Below, piece after piece: positions 1 through 64,000 of a stretch of DNA of 64,000 bases (its first letter is position 1; each line of letters opens with the position of its first letter). The stretch is from NCBI RefSeq assembly GCF_011758745.1, contig NZ_JAANOV010000001.1:1860001-1924000 (forward strand), in the 5' to 3' direction. Below the pieces are notes generated by a model. It did not search any database and was not told where the DNA came from. It was given only the letters and a program-made list of their open reading frames with translations. Made by a program: the position numbers and the translations under genes. Origin of the DNA: Amycolatopsis granulosa (GTDB taxonomy: Bacteria; Actinomycetota; Actinomycetes; Mycobacteriales; Pseudonocardiaceae).

Positions 1-1163
1 TGGCGGCCGGGCAGGTCGGCACCGCTCATCCGGGTCTGCGCGGTGAACGGGACGAACTCGCCGCCGTCGGGGACCGGCGTGCCCTCGGTCAGTTCGACGA
101 CGCTGCGGCCCTCCGGTGTGCCGTCGGCCAGGCTGGACAGCCGGGCGGCCCCGGCCAGCTGCTCCGGGGTCGTCGAGCCGACCGGGATCAGCTCGGTCGC
201 GCGCCGGTTGCCGAAGGTGATGGTGCCGGTCTTGTCCAGCAGCAGCGTCGACACGTCCCCGGCGGCCTCCACCGCGCGCCCGGACGTGGCGAGCACGTTG
301 CGCTGCACCAGCCGGTCCATGCCGGCGATGCCGATCGCCGACAGCAGCGCCCCGATCGTGGTGGGGATCAGGCACACCAGCAGCGCGGTCAGCACGATCA
401 CCGGCTGCTCGCGGCCGGAGTAGGCGGCCATCGGCTGCACCGCGACGACCGCGAGCAGGAAGATGATCGTCAGCGTGGACAGCAGGATCGTCAGGGCGAT
501 CTCGTTCGGCGTCTTCTGCCGCGAGGCGCCTTCGACCAGGGCGATCATCCGGTCCACGAACGACTCCCCCGGCTTGCTGGTGATCCGCACGACGATCCGG
601 TCGCTCAGCACGGTGGTGCCGCCGGTGACGGCCGACCGGTCACCGCCGGACTCGCGGATCACCGGCGCGGACTCACCGGTGATGACGGACTCGTCGACCG
701 TGGCGATGCCCTCGACCACGTCGCCGTCACCCGGGACGACCTCCCCGGCCTCGACGACCACCAGATCACCTGGCCGCAGGCCCGCGCCGGGCACGCGTTC
801 CACACCGTCCGGGGTGATGCGCCGCGCGATCGTCTCCTTCTTGGTGCGGCGCAACGACTCCGCCTGCGCCTTGCCCCGGCCCTCGGCGACCGCCTCCGCC
901 AGGTTGGCGAACACGACCGTGAACCACAGCCAGACCGCGATCAGGATGGTGAACACGTTCGGCTCGGCCACCGCGAACACCGTGGTCAGCACCGATCCGG
1001 CCCACACCACGAACATGACCGGGTTGCGAACCTGGTGCCGCGGGCCGAGCTTGCGCAGCGCCTCCGGCAGCGCGGTCAGCATCTGCCGCCCGCTGAACAC
1101 CCCCGCCCCCGCGCGTTCCGGTTCCGCCGGCGTCGCGACGGGTTTCTCTTCGGTGCGGGTCAT
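1..1163 (-). CDS. kdpB: KdpB, potassium-transporting P-type ATPase catalytic subunit (3' end cut by window)
   Basis: ATP-hydrolysing subunit of the high-affinity KdpFABC potassium pump in the cytoplasmic membrane. The minus-strand reading from ATG at 1163 stays open to the window edge (387 codons of about 690). The translation carries the P-type phosphorylation motif DKTGTIT, whose aspartate is about residue 310 (Asp307 in E. coli KdpB), and an actuator TGES motif in [11 protein letters not shown] near residue 160, with hydrophobic segments around residues 45-90 and 235-285. The start ATG overlaps the stop of kdpA (ATGA), which fits translational coupling. kdpC and any kdpDE would lie outside the window. 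Family assignment is secure; the protein is incomplete only because the window ends. Confidence 0.97.
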
Positions 1164-2821
1164 GCCAGGGCCTCCGCGACGGGACCGAGCGCGAGCGCGG
1201 GGACGAACGTCAGCGCCGCGACGAGGACGATGGTGCCGGTGAGCACCGAGCCGAACAGCGGCCCGGTCGTGGGCAGCGTGCCCGCGGTCCGCGGCACCTT
1301 CTGCTGGGCCGCGAGCGACCCGGCCAGGCACAGCACCGCGATGATCGGCACGAACCGGCCGACCAGCATCGCCACCGACAGCGAAGACTGGAACCACCCG
1401 CTGGTGGCGGTGAGGCCGCCGAACGCGCTGCCGTTGTTGTTGCCGGTCGAGGTGTAGGCGTAGAGCACTTCGGACAGTCCGTGCGGCCCGCTGTTGCCCA
1501 TCGCCGCCGCGGTGCCCGGCACGAGCAGGGCGGCGCCGGTCCCGAGCAGGACGACCGCCGGCATCGCCAGCATCGCGATCGCCGAAGCGGTGACCTCGCG
1601 CCTGCCGAGCTTCTTGCCCAGGTACTCCGGGGTGCGCCCGACCATCAGGCCGGCCAGGAACATCGCGATGATCGCCATCACCAGGATGCTGTACAGGCCG
1701 GTGCCGACCCCGCCGGGCGAGAGCTCGCCGAACAGCATGTGCAGCAGCGGCATCCCGCCGCCCAGCCCGCTGAAACTGTCGTGCATCGCGTTGACCGCGC
1801 CGGTCGAGGTGCCGGTGGTGCTGGTGGCGAACAACGCGGACGAGCCGATGCCGAACCGCTGTTCCTTGCCCTCCAGGCCCGCCCCGGCCAGCAGGGCGGC
1901 GGGACCGTTCGGATGCGCCTCGGCCCACCAGGTCACGGCCAGCACGAACGTCCACAGCAGACCCATCACCGACAGCAGCACGTACCCCTGCCGCGGATTG
2001 CCCACCAGCCGGCCGAACGTGCGGGTCAGCGACACCGGGATCACCAGGATCAGGAAGATCTCGACGAGGTCGGTCCAGGTGTTCGGGTTCTCGAACGGGT
2101 GCGCCGAGTTGGCGTTGAAGATGCCGCCGCCGTTGGTGCCCAGTTCCTTGACGACCTCCTGGCTCGCCGTCGGCGCCAGCGCGATGGTGTTGCGCGCGCC
2201 GTCCGGTCCGGTGACGGTCACGCCGGCGCGCAGGCTCTGCGTGACACCCAGCGCGACCAGCACGACCGCGAAGACGGCCGCGATCGGCAGCAGGATCCGC
2301 ACGGTGCCGCGGGTCAGGTCGACCCAGAAGTTGCCCAGCCGGTCGGTCTTCGCCCGCGTGATCCCGCGGACCAGAGCCATCGCGACCGACAGGCCGACCG
2401 CCGCGGACAGGAAGTTCTGCACGGTCAGCCCGGCCATACCGACGAGGTGTCCCATGGTGGTCTCGGGCACGTAGGACTGCCAGTTCGTGTTGGTGACGAA
2501 ACTGACCGCGGTGTTGAACGCGGTGCCCGGGCCGACCGGGCCGCGGCCGAGGCTCAGTGGCAGCGACGACTGGAGGCGCTGCAACAGGTACAGGACCACG
2601 ACGGACACCAGCGAGAACCCCAGCACGCCGAGCGCGTAGGTCGGCCAGCGCTGCTCGGCGGACGGGTCCACCCGGCAGACGCGGTACAGGCCGCGCTCGA
2701 ACCGCAGGTGCCTGTCGCTGGTGAACACGCGCGCCATGTAGTCGCCCAGCGGACGGTGGACGAGCGCGAGCGCCGCGAGCAGGATGCCGGCCGTGACCAG
2801 GCCGGAGGCGAGGTCGGACAT
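1160..2821 (-). CDS. kdpA: KdpA, potassium-binding channel-like subunit of the Kdp pump
   Basis: Potassium-selective, superfamily-of-K-transporters-like membrane subunit of KdpFABC. The 553-residue product has the family's usual length, about ten or more hydrophobic segments, and the selectivity-filter-like loops typical of Kdp[14 protein letters not shown] near residue 115, [19 protein letters not shown] near 230, [10 protein letters not shown] near 335 and [12 protein letters not shown] near 460. A purine-rich ribosome site (GAGAGG) precedes ATG at 2821, inside the end of kdpF. It overlaps kdpF upstream and kdpB downstream by 4 bp each. Confidence 0.98.
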
Positions 2822-2922
2822 CAGAACCTCTCCGGCCGCAGCAGCGCCACGAACAGGTAGCCGATCAGGCCCAGCGCCAGCACCCCGCCGACCACGTTGG
2901 CCACGACCCCCGCGCCGTTCAC
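2821..2922 (-). CDS. kdpF: KdpF, single-helix accessory subunit of the Kdp pump
   Basis: Thirty-three-residue one-helix protein that stabilises the Kdp complex in the membrane. It reads from GTG at 2922 to a TGA that overlaps the kdpA ATG. The product begins [13 protein letters not shown], continues with one hydrophobic helix and ends LLRPERF, the conserved KdpF tail. It is too short for standard ORF calling but lies in the expected position directly before kdpA. Its start overlaps the stop of another tiny ORF (GTGA). Confidence 0.9.
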
Positions 2923-3002
2923 AGCCGCTCCAGTCCGCGCAAGGTCAGCACCAGGATCGCGAACACCGCGATCAGCAGCACCGCGTACAGCAGATCCGCC
3001 AC
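2919..3002 (-). CDS. 27-aa single-helix small protein leading the kdp operon
   Basis: Twenty-seven codons from GTG at 3002 to TGA at 2919, coding for MADLLYAVLLIAVFAILVLT followed by LRGLERL. It is one predicted transmembrane helix with a short charged cytoplasmic tail. A strong ribosome site GGAGGG stands six bases before the GTG, and the stop overlaps the kdpF start by 4 bp, so it is probably the first cistron of the kdp operon. I know of comparable tiny ORFs before kdpF in other actinobacteria but no assigned function. It could be a second KdpF-like subunit; that is inference. Confidence 0.65.
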   Translation of the reverse strand: MADLLYAVLLIAVFAILVLTLRGLERL

Positions 3003-3267
3003 TTCACACCCTCCGACAGGGTCACTCGATCGGTGACCGTTCCGGCGACAGCCTGCACTCGGACGGGGTCGTTTCCGGCCCACCTGACGGCCCCTTGACG
3101 CTGGTCCGGCACGCCTTTACGGGTCTTTGAGGTGCGTGTTCGAGCGACCACACTCCGTGCAAGGCATCCGGTCAGACCGGACCAATCGCGCAGACAGCTC
3201 CCAGCGAGTTGTGTTACGACGGTGTTACACATAGTTGTAGTTGCTCAGTATCTGGAGGGGAGCGCGT
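3003..3267. promoter_or_regulatory. Divergent kdp/asnB intergenic region with dyads
   Basis: The 265 bases between the kdp operon and asnB contain several symmetric elements. GGTCAC-N7-GTGACC (3020-3038, with CGATCG within the centre) lies just upstream of the first kdp ORF. TCCGGT-CAG-ACCGGA (3167-3181) and two direct GTGTTAC copies at 3211 and 3222 (11-bp period) lie on the asnB side. No gene is visible. These are candidate operator sites seen in sequence; no factor can be assigned. Confidence 0.45.
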
Positions 3268-5103
3268 ATGTGCGGCATCACGGGGTGGGTGTCCTTCGAG
3301 ACCGACCTCACCCAGCGGCGCGAGGTGCTCGACGCCATGACGGAGACGATGGCCTGCCGTGGTCCGGACGACTCCGGGACGTGGCTCGCCCCGCACGCCG
3401 CCCTCGGGCACCGGCGGCTGGCCATCATCGACCTGCCCGGGGGACGCCAGCCGATGTCGGTGGTGACACCGGCCGGCGAGGTCGCCATGGTCTACAGCGG
3501 TGAGGCGTACAACTTCGCCGAGCTGCGCCGCCGGCTCGAGAGCAAGGGCCACACCTTCCGCACCGACAGCGACACCGAGGTCGTGCTGCACGGCTACCTC
3601 GAGTGGGGCGAGGCCGTCGCCGAGCACCTCAACGGCATGTACGCCTTCGCGATCTGGGACGCACGCAACGACGAGCTCGTCATGATCCGCGACCGGATGG
3701 GCATCAAGCCGTTCTACTACTACCCCACCCGCGACGGGGTGCTCTTCGGGTCCGAGCCGAAGGCGATCCTGGCCAACCCCGCGGCGAAGCGGATGGTCGA
3801 CGCCGACGGGCTGCGTGAGCTGTTCTCGTTCACCAAACAGCCCGGCTGGGCACTGTGGCACGGGATGTCCGAAGTGGAGCCGGGCACGATCGTCCGGGTC
3901 GGCCGCGACGGCCTGCGCACCCGCACCTACTGGAAACTCGAGGCGCGCGAGCACACCGACGACCGGGAAACGACCGTCGCGCGGGTGCGTGAGCTGATGA
4001 CCGACATCGTGCACCGGCAGCTGGTCGCGGACGTACCGCGCTGCGTGCTCCTGTCCGGCGGCCTGGACTCCAGCGCGATCACCGGTCTGGCCGCCGCGCG
4101 GTTGCGCGAGGAGGGCGAGCAGTTGCGCACCTTCTCCGTCGACTTCGTGGGGCAGGAGGAGAACTTCACACCCGACGAGATGCGCGACACCCCGGACGCC
4201 CCGTTCATCCGGGACGTGGCGAAGCTGGTCGGCTCGGCGCACCAGGACGTCGTCCTCGACCCCGCCGCGCTGACCGATCCGGCGGTGCGGCGCGCGGTCC
4301 TCACCGCACGGGACATCCCGTCCGGCCTCGGTGACCTGGACACCTCGCTGTACCTGCTGTTCAAGGCGATCCGCGCGGAGTCGACGGTGGCGCTGTCCGG
4401 CGAGTCGGCCGACGAGGTGTTCGGGGGGTACCGGTGGTTCCACGACGGCACCGCCCGCACCGCCGACACCTTCCCGTGGCTGGCGTTCCGCACCGGCGCC
4501 CACGACCGCGGCGGTCTGCTGCGCGCGGACGTGCGGTCCGGGCTCGACCTGGAGGGCTACATCGCCGACCAGTACCGCACGGCGCTGGCTCAGGTCGAGC
4601 ACCTCGACGGGGCGAGCGCGCTGGAGCGGCGGATGCGCGAGGTGTGCCACCTGCACCTGACCCGGATGGTGCGGGCACTGCTGGACCGCAAGGACCGCGC
4701 CTCGATGGCGGTGGGACTGGAGGTGCGGGTGCCGTTCTGCGACCACCGGCTCGTCGAGTACGTCTACAACACGCCGTGGTCGCTCAAGACGTTCGACGGC
4801 CGCGAGAAGAGCCTGCTGCGGCACGCAACCGCGCACGTGCTGCCGCAGTCCGTTGTGGACCGCGTGAAGAGCCCGTATCCGTCCACACAGGACCCGGGGT
4901 ACGCCGCGGCGTTGCAGCAGCAGGCGAAGGAGGTGCTGGCCTCGGCGGACGACGCGGTGTTCGAGCTGGTGGACCGGGCGTGGGTGACCGGCGCGGTGGA
5001 ACGGGACCCGGCGACGATGCCGTCGCTGACGCGCCACGGCCTGGACCGGCTGCTGGACCTGCACCACTGGCTCGACCTCTACCGGCCCGAGCTGCGAATC
5101 TGA
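3268..5103 (+). CDS. asnB: Asparagine synthase, glutamine-hydrolysing
   Basis: Converts aspartate, glutamine and ATP to asparagine in the cytoplasm. The 611-residue product has an N-terminal class II glutamine amidotransferase domain (about residues 2-210) beginning MCGITGW, so Cys2 becomes the nucleophile after Met removal, and a C-terminal ATP-pyrophosphatase synthetase domain with the PP-loop SGGLDSS near residue 262. I chose ATG at 3268 over the longer frame because it places Cys2 at the mature N-terminus and follows GGAGGGG by seven bases. The gene is monocistronic or followed by the stress protein gene 77 bases downstream. Homologues also occur in secondary-metabolite clusters, but the context here is housekeeping. 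Confidence 0.94.
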   Translation: MCGITGWVSFETDLTQRREVLDAMTETMACRGPDDSGTWLAPHAALGHRRLAIIDLPGGRQPMSVVTPAGEVAMVYSGEAYNFAELRRRLESKGHTFRTDSDTEVVLHGYLEWGEAVAEHLNGMYAFAIWDARNDELVMIRDRMGIKPFYYYPTRDGVLFGSEPKAILANPAAKRMVDADGLRELFSFTKQPGWALWHGMSEVEPGTIVRVGRDGLRTRTYWKLEAREHTDDRETTVARVRELMTDIVHRQLVADVPRCVLLSGGLDSSAITGLAAARLREEGEQLRTFSVDFVGQEENFTPDEMRDTPDAPFIRDVAKLVGSAHQDVVLDPAALTDPAVRRAVLTARDIPSGLGDLDTSLYLLFKAIRAESTVALSGESADEVFGGYRWFHDGTARTADTFPWLAFRTGAHDRGGLLRADVRSGLDLEGYIADQYRTALAQVEHLDGASALERRMREVCHLHLTRMVRALLDRKDRASMAVGLEVRVPFCDHRLVEYVYNTPWSLKTFDGREKSLLRHATAHVLPQSVVDRVKSPYPSTQDPGYAAALQQQAKEVLASADDAVFELVDRAWVTGAVERDPATMPSLTRHGLDRLLDLHHWLDLYRPELRI

Positions 5104-5180
5104 AAATTCGCTGTGAATTCCGGACATCGGGCACAAGTGGGTGTACGGCAGCGTTGGACAGGTCAGGAGAGGTGAGACAG

Positions 5181-5702
5181 ATGACCCAAGCATTCACGCA
5201 GACCGCGTTCACCAACGCGCGCACGAGCCCGCGGCTCCCGACCCTGCCCACCGGCTGGCCGATCGGGTCCTACGAGTCCTACGAAGAGGCCCAGCGGGCG
5301 GTCGACCACCTCGCCGACAACGACTTCCCGGTGGCCGACGTCACGATCGTCGGGGTGGAGCCGATGCTGGTCGAGCGCGTCGCCGGCAAGCTCAGCTGGG
5401 GCCGGGTCCTCAGCAGCGCGGCGATGTCGGGTGCCTGGTTCGGTATCTTCGTCGGCCTGCTGCTGACGATGTTCACCCCGGGCGCCGGGCTGCTGCCGAT
5501 CCTGTTCGGGCTCGTCGCGGGTGTCGCGTTCAGCATGGTGTTCGCCGCCATCAGCTACGGCGCGACCCGCGGCCGCCGCGACTTCGTGTCGCAGACCCAG
5601 CTGGTGGCGCGCCGCTACGACGTGCTGAGCCAGCCGCGCAACGCCGAGAAGGGCCGCGAGCTGCTGGCGAACCTCGCCGCGCGGGCGCACGTGTTCAACT
5701 GA
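5181..5702 (+). CDS. General stress protein 17M-like membrane protein
   Basis: The 173-residue product has an N-terminal domain (about 30-80, starting GWPIGSYESYEEAQRAVDHL) like the GSP17M/YflT stress-protein family, then two hydrophobic segments (about 85-110 and 112-135, with a glycine hinge), then a basic C-terminal helix. The ATG at 5181 follows GGAGAGG by eight bases. The family is induced by general stress in Bacillus and is common in actinobacteria, but the molecular role is unknown. A perfect hairpin terminator follows at once. Confidence 0.75.
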   Translation: MTQAFTQTAFTNARTSPRLPTLPTGWPIGSYESYEEAQRAVDHLADNDFPVADVTIVGVEPMLVERVAGKLSWGRVLSSAAMSGAWFGIFVGLLLTMFTPGAGLLPILFGLVAGVAFSMVFAAISYGATRGRRDFVSQTQLVARRYDVLSQPRNAEKGRELLANLAARAHVFN

Positions 5703-5718
5703 CCGGTGAGTTGAGGCG

Positions 5719-5747
5719 AGCCCCGGGCCGGTTTCCGGCCCGGGGCT
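5719..5747. terminator. Perfect 13-bp hairpin after the stress-protein gene
   Basis: AGCCCCGGGCCGG, loop TTT, then the exact complement, followed by CTTCC. It sits between the convergent stress-protein gene and idi and could end transcription from both sides. Confidence 0.8.
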
Positions 5748-5763
5748 CTTCCGTGCCTGCGGC

Positions 5764-6309
5764 TTACCGGGGTGCGGCACCTGCCGCGAGGGCTTCGGCC
5801 AGCCGCGGCACCTGCAGCTGCGCCCACGGGCTGAACACGAACGGGGTGCGGCTCATGCTCTCCACCAGATCGCCCCACTCGGCCCAGTGCCACTCGCACA
5901 CCTCGTCGGGCGCCGGGAGCGGGTCGGACGCGGCCTCGGCGATCCACACCGGGCAGAACTCGTTCTCCACCACCCCACCGGCGTCGGTCGCGGTGTAGCG
6001 GAAGTCCGGCAGCACCGTGCGCAGCCCGCCGACCTCCAGCCCGAGCTCCTGCTGCGCGCGGCGGACGATGGCCTCCGCCATGTCCTCGCCCGGCCCGGGG
6101 TGCCCGCAGAACGAGTTGGTCCACACCCCCGGCCACGTCTTCTTGCCGATCGCGCGCCGGGTCATCAGCACCCGGCCGGACCGGTCGAAGACGTAGCAGG
6201 AGAACGCCAGGTGCAGCGGCGTGTGCGCGTCGTGCACCGTGCTCTTGGGCGCGGTGCCGACGGGGGCGAAGCGCTCGTCGAGCAACACCACGAGTTCTTC
6301 CTGGGGCAC
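5764..6309 (-). CDS. idi: Isopentenyl-diphosphate delta-isomerase, type I
   Basis: Interconverts isopentenyl and dimethylallyl diphosphate for isoprenoid synthesis. The 181-residue Nudix-fold protein matches the usual length. Visible active-site features are the Cys loop TNSFCGHPGPGE (about residues 64-75), a histidine in HLAFSCYVFD and the acidic ENEFCPVW segment that carries the metal-binding/catalytic glutamate region. The upstream frame is open further, but GTG at 6309 (product starting MPQEELVVLL) falls just after the mutM stop and behind GGAAGG/AGGA, so I chose it. It is co-directional with mutM, 20 bases downstream. Confidence 0.92.
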   Translation of the reverse strand: MPQEELVVLLDERFAPVGTAPKSTVHDAHTPLHLAFSCYVFDRSGRVLMTRRAIGKKTWPGVWTNSFCGHPGPGEDMAEAIVRRAQQELGLEVGGLRTVLPDFRYTATDAGGVVENEFCPVWIAEAASDPLPAPDEVCEWHWAEWGDLVESMSRTPFVFSPWAQLQVPRLAEALAAGAAPR

Positions 6310-6329
6310 GTGTCCTGCCTTCCGTAAGG

Positions 6330-7193
6330 TCAGTGGGTACGCCGCGGCCGGGGCTGGCAACGCGGGCAAAAGTAGGACGACCGGTTCATGAACGGCTCCC
6401 GCCGGATCGCGGTGCCACAGCGGCGGCACGGGCGATCACCCTGGCCGTAGACGTTGAGCGAACGGTCGAAGTAGCCGGACTGGCCGTTGACGTTGACGTA
6501 CAAGGCGTCGAACGACGTGCCGCCGGCCCGCAGCGCCTCGTTCATCACCTCGGCGGCCGCTTCCAGCACGGCCGCGGCCTGCGCGCGGGTCAGCTTCTCC
6601 GTGGGGCGGGCCCAGTGCAGCCGCGCCCGCCACAACGACTCGTCGGCGTAGATGTTGCCCACCCCGGACACCAGCGTCTGATCGAGCAGCGCGCGCTTGA
6701 TCTCGGTGCGCCGGGAACGCAGCGCCGTGACCGCCGCGGCCGGATCGAACTCCGGGTCCATCGGATCGCGCGCGATGTGCGCGATCGGCGCGGGCAGCAG
6801 CGTGCCGTCCGCGGTCACCAGATCCGCCAGCGCGAGCCCCCCGAACGTGCGCTGGTCGACGAACCGCAGCTCCGGGCCGCCGTCGTCGAACCGGATGCGC
6901 ACCCGCAGGTGCTTCTCGTCGGGCGCACCCTCGGGCTGGACGAGCATCTGGCCGCTCATGCCCAGGTGCGCGAGGATCGCCTCCTTGTCGGAGAGTTCCA
7001 GCCACAGGTACTTGCCGCGACGGCGCGCCGCCTCCACGCGAGCCCCGGCGAGGCGGCCGGTGAAGTCCTCCGGCCCCAGCTCGTGACGGCGGATCGCCCG
7101 CGGGTGCAGCACCTCGACGCGCGCGATGCCGCGGCCCGCCACGTGGGCCTGCAGCCCGCGGCGCACCACCTCGACTTCGGGAAGCTCAGGCAC
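6330..7193 (-). CDS. mutM: Formamidopyrimidine-DNA glycosylase (MutM/Fpg)
   Basis: Removes 8-oxoguanine and formamidopyrimidines from DNA and cleaves the AP site. The 287-residue product starts MPELPEVE, giving the catalytic Pro2/Glu3, and ends with the zinc finger C-X2-C-X16-C-X2-C. It lies downstream of rnc across a repeat-rich gap, as in M. tuberculosis, where fpg follows rnc. Confidence 0.97.
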
Positions 7194-7280
7194 CTCATCA
7201 CCCTAACCGCGACCAACGACAGTTCCCGAGAGCCGACCGGGTCGCCTCGTCGCTACACACTGTGACGACCCTCCCGCACC

Positions 7281-7415
7281 AGCCAACCCGCTACCCCCAC
7301 GGGCGAACACGCTGCCCGCACCGGCAAACACGACGCCACCACGGGCAAACACGACGCCGGACGGCGTGTTCGCCGCTTGGGGCGGCGTGTTCGCCCCCCG
7401 GGCGGGGTGTTGGGC
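7281..7415. repeat. 21-bp-period array of direct and inverted repeats between rnc and mutM
   Basis: The motif GGCAAACACGACGCC occurs exactly at 7323 and 7344; a variant GGCGAACACGCTGCC lies at 7302 and a weaker one at 7281, so units recur every 21 bp. From 7363 the orientation flips: GGCGTGTTCGCC at 7363 and 7384 and a weaker unit near 7404, again about 21 bp apart. The reverse complement of the 7302 unit matches 7381-7395 at 14 of 15 positions, so the two halves can pair. The 301 bases between mutM and rnc hold this array, a terminator and no gene. Confidence 0.85.
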
Positions 7416-7443
7416 GTTCCGGGACGTGCGTGGCCGGGAACGG

Positions 7444-7482
7444 CGAAGCCGGGCGGCCGCGCGGGGCGGCGGCCCGGCTTCG
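7444..7482 (-). terminator. Hairpin downstream of rnc
   Basis: CGAAGCCGGGC and GCCCGGCTTCG form an 11-bp perfect stem around a GC-rich loop, 12 bases after the rnc stop. No U-tract follows, so it may act as a Rho-aided or processing barrier. Confidence 0.65.
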
Positions 7483-7494
7483 CGGGAACGAAAA

Positions 7495-8235
7495 CTACTC
7501 CGAGCCCTCGGGCTTGAGCTCCTCGGAGAGCGCGCGCCAGGCCGTCTCGGCGGCCTTCTGCTCGGCCTCTTTCTTCGTGGTGCCGGAGCCGTTGCCGAAA
7601 TCGCGCCCGGCCACCAGAACCGTGGCGCTGAACTCCTTGCGGTGGTCGGGCCCGGTGTCCTCGACCTTGTACTCCGGCACGCCCAGGCCGGCCGACGCGG
7701 TCAGCTCCTGCAGGCTCGTCTTCCAGTCCAGCCCGGCGCCGCGCAGCGGGGCCTCGGCCAGCAGCTCGTCGAAGAGCCGGTGCACGAGCGCGCGGGCCGC
7801 GTCGATGCCGTGCGCCAGGTACGCCGCGCCGATGACGGCCTCGAGCCCGTCGGCCAGGATGCTCGCCTTGTCGCGCCCGCCGGTGAGCTCCTCGCCCTTG
7901 CCCAGCAGCAGGTGCGCACCGAGCCCGCCCGGGCCGAGCCCGCGCGCGACCCCGGCCAGCGCGTGCATGTTGACCACGCTGGCGCGCAGCTTCGCGAGCT
8001 GGCCTTCCGGCAGCTCGGGGTGCGTGCGGTACAGGTGGTCGGTGACGACCAGCCCGAGCACGGCGTCACCGAGGAACTCGAGCCGCTCGTTCGGCGGCAA
8101 CCCACCGTTCTCGTACGCGTACGAGCGGTGGGTGAGCGCCAGCGTGAGCAGCTCGGCGTCGAGTTCGACGCCGAGCGCTTCGAGCAACGGTTTCGGGTCG
8201 GCGGCCGGCCCTCCCGATCTCGACCTGCCCCCCAT
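7495..8235 (-). CDS. rnc: Ribonuclease III
   Basis: Double-strand-specific endoribonuclease for rRNA and mRNA processing. The 246-residue product has the catalytic RIIID signature [15 protein letters not shown] near residues 50-65, with acidic metal ligands, and a C-terminal double-stranded RNA binding domain (about 165-235, ending [18 protein letters not shown]). ATG at 8235 lies 14 bases after the rpmF stop; the upstream frame extends into rpmF and is not credible. It is probably in an operon with DUF177 and rpmF, the common actinobacterial arrangement. Confidence 0.96.
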
Positions 8236-8249
8236 CCTGGTCAGCGACC

Positions 8250-8432
8250 TCAGGCGGGCTCGACGACCTGACGACCGTCGTACTGGCCGCAGGTCGGGCA
8301 GGCCACGTGCTGCGGCTTCGGCTGCCGGCAGGCCCGGTTCGAGCAGGGCACCAGCTGCACGGGCGTCGCCTTCCACTGCGCACGACGGTGGCGCGTGTTG
8401 GAGCGCGACATCTTCCGCTTCGGGACGGCCAC
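8250..8432 (-). CDS. rpmF: Ribosomal protein bL32
   Basis: Sixty-residue large-subunit ribosomal protein starting [20 protein letters not shown]. It retains four cysteines (CSNRAC and CPTC), making it the zinc-binding form. GTG at 8432 follows AGGAG. It sits between DUF177 and rnc. Confidence 0.98.
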
Positions 8433-8508
8433 GACTGAATCTCCTCATCCACGGTTCGCTCACGCGGGCGCGAGCGTGCTTACTCACTGCTTACGAGCTG
8501 CTGCCCGT

Positions 8509-9096
8509 TCAGGCTTGCCGGCCGGGCCCACCCGCGGACGAGTCACCGAAGCGCTCGACCAGCGCGGCCCACCGAGGGTCTATCGTCTCATGCCCGTGTC
8601 CGGGGCCGAGATCGGCCCACTTCCCACCGCATTCGGGGCACAGCCCGGGGCAGTCCTCGCGGCACAGCGGGACCTGCGGCAGGGCGAGCACGACCGCGTC
8701 GCGGACCAGCGGCTGGAGGTCGATCCGGTCGTCCACCAGGCGCATGACCTCGTCCTCGTCGGTCGTTTCGTCCGTGGTGGAGTCCGGGTAGGCGAACAGC
8801 TCGGTCAGCTCGACCTCGACCTCGTCGTCGATCGGGTCGAGGCAGCGCGAGCAGACCCCGGTGGTCCGCACCGCGGCGGTGCCGGTGACCAGCACGCCCT
8901 CCACGACCGACTCGAGCAGCAGGTCCAACTCGACCTCGGCGCCCTGCGGCACCACGATCACGTCGGGCACGCCCAGCTCGACGCTGGTCGGCGCGGTGCG
9001 CTGGATGGTGCGGCTCAGGCCGGCGCGCCGGCCCAGCTCACGGGTGTCGACGACCCACGGGTCGCGGGCGTCGGGGGAGACATTCTGCTGAGACAT
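8509..9096 (-). CDS. DUF177 (YceD-family) protein
   Basis: The 195-residue protein belongs to the DUF177/YceD family, which is almost always encoded next to rpmF and in some bacteria and plastids is linked to 23S rRNA accumulation. Visible features are the conserved CSRCL motif near residue 84, an acidic middle segment rich in Asp/Glu/Thr, and a C-terminal pair CREDCPGLCPECG (about 148-160). The cysteine pairs suggest metal binding. It corresponds in position to Rv2926c. Confidence 0.88.
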   Translation of the reverse strand: MSQQNVSPDARDPWVVDTRELGRRAGLSRTIQRTAPTSVELGVPDVIVVPQGAEVELDLLLESVVEGVLVTGTAAVRTTGVCSRCLDPIDDEVEVELTELFAYPDSTTDETTDEDEVMRLVDDRIDLQPLVRDAVVLALPQVPLCREDCPGLCPECGGKWADLGPGHGHETIDPRWAALVERFGDSSAGGPGRQA

Positions 9097-9163
9097 CGGT
9101 CCGTTGGGTAGAGGGTGTGCGGAGGGGCGGCAGGCAACCTCACCACTCTACGCCCTCCCCCGG

Positions 9164-9889
9164 TCAGGGCTGGAAGTCGTACAGGGGCGTGGGCCGCTGG
9201 CCGCCGAGGCCGGACGGGGCGCGCAGGTGGTTGCGACCGGAGTCGACCGTGCGCAGGGTGGTGGACAGCAGTTCGGAGAACTCGGCGAGCTTGCCGTCGA
9301 CGTAGGCGTCGCAGTCGGCGCGCTGGCGGTCGGCCTCGGTGTGGGCCTCGTCCACGATCCGGGCGGACTCGGCGTGCGCGGCCTGCACGACCTCGGTCTG
9401 GGACACCAGCCGGGCCTGCTCGTGACGGCCGTCCTCGACGGCTCGCTCATAGGCGTCGCGACCGGCCTGCATCATGCGCTCGGCCTCGGCGCGGGCCCGC
9501 TCGGTCAGGTTGTGGTACTCGGCCTGGCCCGCGGCGATCATCCGCTCGGCTTCGGCGCGGGCGTCGGCCATGATCTGCTCGGCGCGCGCCTGCGCGTCGG
9601 CCACCATGCGCTCGGCCTCGGCCGCCGCCTCCGAGGTGACGCGGTCGGCCTCGGCGTTGGCGTCGGTCACCGTGGTCTCGGCCTGCGTGCGTGCCTTTTC
9701 GAGCAGGTCGTCCCGCTGGTCGAGGACGTCCTGGGCGTCGTCCACCTCGCGGGGCAGCGCGTCCCGCACGTCGTCGAGCAGTTCGAGCACGTCCCCGCGC
9801 GGGACCACGCAGCTGGAGGTCATGGGCACACCGCGTGCCTCTTCCACGATCGTGACGAGCTCGTCCAGCGCCTCGAACACCCGGTACAC
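9164..9889 (-). CDS. SepIVA-like DivIVA-family septal coiled-coil protein
   Basis: The 241-residue protein has an N-terminal DivIVA-like segment (MYRVFEALDELVTIVEEARG) and a long Ala/Glu/Arg-rich coiled coil over about residues 60-215, with repeating AEAERM blocks. Position beside DUF177, rpmF and rnc and length match M. tuberculosis Rv2927c (SepIVA, about 245 aa), which acts in septation and polar growth in mycobacteria. GTG at 9889 is preceded by GGGAG. Assignment as the SepIVA orthologue rests on synteny and general character. Confidence 0.8.
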   Translation of the reverse strand: MYRVFEALDELVTIVEEARGVPMTSSCVVPRGDVLELLDDVRDALPREVDDAQDVLDQRDDLLEKARTQAETTVTDANAEADRVTSEAAAEAERMVADAQARAEQIMADARAEAERMIAAGQAEYHNLTERARAEAERMMQAGRDAYERAVEDGRHEQARLVSQTEVVQAAHAESARIVDEAHTEADRQRADCDAYVDGKLAEFSELLSTTLRTVDSGRNHLRAPSGLGGQRPTPLYDFQP

Positions 9890-10056
9890 AGCAACTCCCT
9901 AGGTGGCCTGTCCCCATCCGGCTTGCCCCAAGTCTGCCCGGTTCTCGGCGCAAAGGGCGGGAGGTGCGATACCGGGCGTGTCCGGGTGGTGCCGCCGCGG
10001 TGGCCGGAACGGGACCGACGTCCAGCGGGAGCCGTCGCCCGGTCAGGCGCGGCCGG

Positions 10057-10539
10057 TCAGGCGCGTCCGGCCAGCTTCGCCGTCAGCTTCGCGAACACGA
10101 CGTCCGGGACCAGGTTCTTCACGTCCCCGCCGTAGGTGGCGACCTCCTTGACCAGCGAGCTGGACACGAAGCCGTAGGCGGGGTTGTTCGACATCAGCAG
10201 TGTCTCGACGCCGGAGAGCTCGCGGTTCATCTGCGCCATCTGCAGCTCGTAGTCGAAGTCACTGACCGAGCGCAGACCCTTCGCGATGGCCACGATCTCG
10301 TTGCGCCGGCAGTACTCGACGAGCAGGCCGTGCCAGGAGTCCACGCGCACGTTCGGCAGGTGCGCGGTGATCTCCCGCAGCATCTCCATCCGCTCGTCGA
10401 TGGAGAACAGGCCCTGCTTGGATTTGTTGATCATGACCGCGACCACGACCTCGTCGAAGAGCTTGGCCGCCCGCTCGATGATGTCGAGGTGGCCGTTGGT
10501 CACCGGGTCGTAGGAGCCTGGACACACCGCACGCCGCAT
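10057..10539 (-). CDS. coaD: Phosphopantetheine adenylyltransferase
   Basis: Transfers AMP from ATP to 4'-phosphopantetheine in coenzyme A synthesis. The 160-residue product has the nucleotidyltransferase signature GSYDPVTNGHLD at residues 8-19 and the C-terminal SSSLVKEVA segment that corresponds to the ISSTKIR-like motif. It starts 20 bases after the rsmD stop in the same direction, the standard rsmD-coaD pairing. Confidence 0.97.
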   Translation of the reverse strand: MRRAVCPGSYDPVTNGHLDIIERAAKLFDEVVVAVMINKSKQGLFSIDERMEMLREITAHLPNVRVDSWHGLLVEYCRRNEIVAIAKGLRSVSDFDYELQMAQMNRELSGVETLLMSNNPAYGFVSSSLVKEVATYGGDVKNLVPDVVFAKLTAKLAGRA

Positions 10540-10559
10540 GGCGCGGACGCTATCAAGCT

Positions 10560-11132
10560 CTACCCGCCCTGGCGCGGTGAAGTGACGTACTCCGCCCAGT
10601 ACAACGCCGTGTCGCCGTAGCGCGAGGTGCGCATCGGGTGGAATCCGGCCGGCCAGTCCGGTTCGCCGTCGCGCAGCGCGCGTTCGACGATCACCAGACC
10701 GTCCTCGGCGACCCAGCCATTACCGGCGACCGTGGCCAGCACGGCCCCGATCTTCCCCGCGTCGACCGAGTAGGGCGGATCGGCCAGCACCAGCTGGAAG
10801 GGTTCGTCCGCCGGCTGCGCCAGCACGGTCTCCACCGGACCGGAACGCACCGAGCCGCCCAGCCCCAGCGCGATCACGTTGGCCTTGAGCACCTGCGTGG
10901 CCCGCCGGTCGGACTCGACGAACACCGCCTCCGCCGCGCCGCGGGACAACGCCTCGAGGCCGAGCGCACCGGAACCGGCGTAGAGGTCCAGCACCCGCGC
11001 GCCGGTCAGCTCCCCCGCCGCCTCCAGCGCGTTGAACAACGCCTCCCGCACGCGTTCGGACGTCGGCCGGGTGCCCTGCGCCGGCACCTTGAGCCGCCGT
11101 CCGCTCGCCGCCCCGGCCACGATCCTCGTCAC
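10560..11132 (-). CDS. rsmD: 16S rRNA (guanine(966)-N2)-methyltransferase RsmD
   Basis: Rossmann-fold methyltransferase acting on assembled 30S subunits. The 190-residue product begins MTRIVAGAASGRRLKVP, has the SAM motif VLDLYAGSGALGLEALSRG near residue 48 and the catalytic DPPY near residue 120. I chose GTG at 11132, preceded by a G-rich ribosome site, because upstream residues do not resemble the family. It matches Rv2966c next to coaD. Confidence 0.94.
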   Translation of the reverse strand: MTRIVAGAASGRRLKVPAQGTRPTSERVREALFNALEAAGELTGARVLDLYAGSGALGLEALSRGAAEAVFVESDRRATQVLKANVIALGLGGSVRSGPVETVLAQPADEPFQLVLADPPYSVDAGKIGAVLATVAGNGWVAEDGLVIVERALRDGEPDWPAGFHPMRTSRYGDTALYWAEYVTSPRQGG

Positions 11133-11250
11133 ACCCCCATCATCGCGCTGTGTTCTGCGCGGTGTTTTGCCCAGGACCCGGTGAACGGCGCGCGCGGCAC
11201 GCGTAGAGTCAATCTTCCTGTTGCCGGCGAGTGAGCTGTAGGAGCGCTGC

Positions 11251-13383
11251 GTGTCGGAACCTCGGGTCAGACGGGCCGAGATCGCCATCGAACAACACCA
11301 CGTGGACCGCGTCTACACCCGGCTCGCCGAACTCCGGGTGCAGGCGGAGGCCATGCGGGCCAAGGGCTACGAGATCGGCCACGGCGCCCAGCGCGAAGCC
11401 GTTTTCGAGCAGGCGTCGATGCTGTTCGAGCGGGACATGATGGTCCACCACGCGACCCAGACGCTGCAGACCCTCGACGCCGAGTACGAGGGCCTGGTGT
11501 TCGGCCGCCTCGACCACACCACCGGTGAAAAGATCTACGTCGGCCGCCTGGGCATCCGCGACGCCGAGTTCGACAACCTCGTGACCGACTGGCGCGCCCC
11601 CGCGGCCGCCGCCTTTTACCAGGCCACCGCCGAGGAACCGATGGATGTGGTGCGCCGCCGGGTCATCCGCTGTTCCGGGCAGACGGTGCTCGACGTGGAC
11701 GACGACGTGCTGATCCCGGACGCGGTCGGCGACGACATGCAGGTGGTCGGCGAGGGTGCGCTGATGGCCGCGCTGGGCCGGTCGCGCGGCGACCGGATGC
11801 GCGACATCGTCGCCACCATCCAGAAGGAGCAGGACGAGGTCATCCGCGCGCCCTGGCGCGGGGTCACCGAGATCACCGGCGGGCCGGGCACCGGCAAGAC
11901 CGCGGTCGCGCTGCACCGCGCGGCGTACCTGCTGTACCGGCACCGGCGGCAGCTCGGCGGTGCCGGCGTGCTGGTCGTGGGGCCGTCCGGGGTGTTCACG
12001 AACTACATCTCGCGGGTGCTGCCGTCGATGGGCGAGACGAACGTGGAGCTGCGTGCGCTCGGCGCCGTGCTCGACGGCATCGAGACCGACCGGCAGGACC
12101 CGGCACCGCTGGCCGCGATCAAGGGGTCGCTGCGCATGCGCAAGGTTCTGCTCAAGGCGATGCGGGACACCCCGCCGGACGTGCCGGGCGAGATGCGGAT
12201 CCTGTACAAGGGCGACGTCCTCAAGCTGGGCCGCAAGGAGCTGGAGAAGGTCCGCCGCAAGGTGCACGGGCACGGCGGGCCGCCGAACCGCTCGCGGGTG
12301 CGCGCGGCCGAGGCACTGCTGGCTGCGCTGGCCGACCGTGCCGAGGAGAACGCGCGCACCGACGGCCGCACGGTCGACCGCGACGAGCTGATCCGCGATC
12401 TCGGCGAGCGGATCGACTTCCACCGCTTCCTCGTGGTGTGGTGGCCGGTGCTGTACCCGGGCGAGATCCTGCGGTGGCTGGGCGATCCGAAGCGGCTGGC
12501 CAAGGCCGCGCGCGGTGTGCTGACCCCGGACGAGGTCGACCTGCTGGCCGCCTCGTTCGCCGACCCCGAGCGTGAGTGGACGGTCGCCGACGTGGCGCTG
12601 CTCGACGAGTTGCGCGTGCTGGCCGGGCCGCCGCCCAAGCGGCGCCGCCGGGCGCAGCAGGTCGAGCTGGACGCGGCGCCGCCGGAGCGCGGGTTCCAGG
12701 GCAAGCCGCACCGGCCGGAGCACTACGACGAGTACTCGCACATCGTGGTCGACGAGTCGCAGGACCTCTCCCCGATGCAGTGGCGGATGGTCGGCCGGCG
12801 CGGCAAGTACGCGAGCTGGACGGTCGTCGGCGACCCGGTGCAGAGCTCGTGGCCGGATCCGGAGGAGGCCGCGCTGGCGCGCACGCAGGTGTTCGGCGCG
12901 CGGACCCCGGTCCGCCGCTACACCCTGCGCACCAACTACCGGAACTCGGCGGAGATCTTCGACCTAGCGGCGAAGGTGGTCGCCGGGCACGCCGCGGAGG
13001 GCGAGCTGCCGCGCGCGGTCCGGACCACCGGGATCGAGCCCGACGTGCGCGTGGTCGAGCCCGGCGGCGTGGAGAGCGCGGTACCGGCCGCGGCGAAGGA
13101 GCTGCTGGACGCGGTCGAGGGCACGGTGGGCGTGATCTGCGCCATGGACCGGGTCGCCGAGGTCGCCGCGTGGGTGCGCGGCCAGGCGGACGAACGGCTC
13201 AAGGTCGTCGGCAGCCTCGATGCCAAGGGCCTGGAGTACGACGCGGTCGTGCTGGTGGAGCCGACCGAACTGATCACCGAGTCGCTGACCGGCCGCCGCG
13301 TGCTCTACGTCGCGCTGACCCGCGCCACGCAGCAGCTGACCGTGGTCGCCTCCGACGACGACTGGCTGCCCGCGGAAAGATAG
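11251..13383 (+). CDS. HelD-type UvrD-like helicase (RNA polymerase recycling motor)
   Basis: The 710-residue superfamily 1 ATPase has an N-terminal helical hairpin region (about 10-75), Walker [10 protein letters not shown] near residue 210, Walker B-like [12 protein letters not shown] near 508 and the C-terminal motif [11 protein letters not shown]. The overall layout fits actinobacterial HelD, which removes stalled RNA polymerase from DNA, rather than a DNA-repair UvrD, because the N-terminal arm precedes the ATPase. GTG at 11251 follows AGGAG by seven bases. Some HelD relatives (HelR) confer rifamycin tolerance, but I see no rifamycin-associated upstream element. It is divergent from rsmD. 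Confidence 0.82.
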
Positions 13384-13492
13384 GGCGGACTCCCGGTCAC
13401 CGCGCCCCGTTGCCGCTCGGCTCGGGACACTTCCGCGCGGAGTTCTCGTGCGGCGGGGAAGAGGCGCGGGCCGGCGGGCGTTGGAGGTTGCC

Positions 13493-14482
13493 GTGAGTTC
13501 CCTGGCCGAGGTCGCGCTGTCCGTACTGGACCTGTCCCCCATCCCCAGCGGGGCAGATGCACGCACCGCGCTCCGCAACACCGTCGAGCTGGCCCGGCAC
13601 ACCGAGCGGCTCGGTTACCGCCGGTTCTGGGTCGCCGAGCACCACAACATGCCGGGCATCGCGAGCTCGGCCACGACCGTGCTGATGAGCCACGTCGCCA
13701 CCGCGACGGAGACCATCCGCGTCGGGTCCGGCGGCATCATGCTGCCCAACCACGCGCCGCTGGTGGTGGCCGAGCAGTTCGGGATGCTGGAGGCGTTCCA
13801 CCCGGGCCGCATCGACCTCGGCATCGGCCGGGCCCCCGGTACCGACCAGCGCACGGCGATCGCGCTGCGCCGTTCCGCGCAGGCGCTGGGCGCGGACGAC
13901 TTCCCACAACAGCTGACCGAGCTGATGGGCTACTTCGACGGCGAGGGCGCGGTGCGCGCGGTGCCGAGGTACCAGCCGCCGATCTGGCTGCTCGGGTCCA
14001 GCGGGTTCAGCGCCCGCCTGGCCGGGGAGCTGGGGCTGCCGTTCGCGTTCGCGCACCACTTCAGCGCCCGCAACACGATCCCGGCCGTCGAGCTGTACCG
14101 CGAGTCGTTCCGGCCCTCGGCGGCGCTGTCCGAGCCGTACGTGATGCTCGGTGCGGCGGTGATCTGCGCCGAGACCGACGAGCGGGCACGGTGGCTGGCC
14201 GGCCCGAGCGGACTGCAGTTCCTCAGCCTGCGCCGCGGCAATCCCATCCCGCTGCCCACGCCCGAGGAGGCCGCCGGGTACGCGTACTCGGACCTCGACC
14301 GGCTCCTGGTGGACGAACGCCTGGGCACCACGATCCACGGCTCGCCGTCGACGGTCCGCAAGGGCCTGGAGACGCTCGCCGGCGACACCGGCGCGGACGA
14401 GATCATGATCACCACGATGGTGCACGGCGCGGCCGACCGCCTGCGCTCCTACGAGCTGGTGGCCGGCCTCGCCCGCGACTAG
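13493..14482 (+). CDS. Luciferase-like (LLM class, MsnO8-type) oxidoreductase
   Basis: The 329-residue TIM-barrel protein of the bacterial luciferase family starts [16 protein letters not shown] and includes [16 protein letters not shown] near residue 45 and the segment [20 protein letters not shown], both typical of MsnO8-type FMN-dependent monooxygenases. The substrate is not predictable. GTG at 13493 follows GGAGG by five bases. The stop overlaps that of the convergent cfa gene in a shared CTAG. Confidence 0.85.
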
Positions 14483-15771
14483 GACAGCCAGGCGGTACGC
14501 ACCGGCGGCATCCCGCTGCCACCGCGCGCGGACGGCTTCACCGCCAGGATCTGGTTCACCCCGATGGCCCCGCGTTCGAAGCTCAGCGCGGAGGCGGCCA
14601 TGTACAGCCGCCACACGCGGGCGCGGCCGGGGCTGCTGAGGCGCACCGCCTCGTCCCAGTTCGCCTCCAGGTTCGCCACCCACGCGCGCAACGTGCGCCC
14701 GTAGTGCTCGCGCAGCGCCTCGACGTCCCGCACCTCGAAGCCGGCGTCCTCGAGCGCCCCGGCCATCACGCTGACCGGTTCCAGCTCGCCGTCCGGGAAC
14801 ACGTACCGGTCGATGAACGACGTCCGCTGGTCCCGTGCCGGCGCGGACGGGTGCCGCGAAATGGCGTGGTTGAGCAGCCGCCCCTCCGGGCGCAGCAGCC
14901 CGAACAGCGACTTCGCGTACACCGGCAGCATCGACGCGCCCACGTGCTCGGCCATCCCGATGCTGGAGATCGCGTCGAACGGCCCGTCGGACACCTCCCG
15001 GTAGTCCTGCACCCGGATCTCCACGAGATCCGACAGGCCCTCCTCCGCGACCCGCTTGCGCGCGAAGTCCGCCTGCGCCTGCGACAGCGTGACACCGACC
15101 GCGTGCACGCCGTACTCCTTGGCCGCGTGGAGCACGAACGTGCCCCAGCCACAGCCGACGTCGAGCACCCGCATGCCCTCACGCAGCCCGAGTTTGCGCG
15201 CCACCAGGTCGACCTTAGCGATCTGCGCCTGCTCCAGCGTCGTCTCCGGCTCGGCCCACACCGCGCACGAGTAGGTCATCGTCGGCCCGAGCACGAGCGA
15301 GTAGAAGTCGTTGCCCACGTCGTAGTGGTGCGAGATCGCCGCCGCGTCCCGCTTGCGGGAGTGCATCCGCCCGCCGAGCCGGATCTCCTCCGGCGGCGGC
15401 TTCGGCGGGAAGCCCACCACGCCCAGCTTCAGCGCCGTGCGGGCGAGCTCCCGCCGCACGGGCCAATTCAGGTCGAGGTCGAAACTGCCCTGGTGCTCCA
15501 GGTCGTCGAGCCGTTCCAGCCCTTCGACGAACGGGCCCTCGAGATCGATCTCCCCCGCGACGTACGCCCGCGACACGCCCAGCTCGTTGGGCTCCCACAG
15601 CAGGCGCCGCAGCGCGCGCCGGTGTTTGACGTGCAGCAGCGGAGCGTCCGGCGGACCGGTCTCCGTGCCGTCCCAGCAACGAATCCGGATCGGGACATTC
15701 TGGCCCAGCGCCGTGTGCAAAAGCTTTCCTACGGCGCCGGCGACTCCGCCTGCGCTACCCACGAAGCTCAT
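14479..15771 (-). CDS. Cyclopropane-fatty-acyl-phospholipid synthase family methyltransferase
   Basis: SAM-dependent enzyme that modifies double bonds of membrane or envelope acyl chains. The 430-residue protein contains [17 protein letters not shown] near residue 145, the SAM-binding motif [16 protein letters not shown] near residue 200 and a C-terminal helical region, as in CFA and mycolic-acid cyclopropane synthases. Its order relative to neighbours suggests an inserted metabolic gene rather than part of the housekeeping run. Whether it makes cyclopropanes or methyl branches cannot be read from sequence. Confidence 0.88.
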
Positions 15772-15801
15772 TCAAGCACGCGTCGCGGGATATAGCTTGT
15801 A

Positions 15802-16605
15802 TCAGCGAAGTAGTTCACCAATGCAGTGCACCACAGGAGCCAGGATCGCCAGTTCATCCGGTTTGCCGGAAACGCATTCGGTGATCGCCGCGCCCACGAC
15901 CTCGAACTCCGCGAGCGCGGACAGCCCCGCGACGAGCTGGCCAATTCGCATCCCGCCGGGTTCCGGATAATCCATGCCGGCGAACCCGGTGGGGTCCAGC
16001 ACGTCGAGATCGAGGTGCACGTACAGCCGTTCGATTCCGGCGTCCCGCAGCTCGGCGACGAGCCGCGACGGTTCCCCGTCCACCAACCGCACCAGGCCCG
16101 CCTCGATCGCGGCTCGCTCGGCGGGGTCGACCGCGCGCGTGCCGACGAGCACCGCGCGGCCCGGCGCGATCGGCGGCGCGGCCGCGAAGGCGGGGTCGCC
16201 GTCTCCCAGCAGCGACCGCAGGACCATCCCGTGGAAGGCACCCGACGGCGAGCTGCCCGGCGTGTTGAGATCGGCGTGCGCGTCGAACCACACCACACCG
16301 AAGCGGTCACCGCAGCTCGCGCGAGCCGCCGCGACCGGCACCAGATCGGCCGCGCAGTCGCCACCGATGGTGAGCACCGGACCGTCGGCGAGCGCCTCGG
16401 TGTGCCGCTCGCGGTTGTCCAGCAACGCCTCGCGGTTCGCGATCCCGTCCACCACCGGCGATCCGCCGGCCGCCAGCGGCACCTCCCGCACCGGCACGCC
16501 CAGGACGTCACCCGCCCACGTGGAAAGGGCCCGGCACCCCGCGGGCAGATCACCCGCCCGGGGTGTCCGGGCCCCTTGCCACTGCGGTACCGCCTGGATC
16601 AGCAC
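15802..16605 (-). CDS. Arginase/agmatinase-family (ureohydrolase) protein
   Basis: The 267-residue ureohydrolase-fold protein has DAHADLNTP near residue 110 and HLDLDVLDP near residue 197, both manganese-binding motifs. The first metal motif reads GGDCAADL instead of the usual GGDHS, so one His ligand is replaced by Cys. The substrate (arginine, agmatine, formiminoglutamate or other) is therefore uncertain. Start GTG at 16605. It lies between cfa and pyc, all on the minus strand. Confidence 0.82.
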   Translation of the reverse strand: MLIQAVPQWQGARTPRAGDLPAGCRALSTWAGDVLGVPVREVPLAAGGSPVVDGIANREALLDNRERHTEALADGPVLTIGGDCAADLVPVAAARASCGDRFGVVWFDAHADLNTPGSSPSGAFHGMVLRSLLGDGDPAFAAAPPIAPGRAVLVGTRAVDPAERAAIEAGLVRLVDGEPSRLVAELRDAGIERLYVHLDLDVLDPTGFAGMDYPEPGGMRIGQLVAGLSALAEFEVVGAAITECVSGKPDELAILAPVVHCIGELLR

Positions 16606-16658
16606 GGCGCCGACCCTAACCGCGGCACACCGGCGGCGCCAAGCGACTCGCGGCCGGG

Positions 16659-19600
16659 TTACTCCAGCACGATCAACAGGTCGCCGCCCTCAACCTGCTG
16701 GACCGAGGTGATCGCCAGACGCGCCACCCTGCCCGATTCGGCCGCGGTGATCGCGGCCTCCATCTTCATCGCCTCGATGGTCGCGACCGTGGCGCCTGCG
16801 GCAACCTCGTCGCCCTCGGCGACCTGCAGCGTGACCACCCCGGCGAACGGCGCGGCGACGTGCTTGGGGTTGGCCTTGTCGGCCTTCTCCGCCGCGGGCA
16901 GGTTCGCGGCCACCGACCGGTCGCGGACCTGGATCGGGCGCAGCTGGCCGTTCAGCGTGGCCATCACCGTCCGCATGCCCCGCTCGTCGGCCTCACCGAC
17001 GGCCTCCAGCTCGAACAGCAGCCGCACACCCGGCTCCAGGTCGACCGCGTACTCCTCACCCGGGCGCAGACCGTAGAAGAAGTCCTTGCTGGGCAGCACG
17101 CTGGTGTCACCGTAGGCGCGGCGGTGCTCCTCGAACTCCTTGGTGGGCCCGGGGAACAGCAGCCGGTTCAGCGTCGCGCGGCGATCCTTCGCCAGGCCCT
17201 CGCGGTCCGCGGCGGACAGCTCGGTCTCCCGCTTCGGCTCGGCGCGGCCCTCCAGCGCCTTGGTGCGGAACGGCTCCGGCCACCCGCCGGGCGGGTCCCC
17301 CAGCTCGCCGCGCAGGAACCCGATCACCGAGTCCGGGATGTCGTAGCGGTTCGGCTCGGCCTCGAACTTCTCCGGCTCCACCCCGGCGCCGACGAGGTGC
17401 AGCGCGAGGTCGCCGACCACCTTGGACGAGGGCGTGACCTTGACCAGGTGACCGAGGATGCGATCGGCGGCGGCGTACATCGCCTCGATCTCCTCGAAAC
17501 GGTCGCCCAGGCCGAGCGCCTTCGCCTGCGTGCGCAGGTTCGACAGCTGCCCGCCGGGGATCTCGTGGTCGTACACGCGCCCGGTCGGCGCGGCGAGGCC
17601 GGCCTCGAACGGCGCGTAGATCTTGCGCACGATCTCCCAGTACGGCTCCAGGTCGCCGACCGCCCGCAGGCTCAGCCCGGAGGGCCGCGGCGAGTGGTCG
17701 GTCGCCGCGACGATCGCCGACAGCGACGGCTGGGACGTCGTGCCCGCCATCGACGCGACCGCGCCGTCCACCGCGTCCGCACCGGCGTTGATCGCCGCCA
17801 GGTAGGTGCCCAGCTGACCACCCGCGGTGTCGTGGGTGTGGATGTGCACCGGGAGGTCGAACTCCTTGCGCAACGCGGAGACCAGCTTCTCCGCGGCGGG
17901 CGCGCGCAGCAGTCCGGCCATGTCCTTGATCGCCAGGACGTGCGCCCCGGCACCGACGATCTGCTCGGCCAGCTTGAGGTAGTAGTCCAGCGTGTACAGC
18001 TTCTCGCCCGGGTCGGACAGGTCCGAGGTGTAGCACAGCGCCACCTCGGCGACGGCCTTGCCGGTCTCGCGGACCGCGTCGATCGCCGGGCGCATCTGCT
18101 CGACGTCGTTGAGGGCGTCGAAGATGCGGAAGATGTCGATACCGGTGCTGGTGGCCTCCTCGACGAAGGCGCTGGTCACCTCGGCCGGGTACGGCGTGTA
18201 GCCGACGGTGTTCCGCCCGCGCAGCAGCATCTGCAGGCAGATGTTCGGCACGGCCTCGCGCAGCTGCGCCAGCCGCTCCCACGGGTCCTCGGCGAGGAAC
18301 CGCAGCGCCACGTCGTAGGTCGCGCCGCCCCAGCACTCCAGGGACAGCAGCTGCGGCAGCGTGTGCGCCACGACCGGGGCGACGGCCAGCAGGTCCTTGG
18401 TGCGCACCCGGGTCGCGAGCAGCGACTGGTGCGCGTCCCGGAAGGTCGTGTCGGTCACGCCGAGCGTCGGCGATTCGCGCAGCCACCGCGCGAAGCCCTC
18501 CGGGCCCAGCTCGGTCAGCTTCTGCTTCGACCCCGCCGCCGGCTCGCCCGCGGGCAGCGACGGCAGCTTCGTGGCCGGGTCGATCAGCCGCGGCCGTTCG
18601 CCGTGCGGCTTGTTGACCGTGACGTCGGCGAGGTAGGTCAGCAGCCGGGTGCCGCGGTCGGCCGAGTGCCGCGCGGTCAGCAGGTGCGGGCGCTCCTCGA
18701 TGAACGAGGTGGTGACGCGGCCGGCGGCGAAGTCCGGGTCGTCGAGCACGGCCTGCAGGAACGGGATGTTCGTGGACACGCCGCGGATGCGGAACTCGGC
18801 CAGGGCGCGCCGGGCGCGGCCCACCGCGGTCTTGAAGTCACGGCCGCGGCAGGTGAGCTTCACCAGCATCGAGTCGAAGTGCGCGCTGATCTCGGTGCCG
18901 GCGAACGCGGTGCCGCCGTCGAGGCGGATGCCGGACCCGCCGGGCGAGCGGTAGGCGCTGATCATGCCGGTGTCCGGGCGGAACCCGTTGGCCGGGTCCT
19001 CGGTGGTGATGCGGCACTGCATCGCGGCGCCGCGCAGGTAGACCTTGTCCTGCGACAGGCCGAGGTCCGCGAGCGTCTCACCGGCGGCGATGCGCAGCTG
19101 CGACTGCACCAGATCGACGTCGGTAACCTCCTCGGTCACCGTGTGCTCGACCTGGATGCGCGGGTTCATCTCGATGAAGACGTGGTTGCCGTCCTTGTCG
19201 AGCAGGAACTCGACGGTGCCGGCGTTGCGGTAGCCGATCCGGCGGGCGAAGGCGACGGCGTCGTTGCAGATGCGCTCACGCAGCTCGGGGTCGAGGTTCG
19301 GTGCCGGCGCCAGCTCGATCACCTTCTGGTGCCGCCGCTGCACCGAGCAGTCCCGCTCGAAGAGGTGGATGACGTTGCCCTCGCCATCGGCGAGGATCTG
19401 CACCTCGATGTGCCGCGGGTCGACGACGGCCTTCTCCAGGAACACGGTCGGATCGCCGAAAGCGGATTCCGCTTCGCGCATCGCGGCCTCGATCGACTCG
19501 CGCAGGTTCGCGGGGTCGTTGACGCGGCGCATCCCGCGGCCGCCACCGCCGGCGACGGCCTTGACGAACACCGGGAACCCGATCTCCTCGGCGGCCGCGG

Positions 19601-20033
19601 TCAGCGCGTCGAGGTCGGTCGACGGCTGCGACGAGCCGAGGACCGGCACGCCGGCCTCCCGGGCGGCGGCGACGGCGCGTGCCTTGTTCCCGGTCAGTTC
19701 CAGGATTTCCGCGCTCGGCCCGACGAACGTGATGCCGGCTTCCTCGCACGCGCGCGCGAGGTCGGGGTTTTCGGACAGGAAGCCGTAACCGGGGTAGACA
19801 GCGTCCGCGCCCGCCTTGCGCGCGGCGCGGACGATTTCGTCGACGTCGAGATAGGCGCGGACCGGGTGTCCCGGCTCGCCGATCTCGTAGGCTTCGTCGG
19901 CCTTCAGGCGGTGCAGCGAGTTGCGGTCCTCGTAGGGGAACACCGCCACTGTGCCCGCGCCCAGCTCGTAGCCCGCGCGGAACGCCCGGATGGCGATCTC
20001 CCCGCGGTTGGCGACCAGCACCTTGCGAAACAT
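16659..20033 (-). CDS. pyc: Pyruvate carboxylase
   Basis: Biotin enzyme that carboxylates pyruvate to oxaloacetate for anaplerosis. The 1124-residue chain has an ATP-grasp biotin carboxylase domain (about 1-450, starting MFRKVLVANRGEIA), a carboxyltransferase barrel (about 520-790), a conserved linker, and a C-terminal biotinyl domain with EAMKMEA, where the lysine is biotinylated. I chose ATG at 20033, preceded by GGAAGGA, over an in-frame start seven codons upstream. Length and position relative to rsmD/coaD match M. tuberculosis pca. Confidence 0.97.
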   Translation of the reverse strand: MFRKVLVANRGEIAIRAFRAGYELGAGTVAVFPYEDRNSLHRLKADEAYEIGEPGHPVRAYLDVDEIVRAARKAGADAVYPGYGFLSENPDLARACEEAGITFVGPSAEILELTGNKARAVAAAREAGVPVLGSSQPSTDLDALTAAAEEIGFPVFVKAVAGGGGRGMRRVNDPANLRESIEAAMREAESAFGDPTVFLEKAVVDPRHIEVQILADGEGNVIHLFERDCSVQRRHQKVIELAPAPNLDPELRERICNDAVAFARRIGYRNAGTVEFLLDKDGNHVFIEMNPRIQVEHTVTEEVTDVDLVQSQLRIAAGETLADLGLSQDKVYLRGAAMQCRITTEDPANGFRPDTGMISAYRSPGGSGIRLDGGTAFAGTEISAHFDSMLVKLTCRGRDFKTAVGRARRALAEFRIRGVSTNIPFLQAVLDDPDFAAGRVTTSFIEERPHLLTARHSADRGTRLLTYLADVTVNKPHGERPRLIDPATKLPSLPAGEPAAGSKQKLTELGPEGFARWLRESPTLGVTDTTFRDAHQSLLATRVRTKDLLAVAPVVAHTLPQLLSLECWGGATYDVALRFLAEDPWERLAQLREAVPNICLQMLLRGRNTVGYTPYPAEVTSAFVEEATSTGIDIFRIFDALNDVEQMRPAIDAVRETGKAVAEVALCYTSDLSDPGEKLYTLDYYLKLAEQIVGAGAHVLAIKDMAGLLRAPAAEKLVSALRKEFDLPVHIHTHDTAGGQLGTYLAAINAGADAVDGAVASMAGTTSQPSLSAIVAATDHSPRPSGLSLRAVGDLEPYWEIVRKIYAPFEAGLAAPTGRVYDHEIPGGQLSNLRTQAKALGLGDRFEEIEAMYAAADRILGHLVKVTPSSKVVGDLALHLVGAGVEPEKFEAEPNRYDIPDSVIGFLRGELGDPPGGWPEPFRTKALEGRAEPKRETELSAADREGLAKDRRATLNRLLFPGPTKEFEEHRRAYGDTSVLPSKDFFYGLRPGEEYAVDLEPGVRLLFELEAVGEADERGMRTVMATLNGQLRPIQVRDRSVAANLPAAEKADKANPKHVAAPFAGVVTLQVAEGDEVAAGATVATIEAMKMEAAITAAESGRVARLAITSVQQVEGGDLLIVLE

Positions 20034-20144
20034 GCCCGGTCCTTCCCTGTTCACGGATCGGTGGTGCTGTGACGTTACCCTGCCGATCCCGCTTTTCGGG
20101 AGTTCAGTCCCGGGTGATGGACATCATCCGCGCGCATGCGTATA

Positions 20145-20160
20145 CCGCACACCCGTGCGG
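20145..20160 (-). terminator. Small hairpin after the degenerate subtilase gene
   Basis: CCGCAC-ACCC-GTGCGG forms a 6-bp stem just after the subtilase stop on the minus strand. It is short and lacks a U-tract, so the call is tentative. Confidence 0.4.
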
Positions 20161-20165
20161 GGAAA

Positions 20166-21101
20166 TCAGCCGGCCGCCGCCGGTGCGCCGGACCGGGTGT
20201 AGAGCAGCCGGTTCGGGGTGCCCTGCGGGACGCCGGTCAGCACGTCCGGGGTCGCGTTGCGGATCAGGGCGTCGGTGACCTGCTGGGGCGTCGCCTCGGG
20301 GTGCTGGGCGCGGTAGAGCGCCGCGGCGCCCGCGACGAGCGCCGCCGACATCGAGGTTCCCGAGAACGGCGACGCCGAGGTGCTGCCGGGCGCGGTGGAC
20401 GGCACGTCCACACCCGGCGCCAGCAGGTCGACCCCCTGCCCGGAGTTGGACTTCGGGGCGAAGGCGTCCGCCTGGTCCACCGCGCCGACGGTCAGGATCT
20501 CCGGGATCCGCGCCGGGGAGGAGAACGACGAGTCCACGCCCGACCAGCCAGCGGCGGCGACCACCGGCATCGTCCCGGCGAGCCGGCGCACCGCGTTGTC
20601 CAGGGCGTCGCTGGCCGGGCCACCGAACCCGATGACCGCGACCGCGGGCTGCTGCGCGTTCTGCGACACCCAGTCGACCCCGGAGACGATGTTGTTGAGC
20701 CGCCCGTTGCCCGCGTTGTCGAGCACCTTGACCGGCACGATCCGCGCGGCCTTGGCGACGCCGTACCGGGTGCCTGCGACGAGCCCGGCCATCCGGGTGC
20801 CGTCGCCGTTGCCGTCGGCCGCGTTGTCCGTGCCGTCCACCAGGTTGCGGCCCGGGCCGACCCGCCCGGACAGGTCCGCCAGCGCCGCGTCGACCCCGGT
20901 GTCGATCACGTACACCGTGACGCCCTCGCCGGTGCTGTCGTAGTGGTAGACGTGGTCGGCGGCCTTGTCCCGCTGGTCGATCCGGTCCAGCGCCCAGCTG
21001 GGCGGGTCCTGCTGCGCACCCGTGGCCGCGGCGGCCGGTGCCGCCGCGGCGAGGACGAGGAGTACCGAACCGGCGACCGCGCGCAATCCTGAAAACAGCA
21101 C
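20166..21101 (-). CDS. Secreted subtilisin-fold (S8) protein with lost catalytic residues
   Basis: The 311-residue protein has a signal peptide (residues 1-26, ending APAAAA) and a proteinase K/aqualysin-like S8 domain. Asp67 in VIDTGVD and Ser250 in FSGTSMSAA are kept. The catalytic-His motif that should read NGHGTHVAG is NGDGTRMAG, so His is replaced by Asp100, and the oxyanion Asn in AAGN is Trp186 in AAGWSG. The C-terminal segment TPNRLLYT is typical of active relatives. It lacks an inhibitor I9 propeptide. I infer a catalytically dead, secreted pseudoprotease. The GTG start has only a weak ribosome site. Confidence 0.85.
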   Translation of the reverse strand: MLFSGLRAVAGSVLLVLAAAAPAAAATGAQQDPPSWALDRIDQRDKAADHVYHYDSTGEGVTVYVIDTGVDAALADLSGRVGPGRNLVDGTDNAADGNGDGTRMAGLVAGTRYGVAKAARIVPVKVLDNAGNGRLNNIVSGVDWVSQNAQQPAVAVIGFGGPASDALDNAVRRLAGTMPVVAAAGWSGVDSSFSSPARIPEILTVGAVDQADAFAPKSNSGQGVDLLAPGVDVPSTAPGSTSASPFSGTSMSAALVAGAAALYRAQHPEATPQQVTDALIRNATPDVLTGVPQGTPNRLLYTRSGAPAAAG

Positions 21102-21159
21102 GCCCCAGCGTTGCGCCGCTGTCGATCATGCACAACTCGGACCGTCGCCCGATCGTGCG

Positions 21160-23319
21160 TCAGGACTTCTCGAGGTACTCCGCCCGATCGGCGTCGACCA
21201 GGTCCGCGACCATCAGCGCCAGGCCGGGATGCCGCTCCAGGGCCGGGTCGGCGCTCACGATCTCCTGTGCCCGTTCCCGCGCCCGCGCGATGACCTCCTC
21301 GTCGCGCAGCAGCGACAGCAGCTTGAGCCCGGACCGCTTGCCGGACTGGGCCGCACCCAGGATGTCGCCCTCCCGCCGCAGTTCCAGGTCCAACCGGGAC
21401 AGTTCGAAACCGTCCGTTGTGGACTCCACCGCCGCCAGCCGCTCCCGCGTCGCGGTGCCGTCCAGCGTTTCGGTGACCAGCAGGCACAACCCCGGCACAC
21501 TGCCCCGGCCCACCCGGCCACGCAGCTGGTGCAGCTGGCTGACGCCGAACCGGTCGGCGTCCATGATCACCATCATGGTCGCGTTCGGCACGTTCACGCC
21601 GACCTCGATCACGGTGGTCGCGACCAGCACGTCCAGGTTCCCCCCGGCGAACGCGCGCATGACCGCGTCCTTCTCGTCGGGCGGCATGCGGCCGTGCAGG
21701 ATGCCGATGCGCAGCTGCGACAGCGGCCCGTGCGCCAGTTCCGCGGCGACGTCGAGCACCGCCAGCGGCGGCCGCCGGTCACCGCCGTTCGCGTTCGACG
21801 CCGGTTCGTCGCCGATCCGCGGGCACACCACGTACGCCTGGTGTCCCTTGCGGACCTCCTCGATCACCCGCTGCCACGCGCGGTCCAGCCACGCCGGCTT
21901 CTCCGCCACCGGCACCACGCTGGTCTTGATCGGCGAGCGCCCGGCCGGCATGTGCCGCAGCGCCGAGGTCTCGAGGTCGCCGTACACCGTCATGGCGACC
22001 GTCCGCGGGATCGGCGTCGCCGTCATCACCAGCACGTGCGGGCTGCCGCCGTTCGCCGCGCGCGAGCGCAGCGCGTCCCGCTGCTCGACGCCGAAGCGGT
22101 GCTGTTCGTCCACCACCACGAGCCCGAGATCGGCGAAGGACACGGTGTCCTGGATGAGCGCGTGCGTGCCGACGACGATCCCGGCCGCACCGCTCGCGGT
22201 GTCCAGCAGCGCCTGCTTGCGTTCCTTCGCCGGCATGGACCCGGTCAGCAGCGTCACCTTCGTCGCGTTCTCCGCGGCGCCCAGCTCCCCCGCCTGGCCC
22301 AGGTCGCCGAGCATTTCCCGCAGCGACCGGGCGTGCTGCGCGGCGAGCACCTCGGTGGGCGCGAGCATCGCGCACTGCCGTCCGGAGTCGACCACCTGGA
22401 GCATCGCCCGCAGCGCCACCACCGTCTTGCCGCTGCCCACCTCGCCCTGCAGCAACCGGTTCATCGGGTGCTCACCGGACAGATCCGCCGCGATGTCCTC
22501 GCCCACCGCGCGCTGGCCCTCGGTCAGTTCGAACGGCAGCCGCCGGTCGAACGCGTCGAGCAGACCGCCGGCGGTGCGCCCGCAGGCCGGGGCCGGCCGC
22601 GACACCGTGGAGAACCGGCGCTGCGCGAAGATCAGCTGCACCGCCATCGCCTCGTCCCACTTGAGCCGCTTCTCCGCGGCTTCGCGCGCGGCATGGTCCT
22701 TCGGGCGGTGGATGTTGTGCAGCGCGTCGAACAGGTCCATCAGGCGGTACCGCTCGCGGAATTCGCGCGGCAGCGGGTCCTCTTCCCGCTCCAGGGTGTC
22801 GAGCACCTGCCGCACGCAGCGGGCGATGGACCACGACGGCATCCCGGCGGCCGCCGGGTAGACCGGGATGATCGCGCCGACGAAGTCGTCGAGCGCGGTG
22901 TCGTCGTCGCCGTCGACCATCTGGTACTCGGGATTGGCCAGCTGCAACGTGTTGCGGAACGCGGTCACCTTGCCCGCGAACAACCCGGTGCGGCCCAGCC
23001 GCAGCTGCCGCTCGTGCTGGTGGGGGCGGCCGAAGAACGCGCAGGACAACCGGCGCTGGCCGTCGGTGATGACCAGCTCCAGGATGTGGCCCGGCTTGTT
23101 GCGCATCCGGCGCATGGTGACCTTTTCCACGCGGGCCATCACGGTGGCGTGCTCGCCGATCTCCAGCCCCGCGATGTCGGTCAGCTCGCCGCGCTCGGCG
23201 TACCGGCGCGGGTAGTGCCGCAGCAGGTCGGCGACGGTGTGGATGTCCAGCGATCCGGCGAGCGCCTTCGCGGTCCTGGCGCCCAGCAGCGGGGTCAGCT
23301 TGTCACGCAGTCCGGTCAC
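21160..23319 (-). CDS. recG: ATP-dependent DNA helicase RecG
   Basis: Branch-migration helicase that remodels stalled replication forks. The 719-residue product has an N-terminal wedge/OB domain (about 60-160), Walker A GEVGSGKTVVA near residue 291, the DEQH box as VVDEQHRFG near 400, and the motif QLRGRVGRG near 595. GTG at 23319 lies 7 bases past the DAK stop; the ribosome site GGAG overlaps that stop, so translation is probably coupled. Confidence 0.97.
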   Translation of the reverse strand: MTGLRDKLTPLLGARTAKALAGSLDIHTVADLLRHYPRRYAERGELTDIAGLEIGEHATVMARVEKVTMRRMRNKPGHILELVITDGQRRLSCAFFGRPHQHERQLRLGRTGLFAGKVTAFRNTLQLANPEYQMVDGDDDTALDDFVGAIIPVYPAAAGMPSWSIARCVRQVLDTLEREEDPLPREFRERYRLMDLFDALHNIHRPKDHAAREAAEKRLKWDEAMAVQLIFAQRRFSTVSRPAPACGRTAGGLLDAFDRRLPFELTEGQRAVGEDIAADLSGEHPMNRLLQGEVGSGKTVVALRAMLQVVDSGRQCAMLAPTEVLAAQHARSLREMLGDLGQAGELGAAENATKVTLLTGSMPAKERKQALLDTASGAAGIVVGTHALIQDTVSFADLGLVVVDEQHRFGVEQRDALRSRAANGGSPHVLVMTATPIPRTVAMTVYGDLETSALRHMPAGRSPIKTSVVPVAEKPAWLDRAWQRVIEEVRKGHQAYVVCPRIGDEPASNANGGDRRPPLAVLDVAAELAHGPLSQLRIGILHGRMPPDEKDAVMRAFAGGNLDVLVATTVIEVGVNVPNATMMVIMDADRFGVSQLHQLRGRVGRGSVPGLCLLVTETLDGTATRERLAAVESTTDGFELSRLDLELRREGDILGAAQSGKRSGLKLLSLLRDEEVIARARERAQEIVSADPALERHPGLALMVADLVDADRAEYLEKS

Positions 23320-23325
23320 GCGCGT

Positions 23326-24939
23326 TCACTCCACACCGATCAGCAGCACGGCGTCCGCCTGCCCGCCGGGGTAATCCACGAACTCCACCTCCGGTCGCCG
23401 CGCGCGCAGCCGCTCCCGCAGCTCGCCGGTCAGGCCCGGGGGCGCCTCGGTGCCGGTCAGCACCGTGACCAGCTCGCCACCGACGGCCAGCATCCGCTCC
23501 AGCACACCCATCGCGGCGTCCGCCGGGAAGGCCCCTTCCGGTTCGACGAGCACGACCTCTCCGTCGACGAACCCGATCAGGTCACCCGCGTGGGCCCGCC
23601 CCACCCAGGTTATCGACTCCTCCGCGGCCACCACGAGCTCGCCACGCCGGGTCGCCGCGGCCGCCTCCGCCATGGCCACCACGTCGTCGTTCGCCCGGCG
23701 CTGCACGTCGTGCACCGCCAGCGCGGCGAGCACCTGGACCGGGGACGCGCACGGGATGACGACGACGTCCCGGTCGCCGATCATCGGGTGCCCCGCGGCG
23801 TCATCGGCGGCCCTGGTCAGCCCGGCGCCGCCGGCCAGCACGGTGACGTGCCCGGCCACCCGTTCGGTGATCAGGCCGAGCATCTCCTCGACGCTCGGCG
23901 TGGCGTGGTCCGGTACCGCGAGCACCGCGAAACCCTCGTCACGCAGCAGCGCGGCCAGCTCCTCGCCGTGCACCACGGCCACCACCGCGCGGTCCGGGCC
24001 GGACGGCGGCTCGATCGGTGTCGGGGTGATGAGCGGTTCGACCCGGATCCCGCTCGGACGGCCGGCCCGCAACCCGGCCTCGATGGCGGCGCCGATGTCC
24101 GCGCAGTGCACGTGGACGGCGTGGCCCCCGGCGCCGTCGCCGGCCACGGTGACGCTGTCACCGAGTTCGGACAACGCGCGGCGCAGCACCGGGACCTCCG
24201 CATCCGCGACGCCGTCCAGCAGGTACATGACCTCCCACGCGTAGGGGGCCGGGCCGGTGTCCGGTTCGCCGCCGGTGTGCGCCTCGCACGAGTGCGGGAC
24301 CTCGGTCTCGCCGCTGGTGACCACGCCGGCGAGCGCGTCGAAGACGGCGACCAGCCCGCGCGCACCGGCGTCGACCACCCCGGCCGAGGCGAGGACGGGC
24401 AGCTGGTGCGGGGTCTGTTCGAGCGCTTCGGAGGCGGCCTTCGCGGCGACGGCCACGACGTCCGGCAGCTCCCCGGGCTGCGCGGCGACCGCCTGGGCGA
24501 CGGCCTGGAGGACGCTGAGCATCGTGCCCTGGACCGGCCGGGCGACGGCGTCGGTGGCCGCGCGGTGCGCGCTGGCCAGCGCCTTCGCCAGGGCCGGGCC
24601 GTCCAGTTCGGCGGCCGGGCCGGTGCTGCCGGTGCTGCCGGTGCTGCCGGCGCTGTCGGCGAGACCGCGCAGGACCTGCGAGAGGATGACGCCCGAGTTG
24701 CCGCGCGCGGCGGCGACGGCCCCACGGGCGAGGACGGACAACGCGTGCGCGGCGCTCGTGCCCGGCTCGGCGGCCAGGCGGGCGTGCGCACCGGACATGG
24801 TGTGCAGCAGGTTGGAGCCGGTGTCGGAATCGGCGACCGGGTAGACGTTGATGCCGTTGATCGCCGGGCACAGCACCTCCAGGCTGTGCACGCAGGCCGC
24901 CGCCCACGCTGTGATGGCATGCTCGTCCAGAGCCCGCAC
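23326..24939 (-). CDS. DAK2-domain kinase, FakA-like
   Basis: The 537-residue protein has an N-terminal DAK2 domain with the nucleotide/metal motif NVYPVADSDTGSNLLHTM near residue 32 and RGNSGVILSQ near 78, followed by the C-terminal FakA-type regions. FakA phosphorylates fatty acids bound to FakB proteins. No FakB is seen in the window. It corresponds to Rv2974c/Rv2975c, which are separate genes in M. tuberculosis. A short tandem nonamer (24622-24648, coding for Gly-Ser-Thr repeats) makes a flexible stretch. GTG at 24939 follows GGAGGAGG. Confidence 0.85.
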   Translation of the reverse strand: MRALDEHAITAWAAACVHSLEVLCPAINGINVYPVADSDTGSNLLHTMSGAHARLAAEPGTSAAHALSVLARGAVAAARGNSGVILSQVLRGLADSAGSTGSTGSTGPAAELDGPALAKALASAHRAATDAVARPVQGTMLSVLQAVAQAVAAQPGELPDVVAVAAKAASEALEQTPHQLPVLASAGVVDAGARGLVAVFDALAGVVTSGETEVPHSCEAHTGGEPDTGPAPYAWEVMYLLDGVADAEVPVLRRALSELGDSVTVAGDGAGGHAVHVHCADIGAAIEAGLRAGRPSGIRVEPLITPTPIEPPSGPDRAVVAVVHGEELAALLRDEGFAVLAVPDHATPSVEEMLGLITERVAGHVTVLAGGAGLTRAADDAAGHPMIGDRDVVVIPCASPVQVLAALAVHDVQRRANDDVVAMAEAAAATRRGELVVAAEESITWVGRAHAGDLIGFVDGEVVLVEPEGAFPADAAMGVLERMLAVGGELVTVLTGTEAPPGLTGELRERLRARRPEVEFVDYPGGQADAVLLIGVE

Positions 24940-25075
24940 CGTCGCCCTCCTCCCTGGTCAGGCCAGGGTAGCGACCCGGGCGCGGGGCGGCGCAGCACCG
25001 TCGTTTACTATGGTCACCAGTGTCCGGCCCGCGCCGGGCGTGTTTTGTCTTCCCTGATCGTCAAAGGAGTTCGAC

Positions 25076-25267
25076 GTGGCTGCCGTGTGCGACGTCTGTG
25101 GCAAGGGACCGGGCTTCGGCAAGTCCGTCTCGCACTCCCACCGGCGTACCAACCGCCGCTGGAACCCGAACATCCAGACCGTGCACGCCAAGATCGGCGT
25201 GTCGCAGCGCAAGCGGCTGAACGTCTGCACCTCGTGCCTGAAGGCCGGCAAGGTCGTTCGCGGCTAG
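25076..25267 (+). CDS. rpmB: Ribosomal protein bL28
   Basis: Sixty-three-residue large-subunit protein starting [20 protein letters not shown]. Two CXXC pairs (CDVC and CTSC) mark the zinc-binding form. GTG at 25076 follows AAAGGAGT. It is divergent from the DAK gene and is followed by a strong terminator. Confidence 0.98.
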
Positions 25268-25282
25268 TTTCTGCAGACTTCA

Positions 25283-25320
25283 CGAAAACGGCGGGTGCCC
25301 TGAGGCATCCGCCGTTTTCG
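25283..25320. terminator. Long hairpin terminator after rpmB
   Basis: A 17-bp stem (CGAAAACGGCGGGTGCC paired with GGCATCCGCCGTTTTCG, one G-U pair) around CTGA. The A and T runs at the stem base make it a good intrinsic terminator in both directions. Confidence 0.88.
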
Positions 25321-25351
25321 CGTGCCCGGGGTGGCGCTAGAGTACGCCGCC

Positions 25352-26029
25352 GTGGCTGCGAAACCGTTGCACGAAATCGTTGAGGCCGGCTGGGCGAAAG
25401 CGCTGGATCCGGTGGCTGACCGCATCGCCGCGATGGGCGAGTTCCTGCGGGCGGAGATCGCCGCGGGGCGCACGTACCTCCCGGCCGGCGAGCACGTACT
25501 GCGGGCGTTCCAGCAGCCGTTCGACGACGTCAAGGTGCTGATCGTCGGACAGGACCCGTACCCGACGCCCGGGCACCCGATCGGGCTGTCCTTCGCGGTG
25601 GCGCCGGACGTGCGGCCACTGCCGAAGAGCCTGATCAACATCTACCGGGAGTACTGCGACGACCTGGGCCACCCGGCGCCGTCCAACGGTGACCTGACGC
25701 CGTGGGCGGAGCAGGGGGTGCTGCTGCTCAACAGGTCGCTGACGGTGCGGCCGGGCTCGCCCAACTCGCACAAGGGCAAGGGCTGGGAAGAGGTCACCGA
25801 GCAGGCGATCCGCGCGCTGGCCGCCCGCGGGAAGCCGATGGTGGCGATCCTGTGGGGCAGCAACGCGCGCAGCCTCAAGCCCCTCCTCGGTGGCGTGCCG
25901 TGCCTCGAGTCGGTGCACCCGAGCCCGCTGTCCGCGCGCAACGGCTTCTTCGGCTCCCGCCCGTTCAGCCGCGCGAACGAGCTGCTGCAGCGGCAGGGCG
26001 CGGAGCCGGTGGACTGGAAACTCCCCTAA
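25352..26029 (+). CDS. ung: Uracil-DNA glycosylase
   Basis: Excises uracil from DNA, starting base-excision repair. The 225-residue family 1 enzyme contains the catalytic water-activating motif [10 protein letters not shown] near residue 65, the Phe motif LLLNRSLTV, and HPSPLSA near residue 193. GTG at 25352 gives [18 protein letters not shown], matching the family N-terminus; a GTG seven codons upstream is possible. The stop overlaps that of the convergent gamma-carbonic anhydrase gene. Confidence 0.96.
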
Positions 26030-26547
26030 TCCAGCCGCCGCAGGGCACCGCGGAACCACTGCGCCCGCTCGACGTAGCCGTCCACCACCTGCTGGATCTT
26101 GTCCGCCCCGAAGGACTTGTTCTCCCGCACCTTCGCCGGCACACCGAGCGCGATGTGCCCGCCCGGCACGTGTGAGCCGTACGACAGCACCGCCCCGGCG
26201 CCGACCATCGCGCCGTCGTCGAGCACGCTGCCGTTGAGCACCACCGAACCGGACGCGATCAGGCATCCGCTGCCGATCCGCGCGCCCTCGACGTGCACCG
26301 CGTGCCCGATCGCCGACGACGGGCCGAGGATCGTCGGGTCCTTGGCCGTGCAGTGCAGCACGGATCCGTCCTGCACGTTGGACCGCGCGCCGATCTCGAT
26401 GAACCCGTGGTCGCCGCGCAGCACGGCCTGCGGCCACACCGACGCGTCCGGGCCGATCCGCACGTCGCCGATCACCGTCGCGTCCGGATGCACGAACGCG
26501 GACGGGTGGATCGACGGGGTCAGCTCACCGAGTGCGTAGATCGCCAC
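26026..26547 (-). CDS. Gamma-carbonic anhydrase-like hexapeptide-repeat protein
   Basis: The 173-residue left-handed beta-helix protein has repeated hexapeptides such as [14 protein letters not shown] and [14 protein letters not shown]. Potential metal histidines are in VLHCT (about residue 65) and IGHAVHVEG (about 80-85), the pattern of gamma-carbonic anhydrase and PaaY/CaiE relatives. Activity is not certain. The GTG start at 26547 lies inside the end of the GNAT gene (23-base overlap) behind a GGAGGAC site, suggesting translational coupling. Confidence 0.85.
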
Positions 26548-27004
26548 GATCGTCCTCCAGGTCCTTGCCCAGGCACACCGAGAGCGGATCGTCCCGGTAG
26601 ATGCCGAACTTCGGGATGCCGGTGTAGCCGGCGGACCGGTACAGCGCGATGGCCTCCGGCTGCTTGCGGCCGGTTTCCAGCACCAGCCGCCTGCGCCCGG
26701 CCACGCGCGCCGTCCGCTCCAGTTCGGCGAGCAGCGCCCGGGCGAAACCCCTGCCGCGCGCGGAATCCACCACGTACATCCGTTTCAGCTCGGCCTCGTC
26801 CGCGCCGCGGACCCGCCAGCCACCGCAGGCCACCGGTTCCCCGTCCACGTAACCGACCAGGAACAACCCGTGCGGTGGCGCGAACTCGGCCGGATCAACC
26901 GGGGTGGCGTCGGTGTCGCCGTACCGCACCACGTACTCCTGCTGCACGGCGTCGATCAGCTTGGCCGCGTCCGGCTCGTCGTACGCCACCACCCGAAGTT
27001 CCAC
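26525..27004 (-). CDS. GNAT-family N-acetyltransferase
   Basis: The 159-residue protein has a GNAT core with the acetyl-CoA loop VDSARGRGFARALLAELE near residues 80-97 and the motif ALYRSAGY near 127. The substrate is unknown. The start is unsure: GTG at 27004 (MELRVVAYDE) and TTG at 27013 are both possible and neither has a clear ribosome site. It lies directly downstream of thiL. Confidence 0.82.
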   Translation of the reverse strand: MELRVVAYDEPDAAKLIDAVQQEYVVRYGDTDATPVDPAEFAPPHGLFLVGYVDGEPVACGGWRVRGADEAELKRMYVVDSARGRGFARALLAELERTARVAGRRRLVLETGRKQPEAIALYRSAGYTGIPKFGIYRDDPLSVCLGKDLEDDRGDLRTR

Positions 27005-27022
27005 GACGGCCAATCTAGAGAG

Positions 27023-27991
27023 CTAACGCCAATGCTCCCAGCCGGTTTCGCCGTGGTACTGCTCACCGTCCACGGTCACGCCGGAATCCGGCATGGTCAC
27101 CGAGCCGATGCGGCGCCACCCGCCCGGCAGGTCGGCGAACGACGGGAACGTCGCCACCAGCGCGTGGTCCTCACCGCCGGTCAGCACCCACGTCATCGGG
27201 TCGGCACCCAGCGCGGTGCCCACGTCCACGAGCTTCTGGTCGACCTGCAGGTGCTTGGTGAGCACGTCGATGCCCACACCGGACGCCTCGGCGAGGTGGC
27301 CGAGGTCGGCCAGCAGCCCGTCGGAGACGTCGATCATCGCCGTCGCCCCGGCCATCGCGGCCGCGGGGCCGGCCGCGTAGTCGGGTTCGGGCGCGCGCTG
27401 CGCGTTGACCACCGCCACCGGCGAGCGGAACCCGCGGCCGAGCGTGGCGAGGCCGGCCGCCGCCCAGCCGAGCCGTCCGGACACCGCGACGATGTCACCG
27501 GGCCGCGCGCCGGACCGGGTCACCGGCTCGCGGCCCTCCAGGTCGCCGAGCGCGGTGATGCTGACCACCAGCTGGTCGGCGCGCACCATGTCGCCGCCCA
27601 CCACACCGGCGCCGGCGCGCTGGGCTTCCGCCCACAGGCCGTCGCTGAGCTCCTGGACGACGTTCGCCGGGGTGTCCGGCGGGCAGGCGAGCCCGACGAG
27701 GACGGCGGTGGGCACCGCCCCCATCGCGGCCACGTCGGCGAAGTTCTCCGCGACCGCCTTGCGCCCGATCTGCTCCGGCGAGGACCAGTCCAGCCGGAAG
27801 TGCACGCCCTGCACGAGGACGTCCGTGGTGGCGACGACCCGCCCGTCCACCGCGGCCACGACCGCGGCGTCGTCCCCCGGGCCGAGCAGGGTGGAACCGG
27901 GCTGCCTCCGGTTCCCGGTCACCGCCCGGATCAAGCCGAACTCACCCATCCCGGCGACGGTTCCGGGGCCGGATGCCTGGTTGCCTGACAT
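27023..27991 (-). CDS. thiL: Thiamine-monophosphate kinase
   Basis: Phosphorylates thiamine phosphate to the active diphosphate cofactor. The 322-residue product has the PurM-like fold with LLGPGDDAAVV near residue 35, TTDVLVQGVHF near 55, the glycine-rich segment AGAGVVGGDM and IDVSDGLLADL near 225. ATG at 27991 follows GAGGTGA. The start and its ribosome site lie in a sequence that recurs, decayed, at 29931-30007. Confidence 0.96.
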   Translation of the reverse strand: MSGNQASGPGTVAGMGEFGLIRAVTGNRRQPGSTLLGPGDDAAVVAAVDGRVVATTDVLVQGVHFRLDWSSPEQIGRKAVAENFADVAAMGAVPTAVLVGLACPPDTPANVVQELSDGLWAEAQRAGAGVVGGDMVRADQLVVSITALGDLEGREPVTRSGARPGDIVAVSGRLGWAAAGLATLGRGFRSPVAVVNAQRAPEPDYAAGPAAAMAGATAMIDVSDGLLADLGHLAEASGVGIDVLTKHLQVDQKLVDVGTALGADPMTWVLTGGEDHALVATFPSFADLPGGWRRIGSVTMPDSGVTVDGEQYHGETGWEHWR

Positions 27992-28047
27992 GCGTCACCT
28001 CGGTCGCTCGATGTCGGATGATTCGTGGTCACTGCGGCAGGCTCTCG
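27973..28047. repeat. Left imperfect direct repeat flanking the DUF3558 island
   Basis: This stretch covers the thiL start and upstream region. It matches 29931-30007 in the same orientation; the best block, TGCGTCACCTCGGTCGCTCG and following GATGTCGGATGA, agrees at about 28 of 32 aligned positions, with a second block GATTCGTG and TGCGG.AGG.TCT beyond a small indel. The same copy on the right contains a relic of the thiL start. Confidence 0.75.
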
Positions 28048-28277
28048 CCCGTACCCGCAGGTTAATCGGCCCACCGCGCACGCCGGGCAGGACGCGCCGG
28101 ACACCTGCCGTGAACCGCGCGGGCCGAAGCCGCGGAGAACGAGGGAAACGGGATACTGCGCCTTTCGACGTTGCGCTGGGCGCAAGAGGCACCCGCGAAT
28201 GGTGATACGGGCCACATCTACTGCCTGCTAAGGTGTCGAGCGCGCAGCTGAGCGCCATGGGGAGGGAGCGCCACGGC

Positions 28278-28709
28278 ATGGCCGAATGGACGGACATGGG
28301 CTTGACGGAGGCATTCGGCGACCGGGAACAGCTCAGGGAAATGGGCGACCAAGCGCGGCACTTGCTGGCCGAAGCCAAGTCCGGCGGCTGGGCCGTGGAC
28401 GAAGAAACCGGCACCCATCTCCGCAACGCGATCGCGCGAGCCGAGGACCGGTTCTCGCGGATCGCCATCAACATCGACAGGTTGCGCAACAAGCCGAAGT
28501 TTGGTGACGACGAGTACGCGCAACGGGCAGCGGCGCATTTCCAAGCCGCTATGGACTCTGACCAGCGGTCACTCATTCCGGTGTACGAAGCCGTGCTGGA
28601 CAATCTGAGAACGATCCGCGAAGCACTGGATATTGCGATCAGCAAATACGACGCCTCGAATGAGGCGGCCACGCAGTACCTCGGAAAACTCAAGGGTGCG
28701 GAACAGTGA
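28278..28709 (+). CDS. Helical protein of the DUF3558 cassette, unknown function
   Basis: The 143-residue protein begins MAEWTDMGLTEAFGD and is almost wholly alpha-helical and charged, with no signal peptide or membrane segment; the size and helix-rich nature recall ESX/WXG100-type partners but no WXG motif is evident. ATG at 28278 follows GGAGGG at 28261, eleven bases before. The stop overlaps the start of the DUF3558 lipoprotein gene (GTGA), so the two are co-translated. Its last 20 codons have a decayed duplicate at 29260. I cannot assign a function. Confidence 0.75.
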   Translation: MAEWTDMGLTEAFGDREQLREMGDQARHLLAEAKSGGWAVDEETGTHLRNAIARAEDRFSRIAINIDRLRNKPKFGDDEYAQRAAAHFQAAMDSDQRSLIPVYEAVLDNLRTIREALDIAISKYDASNEAATQYLGKLKGAEQ

Positions 28710-29218
28710 CCGGTAAGCTGGCCACAGTCGCTGTCACCTGCGTGGCGGCCATCATGGCCGGGTGCACCGCCACGGTGCCTGGCACCGCCTCCCCGGCGGC
28801 GAGCAGCACACCCGCTTCAGCGAACAACGGCGATCCGTTTTCCGGCATGGTCGCCTGCCAGGTACTGGATCAACTCAATGCCGGTCAAGGCTACAACCCC
28901 GGCGACAACATCAGCCATCGCAACGAGTGCACCGCGACAAAACCCGGCCTCGGCAGCAACGGTATCGCTCTTGATCCCCTCCAAGGTCTGGCCGAATTCA
29001 AAGAGGTGAATCCCGAGGCCACCGCCACCACGGTCAACAGCCGACGAGCGTTGGAGGTTTTCCACAAGGTCGGCGGGTGCGCGATTGCGTTCGAGGTTGG
29101 CGAACACGCGCGAGTGCTGATCAACGTCGCGATGGCCATGCCCGAGCGCAATGCGGAGGCGTGCCCGCTGGCACACGACTTGGCCTCGCGGGCAGAGCCG
29201 CTACTACCGAAGCGCTGA
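28706..29218 (+). CDS. DUF3558-family lipoprotein, copy 1
   Basis: The 170-residue protein has a lipoprotein signal (hydrophobic stretch, cleavage before Cys in IMAGC, about residue 20), a Ser/Ala/Pro-rich linker and a DUF3558-like domain starting DPFSGMVACQVLDQL. Three cysteines in the domain (ACQ, NEC, GGC) plus EAC could form disulfides. DUF3558 lipoproteins are abundant in Pseudonocardiales and have no known role. It is about three-quarters identical to copy 2 over the domain by eye. Its GTG start overlaps the upstream stop. Confidence 0.85.
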   Translation: MTGKLATVAVTCVAAIMAGCTATVPGTASPAASSTPASANNGDPFSGMVACQVLDQLNAGQGYNPGDNISHRNECTATKPGLGSNGIALDPLQGLAEFKEVNPEATATTVNSRRALEVFHKVGGCAIAFEVGEHARVLINVAMAMPERNAEACPLAHDLASRAEPLLPKR

Positions 29219-29259
29219 GAGCGCCTGCCATAGGTCAACGGCCGTGCTTCGAGGAACCG

Positions 29260-29319
29260 TACGAAACGCGGAACGAGGCGGCCATGCAGTATCTCGGCAG
29301 ATTCAAGGATGCGGAGTAG
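29260..29319 (+). pseudogene. Relic of the helical-protein gene (last 20 codons only)
   Basis: From 29260 the DNA reads YETRNEAAMQYLGRFKDAE and stop, matching the C-terminus YDASNEAATQYLGKLKGAE of the intact gene at 28278-28709. Upstream of 29260 the similarity stops abruptly, so only the last codons remain. It stands directly before lipoprotein copy 2, in the same relation as intact gene to copy 1. This indicates duplication of the two-gene cassette followed by loss of most of the first gene. Confidence 0.85.
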
Positions 29320-29828
29320 TGACCAAGAAGCTAGCGGCAGTCGTTCTTGTCTGCGCGGCGATTACCACGGCCGCGTGTACTTCCACCGTGTCTGGCACTC
29401 CGTTCCGGGCCACCACCGGAGTTCCTACACCGGGGGACCCAGGCGATCCGTTCGCCGGAATGGTCGCCTGTCAGGTATTGGACCAGCTCAATGCCAGTCA
29501 GGGCTTCGGGCCCGGCGACAACATCAGCCATCGCAACGAGTGCACCGCCACGAAACCCGGCCTTGGCAGTAATGGCCTCGCACTTGATCCAGTCCAGGGA
29601 TTGGCGGCCTTCAAGAGGGTCAACCCGGATTCCGTCGGCACCGACGTGAGCGGCCGGAAGGCGCTGCAGGAACAGAGCCCTCTCGGATGCACCATCGCGT
29701 TCGAGGTGAGCGAGCACGCCCGTGTTCTCGCCCAGATGGCCATGTCGATGCCGGAACGCAACGCGGAGGCGTGCCCGCTGGCGCACGACCTGGCCGTGCG
29801 TGTCGAGGCGCTGCTGCCCAAGCGCTGA
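29319..29828 (+). CDS. DUF3558-family lipoprotein, copy 2
   Basis: The 169-residue product has a signal peptide with the lipidation Cys in TTAAC, then DPFAGMVACQVLDQLNASQG and the same pattern of conserved cysteines and the tail ACPLAHDLAVRVEALLPKR as copy 1. The linker and the middle segment (about residues 95-120) differ most. GTG at 29319 overlaps the stop of the relic. A tandem paralogue of copy 1; function unknown. Confidence 0.85.
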   Translation: MTKKLAAVVLVCAAITTAACTSTVSGTPFRATTGVPTPGDPGDPFAGMVACQVLDQLNASQGFGPGDNISHRNECTATKPGLGSNGLALDPVQGLAAFKRVNPDSVGTDVSGRKALQEQSPLGCTIAFEVSEHARVLAQMAMSMPERNAEACPLAHDLAVRVEALLPKR

Positions 29829-29930
29829 GGGCGCCCGGGACAACATCAGCGGGTTCGACCGGGCCGGGCGCGTGACCGCCGTGCCGGCCTATCCTGTCCG
29901 CTGCTCCAGAGGGGTTACCGCCGGGGTCTC

Positions 29931-30007
29931 CGGTTGGTTGACCTGCATCACGTCGGTCCCTCGATAGTCGGATGACCTAGATTCGTGCTCGGTGCGGTAG
30001 GTTCTGA
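29931..30007. repeat. Right imperfect direct repeat flanking the DUF3558 island
   Basis: Partner of 27973-28047. On the minus strand it still holds an ATG in the place of the thiL start, followed by a 19-codon frame (MQVNQPETPAVTPLEQRTG and stop) that shares only the first few positions with ThiL. It also lies about 50 bases upstream of the RAM-domain gene and may serve as its promoter region. Confidence 0.75.
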
Positions 30008-30053
30008 CCACGTTCCTACCTTGAGTTCAACGCCGGAGACGAAGGGGCGCGCC

Positions 30054-30287
30054 GTGGTCCACGCATACATCCTCATCCAGACCGAAGTCGGCAAGGCGGC
30101 CGCGGTCGCGGCGGAGATCGCCGGCATCCCCGGTGTCACCAGCTCCGAGGATGTGACCGGCCCCTACGACGTCGTCGTGCGCGCCGAGGCCGACAACGTC
30201 GACCAGCTCGGGCAGCTGGTCGTCGCGAAGGTGCAGGGCGTCGAGGGCATCACCCGCACGCTGACCTGTCCCGTGGTGCATCTGTAA
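30054..30287 (+). CDS. Stand-alone Lrp/AsnC ligand-binding (RAM) domain protein
   Basis: The 77-residue protein (start MVHAYILIQTEVGKAAAVAA) is the effector-binding/oligomerisation half of Lrp/AsnC regulators without the DNA-binding helix-turn-helix. Features are GPYDVVVRAEADNVDQLG and the C-terminal TRTLTCPVVHL. Such proteins bind small molecules, often amino acids, and may pair with full-length regulators. GTG at 30054 follows GAAGGGG. The DUF3515 gene starts 3 bases after the stop. Confidence 0.88.
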   Translation: MVHAYILIQTEVGKAAAVAAEIAGIPGVTSSEDVTGPYDVVVRAEADNVDQLGQLVVAKVQGVEGITRTLTCPVVHL

Positions 30288-30290
30288 GCG

Positions 30291-30824
30291 ATGCCGGAAA
30301 CCGAGACCGGGGCACCGCCGCGGATCCTGCTCGTGCTCGCGGCCGTGCTGGTCATCGTCCTCGCGGCCGGAGTCGCGGTCGCCGGGCTGGTGATGCGCTC
30401 CGGCCGCGACGAGAACGGTCCCCTGGCGCTCGTGCCGGTGGACGCGCCGCAGGCGGGAGCGCCCGAGTGCGCACAGCTGATCCCGGCGCTGCCCGCCCAG
30501 CTGGACTCGAAGGGCACCGCGCTGACCCGCCGGACCATCGCGGAACCGGCCCCGCCGGCCACGGTGGCGTGGGGTGCACCGGATGCGATCGTCCTGCGCT
30601 GCGGTCTGGGCAAACCGCCGGAGCTGACCCAGACTAGCCAGTTGCGACTGGTCAGCGGCGTGCAGTGGCTGCCGGTCGAGGGCCCCGGGTCGTCGACCTG
30701 GTACGTGGTCGACCGCGCGGTGTACATCGCGCTGACCGTGCCGGACTCCGCGGGCACCGGACCGCTGCAAGAAATCTCCGACACCATCGCGGCGACGCTG
30801 CCGCCGGTGCCGCTGCGGTTCTAG
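30291..30824 (+). CDS. DUF3515 membrane-anchored protein
   Basis: The 177-residue protein has one N-terminal transmembrane helix (about 12-36) and an extracytoplasmic domain with [12 protein letters not shown] near residue 59 and [11 protein letters not shown] near 102, in which two cysteines may form a disulfide. It matches Rv2980 in position next to ddl. Function is unknown; conserved adjacency to D-Ala-D-Ala ligase suggests an envelope role. Its stop overlaps the ddl stop in a shared CTAG. Confidence 0.85.
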
Positions 30825-31906
30825 CGCAGCCCGGTGCCGCGCGCCAGCGCCGTGTCGATCAGGGTGGTCAGCAGCGTGCGGTAGTCCACACCGGTGACCT
30901 GCCACATCTTCGGGTAGGCCGAGGTCGCGGTGAAACCGGGCATCGTGTTGACCTCGTTGACCGTCAGTTCACCGCCCGCGCCCACGAAGAAGTCCACCCG
31001 GGCCAGACCCTGGCAGTCCAGCGCCTGGAACGCCTTCACCGCCTGCGCGCGCAGCCTTTCGGTGACCGAGTCGTCCAGCTTGGCGGGGATGTCCAGCTCG
31101 GCGTCCTCGCCGAGGTACTTCGTCTCGAAGTCGTACCAGGCGGACTCGTCGTCGGAGAGCACACGCACCTCGGCCGGCAGTGACGCCTCGACCCGGCCGT
31201 CCGGGAACTCCAGCACGCCGCACTCGACCTCGCGCCCCGGCACCGCTGCCTCGATCAGCACCTTCGGGTCGGTTTCCCGCGCCAGCGCGATCGCGGCGTC
31301 CAGGCCGGCCCAGTCGGTCACCTTGCTGATACCGATCGAGGACCCGGCCCGCGACGGCTTGACGAACACCGGCAGGCCCAGCCGTTCCCGGTCCGCGTCG
31401 TCCAGAGTGGACTGGTCGCGGCGCAGCTCGACGTACCGGCCGACCGGCAGCCCTTCGGCGGCGAGCAGCTTCTTCGCGTAGCCCTTGTCCATCGCCACCG
31501 CGCTGGCCAGCACGCCCGGCCCCACGTACGGGATCCCGGCCAGCTCCAGCAGGCCCTGCAGCGTGCCGTCCTCGCCGAACGCGCCGTGCAGCACGGGGAA
31601 CACGACGTCGACCCCGCCGAGCGCGTCGGCTCCCGGCTCGGTCACGACCAGCTCGTGCAGCGTCGGGTCCCCCGCCAGGACGAGCGACCGGCCGCCGTCC
31701 ACCGAGGGCAGCCGGCGGTCCTGGATGGTCAGGGTCTCCGGGTCGGTGGTGCCCAGCACCCAGCGGCCCTCGCGGGTGATGCCGATGGGCACGGCCTCGA
31801 ACCGGTCGCGGTCCAGGTGCGCCAGCACGCTGCCGGCCGACAGGCACGAGATCGTGTGCTCGGTGCTCCGGCCGCCGAACACCACGGCCACCCGCGTCTT
31901 CCTCAT
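30821..31906 (-). CDS. ddl: D-alanine-D-alanine ligase
   Basis: Makes the D-Ala-D-Ala dipeptide of peptidoglycan precursors. The 361-residue ATP-grasp enzyme has [17 protein letters not shown] at residues 8-24, [13 protein letters not shown] near 120, [18 protein letters not shown] near 178 and [19 protein letters not shown] near 325. Ligase specificity appears to be the ordinary D-Ala type because the omega-loop region lacks the features of D-Ala-D-Lac ligases, but that needs alignment. It is convergent with DUF3515. Confidence 0.95.
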
Positions 31907-31917
31907 GGCCGGTCACC

Positions 31918-33309
31918 CTACCGGGCTCTTGCCCCGTCCGATCGCCGCAGTAAACCCATGAGCGTGTCCAGCGCACCGCCGAGCGCGGCGCGGGAACACC
32001 CGGCGTACCCGATCGCCAGCCCGAAGGCCGTGGGCGGGCCCGCGAAGTGCCGGGCCAGCCCGTCCAGGCGGATCCCCCGCGCCCGCCCGGCCGCCAGGCA
32101 CTCCCGCTCCAGCCGGGCCGAGGCGAACGGCACAACCAGGTGCGCGCCCGCGTCGTCTCCCAGCACCGGGACGCCGCCCTGTCGCAGCGCCGAGACCAGC
32201 ATCACCCGCCGCTCGGACAGCTCGCGCCGCAGTTTCCGCAGGTGGCGCCCCAGATCGCCGTGGCGCGCCAGCTCGACCAGCACCCGCTGACCGGCCGGGG
32301 AGGGCCGCGTCCCGGTGCGGTCGCGGTGTCCCAGCACCGACGAGGCAACGGCTCCGGGCGCAACCATCCAGCCCGCGCCGAGGGTGGGGGTGAGGATCTT
32401 GCTCGTGGTGCCCAGGTGCACCACGACGTCCGGGGCGAGGGCGGCGAGCAGCGGCAGCGGGGCGACGTCGAAGCGCAGCTCGCCGTCGTAATCGTCCTCG
32501 ATGATGAGCATGTTCTCGGCCCGGGCGCGCTCGACGAGCTCGACCCGGCGGGCCGCGTTGAGCCGCGAGCCCATCGGGTACTGGTGCGCGGGCGAGCAGT
32601 AGACCCCGCGCACGCCGGCCGGGATCGCGTCGGTGCGCAGGCCCTCGCCGTCGACCGGGACGCCGACGACCTTCAGTCCCGCGCTCAGGAACGCCTCCAC
32701 CGCGCGCTGGTAGCCCGGTTCCTCGACCGCGACCGTGTCGCCCGCCCGGAACACCGCCCCGGCCAGCTCGAACACCGCCGCCGTGGTGCCGCCGGTGGCC
32801 AGCACCGAGTCGGTGCCGACGGCCAGCCCGCGGTGCCGCAGCAGGTGCTCGGCGATCGCCGCCCGGTACTCCGGCAGACCGGCGCGGTGCGCGCGGATCA
32901 GCGGCGGACTGTCCGCGGCCGCCCGCCACGCGCGGCGCCAGGCGGCGCGGTCGATGCCCGCCGCCCACGGCGTGCCCGGGGTGAGGTCGAGCAGCTCGTC
33001 CGGCTCCGCGGCCTCACCCGGCACCACCGGGTGGACGGGGCGGTCGCCGGGTGGTGAGGTGGTGACGTAGGTGCCGGATCCGTGCCGGCCGGTGATCCAG
33101 CCTTCGGCGTGCAGCTGCTCGTACGCCGCCGAGGTCACCGTGCGGCTGACGCCCAGCCGCGCGGCCAGCGCCCGGGTGGACGGCAGCCGGTCGCCGCCGC
33201 GCAGGTGACCGGCCGCAGCGGCGTCGCGCAGGGCGTCCGCGAGCTGCACGGCCAGCGGGGTCGTGGCCTCGCGGTCAAGGGTGACGGGCAGTGCCGCGGG
33301 CTGGGACAC
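31918..33309 (-). CDS. MocR/PdxR-type regulator (GntR HTH fused to aminotransferase fold)
   Basis: The 463-residue protein has a GntR winged helix (about 15-80, with PSTRALAARLGVSRTVTSAA) joined to a fold-type I aminotransferase-like domain (about 110-455). The PLP lysine is in TTSKILTPTLGAGW, with ATGGTTAAV, YCSPAHQYP and EDDYDGELRFD also conserved. Such proteins act as PLP- or amine-responsive regulators. It is divergent from a flavin/PNPOx-fold protein and the shared 74-bp gap contains likely half-sites. Its start GTG is at 33309. Confidence 0.92.
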   Translation of the reverse strand: MSQPAALPVTLDREATTPLAVQLADALRDAAAAGHLRGGDRLPSTRALAARLGVSRTVTSAAYEQLHAEGWITGRHGSGTYVTTSPPGDRPVHPVVPGEAAEPDELLDLTPGTPWAAGIDRAAWRRAWRAAADSPPLIRAHRAGLPEYRAAIAEHLLRHRGLAVGTDSVLATGGTTAAVFELAGAVFRAGDTVAVEEPGYQRAVEAFLSAGLKVVGVPVDGEGLRTDAIPAGVRGVYCSPAHQYPMGSRLNAARRVELVERARAENMLIIEDDYDGELRFDVAPLPLLAALAPDVVVHLGTTSKILTPTLGAGWMVAPGAVASSVLGHRDRTGTRPSPAGQRVLVELARHGDLGRHLRKLRRELSERRVMLVSALRQGGVPVLGDDAGAHLVVPFASARLERECLAAGRARGIRLDGLARHFAGPPTAFGLAIGYAGCSRAALGGALDTLMGLLRRSDGARAR

Positions 33310-33315
33310 AGCAGA

Positions 33316-33367
33316 AGTGGCCTTTCGGTTTGCTTTCCTGGTGGATCTTTTGAAAGTCCACTATACG
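33316..33367. promoter_or_regulatory. Candidate MocR operator and promoter
   Basis: Half-sites of the form GTGG.CTTT occur as GTGGCCTTTC (33317, forward), GTGGATCTTT (33341, forward) and GTGGACTTTC (complement of 33352-33361). The last two form a near-palindrome. A TATACG -10-like box follows at 33362, close to the ATG at 33384. Mixed direct and inverted half-sites suit MocR proteins, but binding is inference. Confidence 0.5.
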
Positions 33368-33383
33368 CGTCAGGCTGACCGGC

Positions 33384-34034
33384 ATGACCCTTCTCTCGCC
33401 GACCCCGCGCAGCACCCTGACCCGGAAGAAGGACCGGGCAGCCACCGATCGCGAGCGCCTGTACGAGGTGCTCGACGAGGGACTGATCTGCCACCTCGGG
33501 CTCGTGCTCGACGGCTCCCCCGTCGTGCTGCCGACCGGGTACGGCCGCGACGGCGACACGCTGTACTTCCACGGTTCGACCGGCTCCGGGAACGTCCGCG
33601 CCGCGGCGACCGGCATCGACGTGTGCGTCACGGTCACGCTCCTCGACGGTCTCGTCTACGCGCGCTCGCTCAACAACCACTCGATGAACTACCGCAGCGC
33701 GGTGGTGCACGGCAGGGCGCGCCCGGTGACCGGCGAGGAGAAGGTGCACGGGTTGCGGGCGCTGACCGAACACCTGACCCCGGGTTCGTGGGACCACGCG
33801 CGCGCGGTCAACGCGAAGGAACTCGCGTCGGTGGCCGTGCTGGCGCTGGATCTGGAGGAAGCGTCGGTGAAGATCCGCGCGGGCGAGCCGGTCGACGACC
33901 CGGAAGACATGGACAGCCACCACATCTGGGCCGGCGTGGTTCCGGTCCGGACCACCTTCGGCGAGCCGATCCCGGCGGACTACCTGCCCGCCGGGGCGCC
34001 GGTGCCGCCGCACGTGCGGTCACGCCACCGGTAG
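33384..34034 (+). CDS. PNPOx/FMN-binding split-barrel family protein (NimA-like)
   Basis: The 216-residue protein has the split-barrel fold of pyridoxamine phosphate oxidase-like flavoproteins: RERLYEVLDEGLICHLGLVL near residue 24, a GYGRDGDTLYFHGSTGSG segment near 53 and SMNYRSAVVHGRARPV near 98. These proteins bind FMN, F420 or haem. It is divergent from the MocR-type gene, which may regulate it. The ATG at 33384 has only a short leader and no clear ribosome site. Confidence 0.85.
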   Translation: MTLLSPTPRSTLTRKKDRAATDRERLYEVLDEGLICHLGLVLDGSPVVLPTGYGRDGDTLYFHGSTGSGNVRAAATGIDVCVTVTLLDGLVYARSLNNHSMNYRSAVVHGRARPVTGEEKVHGLRALTEHLTPGSWDHARAVNAKELASVAVLALDLEEASVKIRAGEPVDDPEDMDSHHIWAGVVPVRTTFGEPIPADYLPAGAPVPPHVRSRHR

Positions 34035-34070
34035 CTGTGCACCGGCGCCACCGGCGGGCGCGCACGGAAG

Positions 34071-34535
34071 TCAGTCGAGGACCGGGCCGCTGATCGGGTC
34101 CAGGTGGTAGGGCCGCATGACCCGCCCGCCGGTGCGGTAGACGTGCACGCTGATCGCCGGGTCCGGGCCGTCGTTGCGCACCTGGTGCACGTAGCCGGGC
34201 CCGAACACGCGGGACTGCCCGGCCGACAACCGGTGCACCTCGGTGACCCCGCGCCGTGCGACGGTCTCGGACAACCGGCCGGTGACGACGGTGAACGCGC
34301 CCGTCGATACGCCGTGGTCGTGCAGGTCGGTCTGCTGGCCGGGTAGCCAGCCCAGCAGCCAGATCTCGTCATCGTCACGCGCCTCGACGAGCGCGGAGAA
34401 CCGCTTGTCCGGGTCGTAGCGCAGCAGCCGGCGCCAGCGGTCGCGGTCGGCGGCGAATTCGAGCGCGACGCGCACCGGGTGGCGCAGGACGGGCTTCTCG
34501 GCCAGGGCAACGGTGTTGTCCGGAACGGCGAACAT
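34071..34535 (-). CDS. Cysteine dioxygenase-type cupin
   Basis: Cupin iron enzyme that probably oxidises cysteine thiol to the sulfinic acid. The 154-residue protein has metal-binding HDHGVSTGAFTVVTG near residue 70-84 and the third histidine in GYVHQVRN near residue 117. Start ATG at 34535 (MFAVPDN) follows a GAGGACACC site. That site can pair with the cysteine-codon leader upstream, so translation may depend on cysteine supply. A thiol dioxygenase acting on another substrate is possible. It is downstream of gpsA with its own likely promoter. Confidence 0.85.
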   Translation of the reverse strand: MFAVPDNTVALAEKPVLRHPVRVALEFAADRDRWRRLLRYDPDKRFSALVEARDDDEIWLLGWLPGQQTDLHDHGVSTGAFTVVTGRLSETVARRGVTEVHRLSAGQSRVFGPGYVHQVRNDGPDPAISVHVYRTGGRVMRPYHLDPISGPVLD

Positions 34536-34542
34536 GAAAAAG

Positions 34543-34609
34543 GTGTCCTCTGAGGGAAAAGGTGGTTGTCGGACTGGCTGGGCTGGGTCAGCGACAACAA
34601 CAAGGACAC
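34543..34609 (-). promoter_or_regulatory. RNA stem linking the cysteine leader ORF to the dioxygenase ribosome site
   Basis: On the minus-strand RNA, GUGUCCU within the leader's codons (34603-34609) is exactly complementary to AGGACAC at the ribosome site (34543-34549), and the inner pair GUUGUCG/CGACAAC (34592-34598 with 34565-34571) is nested inside it. One long hairpin would hide the dioxygenase start signal unless ribosomes move through the leader. Confidence 0.7.
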
Positions 34610-34662
34610 AGCGCGGCGCCACGGCGGAGTTCCCGCCGGGTCATCGGGCCACGCGTCGTCAT
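34588..34662 (-). CDS. Cysteine-rich leaderless leader peptide (upORF) before the dioxygenase
   Basis: A 24-codon ORF from ATG at 34662 (second Met at 34644) ends in ALCPCCCR and stop, so it has four Cys codons just before the stop. The ATG is seven bases from a -10-like TTGGGT, meaning the transcript probably starts at the ATG. Polycysteine leaderless leader ORFs in mycobacteria attenuate cysteine-responsive operons. The downstream gene here is a cysteine-catabolic enzyme. The peptide itself is probably functionless. Confidence 0.78.
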   Translation of the reverse strand: MTTRGPMTRRELRRGAALCPCCCR

Positions 34663-34669
34663 GGCGCCC

Positions 34670-34698
34670 ACCCAACCAGCGGGCCGGGTGGGCGTCAA
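34670..34698 (-). promoter_or_regulatory. Promoter of the cysteine leader ORF
   Basis: Minus-strand TTGACG (34693-34698), a 17-bp spacer and TTGGGT (34670-34675), then seven bases to the ATG. Spacing agrees with a sigma-70-type promoter and leaderless start. It lies wholly in the gap after the gpsA stop. Confidence 0.65.
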
Positions 34699-34712
34699 CC
34701 TCGTTCCACCTG

Positions 34713-35720
34713 CTAGGACCACTCGTGTTTCTGACGGCGGCCGAGCAGCTCGGCGCCGACCCGGCGCGGGTCCGCGCCCTCGTGGCACACGCGGTGCATC
34801 GCATCCGTGATCGGCATGTCGACACCGTGCTTGCGGGCCAGTTCCCGGATCGAGGTGCACGACATCACGCCCTCGGCGACCTGACCGCCGGTGGCCCGCT
34901 GCGCCTGTTCCAGCGTCTCGCCCCGGCCGAGCCGTTCGCCGAAGGTGCGGTTGCGCGACAACGGCGACGAACAGGTCGCCACCAGATCGCCGACACCGGC
35001 GAGCCCGGCGAACGTGAGCGGATCGGCACCCAGCTTCGTGCCCAGCCGCGCCATCTCCGCCAGCCCGCGCGTGATGAGGGTGGCCGTCGTGTTGGCGCCC
35101 AGCCCCATGCCGACAGCCATGCCACAGCTCAGCGCGATGACGTTCTTGGCGGCGCCGCCGACCTCGCAGCCCACGACGTCGGTGTTGGTGTAGGGCCGGA
35201 AGTAGGAGTTGAAGCTCGCCTGCTGGATCGCCACCGCGCGGTCGTGGTCACTGCACGCGAGCACCGCCGCAGCGGGCTGCCCCTGCGCGATCTCGCGCGC
35301 CAGGTTCGGCCCGGACACCACGACGATCTCGTCCCCGGACACCGCGGTGATCTCGGCGATCACCTCGCTCATCCGCTTCAGCGTGCCGAGTTCGACGCCC
35401 TTGGCGAGGCTGACCAGGATCGCGCCGCGCGGCAACAGCTCCCGCCAGCCCGACAGGTTCCCGCGCAGGCTCTGGCTCGGCACGGCCAGCACGACCGCCT
35501 CCGCGCCGGCCAGCGCCTCCGCCGGATCGGGTGTCGCGGTGAGACTGCCGGGCAGCGTGATGTCCGGCAGGTAGCCGCTGTTGGTGTGCTTGTCGCGGAT
35601 CTCCCCGGCGACCTCTGCGCGCCGGGCCCACATGGTCACGTCCCGGCCGGCGTCGGCGAGCACCTTCGCGAACGCGGTGCCCCAGGACCCCGCACCGAGC
35701 ACGGTGATGCGCTGCACCAT
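34713..35720 (-). CDS. gpsA: Glycerol-3-phosphate dehydrogenase [NAD(P)+]
   Basis: Reduces dihydroxyacetone phosphate to sn-glycerol-3-phosphate for phospholipid synthesis. The 335-residue enzyme starts [20 protein letters not shown] with the NAD-binding glycine motif, and has [15 protein letters not shown] near residue 137 and the catalytic-region segment [13 protein letters not shown] near 187. It starts 2 bases after the plsC stop, so the pair is likely one operon for phospholipid precursors. The ribosome site GAGGTGG lies in the end of plsC. Confidence 0.96.
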
Positions 35721-35722
35721 CG

Positions 35723-36424
35723 TCAGTCCGCCACCTCGGGCTTGCGCGCCGGGGGCTGTTCGCCCCGGATGTCGGTCAGCAGCCCGGTGACCCGTTCCAT
35801 GAGCAGTTCCGTCACCTCCCGCAGCAGCGGTCCGGTCTGCGGCTTGCCGCGGTAGGCGGACAGCTCGACCGGCTCGCCGACCTTGTGGGTCACGGTCGTG
35901 CGCGGCAGCAACCGCACCTTCTTGTGGTAGAAGTCCAGGATCTGCTGGGTGCCCCAGCGCGCCACCGGGATCACCGGCACGTCGTTGTCCAGCGCCAGCC
36001 GCGCCACCCCGGTGTGCGACCGCTTCGGCCAGCCCGCCGGGTCCTTGGTGATGGTGCCCTCGGGGTAGATGACGACGAGCTTGCCCTCGGACAGGGCCTG
36101 GTGCGCGGCGCGGAGGCTGTCGCCCGCCTGGGCGGAACCGCGGTAGACGGGGATGCTGCCGGCCCCGACCAGGATCTTGCCGAAGATCGGGGCGCGGGCG
36201 AGGCTGTCCTTGGCCAGGAACCGCGGCACGCGCTTCTGGCGGTGGATGAACACGGCGTCGACGGCGGGGTCCATGTGCGAGACGTGGTTCATCACCACCA
36301 GCGCGGGCCCCTCCCGCGGGATCCGTTCGGCGCCGAGGTAGACGCGCCTGCCGATCCAGCTCACCGGGTAGAACAGCACGGCGGCGGCTCCGACCCAGAA
36401 CCCGCCCTTCTCGCGACCGGCCAA
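35723..36424 (-). CDS. 1-acylglycerol-3-phosphate acyltransferase (PlsC-type)
   Basis: The 233-residue acyltransferase has the catalytic NHVSHMDP (H-X4-D) near residues 47-54 and the substrate-binding YPEGTITKD near 120, with one N-terminal hydrophobic segment. The start is TTG at 36424 behind a strong AGGAGGAG site; no better start is present. It is directly upstream of gpsA, consistent with phospholipid assembly. Confidence 0.9.
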
Positions 36425-36493
36425 AACTCCTCCTGCTGTGGTGTGTGCAGCTGCGAGCTGATCCTAGGTGCATGATTGCGGAAAGATGGGGGT

Positions 36494-37132
36494 GTGCCCG
36501 AACCCGTCGAAATCTCCGGCCTGATCGTGCCCATGAAGCAGCCCACCGTGGGCAAGTCCCGCCTGCGCGGCGCCGTCGACGAGCGCGACCACGCGGCGCT
36601 GGTGCTGGCCCTGGCCTGGGACACCCTGGCCGCGGCGACGGCGGCGGGAGTGCGGCGGGTGCTCGTGGTGGCCGCCGACCCGGCCGCGGTGGCCGGGCTG
36701 CGCCGTCCCGGCGTGGAGATCGTCGGCGAGGACGGACCCGGCGATCTGAACTCGGCACTGCGGCAGGGCGAGGCGCTGCTGCGCGAGCGGGACCCGGCAG
36801 CCGTCGTCGGGGCGGTGCAGGCCGATCTGCCCGCACTTCGCCCCGCGGAGCTGGCCGCCGCGTTCGCCGAAGCGGCCGGGCGCCGCGCGTTCACCGCGGA
36901 CGCCGAGGGCACCGGCACGACCCTGTTGCTCTCCGCCGCCGGCGGTCCGCTGGATCCGCGCTTCGGTCCCGGCTCGGCCGCGGCGCACGCGGCGTCCGGT
37001 GCGGTGGCGCTGGGGCTGGCGGCGCCGAGCCTGCGCCGCGACGTGGACACCCCGGCCGACCTGGCGCGGGCGGGTGAGCTCGGTGTGGGCGAGCGCACCC
37101 GGGCGGTGCTGCGTGCCCGGGAGGTGGCGTGA
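36494..37132 (+). CDS. fbiD: Phosphoenolpyruvate/2-phospho-L-lactate guanylyltransferase (FbiD/CofC), F420 biosynthesis
   Basis: Activates the F420 side-chain precursor with GTP. The 212-residue protein begins [20 protein letters not shown] and has the CofC/FbiD features [32 protein letters not shown] near residue 85 and the acidic QADLPAL near 110. It corresponds to Rv2983 (FbiD), between gpsA and ppk. GTG at 36494 follows a G-rich site. Its stop overlaps an upstream alternative ppk start. The protein could support the LLM enzymes at 62388-64000. Confidence 0.92.
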
Positions 37133-37248
37133 ACATCACCCGGCCGCTGGGCGAACTGCTCCGGGTGGTGCTGCGGAGCACGGGTGAACTGCTTGATCTC
37201 TCACTCGGTGTGTCGGCGGGCAGGCCCGAAGTGAGGAACAATGCCAGA

Positions 37249-39435
37249 GTGAGCAGCGACGAGAACACCACCCCGCCAACGACCCCACCGGCGTCCGGCG
37301 AGACCGCCGCGCCCACGAGGTTCCGCGCGATCCCCTCCGCACCGCCTGCGGTGACCCCCTCCGCCGACGTCCCGCCCGCCTCCCTGCCCGACGACCGGTA
37401 CTTCAACCGGGAGCTGTCGTGGCAGGACTTCAACGCCCGGGTGCTCGCCCTGGCCGAGGACGCCTCCCAGCCGCTGCTGGAGCGGGCCAAGTTCCTCGCC
37501 ATCTTCGCGTCCAATTTGGACGAGTTCTACATGGTCCGGGTGGCGGGCCTCAAGCGCCGCGACGAGACGGGCCTGCCGGTGCGCAGCGCCGACGGGCTGA
37601 CCCCGCGCGAGCAGCTGGCCTACATCGCCAAGCGCAACCAGGACCTGGTCGAGCGGCACACGGCCGCGTTCGAGGAGCACGTGCGCCCGGAACTGGCCAA
37701 GCACGACATCCAGATCGTGTCCTGGGCCGACCTCGAGCCATCGGACCAGGCACGGTTGTCGGACTACTTCACCGAGCAGATCTTCCCGGTGCTCACCCCG
37801 CTGGCGGTCGACCCGGCGCACCCCTTCCCCTACATCTCGGGCCTGTCGCTGAACCTGGCGGTCACGGTGCGCGACCCGGAGCTGGGCACCGAACGGTTCG
37901 CCCGCGTGAAGGTGCCCAACAACGTGCCGCGCCTGATCCGCGTCGAGCAGCACCGGGAGAGTCGGCTGGCGACCTTCCTGCCGCTGGAGGAACTGATCGC
38001 CGCCCACCTCGGCGAGCTGTTCACCGGCATGGAGGTGACCGAGCACCACGTGTTCCGGGTGACCCGCAACGCCGACGTGGACGTCGACGAGGACCGCGAC
38101 GAGGACCTGCTGCAGGCCCTGGAGCGGGAGCTGGCACAGCGCCGGTTCGGCCCGCCGGTGCGGCTCGAGGTCGCCAGCGACATGAGCGAGCACGTGCTCG
38201 ACCTGCTGCTGCGCGAGCTGGAGGTGGACCCGCACGACGTGGTCGAGGTGCCCGGTCTGCTGGACCTGACCTGCCTGCAGCAGCTCTCCAGTTTGGACCG
38301 CAAGGAACTGAAGGACCGCCCTTTCGTCCCGGCCACGCACCCGGCGTTCGGTGAGCACGAGACGCCGAAGAGCGTCTTCGCCACCCTGCGCGAGGGCGAC
38401 GTGCTGGTGCACCACCCCTACGACTCGTTCTCCACGAGCGTGCAGCGGTTCATCGAGCAGGCCGCCGGGGACAGCAAGGTGCTGGCCATCAAGCAGACCC
38501 TGTACCGCACCTCCGGTGACTCCCCCATCGTGAACGCGCTCATCGACGCCGCCGAGGCCGGCAAGCAGGTGGTGGCGCTGGTGGAGATCAAGGCCCGGTT
38601 CGACGAGGAGGCCAACATCACCTGGGCCCGCACGCTGGAGCGGGCCGGGGTGCACGTGGTCTACGGGCTGGTCGGGCTGAAGACCCACTGCAAGGTCGCG
38701 ATGGTGGTGCGCCAGGAGGGATCCACGATCCGGCGCTACTGCCACCTCGGCACCGGCAACTACAACCCGAAGACGGCCCGGCTCTACGAGGACGTCGGCC
38801 TGCTGACCGCCGACCCGGACATCGGTGCGGACATCACCGACCTGTTCAACGTGCTGACCGGGTACTCGCGGCAGGACACCTACCGCAACATCCTCACCTC
38901 CCCGGCCGGGATCCGGCGGGGCATCCTGCGGCTCATCGACGAGGAGATCGAGCACAAGCACGCCGGTGCGGAGACCGGTATCCGGATCAAGTGCAACTCG
39001 CTCGTCGACGAGCAGATCATCGACGCGCTGTACCGGGCGTCCCGGGAAGGTGTTCCGGTGGAAATCGTCGTGCGGGGCATCTGCGCCCTGAAACCCGGCG
39101 TGCCGGGACTGTCCGAAAACATTTCCGTCCGGTCCATTCTCGGCCGGTTCCTGGAGCATTCCCGCATCTTCCACTTCCTCGGCGGCGGCACCTACTGGAT
39201 CGGCAGCGCCGACATGATGCACCGCAACCTCGACCGCCGGATCGAGGCCATGGTCCAGGTCAAGGACGTGCGGCTGACCAGGCAATTGGACGACATCATG
39301 GACTCCGCGCTGGACCCGGTCACCCGCTGCTGGGTGCTGACCGGGAACGGCGAATGGGATCCCTCGCCCGCGGACACCTCGCAGGTCCGCGACCACCAGA
39401 CCGAGTTGTTGAGGAAGCACGGGGCCAACGGGTGA
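37249..39435 (+). CDS. ppk1: Polyphosphate kinase 1
   Basis: Polymerises ATP gamma-phosphate into polyphosphate. The 728-residue product has the N-terminal domain beginning [20 protein letters not shown], the head domain, and the catalytic PLD-like domains with the autophosphorylated histidine region THCKVAMVV near residue 480 and [18 protein letters not shown] near 505, plus HSRIFHF near 635. The frame is open from GTG at 37129, overlapping fbiD, but I chose GTG at 37249 because the Mtb homologue has a similar short disordered N-terminus; the start is not certain. Confidence 0.93.
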
Positions 39436-40370
39436 GTTCTGTTCGTGTCCGCGCCGCGGGTGCGGTGCTGTGGCGGAGGGGTCCGCACGGCGCCGAGGTG
39501 GCGGTGGCGCACCGGCCGCGCTACGACGACTGGTCGCTGCCGAAGGGGAAGCTCGACGAGGGCGAGACCGTGCCCGCCGCGGCGGTGCGGGAGATCGCGG
39601 AGGAGACCGGGTTCCGCGCGAAGCTGGGGCGGCACCTGATGACGGTGCGGTACTCCGTGGAATCGGGGCCGAAGAGCGTCGACTACTTCAGCGCGGCGGT
39701 CGTCTCGGGGGTGTTCGAGCCCAACGAGGAGGTCGACGAGCTGCGCTGGCTGGCACCGGCCGACGCCGCCGCGCTGCTGTCGTACGACAGCGACCGGTCG
39801 GTGCTGGCGGAGTTCACGGCGCTGCCCGCCGGTCTGACGACGTTGTTGCTCGTGCGGCACGCCAAAGCGGGCAAGCGGGACGACTGGAGCGGCGACGACG
39901 ACCTGCGGCCGTTGTCGCCGAGCGGAGTCCGGCAGGCGGGGGCACTGCGGGGGCTGCTGCCGCTGTTCGGTCCGGACCGGGTGCTGGCGGCGCCGCGGTT
40001 GCGCTGCGAGCAGACCGTGCGTGGCCTGGCGGACGACCTCGGGCTGCCCGTGGAGCACGAGGACCTGATGACCGAGGAGCGATATTGGGAGGACCGGCAG
40101 GCGGGGCTGGCCCGGCTGCTGGCGATCGTGTCGGCGGGCGGCACACCGGTCTTGTGCAGTCAGGGCGGGGTCATCCCGGACCTGGTGGCACACCTCGCCG
40201 AGCGCGGTGGCGTCCGCTTGCCCGTCGAGGACGGGGAGAAGGTGCCGAGCAAGAAGGGCTCGGTGTGGGTCCTGTCCTTCCGTGCCGCTCCCGGCAACGG
40301 CGGCCCGCAACTCGTCGCGGCCGACTACCTGCCCACGGCACTCCCGGTGCCCGTGACGAGCCACGCCTGA
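39432..40370 (+). CDS. mutT1: Nudix hydrolase fused to histidine phosphatase (MutT1-like)
   Basis: Two-domain 312-residue enzyme. The N-terminal Nudix domain has the box [20 protein letters not shown] near residues 37-57; the C-terminal domain has the histidine phosphatase [14 protein letters not shown] near 140. M. tuberculosis MutT1 (Rv2985) of the same architecture hydrolyses oxidised nucleotides and dinucleoside polyphosphates. GTG at 39432 overlaps the ppk stop by 4 bp (GTGA), so the two genes are coupled. A strong hairpin follows before hupB. Confidence 0.92.
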
Positions 40371-40577
40371 GTCCGTCCGCGACGGTGCCCGATCGGCACG
40401 AGGGTTCCGTTCCCCCGGCCGGCACCCCCTCGGATCGGCTCACGTGGTTCGGCGGCGGACGCTTCGCGCCGCTGACGGCATCGCTGTCTCCGGGCCGATA
40501 CCGCGGGCCTGACGAGCGGGAACGGGCTTGTGCCGTCGCGCCGGCTTTTCCGGATGTAGCCGGGTCCGCCCGGAACG

Positions 40578-40617
40578 CGGCAGGGCCCCCGCGAGACGGA
40601 TCGCGGGGGCCCTGCCG
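40578..40617. terminator. 17-bp perfect hairpin between mutT1 and hupB
   Basis: CGGCAGGGCCCCCGCGA, loop GACGGA, then its exact complement. Located 21 bases after the hupB stop and about 210 bases after mutT1, whose gap shows nothing else clear. It can stop transcription from both sides. Confidence 0.85.
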
Positions 40618-40637
40618 AGAAGCAATGCGCTGACGGC

Positions 40638-41276
40638 CTACTTCTTCTTCCGGGTCGTGGTGGTCTTCTTCGCCGCCGTGGTCTTCGACGCCGTCGCCTT
40701 CGGGGCGGCCTTCGTAGCCGTGGTCTTCTTCGCCGCGGCCGACTTCGACGCGGTGCTCTTCGCGGCCGTCGCCTTCGGGGCAGCCGTCTTGGTGGCGGCA
40801 GCCGACTTGGTGGCGGCCGCGGCACGGGTGCGCGTGCTGGTGCTGCGGGTCGCGGTGGGACGGGTCGCCGTCGCCTTCGCGGTGGTGGACCGCGAGGAGG
40901 TGGCGCGCGAGGCGGTGGTACCGGTGCTGCGGGTCGAAGCCGCGGAGCTACGCGTCGAAGTCGTCGTGCGCTTCGCCGCCGTGGCCTTCGGCAGCTTCTT
41001 GGCACCGCTGATGACGTCCTTGAAGGTCGTGCCGGCGCGGAAGGCCGGAACGTTGGTCTTCTTCACCTTGACCGTCTCACCGGTACGCGGGTTGCGGGCG
41101 GTGCGGGCCGCGCGGGCGCGCTTCTCGAACACCCCGAAACCGGTGATGTTGACCTTCTCGCCCTTCTGCACGGTGCGAATGATGATGTCCACCAGGTTGT
41201 CGACTGCCTGGGAAGCAACCTTCTTGTCGCCCAGACGCTCGGAGAGCGCCTCGATCAGCTGGGCCTTGTTGGCCAT
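40638..41276 (-). CDS. hupB: HupB, HU-type nucleoid protein with histone-H1-like tail
   Basis: Nucleoid-associated DNA-binding protein. The 212-residue product has an HU domain (1-93, starting [20 protein letters not shown], with the DNA-binding arm [21 protein letters not shown]) and a long Lys/Ala/Thr/Ser/Arg tail (about 100-212) of repeats such as AAKKTT. This two-part form is the actinobacterial HupB. ATG at 41276 follows GGAGGAC; the upstream residues do not match the family. The tail DNA is GCC-rich and repetitive. Confidence 0.96.
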
Positions 41277-41454
41277 TCCAGTCCTCCATGAAGAACTACG
41301 TGTCACACGGCCACATCGGCCGACTTCACGCACACGGTATTACCAACTCGCCCAAAATTCCAAACGGCGCGCGGAATTTTTCTGCAGGCGGGGCGTGGTT
41401 TCCGCCTCCTGAGCGACCCGGTACGGGCCTTCCGCGCGCCGTTCGGCGTGGTGT

Positions 41455-41473
41455 GCCCGGCCGATGGCCGGGT
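41455..41473 (-). terminator. Hairpin downstream of leuD
   Basis: GCCCGGCC-GAT-GGCCGGGT, 31 bases after the leuD stop, no U-tract. The remaining 227-bp leuD-hupB gap has the hupB promoter area, with an A/T-richer stretch at 41340-41385, and no gene. Confidence 0.5.
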
Positions 41474-41503
41474 GCGAATCCCTTGCTGATCAGGGAATTC
41501 GTG

Positions 41504-42106
41504 TTATCCGGCGGCCGCCGGGGTGGTCACCGGCTTCCAGCTGGGACGCTGCTCCTCGAACCGGTCGATGTCCTCGGCGTGTCGCAGGGTGAGGGCGATG
41601 TCGTCGAGCCCCTCCAGCAGCCGCCAGCGGGTGTAGTCGTCGATCGAGAAGGTCGTCTGGAAGTCCTTGGCCCGCACGGTCTTCGACTCGAGGTCGACCG
41701 TGACCTCCGCGCCGGGGTCGTTCTCCAGGATCTTCCACAGCTGCTCGACGTCCGACTGCGCGCACTCGGCCGCCACGAGCCCCTGCTTGCCGGAGTTGCC
41801 GCGGAAGATGTCGGCGAAGCGGGAGGAGATGACGACCCGGAAGCCGTAGTTCATCAATGCCCAGACAGCGTGTTCGCGCGAGGACCCGGTACCGAAGTCG
41901 GGCCCGGCGACCAGGACGCTTCCCGAGGAGAACGGCTCCTGGTTAAGGATGAAGTTCTCGTCGGCCCGCCAGGCGGCGAACAGGCCGTCCTCGAAACCGG
42001 TGCGGCTGACCCGCTTGAGGTAGACGGCCGGGATGATCTGGTCAGTGTCCACGTTGGACCTGCGCAGGGGCACTCCGATACCGGTGTGCGTCTTGAACGG
42101 CTCCAT
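41504..42106 (-). CDS. leuD: 3-isopropylmalate dehydratase small subunit
   Basis: Swivel-domain subunit of isopropylmalate isomerase in leucine synthesis. The 200-residue protein has the family start [20 protein letters not shown] and the motif [14 protein letters not shown] near residue 70. ATG at 42106 follows AAGGAG and lies 15 bases after the leuC stop. It works with LeuC and is likely regulated with it. Confidence 0.97.
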
Positions 42107-42120
42107 GGTGGCTGGCTCCT

Positions 42121-43536
42121 TCAGTTCAGGTCTTCGGGCGAGGACAGCGTGCCGCGGACGGCAGTGGCGGCCGCGACGAGCGGCGAGACGAGGTGGGTGC
42201 GGCCCCCCTTGCCCTGCCGGCCCTCGAAGTTGCGGTTGGAGGTGGAGGCGCTGCGCTCACCGGGGGCGAGCTGGTCCGGGTTCATCCCCAGGCACATCGA
42301 GCAGCCGGCCTGGCGCCACTCGGCACCGGCGTCGAGGAAGACCTTGTCCAGTCCCTCGGCCTCGGCGGCCTGGCGCACCCGCATCGAGCCGGGCACCACG
42401 AGCATCCGCACCCCCTGCGCCACCCTGCGCCCCTGCAGCACCTCCGCGGCGGCCCGCAGGTCCTCGATCCGGCCGTTGGTGCACGAGCCGAGGAAGACGG
42501 TGTCGACCTTGATCTCCCGCAGCGGGGTGCCCGGTTCGAGGTCCATATAGGACAGGGCCTTCTCGGCGGCGATGCGCGCCGTCTCGTCGGCGATCGCGGC
42601 CGGGTCCGGCACCGACTCCGCCAGCGGCAGGCCCTGGCCGGGGTTGGTGCCCCAGGTCACGAACGGGGTCAGGGTGTCGGCGTCGAGGTCGACCTCGGCG
42701 TCGAACCGCGCGCCCTCGTCGGTGCGCAGCGACTTCCAGTACTCGACCGCGGCGTCCCAGTCGGCGCCCTTCGGGGCGTGCGGGCGGCCCTCCAGGTAGG
42801 CGAAGGTGGTCTCGTCCGGGGCGATCATGCCGGCACGGGCGCCCGCCTCGATCGACATGTTGCAGATCGTCATCCGGGCCTCCATGGACAGCGCCTCGAT
42901 GGCGCTGCCCCGGTACTCCAGGACGTAGCCCTGCCCGCCGCCGGTGCCGATCTTGGCGATGAAGGCGAGGATGATGTCCTTCGCCGTGACGCCGGGCCGG
43001 AGCTTGCCGGTCACGTTGATCGCCATCGTCTTGAACGGCTTCAGCGGCAGGGTCTGGGTGGCCAGCACGTGCTCCACCTCGGAGGTGCCGATACCGAAGG
43101 CCATCGCGCCGAAGGCGCCGTGGGTGGAGGTGTGGCTGTCGCCGCAGACGACCGTCATCCCCGGCTGGGTCAGGCCCAGCTGCGGGCCGATGACGTGCAC
43201 GATGCCCTGCTCGGCGTCGCCCATCGGGTGCAGGCGGACACCGAACTCCTTGCAGTTCTTCCGAAGCGTCTCGACCTGGGTGCGCGACACCGGGTCGGCG
43301 ATCGGGAGTTCGATGTCGACGGTCGGGACGTTGTGGTCCTCGGTCGCGATGGTCAGGTCGGGACGCCGGACCTGGCGGCCGGCCATGCGGAGACCGTCGA
43401 ACGCCTGCGGGCTGGTGACTTCGTGCACGAGGTGCAGGTCGATGTAGAGCAGGTCGGGCTCCGCTCCTTCACCGCGGCGCACCGTGTGCGCCTCCCACAC
43501 CTTCTCGGCCAGAGTGCGCGGCCGCGTGGTGGTCAT
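42121..43536 (-). CDS. leuC: 3-isopropylmalate dehydratase large subunit
   Basis: Catalytic Fe-S subunit of isopropylmalate isomerase. The 471-residue aconitase-family product has [15 protein letters not shown] near residue 135 and cluster-binding cysteines in [12 protein letters not shown] near residue 350 and the [10 protein letters not shown] motif near 415. ATG at 43536 follows GGAGGAG by six bases. It is divergent from the IclR-type regulator, with a likely shared operator. Confidence 0.97.
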
Positions 43537-43622
43537 CTGTCGCTCCTCCCACGAGGTTGATTGGGAGCAAAGGAACCTGAGCGGCGCCGCCGGGCGGCGT
43601 CCGGGTCTCCGGTTCGATTTTC

Positions 43623-43660
43623 CCAGATTCTGGACTTCCCAAATCCCGGGAAGCTAGTAT
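43623..43660. promoter_or_regulatory. leuCD/regulator divergent control region
   Basis: CCAGA-T-TCTGG (43623-43633) and CTTCCC-N7-GGGAAG (43635-43653) are dyads, followed by TAGTAT (43655-43660), a -10-like box only six bases before the GTG of the regulator. The second dyad lies between probable -35 (TGGACT) and -10, so binding there would repress the regulator and possibly leuCD. Confidence 0.6.
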
Positions 43661-43666
43661 CGCGTC

Positions 43667-44386
43667 GTGGGACAGCATAGCTCGACTGACCAGCAGAGCG
43701 GTATCGGTGTGCTGGACAAGGCCGTCGCCGTGCTCCAGGCCGTCGCGGAAGATCCGTGCGGGCTGGCGGAACTGTGCAGCCGGACGGGCCTGCCGCGCGC
43801 GACCGCGCACCGGCTCGCCGTCGGGCTGGAGGTGCACCGCCTGCTGCGCCGCGGCCCGGACGGACGCTGGCGCCCCGGCTCGGCGCTCGCCGAACTGGCC
43901 GGCGGCACGGCGGATCCACTGCTGGACGCGGCGAGCTCGGTCCTGCCGAAGTTGCGGGACCTCACCGGCGAGAGCGTGCAGCTGTACCGGCGCGACGGGG
44001 TCCAGCGGGTGTGCGTGGCGAGCGCGGAACCGATGAGCGGTCTGCGCGACACGGTGCCCATCGGCACGCGGCTGCCCATGACGGCCGGTTCCGGCGCGAA
44101 GGTCCTCGCCGCGTGGTCGGATCCGCACACGCAACGGACGATCCTGGCGGACGCGGTGTTCGGGGAACGGACCCTGCTGGAGGTCCGGCGCCGCGGCTGG
44201 GCGCAGAGCGTGGCCGAGCGCGAGCCGGGCGTGGCGAGCGTTTCCGCGCCGGTACGGGATTCCGCGGGCAACGTCATCGCGGCCGTATCGGTTTCCGGTC
44301 CGGTGGAACGGATCGGGCGCAAGCCGGGGGCGCGCTGGGCCGCGGATCTGCTCGCGGCGGCGGAGGCGTTGCAGGAGCGGCTGTAG
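43667..44386 (+). CDS. ndgR: IclR-family regulator, NdgR/LtbR-like
   Basis: The 239-residue protein has an IclR winged helix (about 12-70, with LAELCSRTGLPRATAHRLAVGL) and an effector-binding domain (about 85-235) ending in SVSGPVERIGRKPGARWAADLLAAA. Adjacent, divergent placement next to leuCD is conserved in actinobacteria: NdgR in Streptomyces and LtbR in Corynebacterium control leucine and related genes. The GTG start at 43667 is six bases from the -10-like box, suggesting a leaderless mRNA. Confidence 0.88.
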   Translation: MGQHSSTDQQSGIGVLDKAVAVLQAVAEDPCGLAELCSRTGLPRATAHRLAVGLEVHRLLRRGPDGRWRPGSALAELAGGTADPLLDAASSVLPKLRDLTGESVQLYRRDGVQRVCVASAEPMSGLRDTVPIGTRLPMTAGSGAKVLAAWSDPHTQRTILADAVFGERTLLEVRRRGWAQSVAEREPGVASVSAPVRDSAGNVIAAVSVSGPVERIGRKPGARWAADLLAAAEALQERL

Positions 44387-44432
44387 CGCCGAACTGTTCG
44401 CACATCCGTTCGATTCGGTGTAGCGTCCTGGT

Positions 44433-45059
44433 ATGACCGCAGGGCTGCAAGGGTCGCTGTTCGGTCAGGCCGAGGAATGCTCGCTCGGGTCCCTGACCAC
44501 GACGCGGCGCACGGAACTGGGCGACGGCGCGTGGATCGATCTGCGGCCGGGGTGGCTGACGGGTGCGGACGTCTTGTTCGAGCGCCTGGCGGCGGAGGTG
44601 CCCTGGCACGGGGAGCGGCGCCGGATGTACGAGCGGGTGGTCGACGTGCCCCGGCTGCTGTGCTTCTACGGCGAGGAGGACCGGCTGCCGGACCCGGTGC
44701 TGGACGCGGCACGGGAGGCGCTGAGCCGGCACTACGCAGAGGAGCTCGGCGAGCCGTTCCGCACCGCCGGGCTGTGCTTCTACCGCGACGGCCGGGACAG
44801 CGTGGCCTGGCACGGCGACACGATCGGCCGCGGTTCGCGGGAGGACACGATGGTGGCCATCGTGTCGGTGGGCGCGCCGCGGAGCATGCTGCTGCGCCCG
44901 CGCGGCGGCGGGCCGGCCGTGCGGCAGCTGCTCGGCCCCGGCGACCTGATCGTGATGGGGGGCTCGTGCCAGCGGACGTGGGAGCACGCGATCCCGAAGA
45001 CCAGCAAACCGGTGGGCCCGCGGATCAGCATCCAGTTCCGGCCCCGTGGGGTGCGCTGA
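44433..45059 (+). CDS. AlkB-family 2-oxoglutarate/Fe(II) dioxygenase
   Basis: Probably repairs alkylated nucleic acids by oxidative demethylation. The 208-residue protein has the iron triad as H-X-D in VAWHGDTIG near residue 125 and a distal His in TWEHAIPK near 186, and the 2-oxoglutarate-binding R-X5-R as RISIQFR near 198. The preceding FYRDGRDSVAWH segment is typical of AlkB relatives. It is followed by a likely hairpin. Confidence 0.92.
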   Translation: MTAGLQGSLFGQAEECSLGSLTTTRRTELGDGAWIDLRPGWLTGADVLFERLAAEVPWHGERRRMYERVVDVPRLLCFYGEEDRLPDPVLDAAREALSRHYAEELGEPFRTAGLCFYRDGRDSVAWHGDTIGRGSREDTMVAIVSVGAPRSMLLRPRGGGPAVRQLLGPGDLIVMGGSCQRTWEHAIPKTSKPVGPRISIQFRPRGVR

Positions 45060-45175
45060 CCGACGGGGCGCCGGCGAGGTCAGCCGAGGAGGAGGACGAC
45101 CGGGAACAGGTCCCCGGAAGACAGTTGCTTCTCTCCCGGTGCGGCCCGCGCGTGGCGAACCGGTGCTCCGGCGGG

Positions 45176-45195
45176 GGCATCCGGTGCCGGATGCC
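45176..45195. terminator. Hairpin between alkB and the Rv1733c-like gene
   Basis: GGCATCCGG-TG-CCGGATGCC, a 9-bp palindromic stem between convergent genes. The real loop must be at least four bases. Confidence 0.55.
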
Positions 45196-45223
45196 CTCAG
45201 CGACGTATCGGGATCCCGCTAGG

Positions 45224-45817
45224 TCAGTACCGCGCCCAGCGGTCGCCGAGCGTGGCCCATTCGTTTTCCCACCGCGCGGCGCGACGGCGGTCCAGCACCA
45301 GGCGCGTGATCCAGTACGCGGCGCTCAGCGCGAGAGCGGCGACGAGCCAGGCGAACAGTCCGGCCAGCACACCGGTCGTGGTCGCGTCCGTCGCGGTGAT
45401 CGGCGCCGGCGTCGGGTTGCCGGCGTCGTTGATCCACACCGGGATCCGCGTCCCCGCGGTCGCGCCCGGGTCGGCCGGCACGATGCCCGTCTTCGGCTCC
45501 CCGCCGTTGTAGGTCCACGCCGCGCGCACCCCGGCCGAGCCGCTCGTCGAAAACGCGCCCTCGGTGGCCGGCACCGGCGCCGGCGCGTCCTCGACGACCG
45601 TCGCGGTCACCAGGTGCCGGGAAGCGTGCTGCTGCTCGGACACCGCCAGCTGGCCCCCGTACGTCCGGGAACCGGTGAACACCGCCAGCGGAATCGCGAC
45701 CAGGAGCCCCAGCACCACGACCAACAGCAACGCGGATTCGACCCGGTCGGACGTTCTGGCCAACGGGTTGCGACCGATGTGCAGGCGCCGCCAGAAACGC
45801 CTGAGTGGTCCGGTCAC
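45224..45817 (-). CDS. Rv1733c-like two-helix membrane protein
   Basis: The 197-residue protein has transmembrane segments at about 29-50 and 148-170 with a central extracytoplasmic domain containing TYNGGEPKTGIVP and RIPVWINDAGNPTPAP, then a basic C-terminus. This layout matches the Rv1733c family, hypoxia-regulated in M. tuberculosis; no DosR-type site is visible in the 518-bp upstream gap. Function is unknown. GTG at 45817. Confidence 0.8.
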   Translation of the reverse strand: MTGPLRRFWRRLHIGRNPLARTSDRVESALLLVVVLGLLVAIPLAVFTGSRTYGGQLAVSEQQHASRHLVTATVVEDAPAPVPATEGAFSTSGSAGVRAAWTYNGGEPKTGIVPADPGATAGTRIPVWINDAGNPTPAPITATDATTTGVLAGLFAWLVAALALSAAYWITRLVLDRRRAARWENEWATLGDRWARY

Positions 45818-46335
45818 GGTCAGATCCCCCTTCCTCAGCTACCTCGGCAAGCAAAAACGCAATACCCACTGTGCCGCGCCCGTACCCGAATTGGCACTGA
45901 AACGAGACCAAGACCGCTGTGAGTCGCCGCTCACAGCGGGACGAGATCGGGATGTATCCATGCTGGCACCGGACAACGGTTCGCGGCATCGACCGAAAGT
46001 GCTTTCCACCCACCACCGGTGCCACGCTGCGTGACCGCATCCGCCGGGCGATCGACGCCTCCGGCGATCAAGCGGAAGCCTGTGCACCGGCGGCCCCTGG
46101 CCACCCCGCCGCTGCTCCTGTTATCGTCCCGTTGATGTGATGCGCTGATTCACGATCGGCAGAATGCGCGCCCGCGTTACACAATTGCGCGACAATTCTC
46201 GTCACATGTTTTTCGTTTCTCCGGGTGATCGAAATCGGGCAGGATCACGCGTAAGCCTCCACCGAACGAGTGATGACGCGCGTGCCGGGGGCAGTCGGGG
46301 TCACCGCGCGTCTCGAGAACAACACTGGAGTCACT
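45818..46335. other. 518-bp divergent intergenic region
   Basis: No convincing gene on either strand. It contains a perfect 10-bp inverted repeat CCGCTGTGAG-TCGCCG-CTCACAGCGG (45914-45939), about 100 bases upstream of the Rv1733c-like start and possibly an operator. The 46170-46260 part is AT-richer and may be the promoter of the secreted-protein gene. Confidence 0.5.
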
Positions 46336-47040
46336 TTGCGTCAGCCCTTGGGCCGCCTCGCGGCGGCCGTGATCAGCGGTGCGCTGATCACCCTCACCGT
46401 GGCCCCGGCCGCGCTCGCCGAAGAGAGCACGACCCCGGTGACGACCACCACCACCACGACCACGGTCACCGTGCCGGAGACCACCACGACGACCAGCTCC
46501 GCCGCCACGACCACGACGTCGTCGGCCACCACCACGACGACGACCCAGCCGACGCGGACCAGCAGCCCGGGCACCTCGTCGAGCTCGACGACCCCGGGCA
46601 CGACGCAGTCGCACGGATCGACCTCGTCCGGCAGCAAGCCCGCGGAGCCGCCCTACGTCGACGACGTCGCCTACGGCATCGACCTCGGCGACGGCACCGG
46701 TGTGCTGATCATCGCGTGCACCGCCGGCGAGCCGGGCGACGTGCGGTCCCCGGACTTCGACGTCGTCGACGGCCCCTACCAGGAGGAGCAGGACGGCCGG
46801 TACTGGGACTACCTGGTCCGGCTGCACGAGGGCAAGACCTTCGCCGCCGGCGACGTCCATGCGGCCTGGACGTGCGCGGGCGCTCCGCAGGGCGGCGGCG
46901 CCTCGGGCGGCGGCGTGGCCTCCGTCCCGGGCTCCGGCGGCGCCGGCGACTGGCAGCAGAGCAACGGCGGCCACGCGCAGGTTTCGTTCGCACCCAAGGA
47001 CGGGGTCGAGACCGGCTTCGGCGGCACGGCGCGGTTCTGA
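46336..47040 (+). CDS. Secreted Thr-rich protein paired with sortase, unknown function
   Basis: The 234-residue product has a signal peptide (about 1-28, ending PAALA) followed by a low-complexity Thr/Ser linker (about 30-105) and a folded domain with GIDLGDGTGVLIIACTAGEP and a second Cys in AAWTCAG. The start is best at TTG 46336, which follows GGAG by five bases and places the signal peptide at the N-terminus. It ends with glycine-rich and polar residues and has no LPXTG signal. The sortase gene starts 4 bases later, so the two are likely co-transcribed. Confidence 0.75.
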   Translation: MRQPLGRLAAAVISGALITLTVAPAALAEESTTPVTTTTTTTTVTVPETTTTTSSAATTTTSSATTTTTTQPTRTSSPGTSSSSTTPGTTQSHGSTSSGSKPAEPPYVDDVAYGIDLGDGTGVLIIACTAGEPGDVRSPDFDVVDGPYQEEQDGRYWDYLVRLHEGKTFAAGDVHAAWTCAGAPQGGGASGGGVASVPGSGGAGDWQQSNGGHAQVSFAPKDGVETGFGGTARF

Positions 47041-47044
47041 CGCC

Positions 47045-47644
47045 ATGCGCAACCCGTTCGCCGGCCGGGGCGGCCGCGTTCTCGCGGCCGCCCCGGCGGT
47101 CCTGCTCGCCCTCGTCCTCACCGGATGCGGTTCCGATCCCGCACCGCCGCAGGCGGCACCGCCCGCGACGTCGGTCCCGGTGACCAAGCCCTACGACAAG
47201 CTGCGGCCCACCCAGGTCCGGATCCCGAAGATCGGCGCCGGATCGTCGCTCATCTCGGTCGCGGTCAACAAGGACGGCCAGATCGCGGTGCCCTCGGTGG
47301 ACAAGCCGATGCAGGCCGCCTGGTACCGCCTCTCCCCCGTGCCCGGGGACGTCGGCCCGGCGATCATCCTCGGCCACGTCGACGGCAACCACCAGCCCGG
47401 TGTCTTCGCCAAGCTCAAGGACGTCCGGCCGGGCGACGAGATCTTCGTCGACCGCAGCGACGGACGGCAGCTGAAGTTCGTGGTCGACCACACCACGCAG
47501 GTGCCCAAGGACCGGTTCCCGCAGGACGCGGTCTACGGCAACACCGACAAGGCGCAGCTGCGGCTCATCACGTGCGGCGGCGTGTTCGACCACGCCGAGC
47601 ACAGCTACGTCGACAACATCGTCGTCTACGCGAACCTGGCGTGA
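47045..47644 (+). CDS. Class F-type sortase, predicted lipoprotein
   Basis: The 199-residue protein has a sortase domain with catalytic His in ILGHVDGNHQPG near residue 116 and Cys in LRLITCGGVFDH near 178, plus a trailing residue region that may supply Arg. Its N-terminal signal ends in VLTGC, a good lipobox, so it may be anchored as a lipoprotein, unlike the usual membrane-anchored sortase. It directly follows the Thr-rich secreted protein. The substrate is not known; class F sortases are common in actinobacteria. Confidence 0.85.
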   Translation: MRNPFAGRGGRVLAAAPAVLLALVLTGCGSDPAPPQAAPPATSVPVTKPYDKLRPTQVRIPKIGAGSSLISVAVNKDGQIAVPSVDKPMQAAWYRLSPVPGDVGPAIILGHVDGNHQPGVFAKLKDVRPGDEIFVDRSDGRQLKFVVDHTTQVPKDRFPQDAVYGNTDKAQLRLITCGGVFDHAEHSYVDNIVVYANLA

Positions 47645-47680
47645 CCCCGGTGGTGCCGCCGCCCGCGCGGCACCACCGGC

Positions 47681-48214
47681 TCACCAGACGTCGCCGTCGC
47701 GCCAGTCGCACGTCAGCTCGCCGTCGAGGTCGAGCGGCGCGGAGACCGGGAGCACGAAAACGCCGCCCGCCTCCCCGGGTGTCGGCGTGATCCCGGACGG
47801 CGTGAGCGCGGACAGCGGCCCGCGCCAGCACGACCAGCCGCGCCCGCGGTAGAACGGGACCGCCTCGTCCGCCGCACTGAGCGCACCCATCTCGTAAGCC
47901 TCGCGGATCACCCGCTCCAGTGGCGCCAGCACCGCACCGCCGTGACCGCGCCGCCTGCGGTCCGCCCGCACACCGACCGCCTCCACGTACCCGGCGCGCC
48001 ACGCGCGCCCCTGGTGCACCAGCCTGCGCTGCACGAGGGACGCGTGGGCCACCAGCTCACCGTCCTCCCACCGCATCGCGTGCACACCACCCAGGGCGTG
48101 CTCCCAGTCGTGCTCGGACAGCTCGCCCTCGAAGACATCGGACAGCAGCGCCCGGACCTGGCGGAGGACCGCGGCGCCGAGATCGGCGGTGTGGGCGAGG
48201 AGGAGCCCGGACAT
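47681..48214 (-). CDS. AAC(2')-I-family aminoglycoside acetyltransferase-like GNAT
   Basis: The 177-residue protein matches the mycobacterial AAC(2')-I group closely in pattern: EGELSEHDWEHALGGVHAM near residue 28, LVHQGRAWRAGYVEAVGVRA near 66, and the tail ELTCDWRDGDVW, almost identical to that of Mtb AAC(2')-Ic. These chromosomal enzymes acetylate aminoglycosides, but some have other native roles. I chose ATG at 48214 because it gives the family length (about 180 aa); upstream in-frame starts exist. Confidence 0.88.
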   Translation of the reverse strand: MSGLLLAHTADLGAAVLRQVRALLSDVFEGELSEHDWEHALGGVHAMRWEDGELVAHASLVQRRLVHQGRAWRAGYVEAVGVRADRRRRGHGGAVLAPLERVIREAYEMGALSAADEAVPFYRGRGWSCWRGPLSALTPSGITPTPGEAGGVFVLPVSAPLDLDGELTCDWRDGDVW

Positions 48215-48297
48215 CTTCCCGACACTAATGCGGACAGTGCCGTCCGTCACCCCGGTCGTCCATCGTGGACGAGCGAACTTCCTTGCGGCACAACGGA

Positions 48298-48333
48298 AGA
48301 AGGTCCGCCAGCCGGATGGCTGGCGGACCTTCT
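48298..48333 (-). terminator. Terminator of the tRNA pair
   Basis: A 16-bp stem AGAAGGTCCGCCAGCC with its exact complement and loop GGAT, starting just downstream of tRNA-Glu on the minus strand and followed by TTCCGTTG. Confidence 0.8.
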
Positions 48334-48338
48334 CGATG

Positions 48339-48411
48339 TACCCCCGATGGGATTCGAACCCACGCTACCGGCGTGAGAGGCCGGCGTCCTAGGCCGCTAG
48401 ACGACGGGGGC
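48339..48411 (-). tRNA. tRNA-Glu (CTC anticodon)
   Basis: On the minus strand a 73-nt cloverleaf with acceptor GCCCCCG/CGGGGGU, anticodon stem CCGGC-CTCTCAC-GCCGG giving CUC, and T-arm GGGTTCGAATCCC. No CCA is encoded. It is downstream of tRNA-Gln and followed by a terminator. Confidence 0.95.
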
Positions 48412-48467
48412 TAGGTCTTTCCGTGTTGCGAGAGGGATCTTACCAGGGCGGTTTTTCCCTCTTGCAG

Positions 48468-48539
48468 CTGGGGTACCAGGACTCGAACCTAGACTAACAG
48501 AGCCAGAATCTGTCGTGCTGCCAATTACACCATACCCCA
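48468..48539 (-). tRNA. tRNA-Gln (CTG anticodon)
   Basis: A 72-nt cloverleaf on the minus strand with acceptor TGGGGTA/TACCCCA, anticodon stem ACAGA-TTCTGGC-TCTGT giving CUG and T-arm GGTTCGAGTCC. It stands 56 bases upstream of tRNA-Glu, likely one transcript. In organisms without GlnRS it is first charged by GltX and then amidated. Confidence 0.95.
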
Positions 48540-48630
48540 ACGATCGCCCCTCCGATTCGCGACTCGGAGCAGCTCCGCTGGGAAGAAATATAGCCCAGGC
48601 CGTCAGCGGTGCGTAACCGGGGGGTGGGCT

Positions 48631-49422
48631 TCAGCGCTGCGCGGGCACCCCGATCATGGCGAACTCGCTGACCAGCAGCTGCGGGAGCTCGTCGAGGCCG
48701 CCGATGACGTGCACGCCGTCCGGCGCCTCCGGCTCACCGCCACTGCGGTCGAGCCAGATGCCCTCCAGCCCGGCGTCACGGGCACCGACGGCGTCGGTGT
48801 GCAGCTTGTCACCGACGTGGGCGGCCTCACTCGGGTCGCAGTCGAGCACCGCGCAGACCGAGTGGAACATCACCGGATCCGGCTTGGCGGCGCCGACCTC
48901 CCCCGCGATCGCCACGTGGTCGAAGAACCGGGTCAGCCCGAGATCGGCCAGCTTCGCCCGCTGGTGCGCGCCCGAGGCGTTGGTCACCGCGGCGATGAGG
49001 ACGTCCGCAGCGCGCAGCCACTCCAGGCACGGCAGGACGTCGTCGAACAGCCGCCACGACCGGCGCAGCACCTCCTTGCGGCGGCACTCGAACCGGGTCA
49101 CGTCCTCCGGATCCACCACGATGCCGATCTCGGCGAGGAAGTACTGGGTGCGCCGGTGGTGCATGGAGGCGTAGTCGATCTCACCCGCGACGACCCGGGC
49201 GACGTGCCAGTCGGTGATGCGCTCCCACAGCGGCCACATGTCGTCGCGGCCGAGGAGCAACGACAGCGCCCGCGCGCCGGCGGACGTGAAATCGATCAGC
49301 GTGTCGTCGATGTCCAGGCACACCAGCCGCAGCCGGGACGGTCTCCACGGATCCGCCGGATCCCCCAGACCAGGCTCGGGGACACGGACGCGGGTAGGTG
49401 TGCCGGGACGCGCGAAATCCAC
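48631..49422 (-). CDS. HAD-family hydrolase
   Basis: The 263-residue protein has the phosphatase nucleophile motif VCLDIDDTLIDF near residue 35, TNASG (motif II) near 149, the catalytic Lys region GEVGAAKPDP near 177 and VGDKLHTDAVGARDAG near 204, all of the HAD-IA type. Likely a small-molecule phosphatase, perhaps of a phosphoglycolate-like or nucleotide substrate, but this cannot be told from sequence. It lies between gltX and the tRNA genes. Confidence 0.88.
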   Translation of the reverse strand: MDFARPGTPTRVRVPEPGLGDPADPWRPSRLRLVCLDIDDTLIDFTSAGARALSLLLGRDDMWPLWERITDWHVARVVAGEIDYASMHHRRTQYFLAEIGIVVDPEDVTRFECRRKEVLRRSWRLFDDVLPCLEWLRAADVLIAAVTNASGAHQRAKLADLGLTRFFDHVAIAGEVGAAKPDPVMFHSVCAVLDCDPSEAAHVGDKLHTDAVGARDAGLEGIWLDRSGGEPEAPDGVHVIGGLDELPQLLVSEFAMIGVPAQR

Positions 49423-49502
49423 CCAGCGAGGCTAGGCGAGAACTACGCTGAGCGGTTCGGCCGACAAGGTGATTCAGTACGTCGATTCCACGGCCACTGC
49501 TT

Positions 49503-50984
49503 CTACTCTGCGTTGACGGGCAGAGCGTTACGCAGTCGTCCGAGTGAAACTTCCCGCCCGAGCAGCTCCATCGATTCATACAGCGGCGGCGACACGGTGC
49601 GACCGGTGATCGCGACGCGAACCGGGGCGAAAGCCTTGCGCGGCTTGAGTCCGAGACCCTCCACCAGCGCGTCCTTGAGCGCCTGCTCGATCGCCGCGGT
49701 CTCCCACGACGGCAGTGCCTCCAGCGCCGCGATCGACGCGCGCAGCACCGGCTCGGCGTCCGGCTTGAGGTTCTTGGCCGCCGCGTCCTCCTCGGGCGCG
49801 AACTCCTCCTCCGGCACGAACAGGAACCGCACCAGCGGCGCGGCGTCGCCCAGCACCGTCACCCGCTCCTGCACCAGCGGCGCGATGGTGCGCCACGTGG
49901 TCATCTGCTCCGCGGACGGCTGCGCGGGCAGCACACCGGCGGCCTGGAGGTAGGGCACCACGCGCTGCACGAAGTCCTCGGCGTCCAGCGCGCGGACGTG
50001 CACGCCGTTGATCGCCTCCGCCTTCTTCACGTCGAACCGGGCCGGGTTGGCGCTCACCTTGGCGATCTCGAACGCCTGCACCAGCTCGTCGACGGTGAAC
50101 GTGTCGCGGTCGTCGGCGATCGACCAGCCGAGCAGCGCCAGGTAGTTCAGCAGACCCTCAGGGATGAAGCCGCGGTCGCGGTAGTTGAACAGATTGGACT
50201 GGGGGTCCCGTTTGGACAGTTTGCGGTTGCCCTCGCCCATCACGTACGGCAGGTGACCGAACTGCGGGGTGAACTCGGCGACGCCGATCCGCTCCAGCGC
50301 CCGGTACAACGCGATCTGCCGGGGCGTGGACGGAAGCAGGTCCTCCCCGCGCAGCACGTGCGTGATGCGCATCAGGGCGTCGTCGACCGGGTTGGTCAGC
50401 GTGTACAGCGGATCACCGTTCGCACGCACCAGGACCGGGTCCGGAATCGATCCGGCCGGGAAGCTGATGTCCCCGCGCACCAGGTCGTGCCAGCCCAGGT
50501 CCTCCTCCGGCATGCGCAGGCGCAGTACCGGCGCGCGACCCTCGGCGCGGTACGCCGCGCGCTGCTCGCCGGTGAGGTCGCGGTCGAAGTTGTCGTAGCC
50601 CAGTTTCGGGTCCTGACCCGCGGCCTTGCGGCGCTCCTCGACCTCCTCGTTGGTCGAGAACGCCTCGTACAGCTCACCGGCCTCGAGCAGCCGGCGCGCG
50701 ACGTCGGCGTAGATGTCACGGCGCTCGCTCTGCCGGTACGGCCCGTACTCGCCGCCGGCGTCGGGGCCCTCGTCCCAGTCCAGACCGAGCCAGCGCAGCG
50801 CCTCGAGCAGCTGCTGGTACGACTCCTCGCTGTCCCGGGCGGCGTCGGTGTCCTCGATGCGGAACACCAGGCTGCCACCGTGGTGCCGGGCGAAGGCCCA
50901 GTTGAACAGCGCCGTGCGGATGAGCCCCACGTGCGGGGTTCCGGTGGGCGACGGGCAGAAGCGGGCGCGGACTGTCTCAGTCAT
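49503..50984 (-). CDS. gltX: Glutamyl-tRNA synthetase
   Basis: Charges tRNA-Glu, and non-discriminating forms also tRNA-Gln. The 493-residue class I enzyme starts [20 protein letters not shown] with the HIGH-like motif [10 protein letters not shown], and the KMSKS-like KLSKRDPQ near residue 250. ATG at 50984 has no strong ribosome site. It lies in the same strand and close to tRNA-Glu and tRNA-Gln, a functional cluster seen in related actinobacteria. Confidence 0.97.
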
Positions 50985-51074
50985 AACCCGTTCAGCCTAT
51001 CCCGCTTGACCAGCCACCCGGAGAGCGCCATGCTGGTCTTATTCAACGTGTGATGAATTAAGGAGTTGGTCGCG

Positions 51075-52289
51075 ATGAGCGAGCGCACGACCTGTCTCGT
51101 CGCCGGTGGCGGTCCGGCCGGAATGGTGCTCGGGCTGCTGCTCGCGCGGGCCGGGATCGAGGTGACGGTGCTGGAGAAGCACGCCGACTTCCTGCGCGAC
51201 TTCCGCGGCGACACCGTGCACCCGTCGACGCTGCAGCTGCTGGACGAGCTGGGCCTCGGCGAGGAGTTCGGCAAGCTGCCGCAGAGCAGGCTGGACGCCG
51301 TGTCGCTGCCCGGGCCGCCGGCGTTGACGATCGCCGATTTCCGCACGCTGAAGGTGGCGCACCCGTACGTGGCGATGGTGCCGCAATGGGACCTGCTGGA
51401 CCTGCTGGCCGACGCGGGACAGGCCGAGCCGGCGTTCCACCTGCGGATGAACACCGAGGTGGTGTCGCTGATCCGGGAGGCCGGCCGGGTGGCCGGGGTG
51501 CGGTACCGGACGGCGGACGGGACGACCGGCGAGATCCGCGCGGAGGTCACCATCGGCTGCGACGGACGCTGGTCGGTGGTGCGGCGGGAAGCCGGACTAC
51601 GGCCGCGCGAGTTCCCGGTGCCGGTGGACACGTGGTGGTTCCGGCTGCCACGGTACGACCACGACGAGGCTCAGCTGACACCCTCGATGCACCACGGTCA
51701 TTTCGCGGTGGTCATCCCGCGGGAGAGCTACTTCCAGGTCGCCTACCTGGCGGCGAAGGGGCTGGACGCGCGGTTGCGGGCGGACGGGGTGGCGGCGTTC
51801 CGCGACCGGATCCGCACGGTGCTGCCCCAGCTGGCGGACCGGGTCGGCGCGATCACCTCCATGGACGAGGTGAAACACCTGGACGTGCGGCTGAACCTGG
51901 TGCCCCGCTGGCACCGCGAGGGCGTGCTGTGCATCGGCGACGCGGCACACGCGATGTCGCCCGTGGGCGGGTTCGGGATCAACCTGGCGGTACAGGACGC
52001 CGTGGCCACGGCCCGGTTGCTGGCCGGCCCACTGCGGCGCGGACGGGTGAGCGGGCGGGACCTCGCCCGCGTCCGGCGCCGCCGGGTGGCGCCGACGGTG
52101 CTGGTGCAGGCCATCCAGCGCGCCATGCACCGGGTGGTGATCCGCCCGGTGATCGAGGGCCGCCGGAACGGTCCGCCGCGCGCACTGGTGGCGATGATGA
52201 ACGCGGTCCCGGCCGCGCGGTTGATTCCCGCCTACCTGGCCGGGGTCGGTCTGCTGCCGGAGCACGCACCGGACTGGGCGCGGCGCTGA
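51075..52289 (+). CDS. FAD-dependent monooxygenase (PHBH family)
   Basis: The 404-residue protein has the FAD motif VAGGGPAGMVLGLLLARAG near residues 9-27, the DG motif TIGCDGRWSVVRREAG near 160 and the GD motif VLCIGDAAHAMSPVGGFGIN near 285. These are class A flavin monooxygenases with an unknown substrate; there is no evidence of a biosynthetic cluster. ATG at 51075 follows AGGAG with nine-base spacing. Divergent from gltX. Confidence 0.9.
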   Translation: MSERTTCLVAGGGPAGMVLGLLLARAGIEVTVLEKHADFLRDFRGDTVHPSTLQLLDELGLGEEFGKLPQSRLDAVSLPGPPALTIADFRTLKVAHPYVAMVPQWDLLDLLADAGQAEPAFHLRMNTEVVSLIREAGRVAGVRYRTADGTTGEIRAEVTIGCDGRWSVVRREAGLRPREFPVPVDTWWFRLPRYDHDEAQLTPSMHHGHFAVVIPRESYFQVAYLAAKGLDARLRADGVAAFRDRIRTVLPQLADRVGAITSMDEVKHLDVRLNLVPRWHREGVLCIGDAAHAMSPVGGFGINLAVQDAVATARLLAGPLRRGRVSGRDLARVRRRRVAPTVLVQAIQRAMHRVVIRPVIEGRRNGPPRALVAMMNAVPAARLIPAYLAGVGLLPEHAPDWARR

Positions 52290-52331
52290 ACCACCGCGGA
52301 AGCGACGGGTCAGCTCACCGGGATGTGGTCG

Positions 52332-53090
52332 CTAGGCGTTCTGGACCGGGTTGGTCAGGGTGCCGATGCCCTCGATCGTGATCGAGACGGCCTGGCCGTC
52401 GGTGATCTGGCCGACGCCGGCCGGCGTGCCGGTCAGGATGACGTCCCCGGGCAGCAGCGTCATCACGCCGGACACGAACTCGACCAGCTCCGGGATCTTG
52501 TGGACCAGCAGCGAGGTGCGTGAGTCCTGCTTGACCTCACCGTCGACCTCGGTGCGGATCGCCAGGTCGGACGGGTCCACCGCGGTCTCGATCCACGGGC
52601 CGAGCGGGCAGAACGTGTCGAATCCCTTCGCGCGGCCCCACTGGCCGTCGCTCTTCTGCAGGTCCCGCGCGCTGACGTCGTTGGCGATCGTGTAGCCCAG
52701 GATCACCGCCGGAGCCTGCGCGGCCTTCACGTTGCGCACCGGCTGGCCGATCACCACCGCCAGCTCACCCTCGAAGTCGACGCGCTGGGACGCGGCCGGC
52801 AGCTTGATGGCGGCGTTCGGGCCGATGACGCTCGTCGACGGCTTGAGGAACATCATCGGCGACTCGGGCACCTCGTTGCCGAACTCCCCCGCGTGCTCGG
52901 CGTAGTTCCGCCCGATCGCGATGACCTTCGAGGGCAGGATCGGGGCGAGGAGCCGCACGTCGGCCAGCGTGAACCGCTTACCCGTGTAGTTCGGCTGTCC
53001 GAACGGGTGGTCGGCGATTTCCAGGAGCTCGTCGCCGTCGACGGACACGAAGGCGACCCCACCGGCATGAGCAACTCGAGCTAGACGCAC
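52332..53090 (-). CDS. Fumarylacetoacetate hydrolase-family protein
   Basis: The 252-residue protein belongs to the FAA hydrolase fold: FEGELAVVIGQPV near residue 108, NDVSARDLQKSDGQW near 137, FCPLGPW near 159 and TGTPAGVG near 230. Likely acts on a 2-oxo diacid-type substrate (e.g. oxaloacetate decarboxylase or acylpyruvase). It is the counterpart of Rv2993c beside gltX. GTG at 53090. Confidence 0.92.
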   Translation of the reverse strand: MRLARVAHAGGVAFVSVDGDELLEIADHPFGQPNYTGKRFTLADVRLLAPILPSKVIAIGRNYAEHAGEFGNEVPESPMMFLKPSTSVIGPNAAIKLPAASQRVDFEGELAVVIGQPVRNVKAAQAPAVILGYTIANDVSARDLQKSDGQWGRAKGFDTFCPLGPWIETAVDPSDLAIRTEVDGEVKQDSRTSLLVHKIPELVEFVSGVMTLLPGDVILTGTPAGVGQITDGQAVSITIEGIGTLTNPVQNA

Positions 53091-53168
53091 ACAACCAGCC
53101 TAACCAGCACCGCTCCCCCGCCGCCGGGGTGGTGGCCACCCCGGACCGGCGAGTGCCAGGATCGGCGG

Positions 53169-53591
53169 ATGGATCACCTCGTCGTCGCCGCCGAACCGGA
53201 CCTCACCACCGACGAGCTGCTGCCGCTGTACGAGTCGGTCGGCTGGTCGGCCTACACCCGCCGCCCCGAACAGCTGCGCACCGCGATCGCGGGCTCGTCC
53301 TATGTGGTCACGGCGCGGCGGGCCGGGCGCCTGGCCGGCCTCGCCCGCGCGCTCTCCGACGACGCGACGATCTGCTACCTGCAGGACGTGCTGGTGCACC
53401 CGGACGAACAGCGGCGCGGGATCGGCCGGACGCTCGTGCGGGCGGTGCTGGACCGCTACTCCGCGGTGCGGCAGAAGGTGCTGCTCACCGATGACGAACC
53501 CGCGCAGCGCGCCTTCTACGAAAGCCTCGGCTACGCCGAGATCCGCGACTTCGGCGAGGGCACGCTGCGCGCGTTCGTCCGGTTCGACTGA
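53169..53591 (+). CDS. GNAT-family N-acetyltransferase
   Basis: The 140-residue product has the GNAT motif YLQDVLVHPDEQRRGIGRTL near residues 72-91 and QRAFYESLGY near 116. The substrate is unknown. ATG at 53169. Its stop lies 12 bases from that of convergent cimA. Confidence 0.85.
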   Translation: MDHLVVAAEPDLTTDELLPLYESVGWSAYTRRPEQLRTAIAGSSYVVTARRAGRLAGLARALSDDATICYLQDVLVHPDEQRRGIGRTLVRAVLDRYSAVRQKVLLTDDEPAQRAFYESLGYAEIRDFGEGTLRAFVRFD

Positions 53592-53603
53592 GGACCGCGC
53601 CCC

Positions 53604-55205
53604 TCAGACCCGCAGGCTCTTGTGCACCAGCGCGTCGCACATCGCGAGCCAGCTCGCCTCCACGATGCTGCCGTGCACGCCGACCGTCGTCCAGTCCTGG
53701 TCGCCGTCGCCGGACTTCAGCAGCACCCGGGTGACCGCGTCGGTGCCCGGGTCGCTGAGCAGGATCCGCACCTTGTAGTCGGCCAGCTCCACGCTGTCCA
53801 GCCAGGGCAGCGACGGTGACAGCGCCTTGCGCAGCGCGACGTCCAGCGCGTGCACCGGGCCGTTGCCCTCAGCCGTGGCGATCACCCGCTCACCACCGAC
53901 GTGCACCTTCACCGTCGCCTCGGAGACGACCTCGCCGTCACCGCGGTGGTCGAGCACGACGCGGTAGGACTCCAGGATGAACGGGGGCTCGACCGGGCCG
54001 TCGACCTCGTTGCGCAGCAACAGTTCCAGCGACGCGTCGGCGGCTTCGAACGACCAGCCCTCCGCCTCCATCCGCTTCACCTTCGTCACCACGCTGGTGA
54101 CCGCGTCCGGCCGGCCGGCAAGGTCCACCCCGAGCTCACGTCCCTTGAGCTCCAGGCTGGCCCTGCCGGCCATCTCGGTGACCAGGACCCGCATGTCGTT
54201 GCCGACAGAAGCTGGATCGATGTGGTTGTACAACAACGGATCCACCTTGATCGCGCTCGCGTGCAGCCCCGCCTTGTGGGCGAAGGCCGACGCCCCGACG
54301 TAGGCCTGGTGGGTGTCGGGGGCGATGTTCGCGATTTCGGCAAGGGCATGGGAGACGCGGGTCAGCTCGGCCTCGGCTCCGGTCGGGAGCACGGGCATGC
54401 CGAGCTTGGCCACGAGGTTCCCCGTCACGGCGAACAGGTCGGCGTTGCCGGCCCGTTCCCCGTAGCCATTGGCGGTGCACTGCACGTGCGTCGCGCCGGC
54501 CTGGACCGCCGCGATGCTGTTGGCCACCGCGCAGGACGTGTCGTCCTGGCAGTGGATGCCGAGCCGGAAGCCGGTGCGCGCGGCCACCTCCCGCACGGTG
54601 TCGGCGACGCCCAGCGGCAGCTGTCCGCCGTTGGTGTCGCACAGCACGACGACGTCCGCGCCGGCGGTGTACCCGGCGTCGAGGACGCGCAGCGCGGTGT
54701 CCGGGTCGAACGCGTACCCATCGAAGAAGTGCTCGGCGTCGAGGAAAACGCGGCGTCCTTCCCCGACGAGGAAGGACACGGTGTCGGCCACCATCGCGCA
54801 CGCCTCGTCGACGTCGACGCGCAGCGCGCGCTCGATGTGGCGGCGGTCGGCCTTCGCGACCAGCGTCACCACCGGGGCCCGGGAGTCGAGCAACGCCCGC
54901 ACCTGGCCGTCCCGCGCCGCGGTCGTGCCGGCCTTGCGCGTCGATCCGAACGCGACGAGCACCGCGTGCTTGAGCACCAGCTCGCCGTCCGCGGCACGCG
55001 CGAAGAACTCGGTGTCCTTGGGCAGCGCGCCGGGCCAGCCACCCTCGATGAACCCGACACCGAGCTCGTCGAGCAACCCCGCGACCGCCAGCTTGTCCGC
55101 CACCGAGTAGGAGATGCCCTCACGCTGGGCACCGTCCCGCAACGTCGTGTCGTACAGGTGGAAGTCGTCACCGAGCGGCAGTCCGGCAGGCTCCGTGCGG
55201 GTCAC
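53604..55205 (-). CDS. cimA: (R)-citramalate synthase
   Basis: Condenses pyruvate and acetyl-CoA to citramalate, feeding isoleucine synthesis. The 533-residue product has the LeuA-like DRE-TIM barrel with YDTTLRDGAQREG near residue 19, VLCDTNGGQLPLG near 191 and GIHCQDDTSCAVANS near 219, and a C-terminal regulatory domain with a GNGPVHALD segment. I chose GTG at 55205 over ATG at 55211 because AAGGAG is six bases from the GTG and abuts the ATG. The gene is preceded by a leader ORF and intrinsic terminator, so isoleucine level probably sets expression. Confidence 0.9.
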   Translation of the reverse strand: MTRTEPAGLPLGDDFHLYDTTLRDGAQREGISYSVADKLAVAGLLDELGVGFIEGGWPGALPKDTEFFARAADGELVLKHAVLVAFGSTRKAGTTAARDGQVRALLDSRAPVVTLVAKADRRHIERALRVDVDEACAMVADTVSFLVGEGRRVFLDAEHFFDGYAFDPDTALRVLDAGYTAGADVVVLCDTNGGQLPLGVADTVREVAARTGFRLGIHCQDDTSCAVANSIAAVQAGATHVQCTANGYGERAGNADLFAVTGNLVAKLGMPVLPTGAEAELTRVSHALAEIANIAPDTHQAYVGASAFAHKAGLHASAIKVDPLLYNHIDPASVGNDMRVLVTEMAGRASLELKGRELGVDLAGRPDAVTSVVTKVKRMEAEGWSFEAADASLELLLRNEVDGPVEPPFILESYRVVLDHRGDGEVVSEATVKVHVGGERVIATAEGNGPVHALDVALRKALSPSLPWLDSVELADYKVRILLSDPGTDAVTRVLLKSGDGDQDWTTVGVHGSIVEASWLAMCDALVHKSLRV

Positions 55206-55243
55206 GGTCATCTCCTTGCGGTAGTGGTCGGCTTCTCGGGCAA

Positions 55244-55272
55244 CAAAAAAACCTCCCGCGGATGCGAGAGGT
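55244..55272 (-). terminator. Intrinsic attenuator terminator before cimA
   Basis: Minus-strand stem ACCTCTCGC/GCGGGAGGT with loop ATCC followed by TTTTTTT, 33 bases upstream of the cimA start. Between it and the leader stop the RNA holds GTGTCCG-CAT-CGGACAC and GCGCGCC/GGCGCGC pairs that could form an alternative structure. Confidence 0.85.
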
Positions 55273-55299
55273 CTGCGCGCCAGGTGTCCGATGCGGACA

Positions 55300-55344
55300 C
55301 TACCCGGCGCGCCTGCCGATAATGATCACGGCGGAAGAAGCCAT
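55300..55344 (-). CDS. Leader peptide of the cimA attenuator
   Basis: Fourteen codons reading MASSAVIIIGRRAG then stop, with Val-Ile-Ile-Ile in succession. It lies directly upstream of an intrinsic terminator and the gene of isoleucine-linked citramalate synthase. The ATG is six bases from a -10-like CATGAT and no ribosome site is visible, so the mRNA may be leaderless. An overlapping frame (MPLWLLPP) exists but is less apt. Confidence 0.8.
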   Translation of the reverse strand: MASSAVIIIGRRAG

Positions 55345-55387
55345 AGCGGCATCATGCCACATTCACGCGGGCAGAGGCAAAAATGCG

Positions 55388-55424
55388 GTGGAGGCCACCC
55401 CCGGAATCCGGGAATGGCCTCCAC
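55388..55424 (-). terminator. Terminator of leuB
   Basis: GTGGAGGCCA ... TGGCCTCCAC with inner CCCGG/CCGGG, followed on the minus strand by CGCATTTTTG. It separates leuB from the cimA unit. Confidence 0.85.
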
Positions 55425-55437
55425 GTGCCGGGAACGG

Positions 55438-56481
55438 TCAGGCGGCGGGTCGCGTGTTCGACGAGACCAGGGCCGCCAGCCGGTCGCCGATCGCCTGGGT
55501 GGTGCCGGGGTTGGCCTGGTCGCGGGTCGCCAGGTCGAAGGCGACGGACGCCTCGATCCGGCGGGCCGCCTCGCGCTGGCCCAGGTGGTCCAGCAGCAGC
55601 GACACCGACAGCACGGCGGCGGTCGGGTCGGCGATGCCCTGCCCGGCGATGTCCGGCGCGCTGCCGTGCACCGGCTCGAACATGCTCGGGTTGCGGCGCG
55701 TGATGTCCAGGTTGCCGCTGGCCGCCAGGCCGATGCCGCCGGTGACCGCGGCCGCGAGGTCGGTGATGATGTCGCCGAACAGGTTGTCGGTGACGATCAC
55801 GTCGAACCGGCCCGGGTCGGTCACCATGTGGATGGTGGCGGCGTCGACGTGCGAGTAGGCGACCGTGACGTCCGGGTGCTCGAGCGACACCTCCTCCACG
55901 ATCCGCGACCACAGCGACCCGGCGTGCAGCAGCACGTTGGTCTTGTGCACCAGCGTGAGGTGCTTGCGCGGCCGCTCCTCGGCCCGTTTGAACGCGTCGG
56001 AGACCACGCGCCGGATGCCGAACGCGGTGTTGACGCTCACCTCGGTGGCGATCTCGTGCTCGGTGTCCTTGCGCAGCAGGCCACCGTTGCCGGCGTACGG
56101 GCCCTCGGTGCCCTCGCGCACCACCACCATGTCGATCTCGGCGTTCGGGTCGGCCAGCGGGCCGCGCACCCCCGGGTACAGCTTGGCCGGGCGCAGGTTC
56201 ACGTGGTGGTCCAGCTCGAACCGCAGGCGCAGCAGCAGGCCCCGCTCCAGGATGCCGCTGGGCACGGTCGGGTCACCGACCGCGCCGAGCAGGATCGCGT
56301 CGTGCTGCCGGAGCTCGCCCAGGACCGACTCGGGGAGCAGCTCACCGGTGGCGTGCCAGCGGGCCGCGCCGAGGTCGTAGTTCGTGTACTCCACTGTCGG
56401 AGCGACCTCGCCGAGTACCTTCAGGGCCTCGGTGATCACTTCGGGTCCGATCCCATCACCTGGGATCACCGCCAGCCGCAT
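55438..56481 (-). CDS. leuB: 3-isopropylmalate dehydrogenase
   Basis: Oxidises 3-isopropylmalate in leucine synthesis. The 347-residue protein begins [20 protein letters not shown], has [19 protein letters not shown] near residue 265 and the catalytic-region segment [17 protein letters not shown] near 173. ATG at 56481 follows GGAGGTG by five bases and gives the family N-terminus, although the frame extends 19 codons further. Rv2995c is the counterpart. Confidence 0.96.
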
Positions 56482-56624
56482 CAGACACCTCCGTCGATCA
56501 GGGCCACGGCGCGCGTTCGCGTGCCCGTTTGCCCACATACTCCAGCGACGGCAGGTTACCGGCTGTCGCCAACGGACCGAAGTGGCACCACCCTTATGAC
56601 GGAATCTCCCGACAAGTGAGACAC

Positions 56625-56653
56625 CCGGACGGCGGATTCACCCCGCCGGCCGG
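56625..56653 (-). terminator. Hairpin after the large subtilase gene
   Basis: CCGG.CGGCGG paired with CCGCCG.CCGG around a 7-nt loop, just downstream of the subtilase stop on the minus strand. No U-tract; tentative. The gap to leuB shows nothing else besides the leuB promoter area. Confidence 0.45.
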
Positions 56654-56661
56654 GGCCGCCG

Positions 56662-59600
56662 TCAGCCCAACGGACCTCCGTCGATCCGGATGACGCTCAC
56701 CCGGTTGCCGTTGCCGTCGTGGTGTTTCAGCGCCAGCAGCCCGAGCACCGTGTCCTGCTGTGCGGACACCGGGTTGCGGGTGACGACCAGCGACGTGCCC
56801 GGCTCCGCCGAATAGCTCAGCGCGGCACCGCCGGTGCCGGACACCGAGTAGCCCGGGGCCAGCGCGTCGAACGTCATCGGCGTCTCGATCGAGTCGATGA
56901 GCCGGTTCTCGCTGCTGGGCGCCACGTAGAAGCCGGTGGTGCCGACCGCGTAGCCGATCCGGTGGGAGGCGGCGTTCGGGTCGATGCCCAGCGCGGCGAT
57001 GCTGACCGGCAACAGCACGACGTTGGTGTCGAACACGTTGGTGTCCACGTCGCCGAGCTGGCCGTTGACCGCCTGGACGTCCACGGTCGGATAGCCCTCG
57101 GCGTTGAGGTTCACGGTCTTGACCAGCCACACGTCGGTGCCGCTCGGCTTGGTCACGTAGGACTCGAAGTCGGGCTTGCCGTCACCGGTGGTGTCGATGT
57201 CGACGAACGGGATCGTGTTGCTGCCCAGGTTCGCCCAGTTGCCCCAGGTCGAGATCCCGAACGCCAGCAGCGCCTGATCCGGGTGGCCCTCCTGCCGGGC
57301 CTGCGCGATGTTCGACGCCACACCGGCGTACTGCAGGTCGCCGCCCTTGGCGGTGTCGTTGATCGTGCAGCCGTCGGTGATCCGCCCGCGGCACTCCGGC
57401 AGCCGCGGCGACTGGCCCTGCAGCTCCAGGACGCTGATCAGCGACTCGTACCGCTGGCTGCCGGTGCCCTGGTCGATCCCGCGGCCGCGGAGGGTGAACC
57501 GCGTGGTGTCGCCGCGGAAGTTCAGCGCGCGCGGGGTGTCGATCGCGGACACCGGCTTCGGCGCCGAGTACACCGGCACCCGCAGCGCGGGACCGGCGAC
57601 GCCGGCCGGGGTCAGCACGACCCGTCCGGAGGCGTCGGCGACGAACTGCCGGGCCATCCCGGCCTGCTCGGTCGAGGCCGTCGGGTCGATCACCTTGCGC
57701 AGGGCCGCCGGATCGGTGATCCGCAGCGTGACACGGACGCTCGCGGTGCCGTGCGGGCGCAGCTGCACGGACTTGTCCGACAGCTGGTACTGCACGCCGG
57801 GCAGGGTGGTGATGCCCTCGTAGGCCACCGAGTAGCGGGCGGGCCGGTCGCCCTTGTTCACCACCTGGATCGTCTTGGTGAGAGTCGTCGGACCGCCGGC
57901 CTCGACGGTGCCGAAGGTGACGCTCACCGCCCCCCGGTCGTCCCGCGAGTAGGCCAGCACGTCGTCGGTCAGCGCGGCCTGCGTATCCACCCGGCCGGCA
58001 CCGGCGCGCTGCGGCGCGTAGGTCTTGCCACCGGCCACGATGTCGTGCCCGGCGGTGTTCATCACCAGTGCCTTGATCTCCTCCACCGACCAGCCGGGGT
58101 GGGCCTGCCGCAGCAGCGCGGTGACGCCCGCGGTCAGCGGCGTGGCCATCGACGTGCCGGAGAGGACCGTGCGGCCGGTGCCGCTGCCGCGCAGAGCCGA
58201 CGAGATCGTGTCACCGGGCGCGGACACATCCGGCTTGACGGCCGGGGCGCGCACCCCGCGCGAGGTGAACGAGCTCGGGGTGTCCACAATAGACGGATCG
58301 GACGTCGGCAGGCTCGTCCGGCCCGCACCGGAGAGGCGGACGGTCAGCGTGCCCGCGTCCAGCGCCGGGCGGATCTGGTTCGTCGCCGAGGCGGTGAACT
58401 GGAACATCGGGATCGCCGCGTTGCCCGCGATGCCGGCGCCGAAGTGCTCGACGCCCGAGGACAGCAGCACCCCCGCGGCGCCCGCGGCCTGCGCGTTGCC
58501 GGCGCGGGCGGCCGAACCGCAGGCGCGGGTGGAGTCGTTGTCGTCCCACTCCAGCCACGCGAGTTTGCCGGCGACCGCGGCCTTGTCGGCGTCGGAGTAG
58601 GGCGCGCAGCCGTCCGCGTCGCCCGCGGACAGCTTCACCACCGGCGCGGCCAGATCGAGCGTGTCGTAGCCGGTGAAGTTCTGGCTGTACTGGCCGCCCT
58701 TGGGACCGGCGATCCCGGCGGGCGCGGTCACGTCCGCCGCGTCGCGCAGCACCGAGGCGTCCCGGCTGGACGCGACGGTGAGCGCCTCCGGCGTGTTGCC
58801 CGGCGAGCCGCCCACGTCGTAGAGGTCACCGCCGTTGCCCTCGGCGATCACCGGCAGCACGTTGTTCGCGGCGAGCTTGCGCACGAACAGCGAGTCCGGG
58901 TCGTCCGGCGCACCGAAGTCGCTGCCCAGCGAGAGGTTCACGATGTCGAGGTGGTCGTCGAAGTCACCGTCGCCGTTCGGGTCCAGCGCCCAGTCCAGGG
59001 CCTGCGAGGTGGCGCTCGTGGAACCGTGGCAGCCGAACACCTTGATCGCGTACAGCGACGCCTTCGGCGCCATGCCCGGGCCGATCTTCAGCGCGGTCAG
59101 GGAGCCGGCGGTGAGCCCGGCGTAGTCGCCGGTGAAGGTGCTGCCGTCGGCGTTCACGCCGTACCCGGCGACCGTGCCGGCCACGTGCGTGCCGTGCTCA
59201 CCGCAGGCGAGCGGGTTCGGGTCCGGCTTCGGCGTGTCCGCGCCGGGTGTGGCCGCGTCGTAGTCGTCACCCACCAGGTCGGTGCCGCCGACCACCTTGG
59301 CGTTGGGGAACAGCGGGTTCGGGGCGGTCCGGTCCACGGCGTCGTAGGCCGCCTTGGTGCCCGGGCCGCCGAAGTCGGCGTGGGTGTAGTCGATGCCGTC
59401 ATCGATGACGCCGACCCTGACCCCGTCACCGAAGCGGCCGGTCTGCTGCCACGCGGTCAGCGTGCCGGTCAGCTGCGCGGTGCTGGAGTTGCTGCGGGTC
59501 TTGGGCACGACCGGGCGGATCGACGCGACGTCGGAACGCGCGGCCAGCTCGCGGATCTTGGCGGCGTCGGCGGTCACCACCACGCCGGACACGGCGTTGG

Positions 59601-59973
59601 CGGTCGAATACAAGACCTGGGTGCCCGCGTCCAGCGAGCGCAGCTGGCCCAGCACCGAGTTCACCGCCCCGGCGACCCCGGCCCTCGCGTTGTTCGCCGC
59701 CTGCTTCGCGCGGTCCTTGCCCGCGCCGCGCTCGGCGTTGAACGCGTCCACCGCGGGCTGCTGGGTGAGCTCGACGAAAGCGGTCGTGCGGCCCTGTGCC
59801 GCGGCGAGCCGGGGTGGCAGCTTCCCCGGCAGACCGGCCCCGGCCACCTTGGCCGCGGGTACGCCGGGCGCGAGCGGCTCGTCCTGAGCCGCCGCGCTGC
59901 CGGTCGCGAAACCGGTGGCGGCCAGCGCGGCGGCGAAGACGGCCGCGAGCGACCGCCGGGTCCCGATTCTCAT
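56662..59973 (-). CDS. Large secreted subtilisin-like protease with PA insert
   Basis: The 1103-residue protein has a signal peptide (about 1-30), an inhibitor I9-type prodomain (about 60-140), and an S8 catalytic domain with Asp in VIDDGIDYTHADF near residue 193, His in CGEHGTHVAGTVAG near 260, the oxyanion Asn in AEGNGGD and Ser in LSGTSMATPLTAG near 610. A protease-associated insert (about 450-560, with ARAGNAQAAGAAGVLLSSG) divides the domain. The C-terminal 450 residues resemble Fn3-type or jelly-roll domains of secreted S8 enzymes. All catalytic residues are kept, unlike the subtilase at 20166. ATG at 59973. Confidence 0.93.
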   Translation of the reverse strand: MRIGTRRSLAAVFAAALAATGFATGSAAAQDEPLAPGVPAAKVAGAGLPGKLPPRLAAAQGRTTAFVELTQQPAVDAFNAERGAGKDRAKQAANNARAGVAGAVNSVLGQLRSLDAGTQVLYSTANAVSGVVVTADAAKIRELAARSDVASIRPVVPKTRSNSSTAQLTGTLTAWQQTGRFGDGVRVGVIDDGIDYTHADFGGPGTKAAYDAVDRTAPNPLFPNAKVVGGTDLVGDDYDAATPGADTPKPDPNPLACGEHGTHVAGTVAGYGVNADGSTFTGDYAGLTAGSLTALKIGPGMAPKASLYAIKVFGCHGSTSATSQALDWALDPNGDGDFDDHLDIVNLSLGSDFGAPDDPDSLFVRKLAANNVLPVIAEGNGGDLYDVGGSPGNTPEALTVASSRDASVLRDAADVTAPAGIAGPKGGQYSQNFTGYDTLDLAAPVVKLSAGDADGCAPYSDADKAAVAGKLAWLEWDDNDSTRACGSAARAGNAQAAGAAGVLLSSGVEHFGAGIAGNAAIPMFQFTASATNQIRPALDAGTLTVRLSGAGRTSLPTSDPSIVDTPSSFTSRGVRAPAVKPDVSAPGDTISSALRGSGTGRTVLSGTSMATPLTAGVTALLRQAHPGWSVEEIKALVMNTAGHDIVAGGKTYAPQRAGAGRVDTQAALTDDVLAYSRDDRGAVSVTFGTVEAGGPTTLTKTIQVVNKGDRPARYSVAYEGITTLPGVQYQLSDKSVQLRPHGTASVRVTLRITDPAALRKVIDPTASTEQAGMARQFVADASGRVVLTPAGVAGPALRVPVYSAPKPVSAIDTPRALNFRGDTTRFTLRGRGIDQGTGSQRYESLISVLELQGQSPRLPECRGRITDGCTINDTAKGGDLQYAGVASNIAQARQEGHPDQALLAFGISTWGNWANLGSNTIPFVDIDTTGDGKPDFESYVTKPSGTDVWLVKTVNLNAEGYPTVDVQAVNGQLGDVDTNVFDTNVVLLPVSIAALGIDPNAASHRIGYAVGTTGFYVAPSSENRLIDSIETPMTFDALAPGYSVSGTGGAALSYSAEPGTSLVVTRNPVSAQQDTVLGLLALKHHDGNGNRVSVIRIDGGPLG

Positions 59974-60082
59974 GCTTGTTCGCACCCTCACTCCGATCAA
60001 CGCGAGGGTGCGAACTTAGCCGGTGCGCCGCGGATGCGACTAGAGCGGATCGGAGTAATCAGACTTTGGGAGGTATCCCGCG

Positions 60083-61681
60083 TCAGGCGAACGTGACGGC
60101 ACGGATCGTGCGCGCCCCGACCGTCGCCGCGATCGGCTCCAGCAGGTGGGAATCCACCTCGCGGTCGACGCGCAGGATCATCACCGCGTCCGAACCGTCC
60201 GTGGTCTGGCTGATCTGCGCCGCCTCGATGTTGACCGACGCCTCGCCCAGCAGGGTGCCCACGCGGCCCATGATGCCCGGGCGGTCCGGGTACTCCAGGA
60301 GCAGCATGTGGCCCTCGGCCCGCAGGTCGAAGTGGCGGCCGTTGACCTCGACCAGCTTCTCCACCTGGTTGTTGCCGGTGACCGCACCCGACACCGACAG
60401 CACACTGCCGTCCTCGTGCACCGCGCGGACGGTGACCAGGCTGCGCCAGTTCGGGCTCTCCGGCTCGGTGACGATTTCGGTGCGCACGCCGAACTCCTCG
60501 GCCAGGCGCGGCGCGTTGACGAACGTGACCTGGTCCTCGACCACCCCGGAGAACACTCCGCGCAGCGCGGCCAGCGACAGCACGCCGACGTCCTCCGAGG
60601 ACAGCTCGCCGCGGACCTCGACGGTGACCGCCGACGGCGCCTTCTGGCTCAGCGCGGCCAGCACCGTGCCCAGCTTCTGGGTCAGCGGCAGGTACGGGCG
60701 GACCTCCTCGCCCACCACGCCACCGCTGGCGACGTTCACCGCGTCCGGCACGAAGTCGCCGCGCAACGCCAGCAGCACCGACCGGGCCACGTCGGTGCCC
60801 GCGCGATCCTGCGCTTCCGCGGTCGAGGCACCGAGGTGCGGGGTGACGACGACGTTGGGCAGGCCGAACAGCGGGCTCGCGGTGGTCGGCTCGGTGACGA
60901 ACACGTCGATGCCGGCACCGCCGACGTGACCGCTGCGGATCGCCTCGGCGAGCGCCTCCTCGTCGACCAGGCCACCACGCGCGGCGTTGACGATGATCAC
61001 GCCGGGCTTGGTCTTCTTGAGGGCCTCGGCGTCGATGAGGCCCTTGGTCTCCGGGGTCTTGGGCAGGTGGATCGAGATGGCGTCGGCGCGCTGGAGCAGC
61101 TCGTCCAGGCTCACCAGCTCGACGCCGAGCTGAGCGGCACGGGCGGCCGAGACGTACGGGTCGTAGGCGACGATCTTGGTGTCGAACGCCGCCAGCCGGG
61201 CCGCGAACAGCTGTCCGATCTTGCCGAAGCCCACCACGCCGATGGTCTTGCCGTTGATCTCGACACCGCTGTACGACGAGCGCTTCCACTCGCCGGCCTG
61301 GAGGCTCTGGTTCGCGGCCGGGACCCGGCGGGCGACGGCGAGCAGCAGCGCGACGGCGTGCTCGGCGGCGGAGACGATGTTCGACGTCGGCGCGTTCACC
61401 ACGAGCACACCGCGCGCGGTCGCGGCCGGCACCTCGACGTTGTCCAGCCCGACACCGGCCCTGGCGACGACCTTCAGCCGCGTCGAGGCACCCAGCACCT
61501 CGGCATCGACCTTGGTCGCGGAGCGGACCAGCAGCGCGTCGGCGGCCTTCACCGCCTCCAGCAGCGCCGGGCGGTCGGTGCCGTCCACGTGCCGGACCTC
61601 CACCTCGTCGCCGAACACGGCCAGCGTGGACGGGGCGAGTTTTTCGGCGATGAGGACGACCGGCTTGCTGGGGTTGGTCAC
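60083..61681 (-). CDS. serA: D-3-phosphoglycerate dehydrogenase
   Basis: First step of serine synthesis. The 532-residue long form has the NAD-binding dehydrogenase core with VVGFGKIGQLFAARLAAFD near residue 150 and the catalytic His region THLGAST near 280, followed by the ASB domain and a C-terminal ACT domain (about 460-532, ending RVDREVDSHLLEPIAA), as in M. tuberculosis SerA1, which is allosterically inhibited by serine. GTG at 61681 follows GGGAG. Rv2996c is the counterpart. Confidence 0.96.
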   Translation of the reverse strand: MTNPSKPVVLIAEKLAPSTLAVFGDEVEVRHVDGTDRPALLEAVKAADALLVRSATKVDAEVLGASTRLKVVARAGVGLDNVEVPAATARGVLVVNAPTSNIVSAAEHAVALLLAVARRVPAANQSLQAGEWKRSSYSGVEINGKTIGVVGFGKIGQLFAARLAAFDTKIVAYDPYVSAARAAQLGVELVSLDELLQRADAISIHLPKTPETKGLIDAEALKKTKPGVIIVNAARGGLVDEEALAEAIRSGHVGGAGIDVFVTEPTTASPLFGLPNVVVTPHLGASTAEAQDRAGTDVARSVLLALRGDFVPDAVNVASGGVVGEEVRPYLPLTQKLGTVLAALSQKAPSAVTVEVRGELSSEDVGVLSLAALRGVFSGVVEDQVTFVNAPRLAEEFGVRTEIVTEPESPNWRSLVTVRAVHEDGSVLSVSGAVTGNNQVEKLVEVNGRHFDLRAEGHMLLLEYPDRPGIMGRVGTLLGEASVNIEAAQISQTTDGSDAVMILRVDREVDSHLLEPIAATVGARTIRAVTFA

Positions 61682-61753
61682 GATCAGGCTCCCGTGGACG
61701 CAGCTGGGGTCAAACGACGCCCGCGAGTCTAGTCGCGCAGCTCACCGGGGCCG

Positions 61754-62308
61754 TCAACGGGAGCACAACCCGGCGAAGACGAGATCGAGCAGCCGGTCCG
61801 GGTCGCCGGCGTGCTCGCTGGCCCAGCCGGCCGCGTGCACCATCAGCAGCACCTCGTCCGGCGCCAGGTCCGCGCGCAGCTGACCGGACTCCTGGGCGCG
61901 GGCGACGAGCCGGGCGGCGGCCGAGCGCATCCCGCGGCAGGCGCGGTGGAGGTCGGAGGTCTCGTCGTTGAGCGCGTCCGCGGTCGCGGCGGACAGGCCG
62001 CGGAACGTGGTGGCGGTGCCGAGCATGCCGCGCGCGAAGGTGCGCAGGGCGGCGAGCGGGTCGTCCTCGCCGAGCAGCGCCTCCGCGGCTTCGGCCTGCG
62101 CGTCGAACCTCGCCCCGAGCAGAGCTTCCAGCAGCACCTCGCGGCTCGGGAAGTGCCGGTAGAGCGTGCCGATGCCGACTCCCGCACGCCGCGCGATCTC
62201 CTCCAGGGATGCGTCGATGCCGGACTCGCCGAACACGGCACGCGCCTCCGCCAGCAGGCGCTCGTAATTGCGGCGGGCGTCGGCGCGCAGGGGACGGGTG
62301 CTGCTCAT
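61754..62308 (-). CDS. TetR-family repressor
   Basis: The 184-residue protein has a TetR helix-turn-helix (about 10-60, with SLEEIARRAGVGIGTLYRHFPSREVLLEALL) and a C-terminal ligand-binding domain with SHAAGWASEH-like features. It is divergent from the two LLM genes, and the shared gap holds two near-identical palindromes, so it very probably controls them and itself. I chose ATG at 62308. The ligand is unknown. Confidence 0.93.
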   Translation of the reverse strand: MSSTRPLRADARRNYERLLAEARAVFGESGIDASLEEIARRAGVGIGTLYRHFPSREVLLEALLGARFDAQAEAAEALLGEDDPLAALRTFARGMLGTATTFRGLSAATADALNDETSDLHRACRGMRSAAARLVARAQESGQLRADLAPDEVLLMVHAAGWASEHAGDPDRLLDLVFAGLCSR

Positions 62309-62325
62309 CACGATCCACTGTAGGC

Positions 62326-62374
62326 GTGACAAACCGGAGGAGCCCTCCGTACAGTGAACCGGAGGACCCCTCCG
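62326..62374. promoter_or_regulatory. TetR operators and promoter of the LLM pair
   Basis: Two palindromes, CGGAGG-AGC-CCTCCG (62335-62349) and CGGAGG-ACC-CCTCCG (62360-62374), share flanking AAC and are 25 bp centre to centre. GTGACA (62326) and TACAGT (62350), 18 bp apart, form a plus-strand promoter that the first palindrome separates and the second follows. Repressor binding would block transcription directly. Confidence 0.82.
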
Positions 62375-62387
62375 AAAGGACCTGTAG

Positions 62388-63269
62388 ATGAAGTCAATAG
62401 GTGTGTGGCTCTTCGGTGGCTACCCGACCACCGTCGAGGTCGAGCGGGAGCAGCTCGCCCGGATCGACGCGCTCGGCTACGCGTCGGTGTGGATGGGTGA
62501 GACCATCGGCGGGCGGGACGCGTTCGTCCGGTCCGCGGTGTTCCTCGGCGCGACCAGCCGGATCACGGTCGGCACGGGGATCGCCAACGCGTGGGCGCGG
62601 CCCGCGCCGACCGCGCAGGCAGCGGCGCGCAGCGTGAGCGAGGCCCACCCCGGGCGCTTCGTGCTCGGCATCGGCATCGGGCACCCCTACCAGGCCGAGA
62701 GCACCGGGCAGTCGTACGCGAAACCGCTCACCGCGATGCGGGACTACCTGTCGCGCATGGACGAGGAGGCGGCCACCAACCCGCCCGCGGCGCCGTTCCC
62801 CCGGGTGCTGGCCGCGATCGGGCCGAAGATGCTGGAGCTGTCCCGGGACGCCACCGACGGCGCCCACCCGTTCGCCATGCCCGTCGAGCACACCGCCTTC
62901 GCGCGGAAGATCCTCGGGCCGGGGAAGCTGCTGATCCCGCACCAGGCGGTGCTGCTGTCCACCGACCCGGCGCGGGCACGGGCGATCGCCCGTGAGATGG
63001 CCCGCCAGATCCTGCAGGTCAAGGCGTACGCCAAGGCGTGGCGCGACTTCGGCTACGGCGACGAGGTGACCGACCGCCTGGCGGACGCACTCGTCGCCTG
63101 GGGCGACGAGGAGACGATCGCGCGCCGGGTGCGGGAGCAGCTCGACGCTGGTGCGGACCAGGTCCTCCTCTCCCCCACCGGCGTGGATCTGCCCGGTGCG
63201 GTGGACCAGCTGGCCCGGCTGACGCCGGCGCTCGCAGCGCTGACGGCGCTGCCGGAGGTGGCGGCATGA
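62388..63269 (+). CDS. F420-type luciferase-like oxidoreductase 1
   Basis: The 293-residue LLM-class TIM barrel starts MKSIGVWLFGGYPTTVEVE and has ATSRITVGTGIANAWARP near residue 50, HPGRFVLGIGIGHP near 85 and DGAHPFAMPVEHTAFARKILGP near 160, the layout of the TIGR03620-type F420-dependent group. Substrate unknown. ATG at 62388 follows AAAGGA by seven bases. It overlaps the next LLM gene by 4 bp (ATGA), and both are under the TetR promoter. Confidence 0.9.
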   Translation: MKSIGVWLFGGYPTTVEVEREQLARIDALGYASVWMGETIGGRDAFVRSAVFLGATSRITVGTGIANAWARPAPTAQAAARSVSEAHPGRFVLGIGIGHPYQAESTGQSYAKPLTAMRDYLSRMDEEAATNPPAAPFPRVLAAIGPKMLELSRDATDGAHPFAMPVEHTAFARKILGPGKLLIPHQAVLLSTDPARARAIAREMARQILQVKAYAKAWRDFGYGDEVTDRLADALVAWGDEETIARRVREQLDAGADQVLLSPTGVDLPGAVDQLARLTPALAALTALPEVAA

Positions 63270-64000
63270 GCGTCGGCATCTGGACCTTCGCCTTCGACGG
63301 CGCGCCGATCGGCCAGGTTCGCGAGGCCGCCGCCGAGATCGAGGAACTCGGGTTCGACGCGCTGTGGTTCGGCGAATACCCGGGGCGCGAGGCGCTGACC
63401 CAGGCAGCGCTGCTGCTGGGCGCCACCTCGCGGATCACCGTCGCCACCGGAGTCGCCCGCTTCGACCGGCGCAGTCCGGCCGGCGTCGCGGGCGGCGCGC
63501 GCACCCTGGCGGAGGCCTACCCGGGACGGTTCGTGCTCGCTCTCGGCGGCCACGCCAGGGGCGGGAAGCCGGTGGAGACGGTCCGGAACTACCTGGACGA
63601 GATGGACGCGACGGAGTTCACCAGCCCCGAGCCGGTTCCGCGGCCGCGACGCCTGCTCGCCGCCCTGGGCCCGCGGATGCTGCGGCTCGCCGCCGAACGC
63701 GCCGACGGCGCCCACCCGTACTTCGTGCCACCCGAGCACACCGCGCTGGCACGGGAAATCCTCGGCCCGGACGCCTACCTCGCGGTCGAGCAGGGTGCTG
63801 TGCTCGACGGCTCGCGCGGCCTGGAGATCGCCCGCGCCGAGGTCGGCACGTACCTGGGGGTGGCCGCACACCACCGCGTCAACCTCAAGCGCCTCGGCTT
63901 CACCGACGACGACCTCGCCGCCGGCGGCAGCACGCGGCTCGTGGAGGCGGTCATCGCCATCGGCGAGCAGAAGGCCGCCGACCGGATCCAGGCGCACCTC
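63266..64000 (+). CDS. F420-type luciferase-like oxidoreductase 2 (3' end cut by window)
   Basis: From ATG at 63266 the frame is open to the window edge (245 codons), starting MSVGIWTFAFDGAPIGQVRE. It shares ATSRITVATGVA, PGRFVLALGGHA and DGAHPYFVPPEHTALAREIL with the gene before it, so the two are tandem paralogues. The probable product is about 280 residues. It is translationally coupled to the first LLM gene. F420 use is inferred from family. Confidence 0.87.
   Translation, partial: MSVGIWTFAFDGAPIGQVREAAAEIEELGFDALWFGEYPGREALTQAALLLGATSRITVATGVARFDRRSPAGVAGGARTLAEAYPGRFVLALGGHARGGKPVETVRNYLDEMDATEFTSPEPVPRPRRLLAALGPRMLRLAAERADGAHPYFVPPEHTALAREILGPDAYLAVEQGAVLDGSRGLEIARAEVGTYLGVAAHHRVNLKRLGFTDDDLAAGGSTRLVEAVIAIGEQKAADRIQAHL

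Follow-up and report, generated by a model that had tools for sequence, protein, structure and literature searches.

Upstream of a thiol dioxygenase gene of Amycolatopsis granulosa lies a short open reading frame (ORF) that ends in a cluster of cysteine codons, and comparison with related genomes indicated that this conserved cysteine leader is real. Folding of the region points to a translational leader-peptide attenuator, which would probably turn the dioxygenase on when cysteine is low. The type of leader is known; what is new, and unexpected, is its target, a thiol dioxygenase. A preliminary description of this DNA had noticed the leader and its complementarity to the ribosome site of the dioxygenase, and had proposed that the site is opened at high cysteine; the observation was confirmed, whereas the proposed direction was unsupported. 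All positions below are those of the window, which is the whole stretch of 64,000 nucleotides that was analysed.

The leader ORF and its target gene

The leader and its target were located as follows.
34588..34662 (-), leader ORF of 24 codons with an ATG start and a TGA stop, translated as MTTRGPMTRRELRRGAALCPCCCR
34594..34608 (-), cysteine codon tract TGT CCT TGT TGT TGT (Cys-Pro-Cys-Cys-Cys)
34071..34535 (-), target gene, a CDO_I-family thiol dioxygenase (cupin) of 154 amino acids, identified by a match to profile PF05995

The translation placed four cysteines among the last six sense codons of the window leader, and its C-terminus, ALCPCCCR, was kept in loci L001-L003. The 24-codon ORF that had been described as ending in LCPCCCR and a stop was found on the minus strand at 34662-34588. 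It is situated between the upstream neighbour gpsA, which ends at 34713, and the CDO_I-family gene, with a gap of 52 nt from the leader stop to the dioxygenase start. The dioxygenase is followed by a convergent gene of the pyridoxamine-oxidase family (33384-34034, +), so it appears to stand alone. A profile search with the window leader returned 0 families at E up to 1, and the cut-off of NCBIfam NF042934 was not reached. A known Rfam element was rejected as an explanation, since no Rfam match was obtained up to E 1 across 34000-34900.

The dioxygenase matched PF05995 with an E-value of 3.4e-15 and 56.4 bits (cut-off 23), which upholds the target named in the preliminary description as a gene of the CDO_I family. 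Residues H72, H74, H117, H131 and Y133 were invariant in 14 of 14 aligned sequences (the window and 13 relatives), and the first three are those that we take to bind the iron. The fold matches of the window enzyme were ergothioneine, cysteine and 3-mercaptopropionate dioxygenases. The closest solved structure was the ergothioneine dioxygenase of Thermocatellispora tengchongensis (PDB 8qfl-8qfr), whose identity of 27% is too low for its substrate to be transferred to the window enzyme; the 3-mercaptopropionate dioxygenase 6xb9 was likewise 27% identical. The N-terminus of the dioxygenase, MFAVP (residues 1-5, 34535-34521), was invariant in the 14 aligned sequences, and many leaders likewise start with MFA. 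The start region of the dioxygenase may be under an RNA-pairing constraint.

Conservation of the leader

Scanning the genomes of GTDB species yielded 94 relatives of the dioxygenase, of which 80 were kept and 79 had upstream sequence (L011 did not); the conservation counts refer to 80 loci, namely the window and 79 relatives. The kept relatives belonged to Amycolatopsis, Lentzea, Saccharothrix, Umezawaea, Actinophytocola, Haloechinothrix and Actinokineospora, and the nearest was A. tucumanensis with 90% identity. A joint rule was applied, which required a distance of 40-75 nt between the leader stop and the gene, two or more Cys among the last ten codons, and a start 35 or 36 nt after TTGA or TTGC. 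The rule was satisfied by 72 of the 80 loci and by 0 of 4570 control points taken from both strands of the same loci, ruling out a chance ORF. Loci failing the rule had another -35 spacing (L005, L041 and L056), one Cys (L055, L062, L075 and L079) or a 125-nt gap (L080), and the leader stop was set by hand in L045, L055, L062, L075 and L079. Lack of conservation of the Cys codons in relatives had been named beforehand as grounds for abandoning the leader; on comparison, 76 of 80 leaders contained at least two Cys in their last nine codons. Leader length ranged from 8 to 31 codons, and the peptide was highly variable except for the Cys tract and the final Arg, which was the last sense codon in 78 of the 80. 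The stop codon was TGA in 61 leaders and TAG in 19.

Codon choice in the leaders was extreme. Cysteine was encoded by TGT 235 times and by TGC 30 times in the 80 leaders, compared with a ratio of 3:17 in eight window genes and, as a further codon control, 74:416 in upstream ORFs. The proline codon CCT made up 23 of 36 in the leaders as against 2 of 169 in window genes; it made up 351 of 2386 in upstream ORFs, a rougher control set. The Shine-Dalgarno (SD) region contained AGGAC in 73 of 80 loci and GGAG in none of the 80. In Amycolatopsis palatopharyngis, two leader-dioxygenase units (L066 and L067) were present on one contig about 36 kb apart.

Putative promoter region

Upstream of the leader, the following elements were read.
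34693..34698 (-), -35-like box TTGACG, beginning 36 nt upstream of the leader ATG
34670..34675 (-), weak -10-like element TTGGGT, 7 nt before the ATG, a poor fit to TANNNT
34666..34693 (-), inverted repeat across the -35/-10 spacer, GCCCACCC (34693-34686) and GGGTGGGC (34673-34666), read by eye
34704..34718 (-), degenerate palindrome TCCTA-N5-TGGAA, 15 nt, upstream of the -35 box

Among the 75 of 80 loci in which a -35 element was found, its spacing was 36 nt in 47 and 35 nt in 23, and the -10 position in relatives read TTCGCT, GACTCT or GACCCT. This promoter spacing suggests that the leader ORF is leaderless. A strict sigma-70 promoter scan found none.

The palindrome upstream of the -35 element occupies a fixed place in relatives, where it reads TCCCA-N5-TGGGA and starts 19-20 nt upstream of the -35. 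Its strict form was present in 46 of 75 loci, with the window copy outside these 46, as compared with 2 of 200 shuffles, and its right half-site was present in 72 of 75. The palindrome is possibly the binding site of a regulator. Lentzea loci such as L052 carry an inverted repeat, GAGGGTCCCGG-TTCCGGGACCCTC, that spans the promoter spacer and overlaps both the -35 and the -10. The spacer inverted repeats of the window and of Lentzea are perhaps an operator or the gpsA terminator.

Predicted pairing of the cysteine codons with the ribosome site

Folding of the leader and spacer gave two helices.
34603..34609 (-), 5' arm of the outer helix, GUGUCCU, in and next to the Cys-Pro codons, in the minimum-energy fold
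34543..34549 (-), 3' arm of the outer helix, AGGACAC, containing the SD AGGA (34549-34546)
34592..34598 (-), 5' arm of the inner helix, GUUGUCG, in the last Cys codons, unsupported by spacer shuffles
34565..34571 (-), 3' arm of the inner helix, CGACAAC, likewise unsupported by spacer shuffles

The GUGUCCU/AGGACAC helix of the minimum-energy fold agrees with the complementarity to the ribosome site that had been claimed for the leader codons, and both helices vanished on refolding once the first 60 leader bases were omitted. A ribosome was then represented as an unpaired footprint, with kinetics ignored, and the readout was the cost of opening positions -18 to +6 of the dioxygenase start. With an empty leader, this cost was 8.8 kcal/mol in the window. 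A ribosome on the successive Cys codons lowered it by 2.4, 2.4, 2.9 and 2.2 kcal/mol (mean 2.5) and a ribosome on the stop codon by 2.2 kcal/mol, while one on the last Arg codon gave no opening in the window (8.7 vs 8.8). When the last ten codons were recoded synonymously, none of 150 recodings matched the mean effect of the window, and recodings as good numbered 0 of 60 for L001, 2 of 60 for L002 and 0 of 60 for L003. The recoding tests covered 40 and 25 hand-chosen loci in two runs, 4 of them common to both; in the 40 loci, the mean opening effect was 3.1 as compared with 0.2 after recoding, and in 25 of the 40 at most 1 of 30 recodings was as good. Shuffling the spacer left the effect in place (mean 2.5 vs 3.1; 10 of 30 in the window), so that the partners appear to be the leader codons and the SD region, the inner helix being unsupported by the shuffle test. 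In this model, RNA structure involving the Cys tract is predicted to hide the ribosome site of the dioxygenase gene in the window.

The mean opening effect was seen in six of seven clades, to which 75 of the 80 loci were assigned. Between an empty leader and a ribosome on the codons just before the stop, the mean cost fell from 9.3 to about 7 in the window clade, from 12.7 to about 7.6 in Amycolatopsis of the CPC type, from 12.4 to 6.6 in the Actinophytocola type, from 10.0 to about 7 in Umezawaea, from 10.0 to about 7.5 in Lentzea and from 13.8 to about 10 in Saccharothrix. No opening was found in the CRCCR clade of Amycolatopsis (31 loci; mean 7.9 when empty, about 8.4 with a ribosome) or in Lentzea L053 and L054 (-1.0 and -1.1), and in L017, L025, L032, L035 and L043 between 23 and 30 of 30 recodings were equal or better. 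The CRCCR clade, which retains the Cys tract without detectable SD pairing, would suit a conserved small ORF that exerts no cysteine control on the dioxygenase gene, its role being constitutive coupling or that of the peptide itself. However, such an ORF hardly explains why otherwise different leaders of 8 to 31 codons keep terminal Cys codons, why their TGT bias is extreme and why leaders precede other CDO-family genes as well, and we regard it as very unlikely.

Other measures of the pairing gave smaller signals. A plain duplex-energy test was weak: in the window, 61 of 300 recodings were as good, the mean z was -0.8, and 25 of 107 loci reached the 5% level or better. GC-rich recodings may form other duplexes. 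Covariation was weak as well, since most helix pairs were invariant (permutation P 0.019, uncorrected for kinship), and the clearest compensatory case in the helix was L005, with CCUCG facing CGAGG. A first table of SD accessibility showed a modest difference (mean free probability of the SD 0.16 when empty vs 0.27 with a ribosome); it had used too early a Cys codon in, for example, L001, L004, L007, L012 and L050, and was superseded by the opening-cost tables.

Leader translation could instead control an intrinsic or Rho-dependent terminator ahead of the dioxygenase gene. A terminator-like score was indeed obtained for a stem at 34623-34607 with the U-rich Cys codons behind it (2 overlapping sites, against a mean of 0.2 in shuffles), and Rho is proposed for mycobacterial cys leaders in an excerpt of PMC1262725. 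However, the scored stem lies inside the ORF, the scan of 34400-34900 found no terminator-like site between 34588 and 34535, and hence no intrinsic terminator between leader and gene as in a classical attenuator, and pairing with the SD accounts for the codon choice without a terminator. Transcriptional attenuation is thus unlikely.

Probable direction of the response

Under the translational attenuator that we favour, transcription would start at the leader's own ATG, as the promoter spacing suggests, and ribosomes would enter at the 5' end. With ample Cys-tRNA they would clear the TGT codons fast and leave, and the vacated Cys-Pro codons would fold back and hide the dioxygenase SD through the helix obtained by folding. 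If Cys-tRNA runs short, ribosomes would pause at the Cys codons and mask the leader arm, leaving the SD free, so that the dioxygenase would be made. Because an occupied Cys tract frees the SD, the gene is expected to be on when cysteine is scarce, and because more cysteine means shorter ribosome stays, abundant cysteine should leave the site closed. The polycysteine leaders of mycobacteria follow the same logic.

The preliminary description had argued the reverse: ribosomes passing at high cysteine would open the site, and the enzyme would then remove the excess. For a true cysteine dioxygenase this would be physiologically neat. In Lentzea, moreover, the leader arm ACC(U/A)GGCGA pairs just 5' of the SD and a GUCCU downstream of the stop is able to pair with the SD itself, an arrangement that, judged by eye, allows mutually exclusive forms. 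According to an excerpt of PMC7181669, cdo genes of Streptomyces SCUT-3 rose 50- and 8-fold on feather medium; since keratin is rich in cysteine, this rise could point to induction at high cysteine and counts against a gene that is on at low cysteine. However, when cysteine is high, a translating ribosome spends less time over the Cys codons, and the vacated arm then closes the SD; furthermore, it is with the leader occupied that the mean opening cost falls, as seen for six of the seven clades. As the helix closes on empty Cys codons and opens under a ribosome, the opposite direction is likelier, and induction by ribosome passage at high cysteine seems quite unlikely.

The gene could also be on at high cysteine through nascent-peptide arrest. 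TnaC, the leader peptide of the tryptophanase operon tnaAB of E. coli, senses free Trp by arrest at its stop codon, and like the window leader it precedes a degradative gene. By analogy, a Cys-rich nascent peptide together with free cysteine or a related thiol would block release at the stop, and the parked ribosome would keep the SD open. This rival was kept because a ribosome on the stop codon also opened the window site, by the 2.2 kcal/mol given above, and the nearly constant final Arg and the restriction of the stops to TGA and TAG would suit it. Against it stand the variability of the peptide outside the Cys tract and final Arg, the use of TAG in 19 of 80 leaders, and the strong TGT bias, which is better explained by pairing or slow decoding. 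We consider arrest of this kind a little less likely still.

If the attenuator indeed turns the dioxygenase on at low cysteine, the enzyme would probably serve to release sulfur from other thiols and not to dispose of excess cysteine, which suggests that sulfur salvage is the better fit. In Gordonia, an excerpt of PMC7661421 reports higher expression of a cysteine dioxygenase and of sulfurtransferases on organosulfur sources than on MgSO4, and in a feather-degrading Streptomyces two CDO genes were up at 96 h alongside CysD/NC/C/H, as stated in the available part of PMC12763843. A gene labelled as cysteine-degrading would then become a marker of cysteine shortage, its natural substrate would be predicted to be other than surplus cysteine, and the reach of ribosome-directed cysteine control would widen from the sulfur operons of mycobacteria to include thiol dioxygenases in actinobacteria such as Amycolatopsis, Lentzea and Saccharothrix. 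The cysteine level at which the gene is on, low or high, would tell salvage apart from disposal, and ordinary attenuation from arrest by the nascent peptide.

Comparison with known cysteine leaders

Leaderless polycysteine short ORFs of mycobacteria were reportedly described by Canestrari et al. 2020 (Mol Microbiol), and the RNA there is said to keep the ribosome site covered except while a ribosome pauses at the Cys codons. That study is cited in the available parts of PMC9094748, PMC13236596 and PMC9031893, and the general scheme of mycobacterial polycysteine control is restated in the Discussion of PMC13236596. The window leader resembles these ORFs in being short and probably leaderless, with a terminal Cys cluster upstream of a sulfur-metabolism gene. 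It differs in that its target is a CDO-family thiol dioxygenase of the Pseudonocardiales and in that the Cys-Pro codons supply the helix arm; for the window leader, the mechanism is a computational prediction. Cys-codon clusters like that of the window leader also occur in the cys leader peptides predicted for Mycobacterium, P. acnes and B. longum (PMC1262725) and in the upstream ORFs of cysA2, Rv0485 and nirA (PMC4633059); according to excerpts of these two papers, the leaders precede cys, cbs or other genes, and a dioxygenase is not named there among the targets. The family NF042934, "putative leader peptide", is actinobacterial, and the CDO leader of Umezawaea scored below its threshold (11.4 bits vs a cut-off of 27), while the window leader gave no match. 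Among the literature matches listed, none reported a leader peptide or a leaderless upstream ORF for a cysteine dioxygenase of bacteria.

Leaders at other loci

A class-wide sample of 148 genomes contained 79 with a CDO_I match. Leaders were sought at 71 loci, comprising 70 of the 99 listed matches outside the window genome, L083-L112 among them, plus L082. A loose rule (three or more Cys among the last ten codons, or two or more together with a -35) detected a Cys-rich upstream ORF at 30 of the 71 loci compared with 1 on the opposite strand, although several of the 30 look accidental (e.g. L098, L119 and L126) and L094, where the contig begins, was scanned at the wrong place.

An ORF like MTDTDVRLWRRVHMDLVRYAGCVCRPSC was present in 10 of 10 loci of L083-L092, which are probably Streptomyces, and in most of them the leader stretch CCGUCCUG can pair with CAGGACGG of the SD. 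The mean opening effect (recodings as good, n = 15) was 6.4 (0) for L083, 4.0 (2) for L084, 4.0 (1) for L085, 2.7 (0) for L087 and 2.4 (7) for L091; the duplex test against recoding did not single out the L083-L092 group (43 to 215 of 300). The Cys tracts ahead of a second CDO-family gene of this genus are longer, and for some of them pairing with the region of the start codon is possible. Here the opening effect (recodings of 15) was 3.4 (0) for L113, 5.1 (2) for L115, 5.6 (0) for L116, 2.1 (1) for L117 and 6.1 (0) for L134, and little effect was observed for L114 (0.4; 9), L120 (0.2; 12) and L123 (-0.6; 14). In another family of the same order, presumably Mycobacteriaceae, the ORFs end in ECCR plus a residue or two, and the values were mixed: 3.1 (12) for L147, 3.2 (13) for L148, 0.1 (0) for L149, 3.5 (2) for L150, 1.1 (7) for L151 and -2.0 (11) for L152. 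For L107, the effect was -0.1 (1 of 15).

It is conceivable, though we hold this only tentatively, that a cysteine-starvation response, controlled by ribosomes waiting on leader peptides, takes in many of the actinobacterial genes labelled "cysteine dioxygenase", that convergent leader families use their Cys codons as anti-SD or anti-start sequences, and that the enzymes are thiol dioxygenases of sulfur salvage, acting for example on ergothioneine or other thiols.

The window genome itself holds further leaders. Its second CDO-family gene, L082, is followed by a rhodanese match and has a Cys-containing leader of its own, MRFVSTSRFRRRRFWRNRAVDLVLVASCGCSPTRQGR, with an opening effect of 2.9 (6 of 15 recodings as good). 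At positions 1197-1283 of L168, a leader ORF of the RRHVDFRRVASALC type, VTSAGVLLVVRRHVDFRRVASALCRETN, stands before a long ORF that precedes matches to PAPS reductase and that, by its position, is probably nirA. An automatic scan of the sulfur-gene loci of the window genome gave no convincing polycysteine leader; the one near PAPS reductase was found by eye and checked by translation. A scan of the window genome with the pattern TGYTGYNNNTGA was uninformative (275 sites vs 149 for the reversed pattern). Elsewhere in the window, at 28706-29828, two similar tandem ORFs resembling lipoproteins each contain PGDNISHRNECTATKPGLGSNG.
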